Shown: one piece after another, positions 1-64,000 of the stretch
Layout of the letters: each line of letters starts with the position of its first letter
How positions within the stretch are numbered: position 1 is the first letter of the stretch
Source of the DNA: a virus
Length of the DNA: 64,000 bases
Reading direction: 5' to 3' (one strand)
Virus record (IMG/VR): IMGVR_UViG_3300009151_000057
Span: 1 to 64,000 of that record
Made by a program: the position numbers and the translations under genes
Notes under the pieces: generated by a model
What the model saw: the letters and a program-made list of their open reading frames with translations, nothing else
Database searches by the model: none
Told to the model about the DNA's origin: nothing

Positions 1-309
1 AAATGTATAGTTAATTTTCAAGTTAAATTCTTGACTATTACAAGAAACATTTATTATTGAATAACCACAATTAGTTTTATCTTCAGAAATTTTAATTTCT
101 GATTTATCAAATCCAGCTACATTTAGCATAGCTACATAACGATCTGGCTTATCAATAAAAGTAATTCCTTGTCTATTACTATTATAACTATGTTTATTTA
201 TTGCTACAATAGAGTCTTTCATCAATGAATTATTATTGCTTGTTGTGAAGAGTCCATTAATATCTAATGGCGTTAATGATGTTAGTGTATTTAATGTTGA
301 GTTAAACAT
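1..309 (-). CDS. Small heat-shock protein (Hsp20/alpha-crystallin-like), partial
   Basis: The frame is open from an ATG at 309 down to the window edge, so only the first 103 residues are seen and the C-terminus is missing. After a Ser/Thr/Asn-rich N-terminal arm, the segment DRYVAMLNVAGFDKSEIKIS is the typical start of an alpha-crystallin domain (a 'y.v.l.vpGf.kedi.v' strand pattern). Hsp20 proteins are ATP-independent holdases, and several large tailed phages carry one, probably to help virion protein folding. It is the last visible gene of the leftward operon, 21 bases beyond the glycosyltransferase stop. The family call rests on one motif in an incomplete protein. Confidence 0.65.
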   Translation of the reverse strand, partial: MFNSTLNTLTSLTPLDINGLFTTSNNNSLMKDSIVAINKHSYNSNRQGITFIDKPDRYVAMLNVAGFDKSEIKISEDKTNCGYSIINVSCNSQEFNLKINYTF

Positions 310-330
310 AGAATTTTATTATAATATTTT

Positions 331-1395
331 TTATGCTAATTGAATCTTAGAGAGAATTTCATCTAAAGACTTTTTATATGTGAATTTTTGACCCATAATT
401 GAGCCACACATGTTAAATTGTCCCGCCAGTGTCTCACTTTTTTCCATAGCTGAAATTAATTCATTTTCATCAAATGTTAAGAATGTTCCTTGATTAAAAG
501 AGTCATTTTCTTTAAAAAACACTCCATCTTGTACAGACTCTTCTCCATTTGGTTGAACTAATATTGAATTATCTTCGCTTGCCCATTCTTTATGGGCAGT
601 TCCGTTTAATACAATACTCCATTTGCCCAATGCAGTAGCATTAAAAGCTGGAAGATTCCATCCTTCTCCTCCAGATAATCCAGTTAAATCAATATCAATT
701 GCATTTAAAAAATCATTAACTTCAGTATTTGATTTTAACCAAGGTAAAAAATTAATATTTGAATAATGTTTTCCTTCTGTTAAATTTGCAATGATTTTTT
801 GCATATCTTCTGGTTTAAAAAATGGATTTGTAATACAACAACTTAATAAATATTTGTTATTATTACCGTACTTTTTAAGCCATGTTTTAATAATTTTTTC
901 AGTATGTTTTCGTTTTTCAAACTTTCCACAAAGTCCAAAATGAATAACATCTTGCATGTATTTTTTTTCTGTTGCATGAAAGTCTTCATCAAGACCTAAT
1001 GAAAAAGTATCGGATCCATCAAACTGATCTTTAGCAAACTCAGAAGAGAAAAATGTTTTATCTTGCATTTTAGCAATATTTTTCTCAATATTAGTTGGAG
1101 AATTACATTCGTAAAATGTTAATAAATATTGTCTTCTGGATCTAAGTTGATCAGATCCATTCAAATGCCATAGTTTTAATGTAGTTAAATCTTTATTTAA
1201 AGCATCATGACGATGATTCATTGAGTGATTCAACCAATCAACAAATTGATTGGGGACTTTAAATGATGTTAAATCAATATTTCCTATTGGAAAATATGCT
1301 ATTTCAATTCCAGCTTTAAAAAATTCTCTTAAAAAATTAAAAGAAACATTTCCAAAACTTAATTGATTTAATGGTGCTTCTACAATTAATTTCAT
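331..1395 (-). CDS. Glycosyltransferase, GT4/GT1-like (GT-B fold)
   Basis: A 354-residue protein. A second-domain strand reads FGLCGKFEKRKHTEKIIKTW, as in GT-B glycosyltransferases. Near residue 240 it has SGGEGWNLPAFNATALGKW, the sugar-nucleotide binding 'EGfglp..EAma.G' signature. The first domain is poorly conserved. It would transfer a sugar from an activated donor to an unknown acceptor (virion protein, DNA base or host envelope). It ends 21 bases before the Hsp20-like gene and starts 3 bases after the ssb stop, so it belongs to the same leftward operon. It is one of about nine glycosyltransferase-like genes here. Family call good; substrate unknown. Confidence 0.75.
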   Translation of the reverse strand: MKLIVEAPLNQLSFGNVSFNFLREFFKAGIEIAYFPIGNIDLTSFKVPNQFVDWLNHSMNHRHDALNKDLTTLKLWHLNGSDQLRSRRQYLLTFYECNSPTNIEKNIAKMQDKTFFSSEFAKDQFDGSDTFSLGLDEDFHATEKKYMQDVIHFGLCGKFEKRKHTEKIIKTWLKKYGNNNKYLLSCCITNPFFKPEDMQKIIANLTEGKHYSNINFLPWLKSNTEVNDFLNAIDIDLTGLSGGEGWNLPAFNATALGKWSIVLNGTAHKEWASEDNSILVQPNGEESVQDGVFFKENDSFNQGTFLTFDENELISAMEKSETLAGQFNMCGSIMGQKFTYKKSLDEILSKIQLA

Positions 1396-1398
1396 TTA

Positions 1399-1842
1399 TT
1401 AAAATGGCACATCAGAATCATCTAAATCTGAATGGGAAGATGATTTGGTATTTTTGGTATTTTTGGATGTTTTAGATGGTTCTGTATTATTTGATCCAGT
1501 AGGCTTTTTTTCCTTAGTCTCTGTTTCGTCTTCTTTCTTTCCTGTTGAACAAAATCTAACATCTTGTGCTTTGACATAAAGTTTAGAAAATTTTTGTCCG
1601 TCTTTTTCCCAGGTATCCATGCAAAGTCGCCCATCTACAATTACAGTTCGACCCTTCTTTAACCATTGTGCGCAAAATTCAGAGATTTTTTCCCAAGCTT
1701 CAACATCAATAAAAACAGAATTATCCTTTCTAAAAGGATCATCAACTGCAAGTCTCAACTTAGAGATTCCAGTTCCATTTGCTGTAAATTTTGTCTCTGG
1801 ATCAGAGACAAGGTTTCCAATTAGTACTACTTTATTATACAT
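1399..1842 (-). CDS. ssb: Single-stranded DNA-binding protein
   Basis: A 147-residue protein with the bacterial SSB plan. Residues 1-105 form an OB fold that opens MYNKVVLIGNLVSDPETKF and includes the 'W.kisEf...wlkKG..v.v.Grl' strands. A Ser/Thr/Lys-rich linker follows, and the acidic tail ends DDSDVPF, the hook used to recruit partner proteins such as RecO, primase or nucleases. Length and plan match chromosomal SSB rather than T4 gp32. It coats single-stranded DNA made by the phage replisome. It overlaps the upstream sigma gene by 8 bases, so translation is probably coupled. Confidence 0.95.
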   Translation of the reverse strand: MYNKVVLIGNLVSDPETKFTANGTGISKLRLAVDDPFRKDNSVFIDVEAWEKISEFCAQWLKKGRTVIVDGRLCMDTWEKDGQKFSKLYVKAQDVRFCSTGKKEDETETKEKKPTGSNNTEPSKTSKNTKNTKSSSHSDLDDSDVPF

Positions 1843-2407
1843 AAATATCTTTTTTAATTTCTTCTATGAATCTATCGTGGATGTTTATACAGCCTTGAAC
1901 ACTAACATTTAATTGGGCTGAAATATTTTTCCAAGGCATGGTTTTATTTTTTTCTCCTACCTTGTAGCGTAACTCTATAATTTTTGATACCCTTTTGTCA
2001 AGATGATTCTGAGCTTTTTCGTAAATTTTTGTTATCATTTCTTTTGAAGAAATATTTTCGACTAGTTTAGAGTCTGTGAAATTACAATCTTCTTTTAAAT
2101 TATCAATATCTATATATTTATATTTTGTCCCTCTATTAAACATATTGAGACATTTCCACTTTGTCTCATTTCCTAAATATGTAGAAAATTTTGTATTCCT
2201 ATCTGGATCATAATTTAAAATTGCTTTATAAATAGATATATTTTTTTCGTCTATGATATCATTTTTATCTAAAAAATCGCAATCGTTTGGTATCACAGAA
2301 TTAACCATATCCAAATAAATTCCAGAATGTCGTTCTATTAATTCGTTTAATGAAGTTTCATCCCCTTCATTTTTTACTTTTTTTATAAGGGATATGTCGC
2401 TTTCCAT
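1835..2407 (-). CDS. RNA polymerase sigma-70-family factor
   Basis: A 190-residue protein. Residues about 60-95 contain YDPDRNTKFSTYLGNETKWK, a region-2-like segment (compare 'yDp.rg.kFstya...ir'), followed by a helix that could melt the -10 element. Residues about 130-185 contain a C-terminal helix-turn-helix (MPWKNISAQLNVSVQGCINI), as in region 4. It should redirect host RNA polymerase to phage promoters, possibly those of a later class. It overlaps ssb by 8 bases and the dNMP kinase gene by 25 bases. A second, ECF-like sigma gene lies at 63384, so the phage probably runs at least two phage-controlled transcription classes. Divergent from known factors; family call moderate to good. Confidence 0.7.
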   Translation of the reverse strand: MESDISLIKKVKNEGDETSLNELIERHSGIYLDMVNSVIPNDCDFLDKNDIIDEKNISIYKAILNYDPDRNTKFSTYLGNETKWKCLNMFNRGTKYKYIDIDNLKEDCNFTDSKLVENISSKEMITKIYEKAQNHLDKRVSKIIELRYKVGEKNKTMPWKNISAQLNVSVQGCINIHDRFIEEIKKDIYV

Positions 2408-2967
2408 AAATCTATGTATCCATCTTGTTGTAGGATAGCTATAATAAAAGATTCAACCATTTCTTCAATTTCATTTTCGTTGTCTGTAGTTGTCCAAGTA
2501 TATAAAAATGAAGATTTACAAGCGACTATTGGAGCATTTTCTTCTTCTTCTTTATTGGCTGGAGTTACATAATGACCTTCTGAAATAGTTCGACTTAGAT
2601 TTAATAAAAAAGAATGTTTTGAATTTAAAATCCAATCAGCTTCATTTTCATATCTAATATCAGTTACTACTGGAAGAGTTCTTGGTTCAAAATTTGAATC
2701 TAAAATATTTATCCAATGATCTGGATCTGCTTTTCTCCAAGATTCGCCATAGCCAACAAGTAGCGGTCTTATAATTTTCTTTTCTTCACTATCTTTTGTA
2801 AAAGCAGAAATATTAAAATCACCTTCTGTTAAAAAGGTAATATCAGTTTTTAACTGAGTTGCTAAAGCGTAAGTTTTAGCTTTAATTCCATATCTAGTTA
2901 AAATTTTAACTAGAGCTTCTCCAAAAGTGTCTTTTCCTGTTCTTGCGTATCCAGATATTCCAAACAT
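2383..2967 (-). CDS. Deoxynucleoside monophosphate kinase
   Basis: A 194-residue P-loop kinase starting MFGISGYARTGKDTFG; the Walker A Lys is K12, and the GxxxxGKD form is typical of phage dNMP kinases. RPLLVGYGESWRKADPDHW and VVTDIRYENEAD resemble the acceptor and lid segments of that family. It converts dNMPs to dNDPs for DNA synthesis. The frame could start 7 codons earlier, inside the dut gene, but ATG 2967 lies just after the dut stop and has an AGGAG six bases upstream. That is one of very few Shine-Dalgarno-like sites here, and it may be incidental because it sits in dut codons. Fits the dUTPase, RNR, ThyX and dCMP deaminase pathway. Confidence 0.85.
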   Translation of the reverse strand: MFGISGYARTGKDTFGEALVKILTRYGIKAKTYALATQLKTDITFLTEGDFNISAFTKDSEEKKIIRPLLVGYGESWRKADPDHWINILDSNFEPRTLPVVTDIRYENEADWILNSKHSFLLNLSRTISEGHYVTPANKEEEENAPIVACKSSFLYTWTTTDNENEIEEMVESFIIAILQQDGYIDLWKATYPL

Positions 2968-2968
2968 A

Positions 2969-3490
2969 TTATTCTCCTGTGCTTCCAAATTTTCCAGTTG
3001 ATCTTCTAGATGGCGCTAACTCTGGTACATAAACATGTTCAACTTCAATAGTTTCATTAACTATTAATTGACATATTTTATCTCCATTTTTATAAACCTT
3101 ATCAAAATCAATAGAACATACAAATTGCTCTAATTGAGCGTCCCATTTTAAATCCTTTGGTTGAAAAACATATTTAAATCTAACAAATATTTGATCTCTG
3201 TATTCGGGATCAATCAAACCAACAGAATTCGCTAAAAGTAAATTATATTTTGAAATACTGGATCTAGGTCTGACATCAATATATAAATTTGTTTCTGAAT
3301 TCTTTTGAAGGCAATCAATAAATAAATTTGTTTCAAATTCAATAAAATCAACAGATCTCCAATTTCCATCAGTTGCTTTAACTCCTATTACTTTAGGTTC
3401 CGAAGTGCAACGCACATCAATGCCAATATCGGAAGAATGAGTTTTTTCTTCTAATTTTAAATTGTTTTTTATAAAAATTCTTTTTGTCAT
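2969..3490 (-). CDS. dut: dUTPase (dUTP diphosphatase), trimeric type
   Basis: All five motifs of trimeric dUTPase are present in 173 residues: motif 1 at 20-26 (SDIGIDV), motif 2 at 74-80 (RPRSSIS), motif 3 at 88-98 (NSVGLIDPEYR plus the catalytic Asp region), motif 4 at 136-142 (GDKICQL) and the glycine-rich motif 5 at 163-172 (RSTGKFGSTG). It hydrolyses dUTP to dUMP, keeping uracil out of DNA and feeding the ThyX encoded at 57008. Length is slightly above the usual 140-155 because of an insertion near residues 105-132. It is followed by the dNMP kinase gene with a 1-base gap. Confidence 0.95.
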   Translation of the reverse strand: MTKRIFIKNNLKLEEKTHSSDIGIDVRCTSEPKVIGVKATDGNWRSVDFIEFETNLFIDCLQKNSETNLYIDVRPRSSISKYNLLLANSVGLIDPEYRDQIFVRFKYVFQPKDLKWDAQLEQFVCSIDFDKVYKNGDKICQLIVNETIEVEHVYVPELAPSRRSTGKFGSTGE

Positions 3491-3498
3491 TTTTTTAT

Positions 3499-3798
3499 TT
3501 ATTTATTTAAAAGCTCTTCTAAAGATTTAGCTTCTGAATGAAAACCAGCATTTGCCAAAATCATTGGAGAGTAAAATTCTATAATTTCATTTTCCTCTTT
3601 ATCTAAAAAGAGATTATTATCTAATTTTTTTATTGCGATTGAAGCCGTTAATGAAAATTTATCGGATTCATCAGTCATCATTATATTCTCTATTGCCAAC
3701 GTAGCAGCATTTTCTTCAGAATCCGATTCTACTATACATTGCCAATCAGCGCTTTGACATAGATATAAAAATTCTAAATTGTTAATTTTCCTAATCAT
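3499..3798 (-). CDS. Unknown small phage protein
   Basis: A 99-residue acidic protein starting MIRKINNLEFLYLCQSADWQ; no family recognised. Two beta-rich segments are joined by an acidic stretch, ending ILANAGFHSEAKSLEELLNK. The frame stays open 21 codons further upstream to an ATG at 3861, but I chose ATG 3798. A TTGACT box, 16-base spacer and TATTCT box on the minus strand end exactly 7 bases before it, the same geometry as the other leaderless promoters here. It is then the first gene of the leftward operon and lies 8 bases before dut. Confidence 0.7.
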   Translation of the reverse strand: MIRKINNLEFLYLCQSADWQCIVESDSEENAATLAIENIMMTDESDKFSLTASIAIKKLDNNLFLDKEENEIIEFYSPMILANAGFHSEAKSLEELLNK

Positions 3799-3805
3799 TA
3801 TTAAT

Positions 3806-3833
3806 AGAATATCTTCTTTTCTGAGAAAGTCAA
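3806..3833 (-). promoter_or_regulatory. Leaderless-type promoter for the leftward operon
   Basis: Minus strand: TTGACT at 3833-3828, 16-base spacer, TATTCT at 3811-3806, then 7 bases to ATG 3798. A start point about 7 bases after the -10 box would coincide with the start codon. Confidence 0.65.
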
Positions 3834-3861
3834 CATAAAATATGATTTTTTTAAAAATCAT

Positions 3862-4023
3862 TCTGAGCGCAGCGAAGATTAAAAACGGTTTTTAATTTGG
3901 AGGCGTTTCGCTGAAAATATTTTAACTACACTTTTTTGGCAATGTCAAGCCTAAAATGCAAGTTCTTTAATTTTTTTGTTTATTCTTGACCTACGCATTT
4001 AGATGTGTAAAATCATAACCACT
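3862..4023. promoter_or_regulatory. Divergent control region between the leftward operon and nrdB
   Basis: This 162-base intergenic stretch holds a second possible minus-strand promoter: TTGACA at 3948-3943, 18-base spacer, TAAAAT at 3924-3919. Its transcript would begin with a nested hairpin. The outer stem is CAGCGAA 3870-3876 with TTCGCTG 3907-3913, and the inner near-palindrome is at 3878-3896. On the minus strand the hairpin contains CCTCC, the same letters as the 16S anti-Shine-Dalgarno. It could be a structured leader, an attenuator or a small RNA. The rightward nrdB promoter lies at 3986-4013. Confidence 0.45.
3986..4013 (+). promoter_or_regulatory. Promoter for nrdB-nrdA
   Basis: TTGACC at 3986-3991, 16-base spacer, TAAAAT at 4008-4013, then 10 bases to ATG 4024. 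An upstream in-frame ATG at 4003 falls inside the spacer and would not be transcribed from here. Confidence 0.65.
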
Positions 4024-4995
4024 ATGATTTTCGAGGAACAAATCTCGCGAAAACCCAACCTATACCCTTGGACTGAAAAATTTAAAAAAGTAATGCATGA
4101 CGGTTTTTGGACAGACAAACAATTTTCTTTTGCTTCAGATACGCAACAGTTTAAAACCGACTTAAACGACAAAGAAAGAGAAATTATTGTTAGGACGCTA
4201 TCTGCTATAGGACAGATAGAGGTAGCCGTGAAGACGTTTTGGGCTAAATTAGGAGACAACCTACCACAGCCTTGTTTTCAAGATCTTGGTTATGTAATGG
4301 CAAATGTCGAAGTAATTCATAATGACGCATACGAAAGATTACTTTCTGTTTTGGGGCTAGAAGACGTTTTTGAACAAAATTTAAAACTTGATTGGATACA
4401 GGGTAGAGTCAAATATTTAAAAAAGTATACACATAAGTTCTACAAAGATAGCAAGAAACAATATCTATATGCAATTATCTTGTTCACTCTTTTTGTAGAA
4501 AATGTATCTTTATTTTCTCAATTTTACGTCATTAATTGGTTTGCAAGATTTAAAAACGTCTTAAAAGACACAGATCAACAAGTAAAGTACACTAGGAACG
4601 AAGAGAATATTCATGCTTTGGTTGGTATTAAAATTATTAACACAATCAGAGAAGAGTACCCAGATTTGTTTGACCAAGAATTACAGGATAAAATTCTAAA
4701 TGAAGCCCATGAAGCTTTTGAGTCTGAATCAAAAATTATTGATTGGATGGTAAATGGTACAAATGAAACTAATTTAAGCGCTGATATTTTGAAAGAATTT
4801 ATTAAAAATAGAATCAACGAATCTTTGTTGCAAATAGGATTTGCAACTCCTTTTGTCTGCGACAAAGGAATCTTAGAAAAAACAAATTGGTTCACGGAAG
4901 AATTGTTTGCAAACAATATGGCAGATTTTTTTCATTCTAAGCCAACAGAATACTCACAAAAGGATCAATCATTTACAGCTGACGATTTATTTTAA
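4024..4995 (+). CDS. nrdB: Ribonucleotide reductase class Ia, beta subunit
   Basis: A 323-residue ferritin-like R2 protein. Diiron ligands are visible as VEVIHNDAY (E96 and H99, with the radical tyrosine Y103 at the canonical +7 spacing), a Glu in LFVENVSLF, and NEENIHALVG (the second ExxH). It stores the tyrosyl radical that starts reduction of ribonucleoside diphosphates in NrdA, and its C-terminus (SFTADDLF) should dock onto NrdA. Start chosen at 4024 because the predicted promoter places transcription just before it. NrdA follows after 1 base. The conserved Tyr argues for a classical class Ia enzyme rather than the Tyr-less Ic type. Confidence 0.95.
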   Translation: MIFEEQISRKPNLYPWTEKFKKVMHDGFWTDKQFSFASDTQQFKTDLNDKEREIIVRTLSAIGQIEVAVKTFWAKLGDNLPQPCFQDLGYVMANVEVIHNDAYERLLSVLGLEDVFEQNLKLDWIQGRVKYLKKYTHKFYKDSKKQYLYAIILFTLFVENVSLFSQFYVINWFARFKNVLKDTDQQVKYTRNEENIHALVGIKIINTIREEYPDLFDQELQDKILNEAHEAFESESKIIDWMVNGTNETNLSADILKEFIKNRINESLLQIGFATPFVCDKGILEKTNWFTEELFANNMADFFHSKPTEYSQKDQSFTADDLF

Positions 4996-4996
4996 T

Positions 4997-6670
4997 ATGG
5001 AAGATATATACTGGTTAAACGAAGAATCTAGAATTTTTTTGAGTAGAGGCTATTTATTAGACGGAGAAACAGCAGAACAAAGGATAAAAGACAATGGTAT
5101 AACAGCAGAAAATATTTTAAAAAATCCTGTATATGGAAATCCTGCACAATTTAATGGGTTTGCAGATAAATTTGAATCTTATTTGAAAAGGGGTTGGTAT
5201 ACACAAAGTTCCCCAATCTGGTCTAATTTTGGAAGAGAAAGGGGTTTGCCAATCTCTTGTTTTGGATCATATGTTTCAGATACTATGGACGCAATTATGG
5301 ACAAGGTATCCGAAGTTGGAATTATGACAAAAGGTGGTGGCGGTACATCTGCATTTTTTGGAGAGTTGCGTCCAAGAGGATCGGTTATTTCTTCTGGTGG
5401 CAAATCTACTGGAGCGGTCCACTTCATGCAGTTATTTGATAAATTGATGCAAGTAGTTTCACAAGGAAATGTAAGAAGGGGATCATTTGCATCTTATCTT
5501 CCTATTGATCATCCAGACATACATGAATTTTTAAAAATTAAAGGAGAGGGAGATCCAATTCAAGATATTTCAATAGGAGTATGCATTTCTGATGATTGGA
5601 TGAAGTCAATGATTGGTGGCGATAAAGAAAAAAGAAATATTTGGGCATTGTTAATCGAAAAGAAATTCCAAAGTGGATATCCATATATTTTCTTTACTGA
5701 CAATGTAAATAATGCAGCACCTCAAGTTTACAAAGACAAAGGATTAAAAATATCCCACAGTAATCTATGCACAGAGATAATGCTTTCAAATTCCGAAACA
5801 GAATCTTTTGTTTGCAATCTTTCTTCTTTAAATTTGGAAAAATGGGAGGAATGGAAAGATACGGACGCTGTAGAAACTCTAGTTTTCTTTTTGGACGCTG
5901 TAATGACAGAGTTTATAAATAAAACAGAAAATATGCATCACATGCAATATGCTAGAAATTTTGCTATCAATCAAAGAGCGTTGGGTATTGGTGTCGTTGG
6001 CTGGCACTCCTTATTACAATCAAAAATGATTGCGTTTGAATCTATGGAGGCTAAATTTTTAGATTCTAAGATTTGGAAAACAATTCGCCAACACGCGGAT
6101 GCAGCCACAGAAAAACTTGCTGGATATCTAGGAGAACCCCCTTTACTTGAGGGCTATGGAAGAAGAAATGTTACAACACTAGCTATCGCGCCAACAACTT
6201 CTAGTTCGTTTATTCTTGGTCAAGTCTCTCCAAGCATTGAGCCACTAATGGATAATTACTTCGTTAAAGATTTAGCAAAGTCTAGATCTTCATATAGAAA
6301 TCCATATTTAAAGAGTGTTTTAGCTGATCATTATAAAGATAATGAAGAAATATGGACTAGTATTTTAAAGTCTGGCGGTAGCGTTCAACATTTAAATTTC
6401 TTATCAAAAAAAGAAAAAGATGTGTTCAAAACATTCGGAGAAATTAGCCAAAAAGAAATTGTCATACAAGCATCTAGAAGACAAAAATATATTGATCAAG
6501 GACAAAGTTTAAATCTTAGAATTCATAAAAATACAAAACCAAAAGAAGTAAGCGAATTAATGATCTTTGCTTGGGAACAAGGAATTAAATCTTTATACTA
6601 TCAAAGGGGTGTAAATCCATCTCAAGAACTTGCTAGATCAATTATGGAGTGCAAGAGTTGCGAATCTTAA
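4997..6670 (+). CDS. nrdA: Ribonucleotide reductase class I, alpha subunit
   Basis: A 557-residue catalytic R1 protein. Active-site residues seen: C88 in LPISCF, the GNVRRGSFASYLP segment (158-170), N256-C258-E260 in SNLCTEIML (thiyl radical Cys with its Asn and Glu), the paired Cys C273 in FVCNLSSLNL, and a C-terminal redox pair in MECKSCES (CxxC). There is no N-terminal ATP-cone, so the usual dATP overall-activity switch is absent and the protein is shorter than the ~760-residue E. coli enzyme; loss of that brake suits a phage. Start at 4997, one base after the nrdB stop; the frame extends 30 codons upstream only inside nrdB. Confidence 0.95.
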   Translation: MEDIYWLNEESRIFLSRGYLLDGETAEQRIKDNGITAENILKNPVYGNPAQFNGFADKFESYLKRGWYTQSSPIWSNFGRERGLPISCFGSYVSDTMDAIMDKVSEVGIMTKGGGGTSAFFGELRPRGSVISSGGKSTGAVHFMQLFDKLMQVVSQGNVRRGSFASYLPIDHPDIHEFLKIKGEGDPIQDISIGVCISDDWMKSMIGGDKEKRNIWALLIEKKFQSGYPYIFFTDNVNNAAPQVYKDKGLKISHSNLCTEIMLSNSETESFVCNLSSLNLEKWEEWKDTDAVETLVFFLDAVMTEFINKTENMHHMQYARNFAINQRALGIGVVGWHSLLQSKMIAFESMEAKFLDSKIWKTIRQHADAATEKLAGYLGEPPLLEGYGRRNVTTLAIAPTTSSSFILGQVSPSIEPLMDNYFVKDLAKSRSSYRNPYLKSVLADHYKDNEEIWTSILKSGGSVQHLNFLSKKEKDVFKTFGEISQKEIVIQASRRQKYIDQGQSLNLRIHKNTKPKEVSELMIFAWEQGIKSLYYQRGVNPSQELARSIMECKSCES

Positions 6671-6698
6671 TGACTTTTTATAAAAATTAGTGTAATAT
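6670..6698 (+). promoter_or_regulatory. Possible promoter before the zinc-ribbon fusion gene
   Basis: ATGACT at 6670-6675 (one mismatch to TTGACT), 17-base spacer, TAATAT at 6693-6698, then 8 bases to ATG 6707. It starts at the end of nrdA. Confidence 0.45.
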
Positions 6699-6706
6699 TT
6701 TATCAA

Positions 6707-7693
6707 ATGGAACTCGATTTTTCTGAACAAATTAAAAAATTGTTCGCAAGCAAGGCAGAAAAAACCTGCCCAAATTGCGACAAACCAATGTCAATGTGCA
6801 AATGCGATACATCTAAATCCAAGATGCATCCTGACAAGGAAGATAAGAAAGATAAAGAAATGGAAAAAGGAGATCCAAATGCTGAAAAAGATGAAAAAAT
6901 GAAAGCTAAAAAAGCTCAAGAATCTAAAGACATTAAAGATATTGAGAAAAAAGGCGACATGAATTCAAAAGCTGGGAAGATGTGTTCAAAATGTATGTCT
7001 AAAATGGAAGATACATATGCAGATAAAATGTGCAAAAAATGTATGGCAGAAATGGATGACACATATGCTGCGAAATCAAAAAATGCTACGAATAAAGATG
7101 TAGAAGAAGATCCAAAACATGAGGCTGGAGAATCTCAAGATGAAGAAAATAAAGAAGATCTTGAGAAAATGAATAAAAAAACAAAAGCAAAAAATAAAGA
7201 TCCAGAAGAAGACCCGAAACACGAAGCTGGAGAATCTAAAGATATTGAAGATAAAGAAGATTCTCAGCAAACGAATAAAAAAACAAAAGCCAAAAATAAA
7301 GTAAAAGCATCCTTACAAAGCAAAGTAGAAAAATTTAACGAAAATAATGATCGTCAAATTACTTTAGCTCAAGTTGAGGAAGTTTTTAATAGAGGGTTAA
7401 AAGCTTTTGACACTAATCATAGAGTTGGAGTTTCTAAAATTCAATGGGCATTCGCTAGAGTTAATTCATTTTTTAAGATGGTTTTAAATCAAGTTGTTAA
7501 TACATCTTATGCAAAAGCAGATAGTGATATTCTAACAAATAATTTTGATTCCTCAAATACAGAATTTTCTGCATTTTCAGATATTGAATTTCAATTAGCA
7601 AAAATTTCAATTATAGAAGCTGGTTTAACCGATACAGAGTTACTTGAAGAAGTATCTTTTGCGGCAGAAGATAAAAAAAAAGCAAGACTCTAA
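6707..7693 (+). CDS. Zinc-ribbon, charged-linker phage protein (N-terminal part of a frameshift fusion)
   Basis: A 328-residue product. Four Cys pairs (C21/C24, C31/C33, C93/C96, C109/C112) suggest two zinc ribbons; the second contains a duplicated 'C..CM..M.DTYA' unit. A long Lys/Glu-rich linker carries a repeated block (EEDPKHEAGES, about residues 133 and 167). Residues about 200-320 form a more globular, mostly helical domain. The zero frame ends at TAA 7691-7693, just after a run of nine A. A conserved phage domain with no start codon of its own continues in the -1 frame, so this is probably the first part of a 516-residue protein. Function unknown; a virion or assembly role is a guess. 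Confidence 0.75.
   Translation: MELDFSEQIKKLFASKAEKTCPNCDKPMSMCKCDTSKSKMHPDKEDKKDKEMEKGDPNAEKDEKMKAKKAQESKDIKDIEKKGDMNSKAGKMCSKCMSKMEDTYADKMCKKCMAEMDDTYAAKSKNATNKDVEEDPKHEAGESQDEENKEDLEKMNKKTKAKNKDPEEDPKHEAGESKDIEDKEDSQQTNKKTKAKNKVKASLQSKVEKFNENNDRQITLAQVEEVFNRGLKAFDTNHRVGVSKIQWAFARVNSFFKMVLNQVVNTSYAKADSDILTNNFDSSNTEFSAFSDIEFQLAKISIIEAGLTDTELLEEVSFAAEDKKKARL
7673..7681 (+). other. Probable -1 frameshift site (A9 run)
   Basis: Nine A lie in frame as AAA AAA AAA followed by GCA. Slipping back one base gives ...DKKK-SKTLNKPFRLPSG, which enters the open downstream frame. A-rich heptamers are known -1 slippery sites (dnaX uses A AAA AAG). I see only a weak possible hairpin downstream. A sequencing deletion or insertion in the homopolymer, or polymerase slippage, could give the same pattern. 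Confidence 0.55.
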
Positions 7694-8256
7694 ATAAACC
7701 TTTTAGATTACCTTCTGGATCTAAAAAGAAATTTGGAGTTTATGTAAAAAACGATAAAGGAAATGTCGTTATGGTCAAGTTTGGAGATCCAAACATGACT
7801 ATAAAAAGAGATAATCCTGAGCGTAGAAAAGCTTATAGAGCAAGACATGGTTGCGACAACCCTGGTCCAAAATGGAAGGCTAATTATTGGTCATGTAAAA
7901 ACTGGAGCAAGACTCCAGTTAGCAAAATAACATCTTCAGAAACATTTTCGCAATCACTCTCTCAAAATTGCAGATGTGGATGCGAGAGTGCAACTTGCCA
8001 AGAAAAAGATATAACCGATTTAATTGAAATTGAAGGTGCAAAAAAGGGTCTTTGGGATAATATAAGAGAAAAGAAACAAAGAATGGGTAAAAAATATAAA
8101 CCTGCAAAACCAGGCTCTGAAGATTACCCAGAAAAAGAAGCTTACAAAAAAGCCCAAGCAGAAGAATATGACTGGGATGGAGAACAAGAATTTAATCAAG
8201 AAGAATTTTTATTGTTGGATCCATCTTTAGCTAACGTAGAAATTATAGAAGATTAA
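7675..8256 (+). CDS. Conserved phage domain, expressed by frameshift from the upstream gene
   Basis: This frame opens right after a TAA at 7672-7674. The first ATG is 7771, but recognisable domain sequence begins upstream of it (LNKPFRLPSGSKKKFGVYVK), so no normal start codon covers the whole domain. The following GDPNMTIKRDNPERRKAYRA, then RHGCDNPGP and YWSCKNW, is a block I recognise from many phage structural or maturation proteins. A Cys cluster (CRCGCESATC) and a second block (GLWDNIREKKQRMGKKYKPA, then DYPEKEAYKKAQ) also recur in phage proteins of unknown function. An acidic tail ends the protein. Boundaries follow the -1 reading; translation of 7771-8256 alone is the alternative. Confidence 0.65.
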   Translation, partial: KKSKTLNKPFRLPSGSKKKFGVYVKNDKGNVVMVKFGDPNMTIKRDNPERRKAYRARHGCDNPGPKWKANYWSCKNWSKTPVSKITSSETFSQSLSQNCRCGCESATCQEKDITDLIEIEGAKKGLWDNIREKKQRMGKKYKPAKPGSEDYPEKEAYKKAQAEEYDWDGEQEFNQEEFLLLDPSLANVEIIED

Positions 8257-8268
8257 GTTATTATTTGA

Positions 8269-9045
8269 GTGATTTCCATTTATCATTCAGCTTTTAATTT
8301 AAATAAACATGGATTTGTTGGATGGCAGGACTGCTTAGGCAAGTCCTGCCATTTTGCTGACGAGGTTGTGGTTGCAATAAACACATCGGAAGATGATACG
8401 GAAAACAGTATAAGAAAAATTCTAGCAAAAGAAGCAAAGTCTTATCAGATTATAAATACATCTTTTGATTACAAAGATCCTTGGTTAGATGGCAAAATTA
8501 AAAATGCCGCGTTGCAAAAATGCACACAAGAATTTAAAATTCAATTAGATCTTGACGAGTACATTCCTATTGCACAAAGGAGCTTATGGAATAACTTGTG
8601 TTTTAGATTAAAATTTAATTCTGATATTCAATGCGTCGCTGTACCATCAGTAGATCTTTACAAAGATTTTCAGCATTTTAAATCAATAAATCACAAACAA
8701 TATCTCAATAAAGGCATTGCCTATAGAGCGCCTCAAATTGCCGCTAGAAAATCAGATGGAACCATCAATACATTAATGAGTGATGGCTGTGACCTTGTTG
8801 ATGAAAATGGAAATTTTATTCCTACACAAGGACTAGATAATAGACTAGAAGCATTAGAATCAAATCAAATTCCATTTGTAGTTCATATTGGATACGTTGA
8901 TTTAAATTCTAGATTAAAAAGAAATCATGAATTCTGGAATGAACATTGGTATGTAGAAGGAGGAGGGCAATCTCCAGCTCATAAAATTCACATGGAAGAA
9001 AAAGATTTTGATTATGAAATTTTCGAACACAAATTAAATTTATGA
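8269..9045 (+). CDS. Glycosyltransferase, GT-A/GT2-like
   Basis: A 258-residue protein with a GTG start. Its opening (ISIYHSAFNLNKHGFVGWQD) and DEVVVAINTSEDDT are like GT2 enzymes that begin with a nucleotide-binding strand. The segment QLDLDEYIP provides a DxD-like metal site near residue 95, and a later Trp/His-rich segment (NHEFWNEHWYVEGGG) could hold the catalytic base. Donor and acceptor are unknown. Its stop overlaps the methyltransferase start by 4 bases (ATGA), so the two are translationally coupled. It begins a run of sugar-related genes reaching 13753. Confidence 0.65.
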   Translation: MISIYHSAFNLNKHGFVGWQDCLGKSCHFADEVVVAINTSEDDTENSIRKILAKEAKSYQIINTSFDYKDPWLDGKIKNAALQKCTQEFKIQLDLDEYIPIAQRSLWNNLCFRLKFNSDIQCVAVPSVDLYKDFQHFKSINHKQYLNKGIAYRAPQIAARKSDGTINTLMSDGCDLVDENGNFIPTQGLDNRLEALESNQIPFVVHIGYVDLNSRLKRNHEFWNEHWYVEGGGQSPAHKIHMEEKDFDYEIFEHKLNL

Positions 9046-9596
9046 AACAACATTTTTTTGAAAAAGTAGAAGGATGGTTTTCCTATCCGCAATTATATGC
9101 TTATGCAGTTCATAGTTTCCCATATGGAAAATTTGTAGAAATAGGAACTTGGCTTGGTCAAAGTGCAGTATTTATGGCTGTAGAAATAGCAAACTCAAAA
9201 AAGAATATTGATTTCTTTTGTGTCGATACTTGGAAAGGCAGTGAAGAACACATGGACGACCAAAGAGTTGTTGAAGATAAATTATACGAAACTTTCTTAG
9301 AAAATATTAAACCAATTAGCGAATACATAATCCCAATGCGACTAAGATCCGATCAAGCGGCAAGTCACTTTAAAGATGAATCTTTAGACTTTGTATTTAT
9401 TGACGCAAATCATGAATACGAAGAAGTAAAAAAAGATATTGAATTGTGGTATCCCAAAGTAAAAAAGGGCGGTATTTTTGCTGGCCACGATTATAGCGAT
9501 ACTTGGCAAGGAGTTGTTCAAGCAGTAAACGAGTGGTCACAAAAAAACAATATACAAGTATCAACAGCAGAACTTTGTTGGATAACAAGAAAATGA
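9042..9596 (+). CDS. SAM-dependent methyltransferase (Methyltransf_24-like)
   Basis: A 184-residue class I methyltransferase fold. Motif I is FVEIGTWLGQSAVFMA (residues about 32-47), an acidic motif II sits in FFCVDTWKGS, and DFVFIDANHEYEEVKKDI then PKVKKGGIFAGHDY match the Methyltransf_24 family often found in sugar clusters. It probably methylates a sugar or glycan made by the neighbouring genes (context inference). It overlaps the preceding glycosyltransferase by 4 bases and the next gene by 4. Confidence 0.85.
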   Translation: MKQHFFEKVEGWFSYPQLYAYAVHSFPYGKFVEIGTWLGQSAVFMAVEIANSKKNIDFFCVDTWKGSEEHMDDQRVVEDKLYETFLENIKPISEYIIPMRLRSDQAASHFKDESLDFVFIDANHEYEEVKKDIELWYPKVKKGGIFAGHDYSDTWQGVVQAVNEWSQKNNIQVSTAELCWITRK

Positions 9597-10435
9597 AAAT
9601 AGGAATTATAATGTATGGTGGAATTGGAGATCATCTATTAGCTAATAGATTTGTTCCAGCCGTTATAGATGAATACTCGCCTAATGAAATAGATATAATT
9701 AGACCTTATTTAAATAATGTAGATGAACATATAGGTAAAAACTATCCATTATTTATTCAGGAAAGTTTTAACTTTTATAATAAAGTTATTTATGTAAAAA
9801 AAACCAAGAGTACGCATCAAGATATTTGGATAGACATGCAACAAACAACAAATGAATTTGATGAATTTGTTAATTATAATAAGGTTTATAATTTTGTTCC
9901 AGACACCATGTTATGGCCAAACTATACAGATTTACCATTGGCAAAATATTATAAACATTTTCCTCGGCCAAATATTACATTACAAAATAACAAAAAAGAT
10001 TACGTGTTTTTCTTTCCAACCGCGAGAGAGAATCAACACGAAATGCATAAAATACCAAAAGAAAAAGCAAGACAAATTGTTTCGTTTTCAAAAACAAATA
10101 ATATAAAACTAGTGTGTCCAGTTGCTTCAGATAATACTTTTTTAATAAATTATTGTAATGATATAGGTTTAGATATTTTTTATTGTGAATTAAATGAACT
10201 TTGGGAATTTTCTAAAAATTGTAAAGCAGTAATTTCTTGCGATAGTGGACCAAGATTTTTTCCATTACATTTTGGAAAACCAGAAATTATAATTACTAAT
10301 TTTTTTGATGATGATTTTTTGGTTAGATGGTTATTAAATCCAAATTGGGTAATGCCAATGGAATCTACCATAGAACAGATTTTTGAAAGATTAAATATTT
10401 TATTAAATCCAATAAACCAATGTCTTTTACATTAG
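9593..10435 (+). CDS. Glycosyltransferase family 9-like (heptosyltransferase fold)
   Basis: A 280-residue protein starting MKIGIIMYGGIGDHLLANRF, the glycine-rich N-terminal loop of ADP-heptose:LPS heptosyltransferases. The C-terminal half has NCKAVISCDSGPRFFPLHFG and PEIIIT, the GT9 donor-binding region ('ad.vis.DSGp.h.a..lg.p.v'). The start was taken at 9593, where the family begins, not at an earlier ATG inside the methyltransferase gene. It overlaps its neighbours on both sides. It likely adds a sugar to a phage or host glycan. Confidence 0.7.
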   Translation: MKIGIIMYGGIGDHLLANRFVPAVIDEYSPNEIDIIRPYLNNVDEHIGKNYPLFIQESFNFYNKVIYVKKTKSTHQDIWIDMQQTTNEFDEFVNYNKVYNFVPDTMLWPNYTDLPLAKYYKHFPRPNITLQNNKKDYVFFFPTARENQHEMHKIPKEKARQIVSFSKTNNIKLVCPVASDNTFLINYCNDIGLDIFYCELNELWEFSKNCKAVISCDSGPRFFPLHFGKPEIIITNFFDDDFLVRWLLNPNWVMPMESTIEQIFERLNILLNPINQCLLH

Positions 10436-11196
10436 ATGTAGATTCGCTTTTTTTTAATAAAAAAATAGGTATAACTGGAAATGGTCCAGGTGGAATAGGA
10501 GATGCTTTAATAAAGAGTTCATTTCCAGAGAATTTCTATAAAAATTATAACAATAAAGTTATAGATTTAGATAAACATTGGATATACGATAGCAATCCTT
10601 ATGTTGTAAGGAATGAAGATCCAGAAATTATAATAGATTTTTATAGAGATCAATTAGTTATAATTGATATGGGTATTAGAATTTCACATAAATCTAATGC
10701 TGCAGAATTCTGCTGGAATTATAAAGTTCCAAATATATTTTTAAGACATCCAAGACTTTATATATTTGAAGATGAGCCTCAAATTTTAAATAGATTAGTA
10801 ATTCATGTAAAAGGCATTACAAATGGCTTAATGGCACAACATGTAATTGATCATATTCCATCAAATTATAAAAATTACGAAATAATTCAAATAGGAATGC
10901 CAAATGAACCTCAAGTAAAAAATTCAATAGATAAAAGAGGATTATCAAAGTTAGATACTATTAAAATAATTTCTTCTGCTGCTATTTATATAGGCGTAGA
11001 TAGTGGTTTTTATCATGCGGCAAACTGTTATCCCAGAGTTAGAAAAAAAATAGTTTTAAATTACGACGAAGAAAGATTGAATAAAATCATTCCATTAGAT
11101 ATCTCTAATAATTTTGAATGGCTTGATTTTAATACTGAATATTTTAATATATACCACAAAGATATTGGTATAACGAATAGTTTTTTAAAAATATGA
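10420..11196 (+). CDS. Glycosyltransferase family 9-like
   Basis: A 258-residue relative of the preceding protein. NGPGGIGDALIKSSFPENF is the N-terminal GT9 loop and IISSAAIYIGVDSGFYHAAN is the C-terminal 'DSG..H.A' signature. The middle section is short. It overlaps the previous gene by 16 bases and the next by 4. Two adjacent GT9 paralogues suggest sequential additions to one oligosaccharide (inference). Confidence 0.65.
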   Translation: MSFTLDVDSLFFNKKIGITGNGPGGIGDALIKSSFPENFYKNYNNKVIDLDKHWIYDSNPYVVRNEDPEIIIDFYRDQLVIIDMGIRISHKSNAAEFCWNYKVPNIFLRHPRLYIFEDEPQILNRLVIHVKGITNGLMAQHVIDHIPSNYKNYEIIQIGMPNEPQVKNSIDKRGLSKLDTIKIISSAAIYIGVDSGFYHAANCYPRVRKKIVLNYDEERLNKIIPLDISNNFEWLDFNTEYFNIYHKDIGITNSFLKI

Positions 11197-12332
11197 ACTG
11201 GCCATTAAATGTAAATAATTTTACTTTTCTAGATAAATTAAAAATATCTTTTTTTATTTTAAATCCAAACAGCAGGTGGACACAAGATAAAAAAGTAAAA
11301 CAATTTGAAGAAGAAATGGCTTCATTTATAGGAAGCAAATATGCAGTTTTTTGCTCTAGCGGTTCAACAGCTAACACAATGTTAGCAATGATGTTGAAAG
11401 ACAAAAATAAAGAAAAGAAAACTATTATTTTTCCATCCACAACGTGGACAACTTCTATTTCCCCTTTTATAAGAGAAGGGTTTGTGCCTAAATTCGTAGA
11501 TGTGAATCTTGATGATTTTTCATTTAATTACGATCAGCTAGAAGAAGTTTTAAAAACAAATGAAGATATAGCATGTATTTTCGCAACTAGTCTGTTAGGG
11601 TTTGTTCCAGATTTAAATAAATTAAAACAATTATCAGATAAATATTCTGTTAAATTGATGTTGGATAATTGCGAAAATACGTTTGGAAAATTTGAAGGTA
11701 AAAACGTATCTTCTTTTGCAACATCTACAACAAGTACATATTTTGGACATCAACTTCAAAGCATTGAGGGAGGATTTGTATTCACAAATTCAAAAGAGGA
11801 ATATGATTATTGTTTAATGTTAAGAAATCATGGCATGACAAGATCAGTCAGCGATTCAAATCAGTATAGAAATAATGACGTAGATGGAAGATTTGATTTT
11901 TATTGTTTAGGAAACAATTTTAGAAATACAGATTTAAATGCATTTATTGGACTTATTGATTTCTCAAAAAAGGAACGATATATAACAAAAAGAAAAAATA
12001 TTTACGACTTATTTTCTAGTAAATTAAATTCTAAATACATTTTGCCACATACATTTAATAATAGAGAAGCTAGTGCATTTAGTTTACCTATTATTTTTAA
12101 AAATTCACAAAAAAAGAAAGAAGCATTAAAATATTGTGACGATCAAGGAATTGAAACAAGGCCAATTATTTCTGGTAATTTGCTAAGGCAAACATGTTAC
12201 AAAGATTTTGCTTCTTACAAAAATTTTCCAATGAGCGAGCTTTTACATCAAAACGGTTTTTATGTTGGACTTCATGCAAAATTAACAGAAAAACAAGTAG
12301 AAGAATTAGTTAATTATTTAAATAATCTATAA
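11193..12332 (+). CDS. PLP-dependent sugar 3-dehydratase-like enzyme of the DegT/DnrJ/EryC1 family (His-type)
   Basis: A 379-residue DegT-family protein. Features: FCSSGSTANTMLAMMLKD (PLP phosphate region), LMLDNCENTFG with D158 to hold the pyridine nitrogen, and STYFGHQLQSIEGGFVFT where the PLP Lys should be. That Lys is replaced by His (H186), as in ColD (GDP-4-keto-6-deoxy-mannose 3-dehydratase) and RfbH. The enzyme is therefore probably a 3-deoxygenating dehydratase and not an aminotransferase. Its size (ColD is about 388 residues) and the GDP-mannose 4,6-dehydratase two genes downstream fit a GDP-3,6-dideoxyhexose route of the colitose type. No ColC-like final enzyme is seen here. Confidence 0.8.
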   Translation: MNWPLNVNNFTFLDKLKISFFILNPNSRWTQDKKVKQFEEEMASFIGSKYAVFCSSGSTANTMLAMMLKDKNKEKKTIIFPSTTWTTSISPFIREGFVPKFVDVNLDDFSFNYDQLEEVLKTNEDIACIFATSLLGFVPDLNKLKQLSDKYSVKLMLDNCENTFGKFEGKNVSSFATSTTSTYFGHQLQSIEGGFVFTNSKEEYDYCLMLRNHGMTRSVSDSNQYRNNDVDGRFDFYCLGNNFRNTDLNAFIGLIDFSKKERYITKRKNIYDLFSSKLNSKYILPHTFNNREASAFSLPIIFKNSQKKKEALKYCDDQGIETRPIISGNLLRQTCYKDFASYKNFPMSELLHQNGFYVGLHAKLTEKQVEELVNYLNNL

Positions 12333-12333
12333 T

Positions 12334-12690
12334 ATGTCAATAGAAAGAATAACAAAAATTAGCGAATTACTTTTAGAAGAAATTGCAGAAAGATTTGATA
12401 AAGAATCAATCAATTCAAATGATATTGAATTCAGCGAGAGCTTTGCCGAGATCTTAGATCGGTTTATTGTTTTACATATTAGAATGTGGAAACTAGAAGA
12501 CGCGATAGGAGAAGCGACTTCAAACGATGAAATTGCAGACTTAAAAAGAAAAGTTGATTACTGCTTTAAAGATAGAAGACCAAAGTTAACAAAAGCAATT
12601 AATTCTTTTCTAGATGTTTATGTTGACAAGAATCATGTCAAAAAATTCTCAGAAGAAAACGTAAAATTATATAAAGGTTTTAAAAATTAA
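12334..12690 (+). CDS. DUF4254-like helical protein
   Basis: A 118-residue all-helical protein. VLHIRMWKLEDAIGEATSND then EIADLKRKVDYCFKDRRPKL follows the DUF4254 pattern ('lh..n..LWh.Ed.ar....sd.eia..Kr.ID..Nq.R.d'). In bacteria that family often sits beside glycosyltransferase genes; its function is unknown. Here it lies between the 3-dehydratase and GDP-mannose dehydratase genes with 1-base gaps, consistent with a role in glycan assembly. Confidence 0.55.
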   Translation: MSIERITKISELLLEEIAERFDKESINSNDIEFSESFAEILDRFIVLHIRMWKLEDAIGEATSNDEIADLKRKVDYCFKDRRPKLTKAINSFLDVYVDKNHVKKFSEENVKLYKGFKN

Positions 12691-12691
12691 T

Positions 12692-13753
12692 ATGAAAAAA
12701 GTACTAATCACGGGCGTCACTGGACAAGATGGCAGCTTAATGGCAGACTATCTATTAGGTAATTTTAATGATATAGAAGTATATGGAACTCAAAGAAGAT
12801 TGAGTGTTCCCAACAGACAAAATATAAATCATCTATTATCACATCCAAAATTCAAATTGATTGAAATGGATGTGACGGATTCAGAAAGCATTAATTCTGT
12901 AGTTACAGAAGTTTTGCCAGATTATTTTATTAATTTTGCAGCAAATTCATTTGTTGGAAACAGTTGGAAAATGCCACTAAATCACATGCAGACAAATGCT
13001 ATTGGAGTTCTTCTTTGTTTAGAATCAATTAAAAATATTGCTCCTCTTTGTAGGTTTTATAATGCTGGAAGCTCAGAGCAATTTGGAGACGTTGATTATG
13101 CTCCACAAGATATTAAACATCCATTTAAACCAAGATCTCCATATGGAGTTTCAAAATGTACCGCCCATCATTTAGTAAAAGTATATAGAGAGTCTTATAA
13201 TATATTTGCTGTACAAGGTATTCTTTTCAATCATGAAGGAGTCAGAAGAGGTGAAGAATTTGTTACTAGAAAGATTACAAAAAATGTAGCAAGAATTTTA
13301 AAATCCTTAAAATCTCACAATGAAAAATTTGAACCTTTAGAACTTGGCAATATTTACAGCAAGAGAGATTGGAGCGATGCGGAAGATTTTGTTAAAGGTA
13401 TTTGGTTGATGATTAACCAAGATAAACCAAAAGACTTTGTATTATCTTCTAATGAAACTCATACAATTAAAGAATTTATACAATTAGCGTTTGAGTACGC
13501 AAAAATCAAAGGAGAATGGCACGGTGAAGGTGTAAACGAAAAATTTTTATTTAGAGATTACAATGGAGAATACAAATACTATGCAGATGATTGTCCATTG
13601 GTTAGGATAAATGAAAAGTTTTGTAGACCTGCTGAAGTAGAATTATTATTAGGCGATTCAAGTGAAGCGAGACAAGAGTTAGGATGGAATCCTGAGACAT
13701 CCTTTGAAAATCTTGTTAAAAAAATGGTTGCAATTGATATTGGCATGGTATAG
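12692..13753 (+). CDS. gmd: GDP-mannose 4,6-dehydratase
   Basis: A 353-residue extended short-chain dehydrogenase. The NADP-binding loop is GVTGQDG (G8, G11, G14). The active site shows SSEQFG (127-132) and Y151xxxK155 in PRSPYGVSK, and the GMD-specific stretch NHEGVRRGEEFVTRKIT follows. It turns GDP-D-mannose into GDP-4-keto-6-deoxy-D-mannose, precursor of GDP-fucose, perosamine, rhamnose and colitose. With the His-type dehydratase upstream the likely next step is 3-deoxygenation. The M6P-isomerase-like cupin at 56049 could act earlier in the same supply line. Confidence 0.93.
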   Translation: MKKVLITGVTGQDGSLMADYLLGNFNDIEVYGTQRRLSVPNRQNINHLLSHPKFKLIEMDVTDSESINSVVTEVLPDYFINFAANSFVGNSWKMPLNHMQTNAIGVLLCLESIKNIAPLCRFYNAGSSEQFGDVDYAPQDIKHPFKPRSPYGVSKCTAHHLVKVYRESYNIFAVQGILFNHEGVRRGEEFVTRKITKNVARILKSLKSHNEKFEPLELGNIYSKRDWSDAEDFVKGIWLMINQDKPKDFVLSSNETHTIKEFIQLAFEYAKIKGEWHGEGVNEKFLFRDYNGEYKYYADDCPLVRINEKFCRPAEVELLLGDSSEARQELGWNPETSFENLVKKMVAIDIGMV

Positions 13754-13762
13754 CATTTTGCG

Positions 13763-14113
13763 ATGCCACCTAAAAAGAAAGGATTGAACAAAAAATTAAT
13801 TTTAAAAAATCTGATTATTATACCAAGGGGTAGCAAGAGAGAAATTTACGCCAGAGAGATGAAATTGCTCAATGATTTGATTGCTAGATATTCAGAAGAT
13901 TTTATTTGTGTCTTGACATTGAAAGAAAAATATGATAGCATCGCTGTTATATTAAGTGAGTCTTATAAAAAAGAACTAGATCTAAAATTTAGTAATTTTA
14001 ATTATAAGATAGATATTAATAAATATGCTTTGCCCACCTTAACCGAAAAGGTTGGTGAAGATATTTGCATTTCGATAAAACCCAAAACAATTAAAAATTT
14101 TCTAAATGGCTAA
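13763..14113 (+). CDS. Unknown basic protein
   Basis: A 116-residue protein, starting MPPKKKGLNKKLILKNLIII. Strong positive charge at the N-terminus and a predicted alpha/beta pattern; no family recognised. It lies 9 bases after gmd and overlaps the recA start by 8 bases, so it may open the replication and recombination operon. Confidence 0.65.
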   Translation: MPPKKKGLNKKLILKNLIIIPRGSKREIYAREMKLLNDLIARYSEDFICVLTLKEKYDSIAVILSESYKKELDLKFSNFNYKIDINKYALPTLTEKVGEDICISIKPKTIKNFLNG

Positions 14114-15242
14114 ACAAGAAAAAACCGTAGTTACATCAAAAGACGTTCTTTCTACTTATTTAAAGGATAATAAAGAAGATCATTATAATTATGAAGAGGA
14201 CGTTCTTTACAAAGCATCCAGCGGATCTCTTCAATTAGATATTCAGCTAGGTGGTGGATTTGGTCCAGGTCTTCATAGATTTTGCGGCATTAATGAAGGT
14301 GGAAAGACTTCTGCTGCTTTAGAAGTTATGAAGAATTTTTTGCTTACAATTCCAAATGCAAAAGGCTTTTACATTAAAGCAGAAGGAAGACTTTCTGAAG
14401 AAATGAAAAAAAGATCTGGAGTTCCATTTACTACGAATCCAGAAAATTGGGAACTTGGCACTTGTTTTGTTTTTGAAAGTAATATTTATGAAACTGTAGT
14501 AGACGCAATGAGAAATCTTGTTGCAAAAAATGATGAAAAAATTAAATATTATTTTCTTCTTGACGCTGTAGACGGTTTAATTACGAAGGGGGATTTAGAT
14601 AAAACATTTGAAGACTCCAATAAGGTCGCTGGAGGCGCTGTAATAGCCGCCAACTTCATGAAGCGCATGTCTATCGCATTGGCGAAGAGAGGGCATATGG
14701 CGGTCTTTGTGTCGCAAGTTAGAGCAGATATTAAACTAGACCCTTATTCCAAGGCTCCAATTCGTCAAACATCAGCAACTGGAGGGAACGCTTTGTTGCA
14801 TTTTGCAAATTGGATTCTTGAATTTGAACCGAGATTTAATGGAGATTTAATTTTACAAGATTCTACAAATAAAAAAATAGACCTTGAAAAGAATCCTGTT
14901 ATTGGTCACTGGGCAAAAGTTACAGTCAAAAAATCGCCCAATGAAAAAACGAATCTTCAAATTCCATATCCAATTAGATATGGTAGGAAAAATGGAACTT
15001 CAATTTGGGTAGAGAAGGAATTGGTAGATCTACTTTACGCATGGGAATTCATGAATAGATCTGGAGCATGGGTGAAACCATCTGAAGATTTTATTGAATT
15101 AGTTAAAGACCTAAATATTGTAATTCCAGAAAGTTTTCAAGGCGAAAAGGCTTTATTTAAATTTATCGAAGAAAATCCAGAGTTGATTAAATTTTTAACT
15201 AATTATTTTAAGAATTCTATAAATGAAATTCAAAACTCTTGA
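14106..15242 (+). CDS. recA: RecA/UvsX-family recombinase
   Basis: A 378-residue protein with a RecA core. The Walker A is at 61-68 (GINEGGKT), and YYFLLDAVDGLITKGDLD supplies Walker B with its acidic follow-up. ALAKRGHMAVFVSQVRADIK and QTSATGGNALLHFANWILEF match the L1/L2 and 'G..al.f..s.r' region of RecA. The C-terminal domain resembles other phage recombinases more than host RecA. It forms filaments on single-stranded DNA for strand exchange. It overlaps the upstream gene by 8 bases and the downstream nuclease gene by 20. Confidence 0.9.
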   Translation: MAKQEKTVVTSKDVLSTYLKDNKEDHYNYEEDVLYKASSGSLQLDIQLGGGFGPGLHRFCGINEGGKTSAALEVMKNFLLTIPNAKGFYIKAEGRLSEEMKKRSGVPFTTNPENWELGTCFVFESNIYETVVDAMRNLVAKNDEKIKYYFLLDAVDGLITKGDLDKTFEDSNKVAGGAVIAANFMKRMSIALAKRGHMAVFVSQVRADIKLDPYSKAPIRQTSATGGNALLHFANWILEFEPRFNGDLILQDSTNKKIDLEKNPVIGHWAKVTVKKSPNEKTNLQIPYPIRYGRKNGTSIWVEKELVDLLYAWEFMNRSGAWVKPSEDFIELVKDLNIVIPESFQGEKALFKFIEENPELIKFLTNYFKNSINEIQNS

Positions 15243-15630
15243 TGGTAAAGAGAGGACTCTTAAAAATATAAAAAATTGCATTATTGATTGGGATGCAAAA
15301 AGCAGAAGTAAGTTTCAATTTTCAGTAAAGCAATTTTTAAAAACGTATTGGAAGGGAGATGTTGTTTTTGAAGAATTGAGAATAGTTGGAACTAGACTAT
15401 CTCTAGATCTTTATAACGCTAATAAGAAAGTTGCTATAGAAGTTCAAGGAGAGCAACATTTTAAATATGTTCCATTCTTTCATAATACACGGGGAAGTTA
15501 TTTAAAACAAATAAAAAGAGATGTAAAAAAGAATGAATTTTGTGAAATCAATGGAATTCATCTTGTAGAGATTTATCCAAATGATTTTTTATCTAAAGAG
15601 CTTTTTGAAAAATTTGGCGTTTATTTATAG
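15223..15630 (+). CDS. PD-(D/E)XK-type nuclease
   Basis: A 135-residue protein. RLSLDLYNANKKVAIEVQGE is the D-(x)n-ExQ/K core of a restriction-like nuclease, followed by GEQHFKY and a basic helix (LKQIKRDVKKNEFCEINGIH) ending LVEIYPNDF, a layout shared by very-short-patch and phage recombination endonucleases. The gene begins inside the recA end (20-base overlap), so it may process recombination intermediates. Exact specificity unknown. Confidence 0.7.
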   Translation: MKFKTLDGKERTLKNIKNCIIDWDAKSRSKFQFSVKQFLKTYWKGDVVFEELRIVGTRLSLDLYNANKKVAIEVQGEQHFKYVPFFHNTRGSYLKQIKRDVKKNEFCEINGIHLVEIYPNDFLSKELFEKFGVYL

Positions 15631-15642
15631 TGTAAATAAAAT

Positions 15643-15921
15643 ATGCCAAAGAAAAAACCGAAATTTTCAAAATTCGAAGTTCCAGAAGCATTTTTAGATA
15701 CTCTATATGAACTTACAGGAGGTAAAGATAATCATAAAGGGTACATTGTTTGTTTTATAGATGAAGAAGGAAACGGGCAAGTTAAAAGCAAATTTGATTC
15801 TCAAGCAACAGAGTTTGCTCTTTTGAAGTTTCTTGAAGTTTACTCTGAGAATAATTTAAATTCGCGTGAAATTCAAATATATCCAGATGAATTCTTTGGA
15901 GAAAGCGAAGAAGAGGATTGA
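15643..15921 (+). CDS. Unknown acidic protein
   Basis: A 92-residue protein with a basic N-terminus (MPKKKPKFSKFEVPEAF) and a strongly acidic C-terminus (DEFFGESEEED). No family recognised. A GTGTAAATA element lies just upstream of its ATG, resembling the GTG-TAannn -10 context seen before other genes. The promoter for dnaB overlaps its last codons. Confidence 0.6.
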   Translation: MPKKKPKFSKFEVPEAFLDTLYELTGGKDNHKGYIVCFIDEEGNGQVKSKFDSQATEFALLKFLEVYSENNLNSREIQIYPDEFFGESEEED

Positions 15922-15945
15922 CATTTGTTAACTGTATGCGATTAT
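15918..15945 (+). promoter_or_regulatory. Leaderless-type promoter for the dnaB operon
   Basis: TTGACA at 15918-15923, 16-base spacer, GATTAT at 15940-15945, 5 bases to ATG 15951. Confidence 0.55.
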
Positions 15946-15950
15946 AGGGC

Positions 15951-17456
15951 ATGATTCAATCTTTCGAATTAGAAAAACAGCTTCTAGCTGGTTTATTGCG
16001 TAATTCGGAATGCTTCGCAGAGATTTGCTCCTTTATAGACGAGAGAGATTTTTATTCTGAGGATTCCGTTCTGCACAAAACAATTTTTCTTGTAATTAAA
16101 CAAGCGATAGAAAATTGTGATGGAGTAGATGATGTGATAATAGCACAGAGAGTAAAGTCTATCGGACTTTCTTTTACAGAAGATATTAATCCAGCGGATT
16201 ATATCAAGTCTTTGGCCATGAAGAAGGTCATTCCCGAAAGCACCATTAAGGCTGCAAAGGAACTTAAGAAATATACAATCAGAAGAGAGATACACGAATC
16301 TTCTCTTCAAGTTTCAAAAAAGATGCTATCTATACCAGCAGATAGCTCTTATGTAGATATTATTGAATGCGCTGATAAGATTTATAATTCGCGTATAAAT
16401 CATTATGAAATAGGTAACGATATGCCACAAAATATTTACGAGGATATGGAAGCGATCATAGAGGATCGTGGAAATAATCCAGTAAAAGATTTTGGCATGA
16501 TGGGGCCACATAAAAAAATAAACGATATGTATGGCTCTCTTTTAAGGGCTGGAAATATCACAGTTGTAGTTGCTAGATCTGGAGTTGGTAAAACTCAATT
16601 TTGTATGGATTACGCAACTAAAGTTGCAGCAGAATATGATATTCCAGTTTTACATTTTGACAATGGCGAAATGAGTCAAGAAGAATTAATGATGCGTCAA
16701 TGTACCGCATTGAGTGGAGTGCCAATGCACTTGCTTGAGACGGGAGATTGGAGAAGATCTGGAAAAGAAGTTGTCGATAAAGTTAGGAGTGTTTGGCCAA
16801 AAGTTAAAAAAATGAAATTCTTTTACTACAATGTAGGAGGATTAGATGTCGATGCAATGATAAACACCTTGAAAAGATTTTACTTCCAAAAAGTTGGAAG
16901 AGGCAATAAGATGATTTTTAGTTTTGATTACATTAAAACAACTTCAGAAAGAAGTGATAAAAATGAATGGCAATTAGTTGGAGAAATGGTTGATAAGTTC
17001 AAGAAGTGTATCCAAAAAGAAATTCTTGAAGATGGAAAGCCAATCATTTCTATGCTCACATCTGTCCAAAGCAATAGAAGTGGGATTACAAATAATAGAG
17101 CATCATCTAATATAGTAGATGACGAAAGTATCGTATCTTTGTCAGATAGAATTATTCATTTCTGCTCTCATATGTTTATTCTTAGAAAGAAAACTACTGA
17201 TGAAATAGCAACAGAAGGCAATCAATTTGGAAGCCATAAATTAATTAATGTTAAATCAAGACATCTGGGCAAGGATTTAGCTGGCGCATTGGAGCCAGTT
17301 AGAATTGGAGATACCCTCAGAAACAATTTTGTTAATCTTGAATTTAAAAATTTTAATATTAGTGAAAGAGGTGATTTGCGAGATATTGCGCAGGCCTTGC
17401 AAGGCAGAGAGGATTTAGACGAAGACACAGACTTTGAAGCCCCGCCAAGATTCTAA
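15951..17456 (+). CDS. dnaB: Replicative DNA helicase, DnaB family
   Basis: A 501-residue protein. The N-terminal DnaB domain (QSFELEKQLLAGLLRNSECF) spans about 1-105, then a linker and a RecA-like ATPase. Walker A is RSGVGKT (209-215), LHFDNGEMSQEELMMR carries the catalytic Glu region, MIFSFDYIKTT is Walker B, and VQSNRSG is the sensor/loop region. The acidic C-terminus resembles host DnaB. It unwinds DNA ahead of the phage polymerase III-like enzyme, presumably as a hexamer. The primase start overlaps its stop by 1 base. No separate helicase loader was recognised. Confidence 0.93.
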   Translation: MIQSFELEKQLLAGLLRNSECFAEICSFIDERDFYSEDSVLHKTIFLVIKQAIENCDGVDDVIIAQRVKSIGLSFTEDINPADYIKSLAMKKVIPESTIKAAKELKKYTIRREIHESSLQVSKKMLSIPADSSYVDIIECADKIYNSRINHYEIGNDMPQNIYEDMEAIIEDRGNNPVKDFGMMGPHKKINDMYGSLLRAGNITVVVARSGVGKTQFCMDYATKVAAEYDIPVLHFDNGEMSQEELMMRQCTALSGVPMHLLETGDWRRSGKEVVDKVRSVWPKVKKMKFFYYNVGGLDVDAMINTLKRFYFQKVGRGNKMIFSFDYIKTTSERSDKNEWQLVGEMVDKFKKCIQKEILEDGKPIISMLTSVQSNRSGITNNRASSNIVDDESIVSLSDRIIHFCSHMFILRKKTTDEIATEGNQFGSHKLINVKSRHLGKDLAGALEPVRIGDTLRNNFVNLEFKNFNISERGDLRDIAQALQGREDLDEDTDFEAPPRF

Positions 17457-18472
17457 TGAATACAGATATTCAATCTTCATTAATTAAATTAGGTTATAAA
17501 CTACAAGATTGCGGAAGTCATTGGAGAACAAATGCACTTTATAGAGGAGGAGATAATTCTGTAGCCCTAAAAATATACAAAGATACTGGAGTGTGGACCG
17601 ATTTTGTTGACAACAAAAGTCCCATGCCATTTATCAGACTTGTGCAATTGACATTGAATACCAATGATACAAATGTAATAAAAAATTATTGCGTTGATTC
17701 AATAAAAGATGTAGAATATAAAAAGAAAGAAGTATTAGAAATGGAACGTATTTATCCAGAAGACTGTCTTAAAAAGCTTTTTCCTAATTTTTCTTTTTAT
17801 GAAAAAAGGAATATTTTAAAAGATGTTCAATTATTATATAAATGTGGATTAGCTTCTTCTGGAAGAATGTACAGAAGAATTGTATTTCCAATATACAATA
17901 AAGATGGACAGATCTTTGGTTTCTCTGGCAGGAAAATAGATGAAGACACAGACGCTCCAAAATGGAAACATATAGGTTTAAAGAGCAACTGGATTTATCC
18001 AGCAATGCTTCCAAATTTTTCAGAGGTAGATGATGAGATTATTCTTGTGGAAAGCATCGGAGATAGTATGGCTTTAACGCAAAATGGTTACGCTAATAAT
18101 TTGGTAACTTTTGGATTAGATTGTAGCAATTCATTGGTTAATTATTTAATATCCTTAAATCTCAATAGCATTATTATTGCGACAAATAATGATAGCGAAA
18201 AAGAAAAAAATAGAGGTTTAATTGCAGCAATTAAAATACTAACAAAATTATCAAATTTCTTTGATTTAAACTTGTTGAAAATTAAACTACCTATTCGAAA
18301 CGATTTTGCGGATATGCAGAATTCAGACAATCCTTTACTATTTGATCAGTGGAGAAAAAATGGCTTTATGCCTTATGCTGATATATTAAAATTCATTAAT
18401 GATAACCAAAATGATTTTAATAAAACAAAGATCAAAAAATTAGTTCAACAATTAAAAATTCAAAATGAATAA
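17456..18472 (+). CDS. DnaG-like DNA primase
   Basis: A 338-residue protein. RRIVFPIYNKDGQIFGFSGR is the DnaG N-terminal catalytic subdomain, and a TOPRIM domain follows with ILVESIGDSMALTQNGYANN (conserved Glu), then NLVTFGLDC and IIATNNDSEKEKNRG (the DxD region reads NDSE). The N-terminal zinc-finger position (HWRTNALYRGGDN, then WTDFVDN) keeps the shape of a CHC2 domain but lacks its Cys/His ligands. No C-terminal helicase-binding domain of DnaG size is visible. It makes RNA primers with the adjacent DnaB. Confidence 0.85.
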   Translation: MNTDIQSSLIKLGYKLQDCGSHWRTNALYRGGDNSVALKIYKDTGVWTDFVDNKSPMPFIRLVQLTLNTNDTNVIKNYCVDSIKDVEYKKKEVLEMERIYPEDCLKKLFPNFSFYEKRNILKDVQLLYKCGLASSGRMYRRIVFPIYNKDGQIFGFSGRKIDEDTDAPKWKHIGLKSNWIYPAMLPNFSEVDDEIILVESIGDSMALTQNGYANNLVTFGLDCSNSLVNYLISLNLNSIIIATNNDSEKEKNRGLIAAIKILTKLSNFFDLNLLKIKLPIRNDFADMQNSDNPLLFDQWRKNGFMPYADILKFINDNQNDFNKTKIKKLVQQLKIQNE

Positions 18473-19469
18473 AGTCTCACTATCTGCTAGTAGAATAAAA
18501 ACAGCGCAATCGTGTTCTTGGTTATATTGGTCAAAGTATCATTTAAAAATTCCAGACAAAAGCAATGACGGTGCAAATCGTGGAACTGTAGCTCATGAAG
18601 TTTTTGAACTATTAGGAGATCCCAAGAATAAAAAAGACTACGATAAAATTATTACCAAACAAGATGTATTCGCCAGTGTCAAAATTAAAAATTTGATAAC
18701 ATCTTTAGCAAAAAAATTGAAGGTAGATGATGAGGTAAATTTAAAAATAATCAAAGATTATACATTAAATGGATTAATGTTTGACTTTTTTGGAGAGGCT
18801 AAAGGAAAAATAAAAGAAAGTCATTCAGAAAAAGATTTTGAATTTGATGTAAATGAAAATGGTTTAAATTATAAAGTTAAAGGATTCATTGATAAATTAT
18901 TTATTTACGAAGATAATAGCGCAATTATTAGAGATTTTAAATCAAGTAAAGAAAAATTTAAAGGAAAGGATTTGGAAGATAATTTGCAAGATTTAATGTA
19001 TGTTCTTGCAGTTAGAAAAATGTTTCCAGAAGTTAAAAGAATTACTACTGAATTTTTGTTTCTTAAATTTTCCGATGGATTAATACCCATGCCAGAATTA
19101 TCAGATATTGAAATCCAAGGTTTTGAACAACAATTATCTTTCATACAGACTTATTTGGATAATTTTAATGAAAAAATAGCTGTTAAAAAATTAGCTGCAA
19201 GAGCCGATTATCCAAAAGACGACTCTTTTAGTGGACCGTTGATGTGTGGACGAGCAAAGTCTCCAGGCCAAATCAAAAAAGACGGGACTCCAATGTGGCA
19301 TTGTTCGGCAAAGTTTGCATTCGATTATTTTCAAATAAAAGACGAAAATAACGTAATCATTGATTCATGTTACAAGGATGACAAAAAAGAATATATAGAA
19401 AAACACAAAGACAAGAAAATTAAATTTGAGTTATTTCAATACTCTGGATGTCCAGCGCATTGTAAGTAA
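18465..19469 (+). CDS. RecB/Cas4-like PD-(D/E)XK exonuclease with probable iron-sulfur cluster
   Basis: A 334-residue protein of the PDDEXK_1 type. LSASRIKTAQSCSWLYWSKY (first Cys), RGTVAHEVFE, KVKGFIDKLFIYEDN and AIIRDFKSSK (D-x(n)-D-x-K core) and the QxxxY helix in DNLQDLMYVLAV are all present. Three or more Cys near the C-terminus (MWHCSAKF, SGCPAHCK) with the N-terminal Cys recall the Fe-S staple of AddB and Cas4. It probably resects DNA ends for recombination or replication. It overlaps the primase gene by 8 bases. No CRISPR array or other cas genes are nearby. Confidence 0.85.
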   Translation: MNKVSLSASRIKTAQSCSWLYWSKYHLKIPDKSNDGANRGTVAHEVFELLGDPKNKKDYDKIITKQDVFASVKIKNLITSLAKKLKVDDEVNLKIIKDYTLNGLMFDFFGEAKGKIKESHSEKDFEFDVNENGLNYKVKGFIDKLFIYEDNSAIIRDFKSSKEKFKGKDLEDNLQDLMYVLAVRKMFPEVKRITTEFLFLKFSDGLIPMPELSDIEIQGFEQQLSFIQTYLDNFNEKIAVKKLAARADYPKDDSFSGPLMCGRAKSPGQIKKDGTPMWHCSAKFAFDYFQIKDENNVIIDSCYKDDKKEYIEKHKDKKIKFELFQYSGCPAHCK

Positions 19470-19478
19470 ATTCAAAAT

Positions 19479-19515
19479 GAACGCTACACTCAAAAGGTGT
19501 AGCGTTCTTGCTTGG
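19479..19515 (+). terminator. Hairpin terminator-like element after the dnaB operon
   Basis: Perfect 11-bp stem, GAACGCTACAC 19479-19489 with GTGTAGCGTTC 19497-19507, 7-base loop, followed by a T-rich but interrupted tract (TTGCTTGGTTT). It sits 9 bases after the stop and just before the next promoter. Confidence 0.6.
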
Positions 19516-19521
19516 TTTACC

Positions 19522-19549
19522 TTGACAATTCAAATACACAGTATATCAT
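19522..19549 (+). promoter_or_regulatory. Leaderless-type promoter for the polymerase genes
   Basis: TTGACA at 19522-19527, 16-base spacer, TATCAT at 19544-19549. An ATG directly abuts the -10 box; a second in-frame ATG at 19556 lies 6 bases after it, the usual spacing here. Confidence 0.65.
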
Positions 19550-19555
19550 ATGACA

Positions 19556-20311
19556 ATGATCCCGTTGTTCAAATCCAATTTTTCTATTGGTAAAAGCATA
19601 TTAACATTAACCGCACCAGAATTACATCCAGATCCAGAAAGAGCGGATTCTATTTTGCAGATCGCAAAAGACAATAATTTAGATAAAATCATTTTAGTAG
19701 AAGATTCGATGATTGGTTTTTTGGAAGCTCATAAATCTTGCAAATCTTTAAATATTCAATTGATCTACGGTCTTAGAATTAATTGTTGCAACAATGTTCA
19801 AGACGAAAACAAAGAGCAGTCCAGACATAAAATAATAATCTTTGCAAAGAATGACGATGGATGTAAATTATTAAACAAAATATACTCAACTGCATTTTGT
19901 GAACATGGTGGATATATGGACTGCAATGTTTTAAATACCTTATGGAATGACGATTATTTAAGTTTATCTATACCTTTTTACGATTCTTATATATATCAAA
20001 ATTGTATTTCATTTAATAATTGTATTCCAAATTTCAGTTTTACTAAACCTACTTATTTTTACGAAATAAATAACTTGCCATTTGAACAATTTTTAACGAA
20101 TAAAATCAAAACAATTGCTGATCCTATTTTGACAAAATCAATTTATTATAAAGATAAAAAAGATGTATACGCATTTCAGACGTACAAAGTTCTTTCAAAT
20201 AGAAGTTTTGGAAGAGAGTCGTCATTATCAAATCCTAATTTAAACCACTTTGGTTCTGACGAATTTTGTTGGGAAAGTTATTTACAATATGGAAGATCTT
20301 CTTCGCTTTAA
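19556..20311 (+). CDS. PHP-domain protein (N-terminal domain of a split DNA polymerase III alpha)
   Basis: A 251-residue protein starting MIPLFKSNFSIGKSILT. Its pattern matches the PHP domain of DnaE/PolC: a degenerate 'H..yS.gks' start, then ADSILQIAKDNNLDKIILVE, SMIGFLEAHKSC, IQLIYGLRINCC (compare 'kpI.G.e') and HKIIIFAKNDDGCKLLNKIY ('lvllaknn.GyknL..l'). Most metal-ligand His residues are gone, so it is probably structural. In normal polymerases this domain is fused to the catalytic core; here it ends in its own gene, overlapped by the exonuclease gene. Start 19556 was preferred over 19550 from the promoter spacing. Confidence 0.75.
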   Translation: MIPLFKSNFSIGKSILTLTAPELHPDPERADSILQIAKDNNLDKIILVEDSMIGFLEAHKSCKSLNIQLIYGLRINCCNNVQDENKEQSRHKIIIFAKNDDGCKLLNKIYSTAFCEHGGYMDCNVLNTLWNDDYLSLSIPFYDSYIYQNCISFNNCIPNFSFTKPTYFYEINNLPFEQFLTNKIKTIADPILTKSIYYKDKKDVYAFQTYKVLSNRSFGRESSLSNPNLNHFGSDEFCWESYLQYGRSSSL

Positions 20312-20918
20312 TTATAATCAAAAGTATCTAATTTTAGATACGGAAACCGAAGGTTTAAATTTATTAAATTCAAGACCTTGGCAAGTTTCTTGGATAACTG
20401 CAAAAGGTAGTTACATCCAAAAAAAATACGATAGATTTGCAAAATGGAATGATTTAAATATTTCTGATGACGCTGCTAGAGTGACAGGATTTGATAGAGG
20501 CAAATACGATTCTATATCAGAAGATCCATCCAAAATATTAAATGATCTATGGCCCATGATAACAGATCCAAGTTATATTGTTATTGGTCAAAATATATTA
20601 AATTTTGATTTATATATTTTAAATATTCTAAGAAATAGATGCGGTTTAAGTGCAGATTATTCTTATGTATCTAGAGTTATAGATACAAGAGCATTAGCTA
20701 TGGCAATCGCACTTGGTCATAAACAGATTGATAAAAATGATGTTATGAATCAATTTAGATTCGTAAACTATAGGGATAAAAAAATCAAAACTAGTCAAGC
20801 GTCTTTACTAAAGCGTTACTCAATTGATCATGATCCATCCAAACTTCATGATGGCATGTATGACATTGAAATGACTTTTAAAATTTTCTTAAAACAAATC
20901 CAAGAAATAGATATTTAA
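20289..20918 (+). CDS. DnaQ-like 3'-5' proofreading exonuclease (DEDD)
   Basis: A 209-residue exonuclease. Exo I is YLILDTETEGLNLL, Exo II is IGQNILNFDLYIL (Asp in NFD) and Exo III is KLHDGMYDIEMT (HxxxxxD). These match the DEDDh proofreading family. It should excise mismatched 3' nucleotides for the polymerase encoded next. It overlaps the PHP gene by 23 bases and lies 1 base before the polymerase core gene, placing it exactly where PolC carries its inserted exonuclease domain. The frame continues 13 codons upstream, but ATG 20289 begins the conserved protein. Confidence 0.9.
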   Translation: MEDLLRFNYNQKYLILDTETEGLNLLNSRPWQVSWITAKGSYIQKKYDRFAKWNDLNISDDAARVTGFDRGKYDSISEDPSKILNDLWPMITDPSYIVIGQNILNFDLYILNILRNRCGLSADYSYVSRVIDTRALAMAIALGHKQIDKNDVMNQFRFVNYRDKKIKTSQASLLKRYSIDHDPSKLHDGMYDIEMTFKIFLKQIQEIDI

Positions 20919-20919
20919 T

Positions 20920-23475
20920 ATGTTCGAAAACTTTCAGAAATATGAAATGCCAACAGCAGCTGGCGTTCTTCTCCCCAAGATCAAGATAGATAAAAAATAC
21001 TATGATCTAATTGGTGCTCCAGATCAATGTTCTAATTTTGATTTCCTAAGACACTTATGTTTCTACGGAGTGAAGAAAAAGGAAATTGATAAATCAGACA
21101 AAAAAGATATTTATTATAACAGAGTAAAAACAGAACTTTCTATTCTAAATGAACTTGGGTTTATTGATTATATTCTTTTGAATTGGGATATACTAAATTA
21201 TTGTCATGAGAACGATATCCCCACAGGTCCAGGGAGGGGCAGTGCAGCTGGATCTTTGGTGCTTTTCTTAATTGGCGTCACAAAAGTAGATCCAATTAAA
21301 TACGATCTTTATTTTGAAAGATTCGTGTCCAAGAGTAGAGCTAAGAAAATAGAATACAATGGAACAACTTACCTTGATGGATCTTTGTTGGCTGATGTTG
21401 ATAATGATATTAGTTATGAACGTCGCAAAGAAGTGATTCAATTTATTGAAAATAAATACGTAGGAAAAACTTGTAAAATTCTTACAATGAATACCTTAAG
21501 TGGTAAACTATGTATCAAAGAATGTGGTAAAATAGTTGCTGAACTAGACGAAACATCGGTGAATGAAATTAGTGATTCAATTCCTAAAAAGTTTGGAAAA
21601 GTAGCACCCTTAAAAGAAGCGTATATTGAAAGTGAAAAATTTAAAATATTTGCGCTTAAATATCCAGAAGTTTATAAAATTGCTAGAAAGCTAGAAAATT
21701 TAAATAAAAATACAGGTGTTCATCCTTCTGGAATTGCAATCTCTCACGATGATTTGCGTGAATTAATGCCAGTGCAAAAAACTGGCGATGGAGATTTAGT
21801 TTCTGGTTACGATATGAACAACGTATCAGAATTAACTGTTAAATTTGATATTTTAGGACTTCGCACACTTTCTGTTGTTTATGATGTATGCAAGCAAATA
21901 GGAATGGATGTTACTGAAATAGACATGTCATCAAATTTAATTTTTGATAACCTTAGGGATCTAAGATGTGCGCAAGGATTATTTCAAATCGAAGCTGATA
22001 CAAATTTTTCAGTTTGCAAAAAGATTAAACCAAGGAATCTAGAAGAGCTTTCTGCAGTGGTTGCAATCGCAAGACCTGGAGCATTGGAGTTCGTATCTAA
22101 TTACGCAACTTTTGTAGAGAGCGGTGATTTTCAAAGCGTTAATCCATTCTTTGACGATGTACTATCGTACACTGGTGGAATTCCATTGTATCAAGAACAG
22201 CTAATGAAGATGGCTGTAAAGGTTGGATTTACACTCGATGAGGCAGAGCAACTTAGACGCATTGTAGGCAAGAAAAAAGTAGATCAAATAGAAGCTTGGA
22301 AACAAAAAATCGAAGATAAAATTAAAGAAAATTTTTTAGATGAAAACATTGGCAATATTTTGTGGAAGGTCGCTGAAGACAGTGCAAACTACTCTTTCAA
22401 TAAATCTCACTCTATATCTTATGCTATTCTTGCTGCTTGGACTATCTATCTCAAATTTAATCATCCTACTGAATTCTTTTTGAGTTTACTTAAATTAACT
22501 CAGCAAGAACAAGATCCATACGAAGAAATATCTAAAATTTCCAAAGAGCTTCCTTATTTTAATATTCAATTGCTTCAACCAGACTTGACAAAATCTGGAA
22601 TTGACTTTCAAAGAGAAAAATTAAATATTAGATATGGTTTAAATTCAATTAAGGGAGTTTCCACAAAAGTTCTTGAATCATTGATTGAATTCAGACAGTC
22701 TAATTTTTCTAATAAATACGAAATTTTTACAGCTGCAAAAGATAGTGGATTAAATATCGGCGCATTGTCTGCGCTTATACAAGCTGGAACACTAGATGGC
22801 TTTACAAACAATCGTTGTAGACTAGTCCTTGAAGCTCAATGCTTCAATATCCTAACAGATAAAGAGAAAAATCAATTTATTAATATTGGCGATGTTCATG
22901 AATATGATATTTTAAATTCCATCAAGAAATCAATGGATGAAAAATTAATAGGTGAAGATGGCAAACGAGTAATGACGGACAAAAGATTTGAAACATTTAA
23001 AAAGAAATACGTATCTTACAGAGAGATTTACGATAAAAATGCCAAACATCAAAAATTTGCAAACTGGTTTTTTGAAAAAAAATTATTGGGATATAGCTAC
23101 TCTCATATCATAAGAGATATATTTAAAGATGCAGACGACAATAGATTTACAAATACTTTAGAATTTAGTTCTATGGATAATAATGAAGTTGTCAAAGTAG
23201 TTGGTTGGGTGACAGATGCTGAAAAAAGAACAAGTAGAACAGGTAACAAATATTTAAAGGTTGCCATTCAAGATGAATTGGGTTCATTATTCACAATGAT
23301 GATAGATAACTCTAGAGAGACTAAAATGACGAAGTATTATGATGAGGGAGGAGTTACACCCAAAAAAGACAGCATTGTAATCTTGACTGGCAAGAAAGGT
23401 AATGATACCATGTTCTTGGATAACATTTTCATACTAGATGAAAAAATCTATATGAAACTTTCAGAATTAAAGTAG
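20920..23475 (+). CDS. dnaE: DNA polymerase III alpha catalytic core (C-family, lacking PHP)
   Basis: An 851-residue C-family polymerase without the PHP domain. Catalytic landmarks: GPGRGSAAGSLV (103-114), the aspartates D159, D161 and D163 in ADVDNDISYERR, and D310 in VKFDILGLRTL. An insertion of about 15 residues sits before the first aspartates. Thumb, fingers and HhH regions are recognisable (GGIPLYQEQLMKMA; NKSHSISYAILAAWTIYLKF). Residues from about 755 form an OB fold (KVVGWVTDAEKRTSRTGNKY). No clear C-terminal beta-clamp peptide was identified. It synthesises phage DNA with the separate PHP and exonuclease subunits. Confidence 0.93.
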   Translation: MFENFQKYEMPTAAGVLLPKIKIDKKYYDLIGAPDQCSNFDFLRHLCFYGVKKKEIDKSDKKDIYYNRVKTELSILNELGFIDYILLNWDILNYCHENDIPTGPGRGSAAGSLVLFLIGVTKVDPIKYDLYFERFVSKSRAKKIEYNGTTYLDGSLLADVDNDISYERRKEVIQFIENKYVGKTCKILTMNTLSGKLCIKECGKIVAELDETSVNEISDSIPKKFGKVAPLKEAYIESEKFKIFALKYPEVYKIARKLENLNKNTGVHPSGIAISHDDLRELMPVQKTGDGDLVSGYDMNNVSELTVKFDILGLRTLSVVYDVCKQIGMDVTEIDMSSNLIFDNLRDLRCAQGLFQIEADTNFSVCKKIKPRNLEELSAVVAIARPGALEFVSNYATFVESGDFQSVNPFFDDVLSYTGGIPLYQEQLMKMAVKVGFTLDEAEQLRRIVGKKKVDQIEAWKQKIEDKIKENFLDENIGNILWKVAEDSANYSFNKSHSISYAILAAWTIYLKFNHPTEFFLSLLKLTQQEQDPYEEISKISKELPYFNIQLLQPDLTKSGIDFQREKLNIRYGLNSIKGVSTKVLESLIEFRQSNFSNKYEIFTAAKDSGLNIGALSALIQAGTLDGFTNNRCRLVLEAQCFNILTDKEKNQFINIGDVHEYDILNSIKKSMDEKLIGEDGKRVMTDKRFETFKKKYVSYREIYDKNAKHQKFANWFFEKKLLGYSYSHIIRDIFKDADDNRFTNTLEFSSMDNNEVVKVVGWVTDAEKRTSRTGNKYLKVAIQDELGSLFTMMIDNSRETKMTKYYDEGGVTPKKDSIVILTGKKGNDTMFLDNIFILDEKIYMKLSELK

Positions 23476-23477
23476 TG

Positions 23478-23483
23478 TAAAAT
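23478..23483 (+). promoter_or_regulatory. Possible -10 element before the Clp gene
   Basis: TAAAAT preceded by AGTG, 6 bases before ATG 23490; no good -35 box 16-17 bases upstream. It overlaps the polymerase stop region. Confidence 0.4.
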
Positions 23484-23489
23484 ATGGAG

Positions 23490-25886
23490 ATGCAAGAATA
23501 TAATTTAGTTCCGCGTGTCAAAAGATCAATAGAGTTTTCTATTGAACTGGCAAATAAATATAAACATCAACAAGTAAATTGTTCTCATCTGTTATGCTCT
23601 TTACTTGACGAAGCTACACAACCAATTAAACTTATTTTTAATTCTTTCTCAATAAATATTGAGAATTTAAAAAAGGCATTATTACTGGAGCTTCCAGTTC
23701 AAAATCCAGAATATTTTAAATCATCTAAAAAAGATGAATGGTGGTCTGGAGATATTGAATCAATTTTAAAAGATTCATTTGATATGTCTCAAGATCTAGA
23801 TCACCAATTTATTGGTATTGAACATTTGCTTTATTCAATTTTAAAATCTGATTGCGTAACAAAAAAATTTCTTTCTGAAAAAGGTGCTCCTTGTGAAGAA
23901 ATTGCTGATGCAATCATCTCAATTTTAAATCCTTTTGATAAGCAACAGGAAACAAAAAAAGAAGATTCCGAAGTTCCTGAGCAAAAGAAAGAAAAGCATA
24001 TAAGTAAATATTGTCAAAATTTAAATGAATTAGTATTAAAATTTAACACAAGAATCGAAGGAAGAAATCCAGAAATAAATAAATTAATAGAAATTATTTC
24101 TTGCAAAATAAAGAATAATGCTATTTTGATTGGAGATGCTGGTGTTGGTAAAACAGCAATTGTTGAAGGTTTAGCTCAAATGATTAATTTTGGAGATTGT
24201 CCAGTTTTTTTATCTGGATCTAAAATTTATTCATTAGATATTGGATTAATGCTTGCTGGAACAAAATATAGAGGTCAATTTGAAGAAAGACTAAAAGGTC
24301 TTCTTGAAGAATTCAAAAATGATCCTCAGTCAATCTTGTTTATTGATGAAATTCATTCAATCGTTGGCGCTGGATCTAACGAAGGTTCAAATGATTTAGC
24401 TAATTTAATTAAGCCAGCTTTAGCTAGAGGAGAACTAAAATGTATTGGAGCCACAACAGCAGAAGAGTATAAAAAATACTTTGAAAAAGATTCTGCTTTA
24501 AATAGAAGATTTCAAACAATTAATGTTGAAGAACCCTCTAAAAAAGAAACTTTTTTAATTTTAAAGAAGTCTAAAGAAAATTATGAAAAATTTCATGGCG
24601 TAACATATAGCGATGAAATGATTGATAGTATATTAAATCTTTCTGAAAAGTATATGCCATATAGAAAGTTTCCAGATAAAGCTTTTGATATTCTAGATAG
24701 GATTGGTGCGAGCGGAAAAATTAAAAAATTCAAAGTTCCAGATAATTTAAAGCAAATGGAAAAAAATATTATCAAGTATATGGAAGATGGAATACTTGAA
24801 CAAAAAGATAATAAAGAAAAGTGCGAAAAAATGCTTAAATCTTTTTTAAAGAAAAGAGAAAAATGGTTAACTAAAACTAGTGATGAAATTTTTGAAATTC
24901 AAGAAACAGATATAAAAGATGTTATTTCAAATATAAGTGGGTTAAAAAAAGAAAATATAGAATTAAATTCTTCAAAATCTATTCTTGTCTTAAATGAAGA
25001 AATAAAGTCAAAAGTTTTTGATCAGTCAGAAGTAATTGATAAAATTTACGAAATTCTTATTTGCTCAAAAGCGGGAATTAAAAAAAGAAATAAAACAATA
25101 GCAAATTTTCTATTTGTTGGAGCTACAGGAGTTGGTAAAACATACACAGCAAAAGTCATAGCTGAAAAGTTTTACAACAAATCAAATTCATTTCTTCAAA
25201 TAGACATGGGAGAATTTGTTGAGAAAAATTCTATTTCTAAATTACTTGGCACAAGTGCTGGATACGTAGGATACGAAGAAGGTGGTTTACTTTCAGAATT
25301 TGTAAGGGCTAATCCTAATTCTTTAATTCTTTTTGATGAAGTAGAAAAAGCTCATCCAGAAATAACAAATATTCTTTTAAGGATAATGGATGAAGGTTGT
25401 ATTATTGATAATTTTAATCGTAAAATTGACTTTTCTAACTGCATTATAGTGCTTACTGGTAATATTGGCGCAGAAACAGAAACGGCACGTTCTATGGGCT
25501 TTTCTGATGCGCCATCAGACTCTAGTAAAAAGAACGACTATGAGAAAGCAATCAAACAGCAATTTAAACCAGAATTAATTTCAAGATTAGATGAAACTTT
25601 AATTTTTAATGCTAAATTTTCAGAAGAGGGTTTATTTAAAATGATTAATTCAAACATCTCTGAAATAGAACATTGTCTTTTAGATAAAAAAATTAAATTA
25701 AATAAAAGCCAAGAACTTCAATCTTATTTATATAAATGCATTAAAAATGATGGAAACAATGCTAGAGCAGTACAAAAAGTATTAAGAACCAAATTTGAAA
25801 TTCCACTTTCTAAATTTGTGGTTTCTAATGAAAATATTGAAGAAATTAATACGAAAATAGTTGACAACGAGGTTGTGTTTATGTAA
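23490..25886 (+). CDS. ClpA/ClpC-like AAA+ protein unfoldase
   Basis: A 798-residue Hsp100 protein. A double Clp_N repeat (MQEYNLVPRVKRSIEFSIEL, then FIGIEHLLYSILKS) is followed by AAA-1 (GDAGVGKTAIVEGLAQ; Walker B ILFIDEIHSIVGAGS), a short coiled middle segment (about 410-450), then AAA-2 (GATGVGKTYTAKVIAE; LILFDEVEKAHPEI). After sensor 1 (VLTGNIGAET) it has ARSMGFSD, aligned with the ClpP-docking IGL loop of ClpA and VGF loop of ClpC; ClpB disaggregases lack this loop. It may therefore feed proteins to a host ClpP. ATG 23490 was chosen over 23484 by spacing from TAAAAT. No phage clpP was seen. Confidence 0.85.
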   Translation: MQEYNLVPRVKRSIEFSIELANKYKHQQVNCSHLLCSLLDEATQPIKLIFNSFSINIENLKKALLLELPVQNPEYFKSSKKDEWWSGDIESILKDSFDMSQDLDHQFIGIEHLLYSILKSDCVTKKFLSEKGAPCEEIADAIISILNPFDKQQETKKEDSEVPEQKKEKHISKYCQNLNELVLKFNTRIEGRNPEINKLIEIISCKIKNNAILIGDAGVGKTAIVEGLAQMINFGDCPVFLSGSKIYSLDIGLMLAGTKYRGQFEERLKGLLEEFKNDPQSILFIDEIHSIVGAGSNEGSNDLANLIKPALARGELKCIGATTAEEYKKYFEKDSALNRRFQTINVEEPSKKETFLILKKSKENYEKFHGVTYSDEMIDSILNLSEKYMPYRKFPDKAFDILDRIGASGKIKKFKVPDNLKQMEKNIIKYMEDGILEQKDNKEKCEKMLKSFLKKREKWLTKTSDEIFEIQETDIKDVISNISGLKKENIELNSSKSILVLNEEIKSKVFDQSEVIDKIYEILICSKAGIKKRNKTIANFLFVGATGVGKTYTAKVIAEKFYNKSNSFLQIDMGEFVEKNSISKLLGTSAGYVGYEEGGLLSEFVRANPNSLILFDEVEKAHPEITNILLRIMDEGCIIDNFNRKIDFSNCIIVLTGNIGAETETARSMGFSDAPSDSSKKNDYEKAIKQQFKPELISRLDETLIFNAKFSEEGLFKMINSNISEIEHCLLDKKIKLNKSQELQSYLYKCIKNDGNNARAVQKVLRTKFEIPLSKFVVSNENIEEINTKIVDNEVVFM

Positions 25887-25889
25887 TAT
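25861..25889 (+). promoter_or_regulatory. Strong leaderless promoter for the 68-residue protein
   Basis: TTGACA at 25861-25866, 17-base spacer, TAATAT at 25884-25889, 7 bases to ATG 25897. The promoter lies inside the last codons of the Clp gene and is close to a consensus sigma-70 promoter. Confidence 0.75.
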
Positions 25890-25896
25890 CTCACGT

Positions 25897-26103
25897 ATGA
25901 AGAATACTTCTGAACAAACTAATAATCTATTCACACGCATTGAAAATTCCAAGGGTCGTTTCTTTGGACTTTATTTGAAGAATGGCGATATTGTAAATGC
26001 GCAATTTCGTAATTCTACATCTTCTTACATTACTGTTTATGATCGTAATGCTAAGACAGCTCGAAAGTTTAAGAAGACCAGTATCGCAGCTGCAACAGCT
26101 TAG
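25897..26103 (+). CDS. Small basic protein with its own promoter and terminator
   Basis: A 68-residue protein starting MKNTSEQTNNLFTRIENSKG. It has a compact beta-rich centre (FFGLYLKNGDIVNAQFRNST, then SYITVYDRNA) and a basic tail (RKFKKTSIAAATA). A near-consensus promoter upstream, no leader and a strong terminator downstream make it an independent, probably highly expressed unit. The 'G.yl.nG..vnaqfr..t..yi.v.d' pattern suggests a small SH3-like barrel that might bind nucleic acid, but I recognise no family. Confidence 0.8.
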   Translation: MKNTSEQTNNLFTRIENSKGRFFGLYLKNGDIVNAQFRNSTSSYITVYDRNAKTARKFKKTSIAAATA

Positions 26104-26124
26104 TACTTACTTGGTTTCGTTGGT

Positions 26125-26158
26125 AAAAACCTCACTGAGAAATCAGTGAGGTTTTTTT
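26125..26158 (+). terminator. Rho-independent terminator
   Basis: Stem AACCTCACTGA / TCAGTGAGGTT with a GAAA tetraloop (26139-26142) followed by seven T. It ends the 68-residue protein unit. Confidence 0.9.
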
Positions 26159-26180
26159 ATTTATAAATGTAATATATAGT

Positions 26181-27263
26181 ATGAATTTAAGTACCTCGTT
26201 ACATCAAAGATGTTTTGTCTTTCCTAGAGCTAATTTCGCAACAGATACACATAAAGAAATAATCCAAATCATTCTAGAAAAACACGGAGACAAAAATTTT
26301 GATAGCATCAAATTAATTGATGAAAATGATGAATATGATTCTTTTTTAGTTGAAGTGAATTCTAATTCTTTTTGTATTAAAATTTCATTTGATGAAACTG
26401 CAATATTTTATGATTATATGACAATTGTTGGTATTCATCATTTAAATATAGCACCAATCGGAATAGATCGAGGACAAATTGAATTTGGTAAAACTATTTA
26501 TTATTCAATTCAAACATATGAACATTCTTTAAGTTTAAAGGAATATGGAGTTTCATCTATTTACTCAGATCTTTCTGATAGTTTTAATATAGCATTAAAT
26601 ACATTACATTCTTATAAAATTCCAGATTATGCAAAAGACTACATAGATGACGTAAATTCTTACTTAGAATACAATAGATTAAATTTTGAAAAAACAACTG
26701 AATTTGTAGAAGAATCAGAAAGAGAAAATTTTCTCTTTATAAAAGAAATATATAATGAAATTTATGATGATATGCTTAATATCACAAATAAAAATAAAGA
26801 AATAATTAAATCAGATACTTTAGTGCATGGAAATTTAGATCAAAGTACAATGATAATTAATTCTGGAAAATTTAGATTTATTAATTTTGAAAATTGTTTT
26901 ATGGGTTCTCATTATTTTGATTTAGCAAGTATATGTTATGAAATATCATCAAACGGAATTAATGAATATGATTTCATCTCAAAACGTATATATAATTTAA
27001 ATCTAACTGAAAATAGATTTACCGCCAAAAAAGAACTTTTAAAATATAAAATATGCAAAACAATCTGGTTGAGAAAAAAATTACTTGATTTAATCAAAGA
27101 CTTTTTCAAAGAAACTATTATCTTAAATTCAGAAAGAAAAGATAAAATTTCTTTTTTAGCAAGTGAATTTTCAAGACATTTTTATGATTTTAATCAAATA
27201 GATGGATTTGTTAAAAATAAAGATATTTTTATACAAAAATTTGTTGGAATATTAGATTCCTAA
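26181..27263 (+). CDS. APH/choline-kinase-fold protein, probable pseudokinase
   Basis: A 360-residue protein with the C-lobe of aminoglycoside/choline kinases: TLVHGNLDQSTMII (normally 'HGDl...Nil') and FINFENCFMGSHYFDLASIC (normally 'iDwE.a..G.p.yDla'). The catalytic Asp is Asn (N218), the Mg-binding Asn is Thr (T223) and the second metal Asp is Asn (N235), so phosphotransfer looks unlikely. The N-lobe is recognisable up to FCIKISFDETAIFYDYMTI. A TAATAT box sits 5 bases before the ATG, just after the terminator. It converges with the tail fibre gene, overlapping it by 12 bases. Its role may be binding of a small molecule or glycan. Confidence 0.65.
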   Translation: MNLSTSLHQRCFVFPRANFATDTHKEIIQIILEKHGDKNFDSIKLIDENDEYDSFLVEVNSNSFCIKISFDETAIFYDYMTIVGIHHLNIAPIGIDRGQIEFGKTIYYSIQTYEHSLSLKEYGVSSIYSDLSDSFNIALNTLHSYKIPDYAKDYIDDVNSYLEYNRLNFEKTTEFVEESERENFLFIKEIYNEIYDDMLNITNKNKEIIKSDTLVHGNLDQSTMIINSGKFRFINFENCFMGSHYFDLASICYEISSNGINEYDFISKRIYNLNLTENRFTAKKELLKYKICKTIWLRKKLLDLIKDFFKETIILNSERKDKISFLASEFSRHFYDFNQIDGFVKNKDIFIQKFVGILDS

Positions 27264-30029
27264 TTTTTGTTTGATTTTATCAATATCTAATTTCATTTCT
27301 TTTATCGCTGCAATTATTAAAGGAATTGTGTCGGTATATGCAAGTCCTAAAACACCATCTGGAGATGCAGAATCTACAGCTTCTGGTAAAACTTTTTGAA
27401 CATCTTGTGCTATTAAAAATGATCTTCTTGTATCTATAGGGTCATCTTTATAATTTCCAATTACTGTTCTTAATGTTGAAATTTTTTCAGAAGCTCCAGT
27501 TATATATTCAATAATATTTTTTTCTCTTTCATCTGAAAGAGCAGTCCAAGCAGTTCCTTGATTAGCTAAATACACGCCTCTTCCACTTTGATTTATTACA
27601 TAAAAACGATTAGTACTATCTACACTATTAAACCATCCTGAGCCTCTAGTTACAGAAGGATGAGAAAAAGATATTTGATAATTTCCTGTAGATGATATAT
27701 TTAAAGCTGCATTTAAAGTGGTTGACCCACTAATAATAGGAGAAGAAATATTTCCAATAAATACTGAGCCACAACAAGGTTGTAAAACTAATTTATTTTT
27801 ATTAGTATTGTTTCCATTGCTTGCGCTTATATAAGAATATTGATCAACTCCATTTTTGCAATATGCACCGATTGTTAAAACTTCATCGTCTTTTTTTATT
27901 GCAATATTTCTTACTACAGTTGAATCATTAGCAGTTCCCGCAAATCCAGCGGCAGCATCTATGACATTTGGACCAAAAACAGATGGATTAGAAATAGATA
28001 TTCCAATATTAGTACAATTATCTATTCTTAAACCATTGCAAGCTGTACTATGAGATGCGATTGTTAATCCACAAGCTGTATTAACTCCAGATCTAGTATA
28101 TAAAATCATTGCATCACAAGCGCATGTTATAGTATTAAAAGCGCCCACATCTACACTTGGATAAAAGAATAGTTGTCCTTGGTTTGGCGTTGCAGCATTT
28201 ACTAAACCTAAAGCATATGCATTATCTACTCCACCCGCATTAACACAAAGTAATGCATGTCCATTTCCATCTATAACCAACCTCTCAGATATAGTATTAG
28301 TAGAACTAACTTCACCTATAACAAATCCACCTCCACCTCCACCTTTTTGATTTAATAAATATGTTTTTCCATTACTTGCATCTTTATTCCATTCTAAATA
28401 GGCTCCTTGATCATGTGTGGTGCGAACACCTATACTAGTAATTGTATTTAATGAAGCATTTCCACCGCCTATACCACCCGCTGCTATAATACATCCATAA
28501 GAACAAAATGTTTTATCTGGAAAAATTTTTGCTGCACATACTCTTCTATCCGCGTTTCTAGCGCCAGCTGGAGTAACTAAAAATCTTAATTCACTAGATC
28601 CATCGGCCCAGTTTTGCGAATGCACAGAACTATGTACTATTACATTTTCATTTGCAAAATCTAAAAATTGACCCAAACTATCACCATTAAGGAATTTATT
28701 TACTTGAACCAATTTTAGCCCATTCCAAGCGCCTGTATTGGCTCTTGCACAATTATTTATTTCTACTTGTGCATCTGCATTTATACACATTCCCATTTTG
28801 CCAGAAATCATCCATTGATGTTCTGTTATATAACCCCCTGCAGTTTGATTAAATCCATAACCCAAAGAGCCTGGATCACTAGCTGTATAATCTCTAGATG
28901 CAAACCAATGATACCCATAGTTTCCATTGTCCGCACCAAATCTAGTTCTACTGCTTCTTAAAACAGCCAGACCTGAAAGATCTAAATTTTTTGAAACTGT
29001 TAAATTATCAGCAACAGTTACGCCACTAGCAAAATAAGCACATTGATTCCAAGCTAAAGTTAAAGCTAGTTTTCTTCTATCTGACGCATAAAAATTTGAA
29101 GTTTGATTTCCTCCAGATGGAGTAGTATAAAAATACATTTCAGATGCACCATTAATAGTAGCATTATTATTTGGATCAAATTGTCTATGCTGAATAGAAT
29201 TAAAAGTATAACCAGAAGGATTCTGGACATCATACGCTATAGCTCCAAGCTTTTTATCATTTCTAGTATTTAAAACAACCCAATCACCAGAACCAATAAA
29301 TCCATTGAAATTATTACAAGAAAGAAAATAAGATTCAGTTATACTGCCTGGATCTCCATTATCATGAAGTAATAATTTTACTCTAGCATTACATCCTCTA
29401 AAAGTATGTCTTCTTGCATCATCATAAGTTTCAATTGTATTTCCTCCTCTATAGGCATAAGGATAAGCAGGATTACTTTGACCCGCTCTTATTTCATAAT
29501 TGTATGAATAATATGTGCTATTATTACCAGAAGTGAATGTTCCTAATTGAACTATAGATCCTTGGTTTCCAACTCCAGTGCTATTATTTTGCATTCTTAA
29601 CACATAGCCTGCATTAATATCACATTGCATATCCAAATGCCAATATGGAGATTCTGTACCAAGACCTAATTTTTTACTATTAATAACTAATGCAGTTTTA
29701 TCAGTTAAAGTTCCAAATCTTAACTGTCCATTACATGCAGAAAAATATGTCGCGGAATTATCTGTAGCAGTAAATCCTTTATTAGCATAAAGACACATTG
29801 ATGCATCAGCATTTACTGAGTTGAATCCAAGTACATTGCTATGCAAAAATGATGTGTAGCCATTTGCTATATATAAAGCAGTTTGTTTATTTCTTGTTTG
29901 AATACAAAACGCCGCATCATTATCAGCGTTGTTTCCAGTTGGACCTACATAGTTACCAGAATTTTGAAGAACCGATTGACTTAAAGTAGAATTTATTTGT
30001 GTAGCTGTATTATTTAAAATAAAAGACAT
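27252..30029 (-). CDS. Tail fibre/spike protein with C-terminal S74 intramolecular chaperone
   Basis: A 925-residue protein. Most of it is Gly/Asn/Ser/Cys-rich with repeats such as 'LR.gtltd.talvi...klGlGt.sP..lD' (KLGLGTESPYWHLDMQ), typical of fibre shafts. The last ~94 residues are a peptidase_S74 domain: SDEREKNIIEYITGA begins it, with the Ser-Lys pair S832/K837 at the 5-residue spacing used in endosialidase tailspikes, and LIAQDVQKVLPEAV follows. The domain trimerises the fibre and then cleaves itself off. It should be the receptor-binding fibre. It begins 1 base after the small membrane-protein gene. Confidence 0.85.
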   Translation of the reverse strand: MSFILNNTATQINSTLSQSVLQNSGNYVGPTGNNADNDAAFCIQTRNKQTALYIANGYTSFLHSNVLGFNSVNADASMCLYANKGFTATDNSATYFSACNGQLRFGTLTDKTALVINSKKLGLGTESPYWHLDMQCDINAGYVLRMQNNSTGVGNQGSIVQLGTFTSGNNSTYYSYNYEIRAGQSNPAYPYAYRGGNTIETYDDARRHTFRGCNARVKLLLHDNGDPGSITESYFLSCNNFNGFIGSGDWVVLNTRNDKKLGAIAYDVQNPSGYTFNSIQHRQFDPNNNATINGASEMYFYTTPSGGNQTSNFYASDRRKLALTLAWNQCAYFASGVTVADNLTVSKNLDLSGLAVLRSSRTRFGADNGNYGYHWFASRDYTASDPGSLGYGFNQTAGGYITEHQWMISGKMGMCINADAQVEINNCARANTGAWNGLKLVQVNKFLNGDSLGQFLDFANENVIVHSSVHSQNWADGSSELRFLVTPAGARNADRRVCAAKIFPDKTFCSYGCIIAAGGIGGGNASLNTITSIGVRTTHDQGAYLEWNKDASNGKTYLLNQKGGGGGGFVIGEVSSTNTISERLVIDGNGHALLCVNAGGVDNAYALGLVNAATPNQGQLFFYPSVDVGAFNTITCACDAMILYTRSGVNTACGLTIASHSTACNGLRIDNCTNIGISISNPSVFGPNVIDAAAGFAGTANDSTVVRNIAIKKDDEVLTIGAYCKNGVDQYSYISASNGNNTNKNKLVLQPCCGSVFIGNISSPIISGSTTLNAALNISSTGNYQISFSHPSVTRGSGWFNSVDSTNRFYVINQSGRGVYLANQGTAWTALSDEREKNIIEYITGASEKISTLRTVIGNYKDDPIDTRRSFLIAQDVQKVLPEAVDSASPDGVLGLAYTDTIPLIIAAIKEMKLDIDKIKQKLGI

Positions 30030-30030
30030 A

Positions 30031-30195
30031 TTATTTATTCCATTTTATTAAAAGATCCCAAATTTTTAAACATGTATAAATAAAAGCAACAATTAATCCA
30101 GCAATTCTAAAAAAACCTTCTAAATTACTCCAAGATATGGCAATAGCTGCCAGATTTACGCCTGCTACCTTTCCTATATCTTGAAAATGTTCCAT
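30031..30195 (-). CDS. Small membrane protein
   Basis: A 54-residue protein starting MEHFQDIGKVAGVNLAAIAI. It has one or two hydrophobic segments (GVNLAAIAISW and RIAGLIVAFIYTCLKIWDLL) and a basic end (IKWNK). Size and shape fit a holin or a small tail-module membrane protein; no family can be fixed. The start was taken at 30195 rather than 19 codons upstream because a GTG-TAAAAA element lies 5 bases before it, as for other minus-strand genes. It precedes the fibre gene by 1 base. Confidence 0.65.
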   Translation of the reverse strand: MEHFQDIGKVAGVNLAAIAISWSNLEGFFRIAGLIVAFIYTCLKIWDLLIKWNK

Positions 30196-30231
30196 CTTTA
30201 TTTTTACACTGTACAATTTATAATTGATATA
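30196..30231. promoter_or_regulatory. Back-to-back leaderless promoters
   Basis: Only 36 bases separate two divergent start codons. The plus-strand -10 box is a perfect TATAAT (30219-30224), 7 bases before ATG 30232. The minus strand has GTG-TAAAAA (about 30206-30201), 5 bases before ATG 30195. The -35 regions must overlap the other gene or its promoter. Confidence 0.5.
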
Positions 30232-31104
30232 ATGAAGTATATAATTTTTCAAGTCAATGGTGGCATTGGTAAATCAATTATGGCTACTGCGGTATGTAGA
30301 GCCATCAAAAAAATGTACAAAGAACATAATTTAATTGTTTTAACTGGATATCCAGAGGTATTTATTGGGAATCCAAATATTTATAGAGTATATAGGGTTG
30401 GAATGGCTCCATATTTTTACGATGATATTGTTAGAGGAAATGAAGTTATCTTCATGTGTGATGAACCGTATTTAGCGAAGGGTTATTTAACTAAAACAAA
30501 GCATCTAACAGAAGCATGGTGTGATATTTTAGGCGTTAAATTTGATGGAGTAAAACCAGAATTATTTATTAATCCAGTTGAACAAAATAAAACAAGAATG
30601 CAATCCCCAAACGGTAAACCAATTTTAATGTTTCAACCATTTGGAGGCGGTAGTAAAGAAGTGCAGTATAGTTGGAATAGAGATATTCCACCGCACCAAG
30701 CTCAAATGATCGCTAATACACTAGGTCAAAAATTTCATGTTGTGCAAATTTGTAGGGAAGATCAAATTAAATTACAAAATGTACAACATGTACATGCACC
30801 ATTTAGAGACTTATTTGGTTTGATTAATAGCGCAAATGCATTATTAGCAATTGATAGCTTCATGCAACATACTGCCGCAGCTTTAAATAAAAATGCTGTT
30901 GTTTGTTGGGTAACGAATAAACCAGATGTTTTTGGGTATAAAAATCATAAAAATATTTTACCAGATTCAAAACTTAAAGTAGTCAATAACTGCACTGTAG
31001 AAGGCTATATTGAAGAGTACGATTTTTCTGGACATCGCACGCATGATTATCCATACTCATCCGCAGACGTTTTCGATCTAAATGAAATTATCAAAAACTT
31101 CTAA
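30232..31104 (+). CDS. Glycosyltransferase family 9-like
   Basis: A 290-residue protein beginning MKYIIFQVNGGIGKSIMATA. The GGIGKS loop looks like a P-loop but occupies the GT9 N-terminal loop position (GGIGD). The C-terminal half has LINSANALLAIDSFMQHTAA then LNKNAVVCWVTNKPDVFGY, the heptosyltransferase donor-site pattern. NGKPILMFQPFGGGSKE and the following SWNRDIPP correspond to the inter-domain region. It lies on the plus strand between two minus-strand tail modules, so it may glycosylate tail components (context inference). Confidence 0.7.
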   Translation: MKYIIFQVNGGIGKSIMATAVCRAIKKMYKEHNLIVLTGYPEVFIGNPNIYRVYRVGMAPYFYDDIVRGNEVIFMCDEPYLAKGYLTKTKHLTEAWCDILGVKFDGVKPELFINPVEQNKTRMQSPNGKPILMFQPFGGGSKEVQYSWNRDIPPHQAQMIANTLGQKFHVVQICREDQIKLQNVQHVHAPFRDLFGLINSANALLAIDSFMQHTAAALNKNAVVCWVTNKPDVFGYKNHKNILPDSKLKVVNNCTVEGYIEEYDFSGHRTHDYPYSSADVFDLNEIIKNF

Positions 31105-31111
31105 CATAAAA

Positions 31112-31333
31112 ATGAATATACAACCTGTAGAACAAGTATCGAATTATATGGCTCTTCAACCATTGTTTAGGGCAATGGATAAAGCTAATGATAATACGCC
31201 CGAAAATTCCCTTCCAATCAATACAGAAGGGACTATACAAGAAAATGCACATTCTTTACCACAGGTAACAATTTATAATGAGCATGGAATTATTAATAAG
31301 CAACCACCTAATAGTTTAATAGCTTACGCATAA
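31112..31333 (+). CDS. Unknown small protein
   Basis: A 73-residue polar protein starting MNIQPVEQVSNYMALQPLFR, rich in Asn, Pro and Gln, probably partly disordered. No family recognised. It follows the GT9-like gene by 7 bases and is closed by a terminator 22 bases downstream. Confidence 0.55.
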   Translation: MNIQPVEQVSNYMALQPLFRAMDKANDNTPENSLPINTEGTIQENAHSLPQVTIYNEHGIINKQPPNSLIAYA

Positions 31334-31355
31334 AAATTAATTCTTTTCATATAAT

Positions 31356-31386
31356 AAAAAAACCCCGTTAAAATAACGGGGTTTTT
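31356..31386. terminator. Bidirectional terminator
   Basis: Stem ACCCCGTTA / TAACGGGGT with an AAA loop, flanked by A and T runs on both sides, so it can stop transcription in either direction. It sits between convergent genes ending at 31333 and 31405. Confidence 0.9.
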
Positions 31387-31404
31387 AATTGCATATTTTT
31401 AAAA

Positions 31405-31662
31405 TTAAATGGTTGCATCTGATAATGCAGAGATAAAAGTTTGCACAGATGCTAATAGACTTTCATTGCTCCATTCGGGATTATCATAATTTTCATTAGA
31501 AAGATTACCCAATTCTACGGGATGCTGAACACCCTCAAGCCATACGATAACCTTCTTTGCAAGAGGATCATCTAATATTCTTTGAATAACTACTTTTTCT
31601 AAGGTAATTACTTCTGCCTGTCTTACTGTTAATGTTTTTGGAGATTGAAGTTGGAATTCCAT
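31405..31662 (-). CDS. Unknown small tail-module protein
   Basis: An 85-residue protein: MEFQLQSPKTLTVRQAEVIT then VVIQRILDDPLAKKVIVWLE, ending in a helical acidic segment. The beta-rich start with a charged middle resembles small virion proteins that follow phage tail fibre genes, but no family is recognised. Last gene of the minus-strand block that begins at 33112. Confidence 0.6.
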   Translation of the reverse strand: MEFQLQSPKTLTVRQAEVITLEKVVIQRILDDPLAKKVIVWLEGVQHPVELGNLSNENYDNPEWSNESLLASVQTFISALSDATI

Positions 31663-31712
31663 ATATAATAAATGATAAAATTTAAAAAATTAAATTCTAT
31701 TTTAAAAATAAA

Positions 31713-32390
31713 TTAATCTATACCAGCATCTATATTATTATTATTTTGAGCGTCTCCTTCTAAACCACCATTAAGATCCATAAATTGATCAGATGCTAAA
31801 TTAAATAAAGAATTAGGAGGAAATATACCATTTTGCAAAGAATTTTCTACAACTTGCGGAGAAAATTCTATTTTTTCTTTGTTTATATTCTGTATAACTT
31901 CTATTTTTGAAGTCCATTTCATTTTTGTTTGAAATGAATCTGTAAATTGATATTTAATTCCACTATCAGTAGAAAAAATTTGAACATTAAAGTCAGGTCT
32001 AGTCTGGGCTAAAAGTGAAGAACACGATTGAATTATATCAAAACAAGAATTTGCTTCTGAAAAAACAAAAGAATTTAATTCAGTATTAAAATATTCGCTT
32101 TGCGATCCATCAGCATATTCCCCTATAGCAATAATATTATTTTTTATAAACCATCCTTGCGTTAAATATGAATGATCCAAATTAATATGCAAATATCCTG
32201 TTGAATTTTCGAAACCAGAAAACCCAAATCCTTCTGTATTATTTTCGCAAACCATATATAAAAATTGATTTGCGCCAGTTTGTTGTATTGAATTTGAAAA
32301 AACAAATTGACCAGAACAAGCTACGCTACCATTACATCCAAAAGATGGAAAACCTTTTAATGAATTAGATGTTCTTCTGTAAAGAGGCAT
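31713..32390 (-). CDS. Unknown probable virion protein
   Basis: A 225-residue protein rich in Ser, Asn, Phe and Gly, with a Cys pair in FGCNGSVACSGQF. Predicted mainly beta; the end is a low-complexity Asn/Gly/Asp tail (LNGGLEGDAQNNNNIDAGID). No family recognised. Its place after two other small beta-rich genes suggests a tail-tip or fibre accessory protein. Confidence 0.6.
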   Translation of the reverse strand: MPLYRRTSNSLKGFPSFGCNGSVACSGQFVFSNSIQQTGANQFLYMVCENNTEGFGFSGFENSTGYLHINLDHSYLTQGWFIKNNIIAIGEYADGSQSEYFNTELNSFVFSEANSCFDIIQSCSSLLAQTRPDFNVQIFSTDSGIKYQFTDSFQTKMKWTSKIEVIQNINKEKIEFSPQVVENSLQNGIFPPNSLFNLASDQFMDLNGGLEGDAQNNNNIDAGID

Positions 32391-32391
32391 A

Positions 32392-32868
32392 TTAAAGTCT
32401 ATAATAAATATTAGTCATTAATCCAACACCATTATTACCTTGCCAACCAAATAAACCTTCTTTATCTGTAGTTATCCTAGTTGTAATTCCTTGGAATCCA
32501 TCAATTGAATATGTAAAATTTTGATCCAATGTAGATTGAGCATAAATTGGATACGTCAATACTGAAGAGCCTGTATTATATCCAGAAAATTGAATATAAA
32601 GAGGTTCATCATTTAAATTATTATCAACAAAAAATCCAGCAAGTTTAGTAGCTGCTTGACTAACCTCAATAGATTTACCAGATAAATTTAATACTCTACA
32701 TACAGAGGCGCTTGGAGGTCTAAATTCAAAAGAAGATCCATCTGCTCCAGCTAAGTCAGCTGGAGTTAAAGGTCGCCACTCTCCATCATTACCATCATAT
32801 ATATAATTCAGCAAAGGAGATACTTTGCCATGACTTATAGCAGACGATGGAAATACTGGATTAGGCAT
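32392..32868 (-). CDS. Unknown probable virion protein
   Basis: A 158-residue protein starting MPNPVFPSSAISHGKVSPLL. Beta-rich with several Gly-Asn turns (IQFSGYNTGSSVLTYP). No family recognised. One-base gaps to both neighbours show a tight operon 32870/32392/31713 on the minus strand. Confidence 0.6.
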   Translation of the reverse strand: MPNPVFPSSAISHGKVSPLLNYIYDGNDGEWRPLTPADLAGADGSSFEFRPPSASVCRVLNLSGKSIEVSQAATKLAGFFVDNNLNDEPLYIQFSGYNTGSSVLTYPIYAQSTLDQNFTYSIDGFQGITTRITTDKEGLFGWQGNNGVGLMTNIYYRL

Positions 32869-32869
32869 T

Positions 32870-33112
32870 TTAACTATATGAAATTATTCCACTACCAACG
32901 GAAGCTTTTATAGTATTAAAAGCTACTGGATTTGGAAAAGAAATATAGCCATCGGTAGGAACGTGTATCGGAAACACGGAATCAACAGTTATAACAATAG
33001 AAGAATTATATGGATTATAAATACCATGTAGTAATCCTCCACCACTTATGCTATAATCAGAAGTGCCTGTTACACTATGTAGTTTACTAACTTTAAAATA
33101 ATTACCATTCAT
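32870..33112 (-). CDS. Unknown small probable virion protein
   Basis: An 80-residue Gly/Ser/Asn-rich beta protein starting MNGNYFKVSKLHSVTGTSDY. No family recognised. First gene of this minus-strand block: a GTG-TAAAAA element ends 7 bases before its ATG, so it is probably also transcribed leaderless. The 53 bases to the divergent gene at 33166 hold both promoters. Confidence 0.6.
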   Translation of the reverse strand: MNGNYFKVSKLHSVTGTSDYSISGGGLLHGIYNPYNSSIVITVDSVFPIHVPTDGYISFPNPVAFNTIKASVGSGIISYS

Positions 33113-33165
33113 ATCTAAATTTTTACACTTTCTAGAAAGAGTCTCCTTTATTATTATAATCAGAT

Positions 33166-33633
33166 ATGAAATTTAGTCTATATAAACCTAATCCTAAAAA
33201 TACAGGATGCGCTTTCCAATTTAAAATAGGCCAAGGAAAAGGCGAAGAAAAGGCTTTGTATGTTAGCGCCATTCAACAAGCTTCGTGGAATGAAAATACA
33301 AGAACTGGATCTTTTTCGGAAAATGCCAAAGTTCCAGAAAAAAATTTAAATATTAAATTAAATGAAAATGAAATCGGTGGAATGCTATATGCGGTTCGTC
33401 AATATAAGGATTTCTCAGCATTTCATACTTTTGAAGAGAATAAAACGCAAATTTCTTTTAAACCATATCAAAAGAAAGATGGAACTGATGCATTTTCGTT
33501 TTCTATTTCTAGAAATGGCAATCAAAAGTTCGGGATTGGTATTGAATTGGGGGAAGCTGAAGCTTTGTCTGAATTTTTAAAATTTACATTGACCGAAATC
33601 TATTACAACAGAAAAATAACTTCACAAGAATAA
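33166..33633 (+). CDS. Unknown protein, possible single-stranded nucleic-acid binder
   Basis: A 155-residue protein starting MKFSLYKPNPKNTGCAFQFK. Two similar beta-beta-beta-alpha halves seem present: the second has FSFSISRNGNQKFGIGIELG then a helix EAEALSEFLKFTLTEIYYN. That layout recalls Whirly/PC4- or PUR-like ssDNA-binding folds, but this is only a shape match. It is joined to the next gene by a 1-base overlap (TAATG). Confidence 0.6.
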   Translation: MKFSLYKPNPKNTGCAFQFKIGQGKGEEKALYVSAIQQASWNENTRTGSFSENAKVPEKNLNIKLNENEIGGMLYAVRQYKDFSAFHTFEENKTQISFKPYQKKDGTDAFSFSISRNGNQKFGIGIELGEAEALSEFLKFTLTEIYYNRKITSQE

Positions 33634-35528
33634 TGAAGAAAAAAATTCTATTCCATTCGAACTTTTCAAGAGCTTTCACAGGCTTTGGAAAGAATTGTAA
33701 AAATATATTAAAATATTTATTTTCAACTGGCAAATACGAAATAATTGAAGCTGCAAATGGAATAGCGTTTGATTCCCAAGATTGTAAGAGACAACCTTGG
33801 AAATGTTATGGAACATATCCACCACCTCAAAAAGCAGAACAATTAAAAGCACAAAATCCAGGCATTGATCATGCACTTGGATACGGAGCTGGAATGATTG
33901 ACGAAATCATTAAACTAGAAAAACCAGACATCTATATTGGAGTAGAAGATATTTGGGGCTTTAATGGATATTGGGATAAACCTTGGTGGAATAAAATTAA
34001 TTCTATAGTTTGGACGACATTAGACAGCTTACCAATTTTACCAGACGCAGTAAATGCAGCTCCTAAAATCAAACATTATTATGTATGGGCAACTTTTGCG
34101 CAAAAGGCATTAAATGAACTTGGATATAATGTTAATACGCTAAGAGGATCAATTGATATTCAAAATTTCTATAAATTACCAGCAGAACAAAGACAAAATC
34201 TTAGAAAAAAATTAAATTTAAACGATGAGTTCATTGTTGGTTTTGTTTTTAGAAACCAGTTAAGAAAGTCTGTTCCAAATTTATTGGATGGATTTAATTC
34301 ATTTGTAAAAAATAATCCGCAATCTAAAGCAAAATTACTGTTACATACAAACTGGTCAGAAGGTTGGGATATCCCAAGGCTTTTAAGAGAAAAAAATATC
34401 TCAACAGATTTGGTATTAACAACTTATGTTTGTCATGCTTGCGGATCTTATGAAATTAGACCATTTACAAGACAAGCTATGCCTTGCAAAAGCTGCAGAG
34501 CCGAAAACTCACAGCATACCACTAGCACAGTTGCTGGAATTTCAGAAAGTCAATTGAATGAAATTTATAATTTAATGGACGTATACTGCCATCCATTTAC
34601 AAGTGGTGGGCAAGAAATTCCTATTCAAGAAGCTAAATTAACAGAATTAATTACTCTTGTAACAAACTATTCATGCGGGGAAGACAACTGCACGGAAGAA
34701 AGCGGTGGTTTTCCATTAGATTGGACCGAATATAGAGAGCCAGGCACTCAGTTTATTAAGGCGTCAACATTACCAGAAAGTATTTGTTCTAGAATAGAGC
34801 AAGTATTTTTAATGGACGAAAAAACAAAACAAGAAATCGGTACGAAAGCTCGACAATGGACGATTGAAAATTTTTCCACAGAAGTTATTGGTAAAAAATT
34901 AGAAGAAATTTTTGATTCTATGCCAGATGTAAATTTTGAAAATTTATTTGAAGAAAAGAAATGCAACCCAAATTATCAACCCATCGATAATGTCTCAAAC
35001 GAAGATTTTATTATAGATTTATATAAAAATATTTTAAACGAAGAAGTAGATAAAAATCATGCATTTTTTATTGAATGGATGAACCAATTCAGAAATGGTA
35101 TGACCAGAGATTCATTATATCAAAATATAATAAATCAAGCAATTCAAAAAATAAATCAACCAAAGCAAGTAGAATTTAAAGATATTTTAGATCAACACGA
35201 TGAAGGAAGAAGATTAGCGGTAGTTATCCCTCAGTCAGGAGGAGATGTATTGATGGTGAATGCCCTTTTAGAAAATTTAAAAATTCTTTATAAAGATTTA
35301 AACTTATATATTTTTACAGATCCTAGATTTTTTGATCTAATTAGAGATAATCCAGCGGTACATAAAGTTTTACCATATTCACCAATTTGTGATAATCTTT
35401 TATTCCTAGAAGGGCAAGGATCGCATAAAGGATTTTTTGAAATAGCTTTTTTACCATATATAACAACACAAAAAATATATGGCTATCATCACAACGGAAA
35501 AGATAAGATTCAATTTTCATTAAAATAA
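33633..35528 (+). CDS. Multidomain glycosyltransferase (GT4 with zinc ribbon, DUF4214-like, GT9-like start)
   Basis: A 631-residue protein. Residues about 1-430 are a GT4 GT-B enzyme: MKKKILFHSNFSRAFTGFGK, IVGFVFRNQLRKSVPNLLDG, and a donor-site stretch DVYCHPFTSGGQEIPIQEAK. Inside it a Cys4 zinc ribbon is inserted (CHACGSYEIRPFTRQAMPCK and the next Cys). About 455-510 (EDFIIDLYKNILNEEVDKNH) resembles DUF4214. The last ~100 residues (VVIPQSGGDVLMVNALLENL) look like the N-terminal domain of a GT9 enzyme. The C-terminal GT9 half seems to lie in the next gene, suggesting a split or a two-protein enzyme. Confidence 0.7.
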   Translation: MKKKILFHSNFSRAFTGFGKNCKNILKYLFSTGKYEIIEAANGIAFDSQDCKRQPWKCYGTYPPPQKAEQLKAQNPGIDHALGYGAGMIDEIIKLEKPDIYIGVEDIWGFNGYWDKPWWNKINSIVWTTLDSLPILPDAVNAAPKIKHYYVWATFAQKALNELGYNVNTLRGSIDIQNFYKLPAEQRQNLRKKLNLNDEFIVGFVFRNQLRKSVPNLLDGFNSFVKNNPQSKAKLLLHTNWSEGWDIPRLLREKNISTDLVLTTYVCHACGSYEIRPFTRQAMPCKSCRAENSQHTTSTVAGISESQLNEIYNLMDVYCHPFTSGGQEIPIQEAKLTELITLVTNYSCGEDNCTEESGGFPLDWTEYREPGTQFIKASTLPESICSRIEQVFLMDEKTKQEIGTKARQWTIENFSTEVIGKKLEEIFDSMPDVNFENLFEEKKCNPNYQPIDNVSNEDFIIDLYKNILNEEVDKNHAFFIEWMNQFRNGMTRDSLYQNIINQAIQKINQPKQVEFKDILDQHDEGRRLAVVIPQSGGDVLMVNALLENLKILYKDLNLYIFTDPRFFDLIRDNPAVHKVLPYSPICDNLLFLEGQGSHKGFFEIAFLPYITTQKIYGYHHNGKDKIQFSLK

Positions 35529-35529
35529 T

Positions 35530-36681
35530 ATGGCTCATTTAATAGAAGAATACGCTAAATCGCTTGGTGTTAAAATTGGCAAACCAATTATAGCTGATCA
35601 TTTTTTTCCAGTCGCTCATGATAAATACATTACAATTCATTGCGACAATAAAATTGATTCCAAATACTACGAATACTTTCCACAAGTCTTGAATTTAATA
35701 AGAGAAACTTTACATACTCAAGGGTATGCAATTTATCAAATCGGCGGTCCAGAAGATCCAAAATTAAATGTTGATGGACACTTTTTACATTTAAATTATA
35801 AACAATCTAGTTTTTTAATAAAAAATTCAAAGCTGCATGTTGGAATAGACAGTTTACCAGTTCATATCGCAAGTATTTATGATATTCCAATTGTAGTGTT
35901 ATATTCTCATGTATATCCAGCTCATGCAAAACCATATTGGAGTAGTGAAGATAAGTTGATTATATTAGATGCGGATAGAGGTGAAAACAAACCATCTTAT
36001 GGTTACCAAGAAGATCCAAAGACTATCAGAAGCATAAAGCCAGAAACAATTGCTAATTCTATTTTTAAACTTTTAAAAATTAATGGAGAAGTTAATTTCT
36101 GTACCAAATATATAGGATCTCATTACCATCTTGACTTTGTAGAAGTCGTTCCTGACTTCAAAGCAGATTTAGCTGATAAATCAAAAACATTATATTTAAG
36201 AGCTGATTTACATTTTAACGAAGATAATATTCTTTTTTGGTTATCTCAGTGCAGGTGCAATATTATAACTAATAAACCAATTGATATTAATATATTAAAA
36301 TTAGCTCAGTCTAATGTTAACCATCTATATTTAAAAACAACGGATTTGCAGGATAAATATTTAGAAAATTTAAAAAGGAGTAAAATAAATTTTACAATTT
36401 GTTGCGACAATGAAGATTCCATAGCCGAAGTAAAAAATAAATTTTTTGAATATAGGGTTGAGTTTGATAATTGGAAAGAAAGAGCTGAAAAAGTACAAAA
36501 AAATAATTGTAATTTTTTAACAAACAAAGTTCTTTTATCAAATGGGCAGCTATATCCAAGCGAATGTCATCTAAAAATTGGAAAACAACTTGACAATTTA
36601 AATCAAGTGATTTATGATGATATAAATTTTTGGAAAGAAGCAGAACATTTTTTATTCTATGAAAGAACAAGTACAAACTGA
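35530..36681 (+). CDS. Glycosyltransferase GT9-like C-terminal half with extra domain
   Basis: A 383-residue protein. YAIYQIGGPEDPKLNVDGHF and SKLHVGIDSLPVHIASIYDI are the second domain of GT9 glycosyltransferases ('iGg..d......g.....L......i..s.l.vg.DS...HiA...g.p.v'). Residues about 190-380 form a further domain of unknown type with several Cys (SQCRCNIITN; FTICCDNED). It begins 1 base after the preceding gene, whose C-terminus looks like the missing GT9 first domain; the pair could act together. Confidence 0.65.
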   Translation: MAHLIEEYAKSLGVKIGKPIIADHFFPVAHDKYITIHCDNKIDSKYYEYFPQVLNLIRETLHTQGYAIYQIGGPEDPKLNVDGHFLHLNYKQSSFLIKNSKLHVGIDSLPVHIASIYDIPIVVLYSHVYPAHAKPYWSSEDKLIILDADRGENKPSYGYQEDPKTIRSIKPETIANSIFKLLKINGEVNFCTKYIGSHYHLDFVEVVPDFKADLADKSKTLYLRADLHFNEDNILFWLSQCRCNIITNKPIDINILKLAQSNVNHLYLKTTDLQDKYLENLKRSKINFTICCDNEDSIAEVKNKFFEYRVEFDNWKERAEKVQKNNCNFLTNKVLLSNGQLYPSECHLKIGKQLDNLNQVIYDDINFWKEAEHFLFYERTSTN

Positions 36682-37435
36682 AGTCGAAACACATCCACCA
36701 GCAGAAACTCAAGTTGAAAGCAAATTCAAATTCAACCAAGATGGCTCCATTAATTGGAGAGCGATGGTTAAGTCAGAATATCTTTACCCCAATAAAGAGT
36801 GGTTTGAACTGCGTGGGAAGCCTATTCCTGACTCTGCAGACGGATTAGCAGACAATCAGCTTTTAATTAAACTTGGGGGTCTTAAAGAGCTTGCAAAGCT
36901 TAGGGGCTACAATCAAGTTTCATACGAAGTGATTAAATGTGATAGAGATTACGTGGTTGTTAAGTGCAAAATCCACTGGAAAGCTTTGAGGGATGCTGCT
37001 CCATCGATGGTTATTCTAGAAGATCCTTGCGCTTTTGAAGATATGGCTAATGCCACTCTTGAAAATACAAACGATTTCTGTGCGAAATTCCTAGAAACAA
37101 TTGCTACAAATCGTGCATTTGTTCGTTGTGTTCGCAACTACCTTGGAATTAATATTGTCGGTGATGATGAAATTGACAAATCAAAAAATAATAAAATTGT
37201 TTCAAATTTTAAGAAAGAAGAAACTATTGAAATTGCCGATATTTCTCCCCAAGCTCTATTAAGCGCTCATGTAAATAAAACTTTAGGCATAAACACATTT
37301 GAAGATTTTTTGGATCATTTGCGCCAAATGTGGAAAGATAAGACTTATCAAAACGAAGATATTGTAAATTGGAAAAGTTACTCTTCAATTCCCGCTAAAG
37401 AGTGTAGAAAATTAATTTTCTTAATCAAACAATGA
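36659..37435 (+). CDS. Probable recombination protein (Erf/Rad52-like annealing type)
   Basis: A 258-residue protein with a disordered acidic start (MKEQVQTEVETHPPAETQVE). The core has DNQLLIKLGGLKELAKLRGY, YVVVKCKIHWKAL, then NTNDFCAKFLETIATNRAFV and RCVRNYLGINIVGDDEI. The 'A.TNRAf.RcvRnylgi' helix is like the TRA..RAlR signature of phage Erf and Rad52-type annealing proteins. A C-terminal helical domain follows. It overlaps the upstream gene by 23 bases and the downstream one by 4. An annealing or mediator role with SSB and RecA is plausible; family membership is not certain. Confidence 0.5.
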   Translation: MKEQVQTEVETHPPAETQVESKFKFNQDGSINWRAMVKSEYLYPNKEWFELRGKPIPDSADGLADNQLLIKLGGLKELAKLRGYNQVSYEVIKCDRDYVVVKCKIHWKALRDAAPSMVILEDPCAFEDMANATLENTNDFCAKFLETIATNRAFVRCVRNYLGINIVGDDEIDKSKNNKIVSNFKKEETIEIADISPQALLSAHVNKTLGINTFEDFLDHLRQMWKDKTYQNEDIVNWKSYSSIPAKECRKLIFLIKQ

Positions 37436-37905
37436 GTTCTCAATCACTAGTAAAAAAGATCACTTCTCTTGAAGAAGCCGAGCAGGTATCAAAAGATATT
37501 CAAGAATTGTTTCAAGAAGATAATGAAAAATATAGACACGCTTTAGATTTAAAGCATGATTGTACATTAATTGCAAAATCTATATGTCATGAATCTTTAT
37601 TGCTATGGAATATACATGCATGGGCACATTTTAATGGTGAAAAGTGGGATGCAATGTTCATAGGAATGATTAGAAAATCGGAAAAATTTGGTAAAAAATT
37701 CATGGATGAATATCTTTGGTTATCAAAAAATTCAGTTGCTGGCATGAGGCTTTACAAAGAAGCATTAGATTTTGCTAGAAAACAAAATTGTGAATATATT
37801 TCTATGAATGTAACTGAAAGTCATCCACTTTCTCAGAAAATTAAAAAATTCTATCTAAGAAGTGGATTTCAAAAAGACGTTGAAACTTATATTAAAAAAC
37901 TTTAA
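37432..37905 (+). CDS. GNAT-like N-acetyltransferase
   Basis: A 157-residue protein. LLLWNIHAWAHFNGEKWDAM and FIGMIRKSEKFGKKFMDEYL fit central strands, and AGMRLYKEALDFARKQNCEY, then SMNVTESHPLSQKIKKFYLR and SGFQKDVETYIKKL match the C-terminal 'l...a..fa...gc..i.l.v......a..fY...GF' of GNAT enzymes. The acetyl-CoA loop (QxxGxG) is not clear, so activity is unsure. It overlaps the upstream gene by 4 bases and ends head-on with the J-like gene. Confidence 0.55.
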   Translation: MSSQSLVKKITSLEEAEQVSKDIQELFQEDNEKYRHALDLKHDCTLIAKSICHESLLLWNIHAWAHFNGEKWDAMFIGMIRKSEKFGKKFMDEYLWLSKNSVAGMRLYKEALDFARKQNCEYISMNVTESHPLSQKIKKFYLRSGFQKDVETYIKKL

Positions 37906-40900
37906 TAAGTTATTAAAGTAATTGACCTAGTAGTTTCTGGAGAGAAGCTATATAAACTACCTACAACTGAGGGTGCAACGTCCACAAAAGGTGCGGACGC
38001 TTGCACCCCAAGTGTATACGAACCTTGTTCATAAATAGCTGGTAATTGATAATTGTAAATATATTTATTTGTATTTCTATCAATTGAATCTGCGTTTATA
38101 GTTGCTATAAAATTTTGAGTTTGTTTAGATGGCGTTTTTACGTATACCGTATACGTTTTTGCATTTAAAACAGCATTCCATTGTAAGGATAAATAACTTG
38201 AACCATTAAATTGAATTAAAGATAGATCTATTATTATTGGAGTTGTAAGATAATTTGCTTTTATTGCTTGCGAACTAGCATTATATGCATTTAAAAAATT
38301 AAATGTATTTTCTAAATTGTCAATATAAGCACCCTCTTCAATCTCTTTGAATTTATTGCTATCATATTCTGCGGCTACTATATTGTATTCATTTATATAG
38401 TTTTCTGATATAGAATTTATTTTAAATATTTTATTCTTTTTATTTAAAATATTTAAAGAATAAGTACTTCCAATTGGAATACATAATGGATCATATGAAG
38501 TTTTTATTTTTGAAAAATTATTCGTATAATTCAAACTTGAATTATTAGATCCAAAATATCCATTGTCTGATAATGTTGTATTTTTTCCAGATTTTGTAAC
38601 GTATAACTCAGTATATTGATTATATCCACCTTTTTCTGTATAAATACCTGTATATATGCCACTATAAGAACCAGTTGAATATCCAGTTATATAAAAACTT
38701 TCTATTGAAGGTCTATCAGATTCTATTAAACTGTTATATGGAATTGTATTTTTATTGTAAGTTAAAATATTAAAACTAGGAATTAAATTTGTATTATTAA
38801 AAAATGTATAATTTGATTTTGGATTAAAAAATATAGCTGATGTATAATCATTAGTTGTATAACCACCATTATAATTCATCAAACATAATACTGCAGTATT
38901 AAAGTACTCCCATATATAAGGTAAATTTGCGCTAGTATTTTCAATATTTTTATTAGTAGTATCAAATTTAACTACCGCCACAGAACTATTCATTTGCCAA
39001 AAACCATCAGAAGCATTATTGTAAATATCTTTACCTTTAACATAACATAAAAAAACAGATACACAATCTATATAACAGCATTTTGTTGATGAATCGGGAG
39101 TTTTATATACTGGATGCGCTGGTAAATATGTAAAACAAGCATTTATTTTATAATAATTTATAATATCAGAAATTGAAGAAAGTGTTTCAGTTGTATAATT
39201 TATATCTGAAAGTAAACCGCACCAACCATTTACAGAAGTATTTAAAACTCCATTTAAATAGCTGTTATATGTTGAAGTAAAAGGTGTTGCAGTACCAAAA
39301 AAAGCACATGTTGTAAGACTACCCCTTCTAGCAAAAACATTTAAAAAATTCTTATCTATAGAAAATGTATTTGGAGTGCTTGTTGTATAACTCTTCATAT
39401 CCTCATATTTTGGTTTTGCAACAGGAGTATATAAGGAAATTTCATTAGTATTATAAATACCAGAATCTAAAATAGTATCTATAACAACTTTAAAAGAGTT
39501 ATCATCAATATTTTTTATATCTTTAATATAACCAAAATTTTTATTCGCATTATACATTTCATCTTTTATATAAAGAAGATCGCCAGGCTTATAAAGCAAC
39601 GCTTTTAAATCTGTTGTAAATGTGACATTTGTAAGTTCTTTACCAACTTGATATAAGAAATGCTTACCTATTCTCCTTGCTTGTCCTCTAGATGTTGTTC
39701 CAAGAGTCGTTAAAGATTTCTTTAAAATACCCTTTTTTCTAATTCCATCTGAATCCTCAACATATTCAATTTTTGGTTTGAAGTTATCCTTTGAATCCAT
39801 ATACGATACATCAACAGCAGTGAATTCATCATCTTTTTTGTGATTTGTATAATTAAAAATTCCCTCTTTTACATCATTGTTAGTAAATTCCCCGATGGGA
39901 GGTTTGATTCTATCGCAATCAAATGTTATTAATGAATTCATATAGTAAACAGAACCTCTAAATGTAGAAGCTACTTGATTTAACATATCAAATAAATTAA
40001 ATCTATCTTTAATTAAAACATTAAATGTAAATCTCGGTTCTATGCCCCCATATGTGTCAGGAACGCCATAGTAAAATCCATTATCATCCACTTTATCGCA
40101 CCATCTTGATATTTTATATAATTCCCAAATATCAATTTGATTTGACTCAATATAATTTCCTAATCCATATCTCTTGTTTACTAAAAGATCCATTAATATC
40201 CAAGCTGGATTATTTGTCCAAGCTAATTTAAATGTTCCATCCCAATCTCCTTGATATATACAAGCGGCTCCATTGGAAGTTGTATACCTTAAATCATCTC
40301 CATCCTCATTAAATGCAAAATAATTAGAAGGAATTAATACTTTTTTTAATTTTGCATCAAATGTCCTATTAGGAACTTGAGAAAATGCTCTTGAATCTAT
40401 TTTTGTTCCAACAATTGCAGAAAAAGGATACGAAAATCTTTGAGGAATAATTTCGGTTACTTTATTTAAATTAATTGATTTTTGAATTAATGAAGATAAA
40501 GTTTCATGAGATAATTTAGTAACTTTAACATATCTTCTAATAGATTTTCCATAAGCATCTAATTTTGCTGCTGGTAACTTAATGCTATCTGAGGACGTTG
40601 CTTGCCAAGTACCATCCCAAAGATTTGTAGCGCAAACTTGAAAATACTCTATTTTTAATACATTAGCAAGACTTACATTAGTGGAAGTATAATCTGTCTC
40701 ATAATAACCATCGTGATAATTATCATTATTATCGTAATATCCATCAACCCATCTTTGCGCACTTGTCGTCACAACTTTATTACCATCTAAATTAACATTT
40801 TGACACATTACACCGCCTACAAAATCTATATCGCTTGGTATACAACCATAAATTTTAAATAAATATTTGAAACAGTTCCAAGTCAAAGAATCATAGTTTG

Positions 40901-43328
40901 GTGCTGTAAAATTAATTTTATTTATTGTATAACTACTTAAAGATCCTAATGTTGGAAAAGTTATAGTTTGAGATGTAGCGTCATTTAAATAATAAGTTGG
41001 GCGAACAAAAGCACCATCTAAATTTCTATAAGCTACATAACCCAATCCCATATCAACCCATTCTTTTCCAGCCGTAACATAATTAAGTCCAGGTATGTAT
41101 TTCCAATTTCCATCAACTAATGGTTGATTATTTGAAAATAAATTTCCATAACTTTTTATATATATGTCTTTTGTAGATCCAAGACTTAAATAATCTGTAG
41201 CTGTATAATAATCTGTATATGGATTGCCGCAATGATCGTATGCTGTATAAGACTCTTGATGAGTTTTATATTCTATTTGAAAACCACCATTATAATCATT
41301 TAGTAATTGACCAAAATTTATTTCTTGAATGCAAGTGCAACTATAACCAGCATAATTATTGTAACTAGATGCTGGCATGAAAATCAACTGTCCTTGTTGA
41401 GTTGTACAATTATAAAGAACCCAAAATTTCATTTCAAAATTTATTCTTGATTGTCCATATGTTGGAGAATTTATCGAATTTAACTGTTGAGAAAAAACAA
41501 AGGGATAATTTTTTCTTCCTAAATCAACAAATGTTTGCGATCCAATTCCAAATATATCATATTTATAAGAATAATAATCTCCAATATATGTTGATTCGCA
41601 ATTTTCATATCCCGTTTCAACTTTAACACTTACAATTGTAGGTAATTTTGTTCCAGCAGTAACTTGTTGCTGAACCATAGAAAAATCGCACGCAGCAGTA
41701 GTGCTGATTTGTCCATCGTCAGATCTTGTAACTTTTTGATAACTTGCAGAACTAGCAAGCGCAGCATTAGATCCTCCATAAATATAATTTCCAGGTAATT
41801 GTGCGTAAGTTCCAATACCACCAATAACATCAGCAGCAGTTAATGATTTAGTTCCATTAATAACACTATTTAATGAAACCATATCAATATGATTAGTATC
41901 AAATAATTGATCAATTCCAAGTGTAATATAAACTTGCTCCACATTTTCATTTGCTATATAATGAGTAATTGGAATAGCTTCTTGAGATGTTCTGGTACTA
42001 GATGTTTTATCAAATTGAGTATAATTAACTCTAGCATTTGAAATAATAAATGGATTTCCCTTACAATCATATTCTAAAGGCCAAGTTTTTATATATCTAA
42101 TATCATCACTAGTTTCATCCTCAAGTGATAAATTTACTGGAGGACAAATTCCAGGTGTGAAACATAAAGCGAGTAATCTTTGAACTCCTCCAGCAGCAAT
42201 TGCAGAATTCGGAGTAAAATTATTTTTAACTAAATAAGCACCAAATAAAGATTGTTTATATTCGGTATCAATAGACACAGAATCAAAATAATTTAAAGGT
42301 GCTTGCACCTCAGATCCACTTCTAAATTCAGATTCAACTAAATTAAAATTATATAAAGACTGTTTATTTTGATGAAAAATTATTTTTGTGAAATACTTAT
42401 CAAGTATAGTGTTTATATTTTTTATTCCTTCATTTCCATAAATAGACCATATATATATTTTTAAATTTGAGGCAGAAAAATTTCCATAAGATATTATTGA
42501 TTTTGAAAATGTTTTCTTTCCAGCTGAATTAGTACTATCATTTGCCAAGAATGTTCTTGGAAGTTCAAAATAATTAAATGAAGTTAAATTATCAGAACCT
42601 ATTGAAAAATAAATATTTTCAGATAAATTACTTATCCTTGCTTGAATTGGGTTTTTTCCACCATTCTCAGAAGTATCAAAAGTTCCCTCTGGAAAAATGA
42701 CATTCATTGAAGGAATATCTATAATTGTTAAAAATGGTTTTTCATCATATACAGGTGATTTATCAAAAGCTTTTTGAATTAAATCTCTACTAGCTACATT
42801 TCCACCTCTTGAATTTATAAATGCAGATATAGAAGCATTAGGATGATAAGAACTTATTGTAATTCCTGGACCTAAATAAGAATTTCCATTTATATCAATA
42901 TATGCATTTATTGGAGTGACTCTAGGAAAATTAGTATCTTGCAAAAAAGATTGTCCAGAAAAGTAATCAAAATGATTAATTAAATAATTTTTAAGATTTT
43001 GTATAGAAAAATTAAATATTTGGCTCGTTGAAGTTTCTTTGATTGGTGTATCGTTAAAGTAAATACCTTCAAATATATTTTCATCGTAAACTTTTCTACC
43101 AAATTTATTAACCAAACCATCAATTGGACCATCAGAAAGTAAATCAATCATTTCCGCATAAGAGAAAGAAGCTAGAGTATTTAATTGTCCCATTTGAGGG
43201 GGCGCAAGTACACCAGGATATTGAGTAATAACAGGTGGGGGTGGGGGTGGGGGCGCACTACCACCACCACCACCGCCTCCACCAGCACCGCAAATCATTA
43301 ATCTTTTTTTATTTAAAATATTTTTCAT
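37902..43328 (-). CDS. Tail-tip host-specificity protein, lambda J-like
   Basis: A 1,808-residue protein, the largest here. Its N-terminus has an unusual Gly8 run followed by a Pro7 run (GAGGGGGGGGSAPPPPPPPV), then SFSYAEMIDLLSDGPIDGLV, the J-family opening. The region near residues 1,060-1,330 (RYGLGNYIESNQIDIWELYK; FNLFDMLNQVASTFRGSVYY) is the conserved J core that caps the tail and binds the receptor. A C-terminal FN3-like domain (YLSLQWNAVLNAKTYTVYVK) follows. It lies directly downstream of two I-like genes. It overlaps the plus-strand GNAT gene by 4 bases at its 3' end. Confidence 0.9.
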   Translation of the reverse strand: MKNILNKKRLMICGAGGGGGGGGSAPPPPPPPVITQYPGVLAPPQMGQLNTLASFSYAEMIDLLSDGPIDGLVNKFGRKVYDENIFEGIYFNDTPIKETSTSQIFNFSIQNLKNYLINHFDYFSGQSFLQDTNFPRVTPINAYIDINGNSYLGPGITISSYHPNASISAFINSRGGNVASRDLIQKAFDKSPVYDEKPFLTIIDIPSMNVIFPEGTFDTSENGGKNPIQARISNLSENIYFSIGSDNLTSFNYFELPRTFLANDSTNSAGKKTFSKSIISYGNFSASNLKIYIWSIYGNEGIKNINTILDKYFTKIIFHQNKQSLYNFNLVESEFRSGSEVQAPLNYFDSVSIDTEYKQSLFGAYLVKNNFTPNSAIAAGGVQRLLALCFTPGICPPVNLSLEDETSDDIRYIKTWPLEYDCKGNPFIISNARVNYTQFDKTSSTRTSQEAIPITHYIANENVEQVYITLGIDQLFDTNHIDMVSLNSVINGTKSLTAADVIGGIGTYAQLPGNYIYGGSNAALASSASYQKVTRSDDGQISTTAACDFSMVQQQVTAGTKLPTIVSVKVETGYENCESTYIGDYYSYKYDIFGIGSQTFVDLGRKNYPFVFSQQLNSINSPTYGQSRINFEMKFWVLYNCTTQQGQLIFMPASSYNNYAGYSCTCIQEINFGQLLNDYNGGFQIEYKTHQESYTAYDHCGNPYTDYYTATDYLSLGSTKDIYIKSYGNLFSNNQPLVDGNWKYIPGLNYVTAGKEWVDMGLGYVAYRNLDGAFVRPTYYLNDATSQTITFPTLGSLSSYTINKINFTAPNYDSLTWNCFKYLFKIYGCIPSDIDFVGGVMCQNVNLDGNKVVTTSAQRWVDGYYDNNDNYHDGYYETDYTSTNVSLANVLKIEYFQVCATNLWDGTWQATSSDSIKLPAAKLDAYGKSIRRYVKVTKLSHETLSSLIQKSINLNKVTEIIPQRFSYPFSAIVGTKIDSRAFSQVPNRTFDAKLKKVLIPSNYFAFNEDGDDLRYTTSNGAACIYQGDWDGTFKLAWTNNPAWILMDLLVNKRYGLGNYIESNQIDIWELYKISRWCDKVDDNGFYYGVPDTYGGIEPRFTFNVLIKDRFNLFDMLNQVASTFRGSVYYMNSLITFDCDRIKPPIGEFTNNDVKEGIFNYTNHKKDDEFTAVDVSYMDSKDNFKPKIEYVEDSDGIRKKGILKKSLTTLGTTSRGQARRIGKHFLYQVGKELTNVTFTTDLKALLYKPGDLLYIKDEMYNANKNFGYIKDIKNIDDNSFKVVIDTILDSGIYNTNEISLYTPVAKPKYEDMKSYTTSTPNTFSIDKNFLNVFARRGSLTTCAFFGTATPFTSTYNSYLNGVLNTSVNGWCGLLSDINYTTETLSSISDIINYYKINACFTYLPAHPVYKTPDSSTKCCYIDCVSVFLCYVKGKDIYNNASDGFWQMNSSVAVVKFDTTNKNIENTSANLPYIWEYFNTAVLCLMNYNGGYTTNDYTSAIFFNPKSNYTFFNNTNLIPSFNILTYNKNTIPYNSLIESDRPSIESFYITGYSTGSYSGIYTGIYTEKGGYNQYTELYVTKSGKNTTLSDNGYFGSNNSSLNYTNNFSKIKTSYDPLCIPIGSTYSLNILNKKNKIFKINSISENYINEYNIVAAEYDSNKFKEIEEGAYIDNLENTFNFLNAYNASSQAIKANYLTTPIIIDLSLIQFNGSSYLSLQWNAVLNAKTYTVYVKTPSKQTQNFIATINADSIDRNTNKYIYNYQLPAIYEQGSYTLGVQASAPFVDVAPSVVGSLYSFSPETTRSITLITY

Positions 43329-43990
43329 TAATTTAAAAAATCTTGTATTAAACTCGCGCTACTGGAATAAAATTGAGATCCAGCACTTTCATTTGATGAA
43401 TAATTTTTTACATTAGCTTCCAATAAATAAGACGCTATTTTAACTCTACCATACCCAACTGGAAGTGCGGTTCCTTGTGAAGCTATATTTTGCATATTAT
43501 TAAATACATAGCTTTTTCCTTGAGCTTCCAAAATTGAAGTAACACCTCCAACTGCAATTGCAGAAACAGTTTGAGGAGGTTCTGTTTGCTTTTGCAAAGA
43601 ATTCATTATAAATGATATACCTACAGAAATAGCTGCGGAAATAGCTGCGTTAATCAAAAATGCACTAACGGTTTCACCTATTGCGAAATCAGCTACTGCA
43701 GTTCCAGTAGCCCAACTAACAATCGCTCCACCACTTCCACATATAGATGGAACAATATCTATTGTTTGTATTTTTCTTTTTTCAATAAAATCATTTTCAT
43801 TTTGAGCAAATTCTCCATTTATAACAATAAAATAATTTAATCCACTTTCATTTAATTTTTTTATTTCCTGTATAAAACCCTCTTTATTTGCATCTATAGC
43901 TTTTATAGCAGAAGCAGCATTATTTATTTTAAAAATAAAAGATTTTCCAAATTTTTTTGCTAAAATTCCATGTATTGATATTTTAGTCAT
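43328..43990 (-). CDS. Tail assembly protein, lambda I-like (copy 2)
   Basis: A 220-residue protein with the lambda gpI plan: a ubiquitin-like first domain (MTKISIHGILAKKFGKSFIF), then IVPSICGSGG, a hydrophobic Ala/Gly-rich membrane-like stretch (about 90-130) and a C-terminal YVFNNMQNIASQGTALPVGY then GRVKIAS. It is clearly a paralogue of the next-upstream gene, with the same order of features. It probably helps build the tail tip with K and J proteins. It shares 8 bases with the upstream copy and 1 base with the J gene. Confidence 0.85.
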   Translation of the reverse strand: MTKISIHGILAKKFGKSFIFKINNAASAIKAIDANKEGFIQEIKKLNESGLNYFIVINGEFAQNENDFIEKRKIQTIDIVPSICGSGGAIVSWATGTAVADFAIGETVSAFLINAAISAAISVGISFIMNSLQKQTEPPQTVSAIAVGGVTSILEAQGKSYVFNNMQNIASQGTALPVGYGRVKIASYLLEANVKNYSSNESAGSQFYSSSASLIQDFLN

Positions 43991-44690
43991 ACATTTTTAT
44001 TCCCACGCTACTTCCAAAAGCTTCATTAGAAAAAAATTGATCTAAAGAATAATTTTTCATTGCAACACTAATTATATTAGATGCTACTTTCATTCTTCCA
44101 TATCCAATTGGAACTGCATTTCCTTGTGAAGCATTATTTTGAAGATTATCAAAAACAAAAGATCTGGCATTAGAATCAAGCGTACTTGTTGATCCACCAT
44201 TAGCCATCATTGCGGCTTTGCCAGTAGCTTCACTACTTCCAGGTGCTTTTGGCATCGTTAATGCAGTAATTAGCAAATTTACTCCTACTGTAAATGCCAC
44301 ACCTACGGCAACTACACTAATTCCAGCTATAGTACTCATTCCTCCAGTGAAAGCTGCCGTTCCAGTTAAAGTGCCTAAAAAACTTGATCCAAGATAAGGC
44401 GCTAAATACCAAGCAACTATACAAGCAATAATAATTAAAATAACCGCTACAATAATCATTAAAGTTTTTCCAGATCCAGTAATCGAGGGAACTAAATGAA
44501 TTTCAGTACCGTTTTTTTCTAAATGAGCTGTATAATCTTGATTATTTGCATTTAATTTCAAAAGAAATTGCCTAAATCCAGATTTAATCGCATCTATGGC
44601 AACTACAAAATCATTCAATCTTCCAAGATGAACTTTGATTTTTTTTCCAAACTTTTTTGCAAGAAGACCATGAAAAACTATAGTTGTCAT
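43983..44690 (-). CDS. Tail assembly protein, lambda I-like (copy 1)
   Basis: A 235-residue protein, same plan as its neighbour: MTTIVFHGLLAKKFGKKIKV, LVPSITGSGKT, two strongly hydrophobic segments (LMIIVAVILIIIACIVAWYL and ISVVAVGVAFTVGVNLLITA) and FVFDNLQNNASQGNAVPIGY then GRMKVAS. Lambda has a single I gene; here two tandem, diverged copies are kept. Possibly they form a heteromer or one has taken on a new job. It overlaps the JAMM gene by 4 bases. Confidence 0.85.
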   Translation of the reverse strand: MTTIVFHGLLAKKFGKKIKVHLGRLNDFVVAIDAIKSGFRQFLLKLNANNQDYTAHLEKNGTEIHLVPSITGSGKTLMIIVAVILIIIACIVAWYLAPYLGSSFLGTLTGTAAFTGGMSTIAGISVVAVGVAFTVGVNLLITALTMPKAPGSSEATGKAAMMANGGSTSTLDSNARSFVFDNLQNNASQGNAVPIGYGRMKVASNIISVAMKNYSLDQFFSNEAFGSSVGIKMYD

Positions 44691-45091
44691 ATTAATTCCT
44701 TTAACCTTTGTATTATATTTACATCATAATCCTTGTTTTCGGGTTCATAAATAAAAAATTTTTCAGTGGTTAAAGAATAAATCAAAAATGGATAACAACA
44801 ATTTTCCGATGTTTTGTAGTCAAAATCGGATGGCTTTTCATCTCCCATAAGATGTGTATGAAAAACTCCGAAGCAATTTCTTTTCATTATGAAACTTAAA
44901 TAATCATAAGGATCAATAATAAAATAATTCTCTGGACTTTTAGATCTATTTTGCATGTGTCTATAACAATATTTTCCATTTTCATCTGTGCCAATTAAGG
45001 CGCATATTTCAGAAAATAAACTTGATTCAGCTTCATTTTTTAAAAATAAGATCAAATCTTCTAATTTATCAAATAAAAATTCTTTAATCAT
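44687..45091 (-). CDS. JAMM-domain tail protein, lambda K-like (protease part only)
   Basis: A 134-residue MPN/JAMM metalloprotease. The zinc motif is complete: H78, H80, S88 and D91 in FHTHLMGDEKPSDFD, with a Glu near residue 21 or 28 as catalytic base. Lambda K has a JAMM domain followed by an NlpC/P60 peptidoglycan hydrolase; the second domain is missing here, and none is seen nearby. The start ATG 45091 was chosen as the first that leaves a compact domain; it overlaps the L-like gene by 8 bases. Confidence 0.85.
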   Translation of the reverse strand: MIKEFLFDKLEDLILFLKNEAESSLFSEICALIGTDENGKYCYRHMQNRSKSPENYFIIDPYDYLSFIMKRNCFGVFHTHLMGDEKPSDFDYKTSENCCYPFLIYSLTTEKFFIYEPENKDYDVNIIQRLKELI

Positions 45092-46109
45092 ATCTAAATT
45101 TATCAGTACCTGGAAATCCACCAAATGGTAAAATTTTAGCACTTGATACGCTATCGTTATAAGATACTGCGCCTCTAGAATTAGTAAAAGTATCAAGCAA
45201 AAATCTTTTTTTACAAGCTGACATTGTTTTAGAACAACCATCTTTATCCCATCTTGTAAAATCTTTATTCGGGGTCAATGAAGCTGCAGATGTATGATTT
45301 AGTTTACAAATAAACCAAGTAACAGGTGGATCTTTTATGCCGTTTAAATCAGAATTTATTAAACAAACCAAATCACCAGAAACATAATCTTTATTAGGAG
45401 TCCATAAAAAATTAGTAATAGTTGCATCTAAATTTCCATAAATTAAATTTCCAGCGGATGTTTTAATATGTTGATTTGGATTAAAAAGAAAATCAGAATC
45501 GTCTTCTTTACAAATTACATCTCCTTGATAATTACAACCCATGCCTCTGTACTGCCAATAACAATATCTTCCATAAATACCTCTTCCAGCTGTTTCCAAA
45601 CTTTGCATATCAAACGGAGTGATTAATTCAAATTGAACAACTTGTTTGTTCTCCATTATTTTTTGAGATATCAAGTATTTTTCTTTGGAAATATACATGT
45701 ATGCATTAGGAGTTCCAAATGGATTTACATTCGAATCAAAATTAATATCATCTAAATGTCTCAAGAAGACTTTTACCCTAATAAATTTTCCATTTCTAAA
45801 ATCAGAATAATCTCTTAATATATTTGATATAATATAATCTTTGTTTGAGGCTGTAATTTTTGGTCTTGGCAATCTTCCATTTATATTAGCCTCAAAACCT
45901 TCTACTTCAATCGCGGAAGCGTAATAACTTTTACCATTCCAAACAATATCTTTTGTTAAATTATTTGTTCCAGAGTGAAATCTAAATGGTTCTTGATCTG
46001 CATCAAAATAAAATTCATAAAGTTCTAAAATAGCTGTTGGCTCTAAATCCAAAAAGGATATTCCCAGATCTTTTCTATTTTTAATTGATTGGTCTGAAAA
46101 TGTTGACAT
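45084..46109 (-). CDS. Minor tail protein, lambda L-like (Fe-S tail-tip protein)
   Basis: A 341-residue protein. PTAILELYEFYFDADQEPFR and VWNGKSYYASAIEVEGFEAN are the gpL N-terminal domain. The C-terminal domain has four Cys in the gpL arrangement: GRYCYWQYRGMGCNYQGDV, then DGCSKTMSACKKRF followed by LPFGGFPG. In lambda those Cys hold an iron-sulfur cluster. An insertion of about 60 residues lies between the Cys pairs. It is the first gene of the tail-tip operon, with TTGTAA, a 17-base spacer and TACAAT 4 bases before its ATG on the minus strand. Confidence 0.9.
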   Translation of the reverse strand: MSTFSDQSIKNRKDLGISFLDLEPTAILELYEFYFDADQEPFRFHSGTNNLTKDIVWNGKSYYASAIEVEGFEANINGRLPRPKITASNKDYIISNILRDYSDFRNGKFIRVKVFLRHLDDINFDSNVNPFGTPNAYMYISKEKYLISQKIMENKQVVQFELITPFDMQSLETAGRGIYGRYCYWQYRGMGCNYQGDVICKEDDSDFLFNPNQHIKTSAGNLIYGNLDATITNFLWTPNKDYVSGDLVCLINSDLNGIKDPPVTWFICKLNHTSAASLTPNKDFTRWDKDGCSKTMSACKKRFLLDTFTNSRGAVSYNDSVSSAKILPFGGFPGTDKFRYD

Positions 46110-46128
46110 ACCAATTGTAATTTAAAGA

Positions 46129-46156
46129 TTGACTTTTTACAATTAAGATTTACACT
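46129..46156 (+). promoter_or_regulatory. Leaderless-type promoter
   Basis: TTGACT at 46129-46134, 16-base spacer, TACACT at 46151-46156, 7 bases to ATG 46164. The divergent promoter of the L-like gene shares the same 54-base gap. Confidence 0.7.
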
Positions 46157-46163
46157 TATATAT

Positions 46164-46679
46164 ATGAGGTACAGAAGTGCATTCGATAAAACTGGCGAAA
46201 GCAGCGAAATGGGAGGTAAAGCAGAAGATCTATTTGAAATTTTAGCTAAAAATAGAAAATTAAAAATAGAAAAAGCTACTTTAAAACAGCAATTATCAAA
46301 TATAGATTTTATTATTACGAATAAAGATGAAAAAACTTTTATAGATGTAAAAGCTTGCAAAAAAACTTCCAGATCTTCAAGTGAATCAAACGATGAATTT
46401 GTATGGATAGAATTTAAAAATATAAATGGAAATAGCGGATGGCTTTATGGAGCTTCTGATTTTATAGCCTTTGAAAGAAATGATGATTTTATAATTGTTC
46501 CCAAAAAACCCTTAATACTTTTATGCGAAAGAATTGTAAATACATCTGCAAAAGTAGATAAAGTATCAGATGCATTATATTCAATATATTCTCGAAAAGG
46601 TAGAAAAGATGAAATATCATTAATTAAAATGGAAGATATTATAAAAAATATAAAAACAACAATATGGAAAAAACAGTAA
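46164..46679 (+). CDS. PD-(D/E)XK nuclease-like protein
   Basis: A 171-residue protein. GKAEDLFEILAKNRKLKIEK (helix with Glu), NIDFIITNKDEKTFIDVKAC (Asp, then D-x-K core) and VWIEFKNINGNSGWLYGASD followed by FIAFER match small phage restriction-like nucleases or Holliday-junction resolvases. A basic C-terminus follows. It should cut branched or foreign DNA; its exact role is unknown. It starts at its own leaderless-type promoter and overlaps the next gene by 16 bases. Confidence 0.7.
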   Translation: MRYRSAFDKTGESSEMGGKAEDLFEILAKNRKLKIEKATLKQQLSNIDFIITNKDEKTFIDVKACKKTSRSSSESNDEFVWIEFKNINGNSGWLYGASDFIAFERNDDFIIVPKKPLILLCERIVNTSAKVDKVSDALYSIYSRKGRKDEISLIKMEDIIKNIKTTIWKKQ

Positions 46680-46909
46680 AAATAGTTGGAACTAATAACT
46701 TATTTAAAGATTTGCAAGATTCAGAATTTATTTTGGAAAAAATTTTAACTAACAAATCTCAAGTTCATATGATTTCTTTAAAAAATTTTCCAGATCAAAT
46801 TTTCTTTGATCCAAATTGTAAAATTTCATTTATTGAAGAAGGGATTTGGATTGAAGGGTTTGCACAGGTCAAAGATTCAGTGGGTAATTTATCTATAGTT
46901 ATTAAATAA
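46664..46909 (+). CDS. Unknown small protein
   Basis: An 81-residue protein, MEKTVKIVGTNNLFKDLQDS, then mostly beta (VHMISLKNFPDQIFFDPNCK, ISFIEEGIWIEGFAQVKDS). No family recognised. It overlaps the nuclease gene by 16 bases and ends 1 base before the GMP reductase-like gene. Confidence 0.6.
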   Translation: MEKTVKIVGTNNLFKDLQDSEFILEKILTNKSQVHMISLKNFPDQIFFDPNCKISFIEEGIWIEGFAQVKDSVGNLSIVIK

Positions 46910-46910
46910 T

Positions 46911-47864
46911 ATGATGCAAATGTTATCGTACAAAGATGTAGTTTTACTACCATCTTATTCGAAAATAAAATCTAGAGATGATGTTAATACTTTTATTGAT
47001 TTTCTTGGTTATAATTTCAAATCGCCAGTAATTCCAGCTAACATGTTTTGTTGCATAGATTTCAAGATAGCAGAGACTTTGGCAAAATCTGGATATTTTT
47101 ATATCTTACATAGATTTTATGATTATTATAATCAAATAATTCCTTGGTTAGCTAGAAGTCAGGGATTATTTCCATTAAGTATAAGTATAGGAGTTAAACA
47201 AAATGATATTGATTTTGTTCAACATTTATCAGAATCAGCATTTAAAATTGATTTTATTACTATTGATGTTGCTCACGGACATCATGTTCTAGTAAAAAAT
47301 ATCTGCGAACATTTTAAATCTTTAAACTGGAAATATAAACCAAAATTAATTGTTGGAAATTTTGGATCTTCAAAAGGAGTGGAAGACGCAATTCAATGGG
47401 GTGCAGATGCTGTCAAAGTCGGTTTGAGTATGGGCGCAGCATGTACGACTTATAATTCAACGGGTGTTGGAACTCCAATGTATTCAGTTGTGCAAGAAAT
47501 TTCGCTTAATTGTAATATTCCAATTATTGCAGATGGACAAATTAGAGAAATTGGAGATGTAGCAAAGGCAATTAACGCTGGCGCACAAATGGTAATGATT
47601 GGTAGTATGTTCGCATCATGTAATGACAGTCCAGCTGAATTTAATTTTTACAAAACTCATAAGCTTTTTTATGGTTCTGCATCCTCAAAAAATAAAGGAT
47701 ACGATAAATATGTAGAAGGCAAAGAGTCCAAAATAGAATGTAATAATTTAAATATTTTAGAATTGCACGAAAAAATTGAACAAGGCTTAAGATCAACTAT
47801 GTCTTATGCTGGTGTAGATGATATATATAGCCTTACAAAAATGGAGGCTAGACAAAGATTATGA
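46911..47864 (+). CDS. GMP reductase/IMP dehydrogenase-family enzyme
   Basis: A 317-residue TIM barrel. YKDVVLLPSYSKIKSRDDVN is the family start, IDVAHGHH a central strand, IVGNFGSSKGVEDAIQWGAD the phosphate region, and VGLSMGAACTTYNSTGVGTP the catalytic loop with C178. NIPIIADGQIREIGDVAKAI and QMVMIGSMFASC complete the barrel. The end (FYGSASSKNKGYDKYVEGKE, then GLRSTMSYAGV) fits GuaC better than GuaB, and no CBS module is present. It may recycle GMP to IMP, or otherwise adjust purines for phage DNA synthesis. The downstream hydrolase start overlaps its stop by 4 bases. Confidence 0.85.
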   Translation: MMQMLSYKDVVLLPSYSKIKSRDDVNTFIDFLGYNFKSPVIPANMFCCIDFKIAETLAKSGYFYILHRFYDYYNQIIPWLARSQGLFPLSISIGVKQNDIDFVQHLSESAFKIDFITIDVAHGHHVLVKNICEHFKSLNWKYKPKLIVGNFGSSKGVEDAIQWGADAVKVGLSMGAACTTYNSTGVGTPMYSVVQEISLNCNIPIIADGQIREIGDVAKAINAGAQMVMIGSMFASCNDSPAEFNFYKTHKLFYGSASSKNKGYDKYVEGKESKIECNNLNILELHEKIEQGLRSTMSYAGVDDIYSLTKMEARQRL

Positions 47865-48532
47865 TAACCAACGAAATTAAAACTAAAATTCAAAAAATTT
47901 TAAACGCAACAGAGACTGGAAAACCAGATGGTGATTATGCAAATATCTCGCTATATGATGATGGACCCAATCGCATTAAACAAATTACATACGGAAAATC
48001 CCAGACAACAGAATGGGGTAATTTATCAAAATTAATTGATTTATATATTTTAAAAAAAGGAAAACATGCAGAACAATTTAGACCGTATCAAGATAAAATT
48101 GGTAGAATTACTTTGGTTCATGAGCAATTTCTGCTTACTATTTTAAAATTAGCAGGATCAGATCCTATAATGATAGAAGCACAGGATGAATTTTTTGATA
48201 AACATTATTGGGAACCAGCAAAACAATGGTTTGATGAAAAGAAATTTACTTTACCTTTTTCAATGCTCGTTATTTATGATTCTTTTATACAATCTGGCTC
48301 AATGTTAAAATTTTTAAGAAATAAATTTCCAGAAACTACTCCTGTAAATGGTGGAGATGAAAAAATTTGGATTCAACAATATGTAAAAGTTCGTCATGAT
48401 TGGCTATCAAATCATAGCCAACAAATTCTTGTTAATTCTTCTTACAGAACTAGAAATTTACTTCAAGGTTTAAAAGAAGAAAATTGGATGTTGGATAAAA
48501 CTTTTATCGCAAATGATTGCAAAATCTCTTGA
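47861..48532 (+). CDS. GH46 chitosanase-like hydrolase, candidate endolysin
   Basis: A 223-residue protein. NATETGKPDGDY holds a candidate catalytic Glu (E18), followed by DDGPNRIKQITYGKSQTTEW, matching the GH46 sequence pattern (E..., Y..., DxxG/P-x-T/S...G). FFDKHYWEPAKQWFDEKKFT, LPFSMLVIYDSFIQSG and WIQQYVKVRHDWL follow the helical C-terminal lobe. GH46 belongs to the lysozyme superfamily, so a peptidoglycan target (endolysin) is possible; chitosanase-type activity is the alternative. No signal peptide. It is coupled to the GMP reductase-like gene and is far from the spanin/holin group at 56-58 kb. Confidence 0.6.
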   Translation: MITNEIKTKIQKILNATETGKPDGDYANISLYDDGPNRIKQITYGKSQTTEWGNLSKLIDLYILKKGKHAEQFRPYQDKIGRITLVHEQFLLTILKLAGSDPIMIEAQDEFFDKHYWEPAKQWFDEKKFTLPFSMLVIYDSFIQSGSMLKFLRNKFPETTPVNGGDEKIWIQQYVKVRHDWLSNHSQQILVNSSYRTRNLLQGLKEENWMLDKTFIANDCKIS

Positions 48533-48556
48533 CTTTTAAAAAACTTGCCTTAGTAT
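48529..48556 (+). promoter_or_regulatory. Leaderless-type promoter
   Basis: TTGACT at 48529-48534, 16-base spacer, TAGTAT at 48551-48556. An ATG at 48555 overlaps the -10 box, so the second in-frame ATG at 48564, 7 bases downstream, is the likely start. Confidence 0.65.
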
Positions 48557-48563
48557 GGATTAT

Positions 48564-48833
48564 ATGCAAATAGAAATGGAAATTCCTACAATCTCAGAAG
48601 CAATTGAACATGCAAATTCCGCACAAGTAGATTGTCTTTGGGCTATTTTAAAATACAAAGAAATTGGTATTCTGAGGAAGATCAAATGTATGTCAGAAGT
48701 TTTACAATTCGATATCGATTTAGCTTGCAAAGAACTGCCAGTTAATGAGAATGGTTATATTGTAGATTATAAAACTCGTCATATGATTCATGATATTCTT
48801 TTGGAAAAGTCTAAGCAATTGGCAAAACGATAA
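48564..48833 (+). CDS. Unknown helical protein
   Basis: An 89-residue mostly helical protein: MQIEMEIPTISEAIEHANSA, then ILKYKEIGILRKIKCMSEVL, ending in a basic helix (ILLEKSKQLAKR). No family recognised. It starts from its own leaderless-type promoter and overlaps the next gene by 1 base. Confidence 0.65.
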   Translation: MQIEMEIPTISEAIEHANSAQVDCLWAILKYKEIGILRKIKCMSEVLQFDIDLACKELPVNENGYIVDYKTRHMIHDILLEKSKQLAKR

Positions 48834-49036
48834 TGGAAAATTCAAAATTGAATCCGCTTGTAAGCTATGAAGTTGTAGATGGTCACAATGAATGTGTGGC
48901 AGCATACAGCTTAGAACTTAAGCAAAATTCTAACGGTAGATTTGATCCATTAAAAATGGCTCAAGATACTTTAAAATTTAGACAAGATTATAAATTATTC
49001 GAAGTCTATGCAAACGGATTTAGAAAAGAAATTTAA
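48833..49036 (+). CDS. Unknown small protein
   Basis: A 67-residue protein starting MENSKLNPLVSYEVVDGHNE; small alpha/beta with a final FEVYANGFRKEI. No family recognised. Coupled to the preceding gene and followed 1 base after its stop by tRNA-Met, so the tRNA may be cut from the same transcript. Confidence 0.6.
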   Translation: MENSKLNPLVSYEVVDGHNECVAAYSLELKQNSNGRFDPLKMAQDTLKFRQDYKLFEVYANGFRKEI

Positions 49037-49037
49037 T

Positions 49038-49113
49038 CGCGGGGTCGTCAAGAGGTTAAGACACTAGTCTCATAAGCTAGTATGCGTGGGTTCGAATCCC
49101 ACCCCTGCAACCA
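49038..49113 (+). tRNA. tRNA-Met(CAU), initiator-like
   Basis: Acceptor CGCGGGG 49038-49044 pairs with CCCTGCA 49103-49109 except the first pair, a C1-A72 mismatch; discriminator A, then an encoded CCA. The anticodon loop CTCATAA (anticodon at 49071-49073) is the same as in E. coli tRNA-fMet. The acceptor resembles E. coli tRNA-fMet (CGCGGGG...CCCCGCA). The anticodon stem (CTAGT/GCTAG) lacks the three G-C pairs of initiators, and the D stem has T11-A24 (elongator type). It is a mixed molecule: initiator-like at the acceptor end, elongator-like elsewhere. An isoleucine CAU tRNA is a less likely alternative. Confidence 0.85.
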
Positions 49114-49130
49114 ATTTATTTAGCTAAATA

Positions 49131-49577
49131 ATGGGAAAAAGCTGGAGCGAGCCGCGCTGATCTAGTAGCCCGTTGGGGCAAACGAGGTATTTTTTTCCAA
49201 ACAAGTCGCGGGTAAACTTGTTAGCGAGGATAAGCTCTCGTACAATTTTCTCAGTAACCACAAACCCTCTGGTAGTAGGTTTTGCTGTAATTGGAATGTA
49301 GCAGCATAGAAATCCTGCTGAGAAAGCGACACATGCCTCCCTGCGTAGCGGGGTGCAGGGACTGGGAATACTCAGTCGAAGAGTTGTGTGACTAATCGGA
49401 GAGACGATTAATTGAGTTCCCCCAATTGGGGTGCGACACCTGCCAGTGGCTCCATGCCGCTGGATCTGGTCTACGTTTTGCGTGGGCTGGGTTAGTGGTG
49501 TGACGAATGGAGAGACATCTGTAAAGGCGACACCTGCCAGTCTGACAAAGTGGTGTGACACTGGGAGAGACTAGATT
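49131..49577 (+). ncRNA. Large structured noncoding RNA with three tandem modules
   Basis: No convincing gene lies here, and G+C is clearly higher than in the flanks. Helices seen include ACAAGT/ACTTGT (49201-49221), CAGCA/TGCTG (49302-49320), CCCTGC/GCAGGG (49339-49360) and CCAGTGGC/GCCGCTGG (49444-49464). Three modules follow one plan: GCGACAC-(A/C)-TGCC, a variable middle, then TGTGTGAC or GGTGTGAC whose GTGT pairs back with ACAC, then a short stem closed by a GAGAGA loop. The GAGAGA loops are at about 49399, 49510 and 49565; the GCGACAC boxes at about 49326, 49433 and 49528. Place (phage, next to a tRNA) recalls ornate RNAs such as GOLLD or ROOL, but I cannot assign it to either. Confidence 0.75.
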
Positions 49578-49596
49578 TACTTAAATAAACCAACAT

Positions 49597-49905
49597 ATGA
49601 AAAAAATCCTATTAGTCTTAGCATTATTTACGACAACAACCGTTGGCTTGGTTCTGTCTTCTACAGGTGCTAAAAAAATCAATACAGATAATATTAAAAT
49701 AGATTATAAATCTATTTATATGGAAGACCCAAATGATCCAAAATGCTTGGCTGCTATCTTGTCAGAAGCAAGGCGAGCAACCTCTTCAATCTTGCAAGAA
49801 GGGGATGCGCCAATTTATAAACACTGTCCCAAATGTGAGACAGGGGTGTTTCTTCCAGATAAAGATGATGTAAATCGTTGCACTTTCTGTGGAAGTCAAG
49901 AGTAA
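49597..49905 (+). CDS. Exported or membrane-anchored zinc-ribbon protein
   Basis: A 102-residue protein. MKKILLVLALFTTTTVGLVL is an N-terminal signal or anchor segment. The middle is helical (CLAAILSEARRATSSILQEG). The C-terminus is a zinc ribbon, HCPKCETGVFLPDKDDVN then RCTFCGSQE. The combination implies a zinc-ribbon domain outside the cytoplasmic membrane; its role is unknown. It lies between the structured RNA and tRNA-Tyr. Confidence 0.65.
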   Translation: MKKILLVLALFTTTTVGLVLSSTGAKKINTDNIKIDYKSIYMEDPNDPKCLAAILSEARRATSSILQEGDAPIYKHCPKCETGVFLPDKDDVNRCTFCGSQE

Positions 49906-49912
49906 TTTAAAT

Positions 49913-49995
49913 GGGAGAGTATACCGTTAAGGAGACGGTCCAGACTGTAAATTTGGCGTACTTGTGCTCGGTGGGATCGTTACCCACATCTCCCA
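49913..49995 (+). tRNA. tRNA-Tyr(GUA)
   Basis: Class II tRNA of 83 bases. GGGAGAG 49913-49919 pairs with ATCTCCC 49988-49994 (last pair G-A mismatched). Anticodon stem CCAGA/TTTGG encloses CTGTAAA, anticodon GTA. A long variable arm and discriminator A fit tyrosine. CCA is not encoded. The T-loop (ATCGTTA) differs from the usual TTCGANT. The 3' 25 bases are duplicated at 52196-52220. Confidence 0.8.
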
Positions 49996-49998
49996 CTT
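49974..49998 (+). repeat. 25-bp direct repeat, copy in tRNA-Tyr 3' end
   Basis: Identical to 52196-52220. It covers the T-loop, T-stem and 3' acceptor strand of tRNA-Tyr plus three bases beyond, a common shape for phage and island attachment sites. Confidence 0.9.
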
Positions 49999-50001
49999 GT
50001 T

Positions 50002-50799
50002 ATGATTATAAATATAGATCAGCTAGAAATACATGCTGCGCATATTTGTAATTTAAATTGTGAAAGCTGTTCTCATTTTTCAAATTCCAAACATAAAGGC
50101 TTTGTATCTATAGAAGATGCAGAATATTGGTTATCACAATGGTCAAAAAGAATAAATCCTAAAAAATTTAAAATTGTTGGAGGAGAACCAACATTAAATC
50201 CAAATTTAATAGATTTTTTACAAATTTGCAGGAAGTATTTTCCAAATTCATCTTTTGATTTATTAACTAATGGATTTTTCTTACATAATCATTTAGACTT
50301 ACCAAAAACTTTATTAGATTTAAATATAGATTTATATTTATCTATTCATGATGATTCAAACCAATATATTGAAAAATTAAAAAATATTGAAAATTTAATT
50401 TCTTGTTGGCGAAAAAAATATCCATTTAATTATTACACTTATAATAAAAGAGATTTAAATTCTTGGACGAGAAGGTATCATGGTTTTGGAGAAAACGTAA
50501 AACCATTTGATGATAAAAATCCAAAAAAAAGTTGGGAAATTTGTCCAGCTAAAAAATGTATGCAATTATTTGATAATAAATTATGGAAATGCTGTTTAAT
50601 AACTTATTTAAATTTACAAAAACAAAAATATCCAAATTTAAGTAGTGAATGGGATAAATATTTAAAATATAAACCGTTAGAAATTAATTGTTCTGAAGAA
50701 GAATTAATTGATTTCTCTTTAAGAAAAGAAGAAGATATTTGTGGCATGTGTCCATCAGAAAAAATATTCTTTAAAAAGAAGTCTCCTTTAACGAATTAA
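50002..50799 (+). CDS. Radical SAM protein with SPASM-like C-terminus
   Basis: A 265-residue protein. The cluster motif is C16xxxC20xxC23 in HICNLNCESCSHF, followed by KIVGGEPTLNPNLIDFL (GGEP, SAM binding) and LLTNGFFLHN. The C-terminal part has further Cys (ICPAKKCMQLF, LWKCC, CGMCPSEK) that could bind auxiliary Fe-S clusters as in SPASM/Twitch proteins, which modify peptides or sugars. The substrate is unknown; the DUF1501 protein encoded 31 bases downstream is a possible target or partner, since both lie between the tRNA-derived repeats. Confidence 0.85.
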   Translation: MIINIDQLEIHAAHICNLNCESCSHFSNSKHKGFVSIEDAEYWLSQWSKRINPKKFKIVGGEPTLNPNLIDFLQICRKYFPNSSFDLLTNGFFLHNHLDLPKTLLDLNIDLYLSIHDDSNQYIEKLKNIENLISCWRKKYPFNYYTYNKRDLNSWTRRYHGFGENVKPFDDKNPKKSWEICPAKKCMQLFDNKLWKCCLITYLNLQKQKYPNLSSEWDKYLKYKPLEINCSEEELIDFSLRKEEDICGMCPSEKIFFKKKSPLTN

Positions 50800-50830
50800 T
50801 TATTTTACTTAATTCTGTGTAAAATATTTT

Positions 50831-52195
50831 ATGAAAGACTGTGGAAATCATCCAAACTCCTTTTCAACAAAAAGAGAGTTTTTAACTAATTTTGGTTGGG
50901 GGCTTGGAGGATTATCTCTAGCTTCAATACTTGGAGTAAATCCAATAACGGCTGAAGCCGTTTCTCCATTGGTTGCGAAACCATCTCATTTTCCAGTTAA
51001 AGCAAAAGCAGTAATTCAATTGTTTGCTTCTGGCGCTCCATCTCATGTAGATACATTTGATTATAAACCAGAACTCCAAAAGAGAGATGGAATGAAAGAC
51101 AGCTATGGTAATTTATTAGCTTCTCCTTTTAACTTTCCACAGTTTGGAAAGTCTGGATTACATATTTCAGAAGTTTGGTCTAAACTTGGTCAACACGCTG
51201 ACAGCATGGCAATAATAAATTCCATGCAAACTGATATTCCAGATCATGGTATTGCTCAAAAAATGATGAATACTGGATCAACACAATTACCAAAACCTAG
51301 TCTTGGTAGTTGGTTAACATATGGTTTGGGAACAGCAAACCAAAACATGCCAGCATTTATTACATTAAATGGTTCTCCAGATTGGAGGCAATGTGCATTT
51401 TTACCAGGCATGTTTCAAGGATGCAACGTCCAGTATCGCACAGGTATGAAATCTGATGAGATTTTATCAAATCTTCGTAGCGAGTTTTCGACATTGGATA
51501 GACAAAGAAGGCAGCTTGAACTAGCCAAGTCAATGAATATTGAGCACATGTCTAGACTTCAAAAAGATTCTCAACTTGAAGCAAGAATAGAGGCATTTGA
51601 AACCGCATTTAAAATGCAAACGGAGGCATCCGACGCTTTTGATATTTCAAAAGAGCCACAAAATATTCGCGATCTATATGGAACAAATGAAGAAGCGAAT
51701 AAAATGATTGTTGCTCGCAGATTAGTTGAAAGAGGTGTTCGTTTTGTACAAGTTCATGTTGGTGGATATGATCATCATTCTGATATTAAAACTGCAATGA
51801 CAAATACTGCAATGCGATATGATCAAGCTTTTGCGGGACTTTTAACTGATTTAAAACAAAGAGGATTATTGGATTCTACTTTAGTAATTTGGGGAGGAGA
51901 ATTTGGTAGAACTGTTACTGCTGGAGGTGGCGCAGGAGCACCTGGCAGAGATCATAATGGAAAAGCATTTTCTGTATGGATGGCGGGCGGCAACGTCAAA
52001 GGAGGTCAACGCTATGGAGAAACTGATGAAACAGGTGGTAAATCAATTAAGGATATTGTTCATATACATGATCTTCACGCTACAATTCTTAACCTTATGG
52101 GCTTTGATCATACTAAGTTAACATATAACTACAATGGTCGCGAATTTAGATTGACAGATAATTTCGGCAATGTTATAAAAGAATTAGTTAGTTAA
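50831..52195 (+). CDS. DUF1501 protein (alkaline-phosphatase/sulfatase superfamily)
   Basis: A 454-residue protein. TKREFLTNFGWGLGGLSLAS is a Tat-like signal with KR in place of RR. The DUF1501 hallmarks are clear: LFASGAPSHVDTFDYKPELQ, VHVGGYDHHSDI, LVIWGGEFGRTV, GRDHNGKAFSVWMAGG and IHDLHATILNLMGFDHTKLT, ending NYNGREFRLTDNFGNVIKEL. The family is greatly expanded in Planctomycetota and Verrucomicrobiota and is unusual on a phage. The base composition is as AT-rich as the flanking genes, so any transfer is not very recent. A TAAAAT box at 50820-50825 lies 5 bases before the ATG. Likely exported; substrate unknown. Confidence 0.93.
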   Translation: MKDCGNHPNSFSTKREFLTNFGWGLGGLSLASILGVNPITAEAVSPLVAKPSHFPVKAKAVIQLFASGAPSHVDTFDYKPELQKRDGMKDSYGNLLASPFNFPQFGKSGLHISEVWSKLGQHADSMAIINSMQTDIPDHGIAQKMMNTGSTQLPKPSLGSWLTYGLGTANQNMPAFITLNGSPDWRQCAFLPGMFQGCNVQYRTGMKSDEILSNLRSEFSTLDRQRRQLELAKSMNIEHMSRLQKDSQLEARIEAFETAFKMQTEASDAFDISKEPQNIRDLYGTNEEANKMIVARRLVERGVRFVQVHVGGYDHHSDIKTAMTNTAMRYDQAFAGLLTDLKQRGLLDSTLVIWGGEFGRTVTAGGGAGAPGRDHNGKAFSVWMAGGNVKGGQRYGETDETGGKSIKDIVHIHDLHATILNLMGFDHTKLTYNYNGREFRLTDNFGNVIKELVS

Positions 52196-52220
52196 GGATC
52201 GTTACCCACATCTCCCACTT
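52196..52220 (+). repeat. 25-bp direct repeat, second copy of the tRNA-Tyr 3' end
   Basis: Same 25 bases as 49974-49998. The rest of the tRNA is absent. The HNH gene on the minus strand uses part of it for its last codons and stop. Confidence 0.9.
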
Positions 52221-52549
52221 TTTTTAATTAGTGCTAATTTTTCTTGTGCATCTTTCTCGACATTTGGATTGAAAGATTTCCAATCTCCCAAATGTCCAAT
52301 TTTTAAATGACATTGTTCAGATTTTTCTTCGCATAATGTAATTAAATTATTTTGATCTAATTCCAATTCTGGATGCAAATGAAATGGTTGTTTGTGATGA
52401 ACTTGTAAGTCTTGAACTTTTCCACAAGCAACACAAAAAGGTTGCAATTTAAGATGATTTTTCCTAGTAGTTTCCCAATGAGTGGATCTTAAAGATAAAG
52501 GTTTTCCATTTAATTTTTCTTTAATTGAATTTATTATTCTTGTAATCAT
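52202..52549 (-). CDS. HNH endonuclease
   Basis: A 115-residue protein. FCVACGKVQDLQVHHKQPFH carries the first Cys pair and the HH of the motif, NNLITLCEEKSEQCHLKIGH the Asn, second Cys pair and last His. It is a zinc-stabilised nicking or cutting nuclease like those in phage terminase modules and homing elements. Its C-terminal residues (KKSGRCG) and stop are encoded by the duplicated tRNA-Tyr sequence, tying it to the cassette boundary. On the minus strand GTG-TAATTA ends 7 bases before its ATG. Confidence 0.85.
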   Translation of the reverse strand: MITRIINSIKEKLNGKPLSLRSTHWETTRKNHLKLQPFCVACGKVQDLQVHHKQPFHLHPELELDQNNLITLCEEKSEQCHLKIGHLGDWKSFNPNVEKDAQEKLALIKKSGRCG

Positions 52550-52568
52550 TTTATTATAATTACACGCG

Positions 52569-52600
52569 ATGTCGCCTAGCGGTTATGGCGCTTGAATTGT
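52569..52600 (+). pseudogene. Possible tRNA remnant
   Basis: GATGTCGCCTAGCGGTTATG and the following GCGC look like a tRNA 5' end with a D-arm (GCC TAGCGGTTAT GGC), but no anticodon stem or 3' half follows. It sits just upstream of tRNA-Asn, so it may be a decayed tRNA gene. Confidence 0.4.
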
Positions 52601-52624
52601 TATTATTTTTAGTAGTAAAAAAAG

Positions 52625-52704
52625 TCTCTGGTGGGGGAACGGTAGACCCAGAAAGCTGTTAACTTTCCGCGAAAGCACTGTACGTTCGAATCGTACCCAG
52701 AGAG
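52625..52704 (+). tRNA. tRNA-Asn(GUU) with an extended variable arm
   Basis: Acceptor TCTCTGG/CCAGAGA perfectly paired; discriminator G as in Asn tRNAs. Anticodon stem GAAAG/CTTTC with loop CTGTTAA (anticodon GTT). T-arm GTACG-TTCGAAT-CGTAC is canonical. The variable region is 12 bases (52668-52679) with a small GC-GAAA-GC hairpin, instead of the 5 normal for Asn. CCA is not encoded. Confidence 0.8.
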
Positions 52705-52748
52705 TCAATTTTTTATCGTTGGCGCATAAAAAACAAGTTACCCTTCTT

Positions 52749-52769
52749 GCGAAAAAGGGATTTTTTCGC
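52749..52769 (+). terminator. Hairpin between tRNA-Asn and tRNA-Cys
   Basis: GCGAAAAA 52749-52756 pairs with TTTTTCGC 52762-52769, loop GGGAT. It overlaps the first two bases of tRNA-Cys, so it may be a processing or attenuation signal. Confidence 0.35.
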
Positions 52770-52842
52770 ACCGTGACTCAGATGGCTAGGGGACAGTCTG
52801 CAAAACTGTATTAAACTGGTTCGATTCCAGTACGGTGCTCCA
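52768..52842 (+). tRNA. tRNA-Cys(GCA)
   Basis: Acceptor GCACCGT/ACGGTGC, discriminator T as in Cys tRNAs, encoded CCA. Anticodon stem ACAGT/ACTGT with loop CTGCAAA (anticodon GCA). T-arm CTGG-TTCGATT-CCAG is regular. Confidence 0.95.
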
Positions 52843-52862
52843 TTTTAAAGTGTAAAAACGAT

Positions 52863-53054
52863 ATGTCTTTAGATAAGGCTATACAATATGGTAAAGAGTA
52901 TCGTAAAAAATATTTTGACAGCAGAAGTTTCGATCCGCATTGTCGCAACAATGAGCGCTGCTCTTATTGCAGGGACAATAGGCTATATTCTACAAACAAA
53001 AGAAAACGCAAAGCAAATTACGAAATAAAAGAATGGATAGAAAATCCAAATTAA
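52863..53054 (+). CDS. Small Cys-containing protein
   Basis: A 63-residue basic protein starting MSLDKAIQYGKEYRKKYFDS. A possible zinc knuckle, DPHCRNNERCSYCRDNR, lies in the middle. GTG-TAAAAA ends 4 bases before the ATG. It overlaps the dCMP deaminase gene by 22 bases. No family recognised with certainty. Confidence 0.65.
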   Translation: MSLDKAIQYGKEYRKKYFDSRSFDPHCRNNERCSYCRDNRLYSTNKRKRKANYEIKEWIENPN

Positions 53055-53446
53055 CATGGTGGTTAGACTTAGCAAAAGTCGGAGCTACTAGAAGTGAAGA
53101 TCCTTGGTATAAAGTTGGCGCAATTGGAATCAGAGAAGATGGATCTATTGCTGGAGTTTCTTATAATGGCGCACCACCAAAAATTGAAATAGATTGGTCA
53201 AATAGAGATGAGCGTAGAAAATACGTGGTTCATGCAGAGACTAATTTATTAAGATATATAAAACCAAATGAATGTCCAGTAGTTGCTGTTACATTAGCCC
53301 CATGTTTTGATTGTCTTAAAAATTTAGCAAGTTACGGAGTAAAGAAAATTTATTTTTCAGAATATTACGAGAAATGTAATGCAGATGAATTGCATAACAT
53401 GGCAGACTTATTTAAAATAGAATTATTTCATGTCTCTGACCATTAA
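53033..53446 (+). CDS. dCMP/cytidine-type deaminase
   Basis: A 137-residue zinc deaminase. H67-A-E69 in YVVHAETNLL and C91-F-D-C94 in APCFDCLKNLASYG form the active site; VKKIYFSEYYEK is the next strand. It probably deaminates dCMP to dUMP, feeding ThyX together with the dUTPase. The family's allosteric residues are not clear in this short version. It overlaps the upstream small gene by 22 bases. Confidence 0.88.
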   Translation: MDRKSKLTWWLDLAKVGATRSEDPWYKVGAIGIREDGSIAGVSYNGAPPKIEIDWSNRDERRKYVVHAETNLLRYIKPNECPVVAVTLAPCFDCLKNLASYGVKKIYFSEYYEKCNADELHNMADLFKIELFHVSDH

Positions 53447-53534
53447 GATTCAAATCGCTCAATTTATTGTCCAAATAATTGTTGGTGCTGGCATTTTGAT
53501 TCAAGGCTATATTTTACTTAAACGAGGCCGATAA
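53430..53534 (+). CDS. Tiny membrane protein
   Basis: A 34-residue open frame overlapping the deaminase end by 17 bases: MSLTIKIQIAQFIVQIIVGA, then GILIQGYILLKRGR. One hydrophobic span with a basic cytoplasmic-like end. It also overlaps the convergent gene at 53518 by 17 bases. Coding status rests on the membrane pattern only. Confidence 0.45.
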   Translation: MSLTIKIQIAQFIVQIIVGAGILIQGYILLKRGR

Positions 53535-53733
53535 CATCGCCTTTTCGTACATCATCCCAAGTAACAGGTTCAGACGCTTTTGCTTTTTGCTTTTTTCTAT
53601 TCTTGTATTGTGAGTAGCAAACTGCCACCCTTTGTTTTTGATCTTTATAATCATTTTTCATAATATCGTCACCCATGCAACGATTAATAAATTCACTTTC
53701 TTCTTCTTTTTTATGTGGGGTTGGTAGAGGCAT
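53518..53733 (-). CDS. Conserved short phage protein
   Basis: A 71-residue protein. SEFINRCMGDDIMKNDYKDQ then KQRVAVCYSQYK is a motif I recognise from many phage proteins ('efi.RCM.d..m...y.d.kQR.AvCysq'), often next to or fused with head proteins; its function is unknown. On the minus strand GTG-TATTAT ends 7 bases before its ATG, again the leaderless spacing. Confidence 0.7.
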   Translation of the reverse strand: MPLPTPHKKEEESEFINRCMGDDIMKNDYKDQKQRVAVCYSQYKNRKKQKAKASEPVTWDDVRKGDVIGLV

Positions 53734-53749
53734 ATAATCAATAATACAC

Positions 53750-53777
53750 TTGACTTTCTAAAAAATCTAAGCATAAT
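53750..53777 (+). promoter_or_regulatory. Promoter
   Basis: TTGACT at 53750-53755, 16-base spacer, CATAAT at 53772-53777, 12 bases to ATG 53790, giving a leader of about 5 bases. Confidence 0.6.
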
Positions 53778-53789
53778 CATTCCATACTC

Positions 53790-54716
53790 ATGAAAATTTT
53801 AATTATTGATTCCCATAAAGGTGGGCCTAAATTAACAAATAACTTGCATCTTCTAAATGCAAATTTAATTGCTAAAGAAATAAATGCCGATCTTATCTGG
53901 TCTTATAAGACTGTTAATGATGATATTAAGTCTGGGTATGATGTGATTATTTTTAATCATGCATCTCAATATTCTTTTGTAGATTATGCTTGGTTACAAG
54001 CAAGTCCAAATGCAAAACTATTTTATATCACAAATGAATATAATTTAGGCGAACCCCGCGCTCTTTGGATGGGAATTAAAGAAGGTAGGCGTTATGATGT
54101 AATCGCTAATCATTCAAACGAACCAAGTAAAGTTGTAAGAAAGTATGTTGATAATTGGCACATTACAAATTTAAATACTTTAGTATTTGATCCTCAAGAT
54201 ATTTCTGTAAAAGATAAGAAAGGATTAATTTATTACGGCTCTTTCCGAAAAGATCGCACAAAGTATTTTCAAAAATATTTACAAGGAGACATAACGGTAT
54301 CTACACATAAGAAGAACATTGAAAAATTTAATTCTGTATCAGTTAATGCTAATTTTATTGATAGAGTAAAATGGTGTAAAGAGGGTCTTGCTCAATATAC
54401 TACATCATTATATATTGAAGACGAAAAGACACACGAACATTATAATCATTTAGCTAATCGATTTTATGAAGCATTAAATTATAATGTATTACCTATCTTT
54501 TCAAAAGAGTGTTTAAATACAATAGTTAAATCTGGATATCCAATTCATCCTTCAACAATTTTTGATTCAGTTGAAGAAATGTATCAAATAAAAGATTACT
54601 TAGAAACCGCTGAACTATTTAAATATAGACTTCTTCTGGAATATAAAAAGAACGCAGCTATTGAAAAGAAAAAAACAATAGAAACAATTAAAAATATTAT
54701 TTATGGGAATGTTTGA
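53790..54716 (+). CDS. Glycosyltransferase-like protein (GT-B-like)
   Basis: A 308-residue protein. MKILIIDSHKGGPKLTNNLH is a Rossmann-like start, KKGLIYYGSFRKDRTKYFQK opens a second domain, and HYNHLANRFYEALNYNVLPI with FSKECLNTIVKSGYP is the place where GT-B enzymes bind their sugar nucleotide ('..R.yEal..g..Pi'). A T4 glucosyltransferase-like role on DNA or a glycan role is possible. It overlaps the next gene by 14 bases. Confidence 0.6.
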   Translation: MKILIIDSHKGGPKLTNNLHLLNANLIAKEINADLIWSYKTVNDDIKSGYDVIIFNHASQYSFVDYAWLQASPNAKLFYITNEYNLGEPRALWMGIKEGRRYDVIANHSNEPSKVVRKYVDNWHITNLNTLVFDPQDISVKDKKGLIYYGSFRKDRTKYFQKYLQGDITVSTHKKNIEKFNSVSVNANFIDRVKWCKEGLAQYTTSLYIEDEKTHEHYNHLANRFYEALNYNVLPIFSKECLNTIVKSGYPIHPSTIFDSVEEMYQIKDYLETAELFKYRLLLEYKKNAAIEKKKTIETIKNIIYGNV

Positions 54717-55344
54717 TGGAGTTTATGTAGCAAAATCTTTAATTGACGAAGTTCTTAAAGATACGGATATCAAGATGGAATCTTTTGAGGGTTATTACGA
54801 TTTTCAAACAAAAGACCTCGATAATGTAATGTGTTCTTTTTATATTGAAGCTGATGGAAGTTTTTGTTGGGAGAAATTAAACCAAGAGTATATACCCCCA
54901 ACGAAGGGGAAAGAAAAAAAAGGTAGATGGAATATTGGAGAAATGAGAGAAATTTCTCCCCCAGAAAAAATCGAAGATACTCGCACTGCTTATATAGAAT
55001 TTTACGATGGCTTCGCGTCGGAAATTGAACGAATTTTTATTACATTTAAAGCTCATGTTAAATGTGGAAAGTTACAAGAGCCGATTTCTATTTTAAGTAT
55101 TGAAAGATCAAATTTAGAACAAGAAGCCATTCAAACAAAACTTTTTGATGAAAAGTGGCAAAAGATCAAAAAAGATAAAAGATGGATTATCGGATCTGCG
55201 ATAAGAGAAATTAGATATAAAATTTCTAGATTTTTCTCTCCGATTAGTCGTAAAATTGATAAGTTACAAAGCAATCTTTTAGATTCAGCAAGAGAGAAGC
55301 AGTTTCCGAAAGAAAAAGAATATAGAGATTCGTATTATGAATAA
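54703..55344 (+). CDS. Conserved phage protein starting MGMFD
   Basis: A 213-residue protein. The MGMFDGVYV start is shared by a common family of phage and bacterial proteins of unknown function. The central part is beta-rich with Trp residues, and the C-terminal third is helical and basic (WIIGSAIREIRYKISRFFSP). It overlaps both neighbours (14 and 8 bases). Confidence 0.65.
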   Translation: MGMFDGVYVAKSLIDEVLKDTDIKMESFEGYYDFQTKDLDNVMCSFYIEADGSFCWEKLNQEYIPPTKGKEKKGRWNIGEMREISPPEKIEDTRTAYIEFYDGFASEIERIFITFKAHVKCGKLQEPISILSIERSNLEQEAIQTKLFDEKWQKIKKDKRWIIGSAIREIRYKISRFFSPISRKIDKLQSNLLDSAREKQFPKEKEYRDSYYE

Positions 55345-56047
55345 TTTAATTATTGGCGATGTCCATACAAAATTTGAAAAAGTAGAAAAAATTATCAAAG
55401 ATTATGATTGTCCAGTGATTTTTATTGGCGATTATTTTGATGATTTTGATGACGATGCCGAAATAAATAAAAGTACAGCAGAATGGCTAAAAGAATCGTT
55501 AACGAAACCAAATAGGATTCATTTATTTGGAAATCATGATTTCCAATATAGGATTAAACCTATAGGCATGGTAGCATATTCTGGATTTCATTATAAAAAA
55601 TATGAAAAAATTAATGAAGTCATGACCGAAGATGATTGGGATAAACTCAAATATTTTCATTCAATTGATAAATATTGGTTCTCTCATGCTGGAATTACTG
55701 AATATTGGTTTCAACATCCTGTATTAGGATTAACAGTCGAAGGCATCAATGAAATTATTTCAAAAGCAAAAGAAGCCGTAAAAGTTTCAGATCTTGAAGG
55801 GGCGCAACCTTTAATCGCCGCTGATTATTACAGGGGCGGTAGACATCGAAAAGGAGGATTGCTTTGGAATCATGATGCAAATACTGATTACATTGGTGGA
55901 ATTACGCAAATCTATGGACATACCGAACATAATGAAATTCAAGTTAAGAGAGCATTAAATAATGTTACAATCAACGTAGATACTGGTTTAAGAGAAGTGC
56001 TTGAATTAGATACAGATCTCAATATGTGGAAAATTAAAAAAGTTTAA
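55337..56047 (+). CDS. Calcineurin-like metallophosphoesterase
   Basis: A 236-residue protein with the two-metal motifs: GDVH (7-10), GDYFDD (31-36), GNHD (65-68), a His in WFSHAG, and YGHTEH near the C-terminus. It resembles Ser/Thr-phosphatase and diadenosine-tetraphosphatase type enzymes found in phages. Substrate unknown. It overlaps the MGMFD gene by 8 bases; the cupin gene follows after 1 base. Confidence 0.9.
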   Translation: MNNLIIGDVHTKFEKVEKIIKDYDCPVIFIGDYFDDFDDDAEINKSTAEWLKESLTKPNRIHLFGNHDFQYRIKPIGMVAYSGFHYKKYEKINEVMTEDDWDKLKYFHSIDKYWFSHAGITEYWFQHPVLGLTVEGINEIISKAKEAVKVSDLEGAQPLIAADYYRGGRHRKGGLLWNHDANTDYIGGITQIYGHTEHNEIQVKRALNNVTINVDTGLREVLELDTDLNMWKIKKV

Positions 56048-56048
56048 T

Positions 56049-56408
56049 ATGATAAATACGCCTAACCATAAATACGTACATAAGGGATGGGGATACGAAC
56101 TATGGATCACCAATACAGATAAATATTGTGGAAAACTTTTGTATATACAAAAAGATAAAAAACTTTCTTGGCATTATCATAAGTTAAAGGATGAAGTCAT
56201 GTACGTCCAAGAAGGGACTATTATCATCACTTATGGTTATGACGAAGACATTAATAAAGCTGAAACAATTAAATTAGAAGTTGGAGATAGTTTTCATATT
56301 CCAGTAGGTTTAATTCATAGAATTTCAGCAATTAAAAACGCACAAGTATTTGAGTTTTCAACTCAACATTTTGATGAAGATTCTATTCGCGTAGAGAAAG
56401 GAGATTAA
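56049..56408 (+). CDS. Cupin, mannose-6-phosphate isomerase type II-like
   Basis: A 119-residue single cupin domain. HKGWGYELWITNTDKYCGKL begins it, SWHYHKLKDEVMYVQEGTII carries the HxH and Glu metal ligands, and VGDSFHIPVGLIHRISAI the second cupin motif with the last His. It matches the C-terminal cupin of mannose-6-phosphate isomerase/mannose-1-phosphate guanylyltransferase. Together with gmd it could support GDP-mannose supply (inference). Confidence 0.85.
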   Translation: MINTPNHKYVHKGWGYELWITNTDKYCGKLLYIQKDKKLSWHYHKLKDEVMYVQEGTIIITYGYDEDINKAETIKLEVGDSFHIPVGLIHRISAIKNAQVFEFSTQHFDEDSIRVEKGD

Positions 56409-56409
56409 T

Positions 56410-56685
56410 ATGTTATTATCACTAATCGCTAATTTAATTAAAGCAATATCAGCATATTTAGAACTTAAAAACAAATCATTTTATTATGACATCCTCGAAA
56501 AATCAAGAAACCGTCAATCACAACTTACTAAAGAAATCGAAAAACTTAGGGCTGAAGGCACTAACGACTCTAACGATATCGCTGATGCTATCTTCATGCA
56601 ATTCTGTGCCGAGCAAAAGTACTGCAAACATTTATCAGCCACTTATTCTCCGATTGAAAGCAAAGCAGCAGATTCAAACAAGTGA
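56410..56685 (+). CDS. Inner-membrane spanin subunit (Rz-like), candidate
   Basis: A 91-residue protein with an N-terminal hydrophobic segment (MLLSLIANLIKAISAYLEL) followed by a charged helix (YDILEKSRNRQSQLTKEIEK) and a second helical part. This N-in, C-out plan matches an i-spanin. The lipoprotein gene at 56486 begins inside it in another frame, the classical Rz/Rz1 layout. In a Gram-negative host the pair would fuse the inner and outer membranes at lysis. Confidence 0.65.
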   Translation: MLLSLIANLIKAISAYLELKNKSFYYDILEKSRNRQSQLTKEIEKLRAEGTNDSNDIADAIFMQFCAEQKYCKHLSATYSPIESKAADSNK

Positions 56686-56770
56686 TGGTGCATATACACC
56701 AGAAACTGATGAAGTTTGGCATAGCGATTACCGTTTTCGTAAATTGGAACGTCAAGTAACAATGCAATAA
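56486..56770 (+). CDS. Outer-membrane lipoprotein spanin subunit (Rz1-like)
   Basis: A 94-residue protein nested out of frame in the preceding gene. ALTTLTISLMLSSC ends in a lipobox (LSSC, lipidated Cys C38). The mature end, AYTPETDEVWHSDYRFRKLE then RQVTMQ, is a sequence type I recognise from phage o-spanins. The 38-residue pre-Cys section is longer than usual. The overlap with the i-spanin-like frame is 200 bases, so two proteins share this DNA. Confidence 0.75.
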   Translation: MTSSKNQETVNHNLLKKSKNLGLKALTTLTISLMLSSCNSVPSKSTANIYQPLILRLKAKQQIQTSDGAYTPETDEVWHSDYRFRKLERQVTMQ

Positions 56771-56771
56771 T

Positions 56772-57011
56772 ATGAAAACAATTTTTTTAAAAAATATTCA
56801 TTTTATCTTATTTGATGATTGGTTTACAAAACTATCAGAAAGTGAACAAGAATCTGTATTACAAAATACACCAGGTATAGAAAACTATTTGGGTGTTCAT
56901 TTAAAGAGTGAAGTTTTTGATGAAGAAAAAGGATTTGAATTTGAAATAATTGATGAAGATAGATGGAATACGGTAAAACAAATTCATGAATTTTTACAAA
57001 GCGTAGAATGA
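56772..57011 (+). CDS. Unknown acidic protein
   Basis: A 79-residue acidic protein starting MKTIFLKNIHFILFDDWFTK. No family recognised. It overlaps thyX by 4 bases (ATGA), so it is translationally coupled to it. Confidence 0.6.
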   Translation: MKTIFLKNIHFILFDDWFTKLSESEQESVLQNTPGIENYLGVHLKSEVFDEEKGFEFEIIDEDRWNTVKQIHEFLQSVE

Positions 57012-57709
57012 AAGTAGATTTAATTGATAAAATGGGGTCTGATTTATCAGTCGTTAATGCAGCTAGAGTCAGTTTTAGCAAACAATCTGAATGGAATTGT
57101 GATTATGTAGAACAAATTGATCCTGACTCTAGAACTATTTCACATGAATATACTAAATCCTTAAAAGAAGGAGATAAAAAATTAATTAATTTTCTTGCTC
57201 GCGAAAATCATTGGACTCCATTTGGCCATTGTTCCCTTCAATTTAGAATTAAAGCTCCAATTTTTGTCGCTCGTCAATTAGCAAAGCATCAAGTCGGACT
57301 TGTATCGAATGAAATCTCTCGCCGCTATGTAGATAGCGAACCAGAATTTTATTTTCCAGAAAAATGGAGAAAAAAGAATCCAGATAAAAAACAAGGCAGT
57401 TATGAAGATGAATTTGTTGATTTAAAGTTTGCGGAGGAATGTAATATAAAAAGTGTTGTTGAAATATGTAAAAATACATATAATGCAATGCTTAATATGG
57501 GAGTTTGTGCAGAGCAAGCTAGAATGATTCTTCCTCAAAACATGTATACTGAATGGTATTGGTCGGGAACATTATTCGCTTTCGCTAGAGTATGTAGACT
57601 TCGCGTTAAAAAAGATACACAAAAGGAAACGAGAGAAATAGCGGAAGAGATCTCAGAATTAGTATCAAAACATTTTCCAGTCTCTTGGGAAGCTCTTATG
57701 TGTAAATAA
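57008..57709 (+). CDS. thyX: Flavin-dependent thymidylate synthase
   Basis: A 233-residue ThyX. The signature appears as KHQVGLVSNEISRRYVD in place of RHRxxSxNxxSxRY, a variant seen in phage enzymes. NFLARENHWTPFGHCSLQFR is the conserved His/substrate segment, and QARMILPQNMYTEWYWSGTL is the flavin/dUMP binding end. It makes dTMP from dUMP with FAD, NADPH and methylene-folate, taking the dUMP from dUTPase and dCMP deaminase. Confidence 0.93.
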   Translation: MKVDLIDKMGSDLSVVNAARVSFSKQSEWNCDYVEQIDPDSRTISHEYTKSLKEGDKKLINFLARENHWTPFGHCSLQFRIKAPIFVARQLAKHQVGLVSNEISRRYVDSEPEFYFPEKWRKKNPDKKQGSYEDEFVDLKFAEECNIKSVVEICKNTYNAMLNMGVCAEQARMILPQNMYTEWYWSGTLFAFARVCRLRVKKDTQKETREIAEEISELVSKHFPVSWEALMCK

Positions 57710-57716
57710 TAGTATT

Positions 57717-57929
57717 ATGATACAGTTAATTACATGGGTTGGCTCCCACTCAGATCAAATCATAGGTGCTCTTACTTCGATTGTAACTGGAGCTTCTGCA
57801 CTAGCCGCATTAACTCCAACTCCCAAGGACGACACTTTTATCGGAAAATTATATAAAGTCATTGATTTCTTAGCTTTAAATATCGGCAAAGCTAAAGATA
57901 GCGGCAAAAAAGACGAAACACAAAAATAA
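57717..57929 (+). CDS. Small phage holin-like protein
   Basis: A 70-residue protein. A hydrophobic segment (IIGALTSIVTGASALAALTP) is followed by TPKDDTFIGKLYKVIDFLAL and a polar tail. This TGAS.LAALTPTPKDD stretch is common in small phage proteins annotated as holins. It precedes a strong terminator and sits between thyX and another holin-like gene. Confidence 0.65.
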   Translation: MIQLITWVGSHSDQIIGALTSIVTGASALAALTPTPKDDTFIGKLYKVIDFLALNIGKAKDSGKKDETQK

Positions 57930-57948
57930 TTAATATTAATTTAATTTA

Positions 57949-57976
57949 ACCTCCACTCAAAAGGTGGAGGTTTTTT
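57949..57976 (+). terminator. Rho-independent terminator
   Basis: CCTCCAC 57950-57956 pairs with GTGGAGG 57964-57970; loop TCAAAAG; then six T. Confidence 0.9.
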
Positions 57977-57992
57977 ATTGTGTAAATATAGG

Positions 57993-58427
57993 ATGGAAGA
58001 AATTCACTCATCCTCTGAGTTAGTGCAGTTACTACATTCTTTTATAGATGGTGGATGGCTAGTACTAATAGTGGGTATATGTGGAATGATGGCGAGATTA
58101 GCTCTTTTTAGTGGGAAAGTAACATTTGCGTATTGTATTAAAAATTTACTTGCAGCTATGTTATGCAGCACAATAACATGGGTAATTTTAGAAGAAATAA
58201 AAATGCATTTTATGTATAAAGCTATAATTTACACATTAGCAGGTTTAGATGCTCCAGAGTTGTTAAGAGGAGCAATGAAATTAGCTAGTGGATTTGCTCA
58301 AGATCCACATTCATTTTTACTACAATTACAAAAGGGAAAATTTTATGGCGGCAAAAACAACGACTCAACAAATAACAGATCAAATAACAGATCAAATAAC
58401 AGGACACATAGAGCACGAAGTAAATAG
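57993..58427 (+). CDS. LydA-type holin-like membrane protein
   Basis: A 144-residue protein with three hydrophobic spans (WLVLIVGICGMMARLALF, KNLLAAMLCSTITWVIL, MYKAIIYTLAGLDAPELL) and a basic Asn/Arg-rich tail. This is the plan of P1 LydA-like holins. GTG-TAAATA lies 4 bases before the ATG, right after the terminator, so it starts a new transcript. Its tail is encoded by a 12-base repeat that the next gene reads in another frame. Confidence 0.65.
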   Translation: MEEIHSSSELVQLLHSFIDGGWLVLIVGICGMMARLALFSGKVTFAYCIKNLLAAMLCSTITWVILEEIKMHFMYKAIIYTLAGLDAPELLRGAMKLASGFAQDPHSFLLQLQKGKFYGGKNNDSTNNRSNNRSNNRTHRARSK

Positions 58428-59139
58428 AAATAAAATTTTTATTGTATTACTTGGATGCTTAATTCTTTGCATGGCTTTCTTTGGAAAAGTAATTAATGAT
58501 AGTGCAAATGATGCTTTCGATAAGGTTGAACAACATTTTACATTATCGAATGATTATTTATCGCCAATTTTTGATACTTATTCTTGCGTAACCGTAGATG
58601 GAGTAGTTAAAGTTGCCCATAAAATAAAAAACAAAAAAGAAGTTTCGGAAGAAATGAAACTTAGATTTGCTGAAACAAAAATAAAATTACAATATTATTT
58701 TGAAAATACACCTTGTCATAAAAAAGAATTAATAGAAAAATTAAAAAAGCAAACAGATGATACAAATAACTATTGGGATAAAATTTTAATAAATTTTGAC
58801 TCTGACAATGCTTCAAATTTTGCTATGGATACTTTAGAAAGCGGAGAATTATATGCTCAAACTGATCCTATTTTAGGAACAATAAATTCTTTATTAGATT
58901 GTCACTTAGAAACTTCGAAAACAGAGAACAATAAATGTCAAAAATCCTTGAAATCTTTCAAAAGAATCTGTATAGTCAGTTCATCCATAGGGATAACAAT
59001 TATAATGGCTGTCATTATAAAATTCTTTACCGAAAAAAATGAAATTCAAAAAGGGCGTAGCAACAATATCAGTGGAAAAAGTGTGGGACGACCAAAGTCA
59101 GCAACACCTCGTAAAAAAGCAGTTCCAAACAAAAAATAA
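58345..59139 (+). CDS. Two-span membrane protein with large extracytoplasmic domain
   Basis: A 264-residue protein. Residues about 26-45 (IFIVLLGCLILCMAFFG) and about 215-235 (ICIVSSSIGITIIMAVIIKF) are membrane spans enclosing a ~165-residue helical domain with several Cys. The tail is basic (SVGRPKSATPRKKAVPNKK). An AAAAGGG sits before the start, a weak Shine-Dalgarno. It overlaps the holin-like gene by 83 bases. A regulator of lysis (antiholin-like) is one possible role; no family is recognised. Confidence 0.6.
   Translation: MAAKTTTQQITDQITDQITGHIEHEVNRNKIFIVLLGCLILCMAFFGKVINDSANDAFDKVEQHFTLSNDYLSPIFDTYSCVTVDGVVKVAHKIKNKKEVSEEMKLRFAETKIKLQYYFENTPCHKKELIEKLKKQTDDTNNYWDKILINFDSDNASNFAMDTLESGELYAQTDPILGTINSLLDCHLETSKTENNKCQKSLKSFKRICIVSSSIGITIIMAVIIKFFTEKNEIQKGRSNNISGKSVGRPKSATPRKKAVPNKK
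58371..58404 (+). repeat. 12-base tandem repeat (~3 units) read in two frames
   Basis: Unit AAATAACAGATC, three near-exact copies. In the holin-like frame it encodes repeated Asn-Asn-Arg-Ser; in the overlapping frame repeated Gln-Ile-Thr-Asp. Probably a slipped-strand expansion tolerated by both proteins. Confidence 0.8.
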
Positions 59140-59485
59140 ATATCAAAAAGAAAGAGATTTCTATATTGGATATGGTTTGTTTTTTGATTTTGTCACTGAT
59201 TTAGTGAAATTTGATGATGAAACTAAAACTATTTGGACCAAATATTGCGGCATTTCATTAAATTTAAAATATCCTTCCAAAGAAAGATATAAATTTAAAC
59301 AAGGTATTCGTTCAATAGTTGAACAATTAGAAAGTTATAATTTATTCCATAACGACATAAGATGGAAAAATATAGTGGAAAGTGATAAAGGTGAGTTATT
59401 TTTGATTGACTTTGAGGTCATTTCGAATGATAATAAGGAGAGAGATCCAGAATATATTCTCCGAGATAGACCAAATAAAAAATGA
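59039..59485 (+). CDS. Protein-kinase-fold phosphotransferase (RIO/LPS-kinase-like)
   Basis: A 148-residue protein with an intact kinase C-lobe core: LFHNDIRWKNIV (D106 catalytic, N111 metal) and ELFLIDFEVI (D124 metal). The N-lobe is very short (IGYGLFFDFVTDLVKFDD), so it is a minimal kinase. It may phosphorylate a small molecule, lipid or protein. It starts 101 bases inside the preceding gene, with no later ATG to replace that start before the core. Compare the pseudokinase at 26181. Confidence 0.65.
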   Translation: MKFKKGVATISVEKVWDDQSQQHLVKKQFQTKNKYQKERDFYIGYGLFFDFVTDLVKFDDETKTIWTKYCGISLNLKYPSKERYKFKQGIRSIVEQLESYNLFHNDIRWKNIVESDKGELFLIDFEVISNDNKERDPEYILRDRPNKK

Positions 59486-59892
59486 AAACTGTACCAACCG
59501 TTCATGAACTGCGAAAGCAAGGATATAAAGTAAGAGTGACTCACATTAGGAAGTTTCAACGCTTTGATCCACAAACTGGAAAGAAGACGCAATTTTATGC
59601 TCCTTTTCAGTCTAATAAATTTTCAAAAAATCATCCAGATTCCCCTTTGATTGCCGAGAAAGAAAAGTATGAAGAGTTCTTTTTATGCATTCGTGGTGGT
59701 GAGACTATCGTTGAAATCGCTTTCAAGGGTAAAGAAATCGGTAGAGGTGTAGCTGTATGCTCTGACGAAGATTCGTATGTGAAGAAATATGGCGTAAAAA
59801 AAGCTGTTGCGTTAGCCCTAAAAGCTTCAAAACTAAACCAAGATCCATATGCTCATTTAAGGAAACTTTTTAATGTTAAAAAAACTCCTTAG
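59482..59892 (+). CDS. Unknown basic protein
   Basis: A 136-residue basic protein starting MKTVPTVHELRKQGYKVRVT. Central beta segments (YEEFFLCIRGGETIVEIAFK) and a helical end (KKAVALALKASKLNQDPYAH). The pattern suggests nucleic-acid binding but no family is recognised. It overlaps the kinase-like gene by 4 bases and the next small gene by 20. Confidence 0.6.
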   Translation: MKTVPTVHELRKQGYKVRVTHIRKFQRFDPQTGKKTQFYAPFQSNKFSKNHPDSPLIAEKEKYEEFFLCIRGGETIVEIAFKGKEIGRGVAVCSDEDSYVKKYGVKKAVALALKASKLNQDPYAHLRKLFNVKKTP

Positions 59893-60040
59893 TAAGTTTA
59901 TTTGTTTAGCTTTTTATCATTTAGGCGATATCTGTTGTCGTCTAGGTGATTTTTACTTATATAATAAGTTCATGTCTTTATCTCTTGACATAGATATCAA
60001 AAACAATTTAAATATTTGGAAAGAATCACAAGATGAATAA
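59873..60040 (+). CDS. Small conserved phage-type protein
   Basis: A 55-residue open frame: MLKKLLSKFICLAFYHLGDI, CCRLGDFYLYNKFMSLSLDI, ending NIWKESQDE. The 'FYHLGDi..R....lYn.lM..S.di' pattern resembles a frequent small phage protein of unknown function with an amphipathic N-terminal helix. It overlaps its neighbours by 20 and 8 bases. Confidence 0.65.
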   Translation: MLKKLLSKFICLAFYHLGDICCRLGDFYLYNKFMSLSLDIDIKNNLNIWKESQDE

Positions 60041-60935
60041 AACACTATATGTAATATTGCCATACTTTAATTTTTTAAAGAAAAAAAGTTTCGACAAAAA
60101 TTTAGATCTTTTTTTAACTAATTTTAAAAAGTATATTAATATACAAATAGTTATCAGTGAAGCGTCATGTGATGGTGAATTTTTAGAAGTTGAATGTTTT
60201 AAACATTTAAAATATCAAACATCTCAAATTCTATGGTATAAAGAAAATTTAATTAATTTGGCAATTAAATCCTTACCAGAAGATTGGAATTATGTTGCTT
60301 GGATAGATAGAGATGTAGAATTTTTAGAAGAATCTTGGGTGGAACAAACTATTAATTCACTTAATAATTTTAGTATTATACAGCCTTGGTCAAATATTAC
60401 ATTTTTAGATCAAGATGAAAATCCAGAATTTTCAGAAAAAATAAGAGTATCCTCAGTTAATTTTGCGTTAAATTATTTTAATTTTGATATTCATTTTCCT
60501 CATCCAGGCCATGCTTGGGCAGCAAATAAAAATTTTTTTAATACAGTTGGTTTCTTATATGACAAAATGATATTTGGTGGCGCTGATTTAATTATTTTTG
60601 ATTGTATTTTTAACTTTTTACCAAAATTTAAAAAAAAATTTTGTTTATCTAAACAATACTATTCAATATGCGATAAATATAGAAATTGTTTTAAATCTGT
60701 AAAAGTAAGTTTTATAAATCAAAAAATTATACATCATTTTCATGGCAAAATTGAAGATAGAAGAAAAATACAATTTAAAAATGAAAAAATAAATAGAGAT
60801 TTTATTTACAAAGAATTAAATTTAAACGAAGATATGTTCTTTTATAGAGAAGATGGGCTTTTACAATTAAAAGAAGATTTTTTATACATTGAAGAAATTT
60901 TGAAACAATATCTCTTGCAACGTGCGGAAATTTAA
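60033..60935 (+). CDS. Glycosyltransferase, GT-A fold
   Basis: A 300-residue protein. LYVILPYFNFLKKKSFDKNL is the nucleotide-binding start; WNYVAWIDRDVEFLEESWVE contains the DxD (DRD) site; HPGHAWAANKNFFNTVGFLY and KMIFGGADLIIF match the acceptor/catalytic region of GT2/GT27-like enzymes. Sugar and acceptor unknown. It lies far from the 8-13 kb sugar island. Confidence 0.75.
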   Translation: MNKTLYVILPYFNFLKKKSFDKNLDLFLTNFKKYINIQIVISEASCDGEFLEVECFKHLKYQTSQILWYKENLINLAIKSLPEDWNYVAWIDRDVEFLEESWVEQTINSLNNFSIIQPWSNITFLDQDENPEFSEKIRVSSVNFALNYFNFDIHFPHPGHAWAANKNFFNTVGFLYDKMIFGGADLIIFDCIFNFLPKFKKKFCLSKQYYSICDKYRNCFKSVKVSFINQKIIHHFHGKIEDRRKIQFKNEKINRDFIYKELNLNEDMFFYREDGLLQLKEDFLYIEEILKQYLLQRAEI

Positions 60936-60943
60936 CGTATAGT
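60915..60943 (+). promoter_or_regulatory. Possible leaderless-type promoter
   Basis: TTGCAA at 60915-60920, 17-base spacer, TATAGT at 60938-60943, 8 bases to ATG 60952. Confidence 0.5.
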
Positions 60944-60951
60944 GAAATTGT

Positions 60952-61470
60952 ATGAATATATTTTGCTTAGATCCAAATCCTACAATCGCAGCACAATACA
61001 ACTGCGACCAACACTGTAATAAAATTGTGCTTGAATGCGCACAAATGATGGCTAATTGTTTCTCTTTAGATGTACTCCAATCTGCTCCTCCTAACTCTTT
61101 GGGTAAACCTCGCAAGCATTCCTATTACAATCATCCTGTATCTAAATGGATGCGGCAAACACTGGGCAATCTGTTCTGGTCTATCGATCATGCTTTTGCC
61201 CTTGAGTCTGAGCGTATCTATCGCGGCTACAATCCTCACTTTTCTATGCGATTTATTCGCTGGGTAGCTGATAATTTTGACAAAGGAGTCGTGCCAGACG
61301 ACCAAAAAACCGAATTTGCAGTCGCCATAGCAGACCAGATGCAATGTCGCCAACATCCTGACTTCAATTTGCTTGACTCCGTTGGCAAATATCGTCTATA
61401 TTACCAGCACGACAAGCCCTTTGTTACATGGACTCGCCGCTCACAACCCGATTGGTTTGCTAAAAAATAA
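60952..61470 (+). CDS. Conserved phage protein of unknown function
   Basis: A 172-residue protein. MNIFCLDPNPTIAAQYNCDQ then HCNKIVLECAQMMANCFSL, followed by HPVSKWMRQTLGNLFW, follows a well-spread phage family ('MNIF..d.dp..aA....DkH..KmilE.aQml...h.....HP...W...s..N..wl'). Function unproven; a DNA-repair-type glycosylase has been suggested for similar proteins, which I cannot confirm. Its base composition (G+C higher than neighbours) may indicate recent acquisition. Confidence 0.7.
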   Translation: MNIFCLDPNPTIAAQYNCDQHCNKIVLECAQMMANCFSLDVLQSAPPNSLGKPRKHSYYNHPVSKWMRQTLGNLFWSIDHAFALESERIYRGYNPHFSMRFIRWVADNFDKGVVPDDQKTEFAVAIADQMQCRQHPDFNLLDSVGKYRLYYQHDKPFVTWTRRSQPDWFAKK

Positions 61471-61472
61471 TT

Positions 61473-61847
61473 ATGAAATTTCAAACTGCAGCAATAATAC
61501 TTGGATTAACAATCTCTAGCGCAACTTTTACTGCGCTATCAAGATCTTATCATGATGAAATTGCATATAATAAAGGTTATGCAGATTCAACTTCATACTT
61601 TAAACAAATGCTTTTGGATGAAGGATTTGCAGAATACGATAAAAAAACTGCCGAATGGCATTTACTTGATCCATCTACTATTCAAGGCAATTTAATTCCA
61701 GTGCCAAAAAGAATTCTTTATACCACAATAGAAGATCAAATTCAATCTTACGAAGATGAATTAAAGGTACTCAAAAAACAAAAGGAAATTGCTTCAAAAA
61801 GACAACCTCGTTCACAGACTGTAAAGTTAGATATGAAAAAACTTTAG
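61473..61847 (+). CDS. Membrane-anchored coiled-coil protein
   Basis: A 124-residue protein with an N-terminal hydrophobic segment (AAIILGLTISSATFTAL) and a charged C-terminal coil (DQIQSYEDELKVLKKQKEIA). Resembles an i-spanin or a tail-anchored scaffold, but a spanin pair is already present at 56.4 kb. No family recognised. Its stop directly abuts the convergent gene. Confidence 0.55.
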   Translation: MKFQTAAIILGLTISSATFTALSRSYHDEIAYNKGYADSTSYFKQMLLDEGFAEYDKKTAEWHLLDPSTIQGNLIPVPKRILYTTIEDQIQSYEDELKVLKKQKEIASKRQPRSQTVKLDMKKL

Positions 61848-62237
61848 TTACATCAAAGTAATTAAATATTTTAATTGATTTAAAGAACCTAACATTTCAT
61901 CTCTTATATTTAAGAGATCAGTACGTCCGCTAAGTTGAGGATCGGAATCAAAAGATTTTAAATATTCAATATATCCATCAACAGTATTGGCAATATTTGA
62001 AGAAAAACCAAATTCAGATGATGTAGATTTGTAATTGTTTAATTCTAAAACAAAATTAGTCTGAGAAAATACACGACCAAAAGTTCCTTGATATGTTTCA
62101 ACAAATTCATCAATTGATTCTTCCAATGCTTCGTAAGTCATATCTAAAGCCTTATGCTCAGAAAAACTACTAGTTTGCCAATGAAATACTTTAATTTGAT
62201 TAAGAATTGTTAATAAAGGAGTAATAATTGAAGCCAT
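61848..62237 (-). CDS. Dps/ferritin-like helical protein
   Basis: A 129-residue helical protein. LLTILNQIKVFHWQTSSFSE then HKALDMTYEALEESIDEFVE has the start of Dps-like proteins ('...h.fHw.....f..H......y..l....D.f.E'). That pattern is found in phage proteins related to starvation/DNA-protection proteins (a DUF5856-like group). The remaining metal-site residues are less clear, so iron storage is not assured. Confidence 0.6.
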   Translation of the reverse strand: MASIITPLLTILNQIKVFHWQTSSFSEHKALDMTYEALEESIDEFVETYQGTFGRVFSQTNFVLELNNYKSTSSEFGFSSNIANTVDGYIEYLKSFDSDPQLSGRTDLLNIRDEMLGSLNQLKYLITLM

Positions 62238-62270
62238 ACTGTATAATTACACTAATAGAACATTTTTCAA

Positions 62271-62298
62271 TTGACTTTTGAATTTCAAGAGTTATTCT
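62271..62298 (+). promoter_or_regulatory. Leaderless-type promoter
   Basis: TTGACT at 62271-62276, 16-base spacer, TATTCT at 62293-62298, 7 bases to ATG 62306. Confidence 0.7.
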
Positions 62299-62305
62299 AA
62301 TATAT

Positions 62306-62563
62306 ATGGACATTTTTGTGGAGATACCATTGGATAATTTTAATTCTTTCTTTGAAAAAGAATATTTAAATCATAATAAAAGCGCTTCTTATTATGAAAT
62401 ATTCCATAAAATGTCTGAATTCAAAAAGAGTTACGCAAATCAAATTTTAGAAAATTATTATGGATTGCATTACATGGGTCTTGTGCAAGATAATAATAGT
62501 TATAAATTCACAGTACTGAATAAAAAATTGTATAGTATTGCAAAATTAAAATTTGGTATATGA
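62306..62563 (+). CDS. Unknown small protein
   Basis: An 85-residue protein starting MDIFVEIPLDNFNSFFEKEY, Asn/Tyr-rich, mixed alpha/beta. No family recognised. It starts at its own promoter and overlaps the next gene by 4 bases. Confidence 0.6.
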   Translation: MDIFVEIPLDNFNSFFEKEYLNHNKSASYYEIFHKMSEFKKSYANQILENYYGLHYMGLVQDNNSYKFTVLNKKLYSIAKLKFGI

Positions 62564-62904
62564 TTTTATATGTTACTTATGCAACCTTTGCGTATTGGTC
62601 AATAGATTTGCGCAAAGAAATAAAATTAAAAATGATTAGCTCTGGTAGCAAAATAACAATGGAAGATTATTTTCCTCTACAAAATAAAATGACCAGAAAG
62701 CATATTGGTTTTGAATACAGTTCTTCTGAAAATGGCGCTGGCTATTATCATAATGCTTTAAATAAATTTTCATCTAAACCAACCGCTATTGTTAGAGAAA
62801 GCGTTATTAAATTAAGAGTTTTAAATCAAAAAAAATTTACAAATTTTATGTTTAAATATAATAAAGATTTTGATTTTATAGACAAAGATAAGGTTATGAT
62901 GTAA
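62560..62904 (+). CDS. Unknown protein
   Basis: A 114-residue basic protein: MILYVTYATFAYWSIDLRKE, ending in NKDFDFIDKDKVMM. No family recognised. Coupled to the upstream gene by ATGA; its stop lies 12 bases before the tmRNA. Confidence 0.6.
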   Translation: MILYVTYATFAYWSIDLRKEIKLKMISSGSKITMEDYFPLQNKMTRKHIGFEYSSSENGAGYYHNALNKFSSKPTAIVRESVIKLRVLNQKKFTNFMFKYNKDFDFIDKDKVMM

Positions 62905-62916
62905 TATAATTTATAT

Positions 62917-63342
62917 GGGGGTGCAAGGATTCGACTATATCGAAGTTTGTAACTAACATGCAATGGGTAGAATTGACCATTAAAACAATTCAAAAAATCA
63001 AACGCCGAAGATAATACTGACGCTATCTTGGCAGAAGCTGAGTACATCATCAACAACGCTGACTTGTTCATCGTTGATGAAGTGTTCGCAGAAGCTGCAT
63101 AAGAAACAGAAACGGACTCCGTTAAACTTTCTGTAAAACGTAACGGGTAGGGCAAAATCGTGAAACCCTGAGAAATAAATCGAGAGTTACTGGTAGACTT
63201 CGCGCCAGTAGGTAGACTTTAAAAGTAGGTGATGCACCACGGCAACCTTTAGTCATCAAATGCCAAACGTATCTAAGCATGTAAGTAGTTAGTTATTAAT
63301 TAGTTATAGGACTCGGCTATCGTCATGCCGACACCTCCACCA
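62917..63342 (+). ncRNA. ssrA: tmRNA (transfer-messenger RNA) with a long tag
   Basis: The tRNA-like ends are clear: GGGGGTG 62917-62923 pairs with CACCTCC 63332-63338, discriminator A, encoded CCA at 63340-63342. GGATTCGAC (62927-62935) is the tmRNA 5' signature and GGACTCGGCTATCG...GCCGACACC the 3' domain, with a divergent T-loop (TATCGTCAT). The tag frame, from about GCC 63004 to TAA 63100-63102, encodes about 32 residues starting AEDN and ending FAEAA. Most bacterial tags are 8-15 residues and end in LAA. It rescues stalled ribosomes and marks their products for proteolysis. Confidence 0.93.
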
Positions 63343-63349
63343 CTTTCTC

Positions 63350-63377
63350 TTGACTTATTGCTTCAGTGTTGTATGAT
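63350..63377 (+). promoter_or_regulatory. Leaderless-type promoter
   Basis: TTGACT at 63350-63355, 16-base spacer, TATGAT at 63372-63377, 6 bases to ATG 63384. Confidence 0.75.
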
Positions 63378-63383
63378 TGCCTT

Positions 63384-63884
63384 ATGAAAATATCAGAATC
63401 AGATTTTGAAGCTTTATACAAAGAGTATAAAATTAGATTGTTTAAGTTTGTAGAAAAAATTGTTTATTGTCCAAGTAGAGCAGAAGATATTGTTCAGGAA
63501 ACTTTTGCACGCTTGCTTAAGCAAGACTACGAAAAAATAAAAGACCATGTTACAAAATGGCTTTTTACGGTATGTCGTAATTTATCTTTTAAATTAAAAG
63601 CAAAAGAAAAAAGATATGTCACCTTACTTGAAGATGATTCAGATATTATAGATGAAGCAAAAAATCCATCTGAATCATTAGATTTTTCAGAACAAAAAGA
63701 AAATCTTTTAAAGTGTATTGAAAGACTATCTCCTCTACAAAAGAAAGTTATTAAATTAAGATATTTAAAACAATTAAATAATCCAGAAATTGCTAAAACT
63801 TTAAAAATAACTGTAAATGCCGTTTCATTTCATGTTTGCAAAGGAAAGCAAAATCTTTTTGAAATTATGAAATTTTCTCACTAA
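63384..63884 (+). CDS. ECF-like sigma-70 factor
   Basis: A 166-residue protein. Region 2 is FEALYKEYKIRLFKFVEKIV with CPSRAEDIVQETFARLLKQD; region 4 is LLKCIERLSPLQKKVIKLRY then LKQLNNPEIAKTLKITVNAV with the DNA-reading helix before SFHVCKGKQNL. Size and two-domain layout are those of ECF sigma factors. It has its own leaderless-type promoter and could control one class of phage genes. The frame extends 6 codons upstream of ATG 63384, but those bases lie inside the promoter. Confidence 0.9.
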   Translation: MKISESDFEALYKEYKIRLFKFVEKIVYCPSRAEDIVQETFARLLKQDYEKIKDHVTKWLFTVCRNLSFKLKAKEKRYVTLLEDDSDIIDEAKNPSESLDFSEQKENLLKCIERLSPLQKKVIKLRYLKQLNNPEIAKTLKITVNAVSFHVCKGKQNLFEIMKFSH

Positions 63885-63889
63885 ATTGA

Positions 63890-63917
63890 TTGACATTAAA
63901 CTTAAAATATTTAAACT
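63890..63917 (+). promoter_or_regulatory. Leaderless-type promoter
   Basis: TTGACA at 63890-63895, 16-base spacer, TAAACT at 63912-63917, 6 bases to ATG 63924. Confidence 0.7.
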
Positions 63918-63923
63918 ATAAAT

Positions 63924-64000
63924 ATGAGCATTAAAGTAGAAAAAGATATCAAAATGAATATGTCCTTGAGCCCCTCTCAAACCAAGGATGCGTTGAGACT
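63924..64000 (+). CDS. Truncated gene at window edge
   Basis: Opens MSIKVEKDIKMNMSLSPSQT and runs off the right edge, so only 25 residues are seen. The basic, Met-rich start gives no family. Included because it has a well-formed promoter and the same 6-base spacing. Confidence 0.55.
   Translation, partial: MSIKVEKDIKMNMSLSPSQTKDALR

Follow-up and report, generated by a model that had tools for sequence, protein, structure and literature searches.

Phage arrays of a widespread, uncatalogued modular RNA, some mixed with an AbiF-type antitoxin RNA, as candidate antitoxin mimics

GOLLD and ROOL are structured phage RNAs that lie near tRNAs, and a region of lactococcal phage sk1, going by the title of a study by Rince in 2000, reportedly protects against AbiF. 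The closest described systems are RNA antitoxins and their phage-borne counterparts. AbiF is a HEPN nuclease silenced by abiF RNA, which works both in cis and in trans via direct binding (PMC12373285); abiF RNA was noted earlier in cyanophage S-CREM1, without a reading as antitoxin mimic (PMC9964418). In phage PhiTE, pseudo-ToxI is a non-coding RNA antitoxin mimic that is present in repeats and evolves as these repeats expand and recombine (PMC3475682). The arrays described here resemble pseudo-ToxI as repeated non-coding RNA of phages, but they combine several kinds of diversified two-hairpin units whose action is putative, whereas pseudo-ToxI is built from one ToxI-like sequence. They also have some parallels with the small self-cleaving ribozymes of phages (hammerhead and others), including a short conserved core, variable stems, intergenic sites and the lack of a gene partner; the modules, in contrast, match no known ribozyme family and form arrays.

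The window analysed here, a 64,000-nucleotide stretch of DNA (positions 1 to 64,000 of IMG/VR record IMGVR_UViG_3300009151_000057), belongs to a phage record of 75,077 bases. Next to a tRNA-Met gene, and on the same strand as the flanking tRNAs, it contains a non-coding stretch (49132–49579) with a G+C content of 51%, compared with 31% in the window (Table 1). An earlier note, made from the letters of the window alone, had pointed to this tRNA-side phage setting, to the raised G+C content and to the lack of a convincing gene, and each of these observations held. The sole long frame of the array stretch, on the minus strand (49124–49561), is interrupted in relatives by stops and by indels of one, two and four bases, and we rejected its reading as a protein-coding gene. 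The note had further described one large RNA made from three copies of a single hairpin module. The three copies are there, with GCGACAC(A/C)TGCC at 49326, 49433 and 49527 and with loop-closing stems (AATCG/CGATT, ATG/CAT and CTGG/CTAG) exactly as quoted, but the remainder of the stretch (49132–49325) consists of other elements, namely D0, D3, a small hairpin and D1. These elements recur in relatives: D0 is conserved in contigs L033, L329 and two more, the D3 stem reads AUAGAG/CUCUAU in L033, and a compensated form of the small hairpin, GCGGGG..CUCCCGU, is seen in L329.

Table 1. Parts of the RNA array in the window and its immediate neighbours
Feature	Coordinates	Strand	Description
tRNA-Met (CAT)	49038–49113	+	immediate upstream neighbour of the array
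Domain D0	49132–49198	+	helix GGGAAAAA/UUUUUUCC around CUGGAGYNAGCCGNRCUGAU...GAGGUAUU
Hairpin D3	49200–49222	+	loop UCGCGGGUAAA; stem AACAAG/CUUGUU
Small hairpin GCGAGGAUAAGCUCUCGU, then T-rich tract	49224–49241	+	terminator-like by simple scan
Domain D1	49249–49324	+	closing helix and two inner hairpins
Module A, copy 1	49326–49413	+	P1 GACACA/UGUGU; two inner hairpins; GAGAGA hairpin 49393–49410
Linker hairpin CCCCAAUUGGGG	49414–49434	+	between module A copies 1 and 2; shares the first two bases of copy 2
Module A, copy 2	49433–49524	+	inner hairpin GGCUCCAUGCC; GAGAGA hairpin ~49506–49519
Module A, copy 3	49527–49579	+	minimal form; GAGAGA hairpin ~49561–49574
Downstream gene	49597–49905	+	102 aa; zinc-ribbon-like C-terminus; outside the RNA

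Module A is a two-hairpin unit running from GCGACAC to the end of the GAGAGA hairpin. Its layout is GCGACAC(C/A)UGCC, inner hairpins spanning 0 to ~90 nt, AGU(G/U)GUGUGAC and a stem closed by GAGAGA. The tail of the module, GTGTGAC-N4/5-GGAGAGAC, occurs at 49386, 49498 and 49553, with zero occurrences expected from shuffles of the window, and a covariance model that included window copy 3 itself found exactly three matches in the window (E values of 2e-14 to 9e-10). In a second form, which we call module B, ACGCC/GGCGU replaces the ACACC/GGUGU of module A and the tail is unchanged.

Across relatives, covariation is strong, bearing out the conserved RNA fold that the earlier note had proposed from stems that differ between copies around an unchanged loop. 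All four loop-proximal pairs of the GAGAGA hairpin are formed in 339 of 426 modules of distinct context, compared with 56 expected when the 3′ halves of the hairpins are shuffled. In 39 short modules, changes on both sides occur at all five pairs of this hairpin, and 54 cells are altered on both sides compared with 15 in shuffles; the swaps extend even to the loop-closing pair in Marinobacter phage PS3, which has C-G in place of G-C. Moreover, the inner hairpins covary, compensatory changes are seen at 12 pairs of the first-copy type of module A among 14 sequences (in helix P1, for example, A-U becomes C-G), and seven pairs of D1 are altered on both sides among 17 sequences. Among modules found by heads near a known tail, the loop is GAGAGA in 176 of 179 and GAGAGU in three, a constancy that partly reflects selection by the search pattern. 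Most contigs retrieved by D1 alone also carry exact module tails. We conclude that the element is almost certainly a conserved, modular and uncatalogued RNA family. That it acts instead at the level of DNA, for example as a cassette-like, shuffled recombination site, is extremely improbable: breakpoints between module types do often fall in GGAGAGAC and leave mismatched stems in some arrays, but the compensatory changes include G-U pairs, the strand of the arrays is biased with that of the genes, and no recombinase family recurs among the neighbours.

The module unit is present in well over 100 viral contigs, and also in plasmids and a few bacterial genomes. The 15-base and 19-base tail patterns and the module B pattern each gave at least 120 matches in viral contigs; for the 15-base pattern, about as many single-match contigs are expected by chance by our own estimate, and we used only those contigs that had a head or several matches. 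Bacterial contigs have 67 places, mainly in Gammaproteobacteria (Marinobacter, Microbulbifer, Sedimenticola and pseudomonadal MAGs), with some in other phyla and a few that consist of the tail only. Pattern matches in Xenorhabdus (L204, L208 and L218) were rejected as module A, as the tail stands alone there and the GCGACAC head is missing. In chromosomes the module is rare: with stricter filters and an even sample of the class, 2 of 369 gammaproteobacterial genomes have it. Two pseudomonadal MAG chromosomes (L283–L290) have 5 and 6 dispersed copies, several of them immediately preceding frames whose small protein products look secreted (MRTPNVGFQVGLAVVAL...). Cultured phages and plasmids carry single copies. 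In Morganella phage IME1369_02, a single GGCGUGAC-type module (L245:4001–4024) precedes the holin gene, and in Pseudomonas phage Itty13 another one (L246:4001–4023) lies ahead of a tRNA-like sequence.

Arrays have up to six units, single units of ~45 nt exist, and there are 42 unit orders among 123 distinct arrays or single units. In many sister arrays, the module is mixed with a further unit, D2. Other recurrent array units read CAUCAACCAUGUGUUGAAGGAG... (contigs L029, L038, L062, L067 and L128), CUUGAGUG...GAGAUUCUUUAA... (L033 and L334) or GUGCAAGCGAAGGAUUUGUAGCAG... (L058, L064, L131 and L136).

This free assembly bears on the resemblance to GOLLD and ROOL that the earlier note had drawn from the phage, tRNA-side setting, while finding their published structure absent. 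A search with the covariance models of Rfam 15 gave no match at gathering score in the window stretch and, over 49110–49610, no match even at E ≤ 5; on this result, we rejected the window array as GOLLD, ROOL or any Rfam family. Open-licence papers, searched at the level of sequence strings and topics, yielded no description of the module RNA. A single architectural RNA with optional domains, forming a GOLLD- or ROOL-like particle, would fit the many helices, the position beside tRNAs in large phages and the recurrence of inner loops such as GGCUCCAUGCC, but we consider it quite improbable. Module arrays differ from these ornate RNAs by their free modular order and by the existence of single units as well as by the lack of a sequence or structure match, and the whole array has no conserved closing helix. 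A 15-nt end-to-end inverted repeat (49115–49129/49575–49589) was considered as such a helix and rejected, as it is not conserved in relatives; in contig L329, its 5′ arm is a local palindrome and its 3′ arm is missing. What the note took for one large structured RNA is probably not one fixed ornate RNA but a set of separate units. Their number and order vary, they occur alone or alongside other units, and their carriers are unrelated phages, plasmids and bacterial elements.

Phage arrays adjoin tRNAs or tmRNA or directly trail a capsid or other gene, and the gene that most often precedes them encodes the major head protein (PF17236, phrog_1328). They typically begin ~10–15 nt past the upstream stop, often end ~8–15 nt before the next start and mostly have the strand of the flanking genes; in Marinobacter phage PS3, where module A is at 8467 of MF959999, a hairpin and T run resembling a terminator come after the module. 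Each of these features would suit a cis-acting element of the transcript, such as a structure that stabilises the 3′ end or serves translation start or antitermination of the flanking genes. We nevertheless regard this role as unlikely, because the neighbours differ in nearly all contigs, arrays also lie between tRNAs, and unit number and order vary freely. In bacterial contigs, no Pfam family is common to more than three of 102 module neighbours, and in phages no PHROG is common to more than two of 61; among these 102 bacterial and 61 phage neighbours, there is also no constant downstream toxin gene for module A. The lack of a protein family recurring beside modules A and B is what would be expected of a trans-acting element.

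The surroundings of the array have some further features. In the window, 49910–49998 resembles tRNA-Tyr (GTA anticodon context, long variable arm) but is called by neither ARAGORN nor Rfam, and clear tRNA-Tyr genes occupy the matching position in contigs L038, L163 and L328. The window also encodes a phage tmRNA (62917–63342), and in L010, L329, L330 and L335 a tmRNA is close behind the array. A DUF1501 gene (PF07394; 50831–52195), unusual in phage, is found just behind the array in relative L163 too.

The most informative unit of the sister arrays is D2 (CCCGCCAAGGC...CCUCAAACCGGCGGGCCACUU), a hairpin that covaries. The Rfam model of abiF RNA (RF03085; AbiFr/RCd22) aligns over its full length to D2 in 12 of 27 phage records at E ≤ 1; the best per-record E value is 3.5e-5 and the top score is 27.5 bits (contig L025), all below the gathering score of 37. 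Because D2 falls below this score, we tried a model built from phage-record copies of D2 only (R2) against bacterial abiF loci. R2 finds an RNA directly upstream of abiF at 6 of 30 gammaproteobacterial Abi_2 loci (E values of 6e-11 to 1.5e-4), and these matches extend into the 3′ flank, ACUU(A)UUUC. Leaders near-identical to phage D2 are found at L300:1341–1398, L302:1329–1386, L311:2165–2231, L313:2187–2244 and L319:2325–2382. D2 shares the hairpin, the internal-loop sequence and the 3′ flank of some gammaproteobacterial abiF leaders. Many other sampled leaders have a different hairpin type, ACCCGCCACGCCUC...GGCGCACC...GGCGGG, and R2 gave no match at 39 Abi_2 loci of three other bacterial classes. 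The Abi_2 gene itself (PF07751) is present in 0 of the 27 phage records. Phage D2 thus differs from the bacterial RNA in being an orphan, mixed with other modules and below the Rfam gathering score, and its identification, from these sequence comparisons, as the AbiF RNA antitoxin without its gene is well supported.

D2 also occurs outside module arrays. It stands alone in other viruses, where it starts 12–17 nt past the stop of a gene, and in Mycobacterium phages, where tRNAs flank it. One separate virus group with this first arrangement (L341, L342, L344, L349, L355, L364, L365 and L366) has one conserved gene ahead of D2, with a C-terminus of RxVxYxPQRP. In Mycobacterium phage Faith1, where D2 is at ~62906 of NC_015584, an orphan abiF-like RNA (L243:2000–2040) lies between gene 105 and tRNA-Pro; it is shared by the Faith1 cluster (L354, L374 and L379), whose tRNA cluster has more structured-looking gaps.

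Module A is another RNA, and the array of the window has no D2. Reading the window array as an AbiF antitoxin was rejected, with neither an RF03085 match in the window record nor an R2 match. At 69 Abi_2 loci from four bacterial classes (30 gammaproteobacterial and 39 other), we found no match to module A, which was accordingly dismissed as an AbiF antitoxin, and none to D1. Module A had no match at AvcD loci either, and was set aside as the AvcI of the AvcID system. The ToxN family (PF13958) was found in 0 of 369 genomes, and likewise in none of the control genomes.

How, then, might the arrays act? The analogy with D2 suggests that they work as decoys. Modules A, B and D1 are designed like D2, as small hairpins whose unpaired bases are nearly invariant and whose stems are free; A and B join D2 in arrays, and D1 stands in for D2. 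Because the sites and design of D2 are common to A, B and D1, which have no gene partners, these three may likewise be trans-acting units, and by the same analogy A and D1 of the window could do the same kind of job as D2. Of several readings, we tentatively prefer that phage arrays are trans-acting RNA decoys, or antitoxin mimics, while giving it somewhat less than an even chance. Precedents for it are pseudo-ToxI, the trans action of the AbiF antitoxin RNA and the sk1 region, and the rarity of the modules in chromosomes, as opposed to phages, plasmids and elements, also speaks for it. In this model, the array would be a set of phage-encoded, separately folding RNA modules acting in trans, with each kind of module copying the RNA that silences one class of RNA-controlled host proteins, either toxins or abortive-infection nucleases. 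The toxin would then stay inhibited once phage takeover halts renewal of the host's own RNA. Different module kinds, and variants with differing inner hairpins, could provide coverage of different toxins or alleles, and recombination could reshuffle the arrays, often inside the common GGAGAGAC. A stronger version, in which A/B and D1 are new natural classes of RNA inhibitor against widely shared bacterial defence proteins and the shuffled arrays are a multi-target arsenal in a large fraction of environmental phages, is possible but rather doubtful.

Alternatively, long phage transcripts could be cleaved at modules A and B, between genes, tRNAs and tmRNA, if these modules are a self-cleaving ribozyme of a new type or some other RNA-processing unit. 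A near-invariant core of ~30 nt with free stem sequence, a very broad spread with no gene partner, and sites between tRNAs, tmRNA and genes would all be compatible with cleavage, and one sister contig that holds both D2 and module A does encode a type II hammerhead ribozyme (L052:11570–11632). That hammerhead, however, sits elsewhere on the contig, and covariance models of known ribozyme families gave no match to the modules. It would, moreover, be unusual for ribozymes to form arrays in which as many as six diverse units carry elaborate inner hairpins, and an antitoxin RNA, D2, shares these arrays. On sequence features, we judge this cleavage role to be about as unlikely as the cis-acting one.

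These results add an RNA family that is uncatalogued, very widespread and clearly covarying. They also show that phages carry AbiF antitoxin RNAs as orphans, several of which lie just downstream of the major capsid gene and are arrayed with other units. Were the modules self-cleaving instead of decoys, they would constitute a new ribozyme class. If the decoy reading is true, the arrays would amount to a list of RNA baits, with one RNA-controlled defence protein for each conserved module. Several of those defence proteins would be new, and RNA counter-defence by phages would be common rather than anecdotal.
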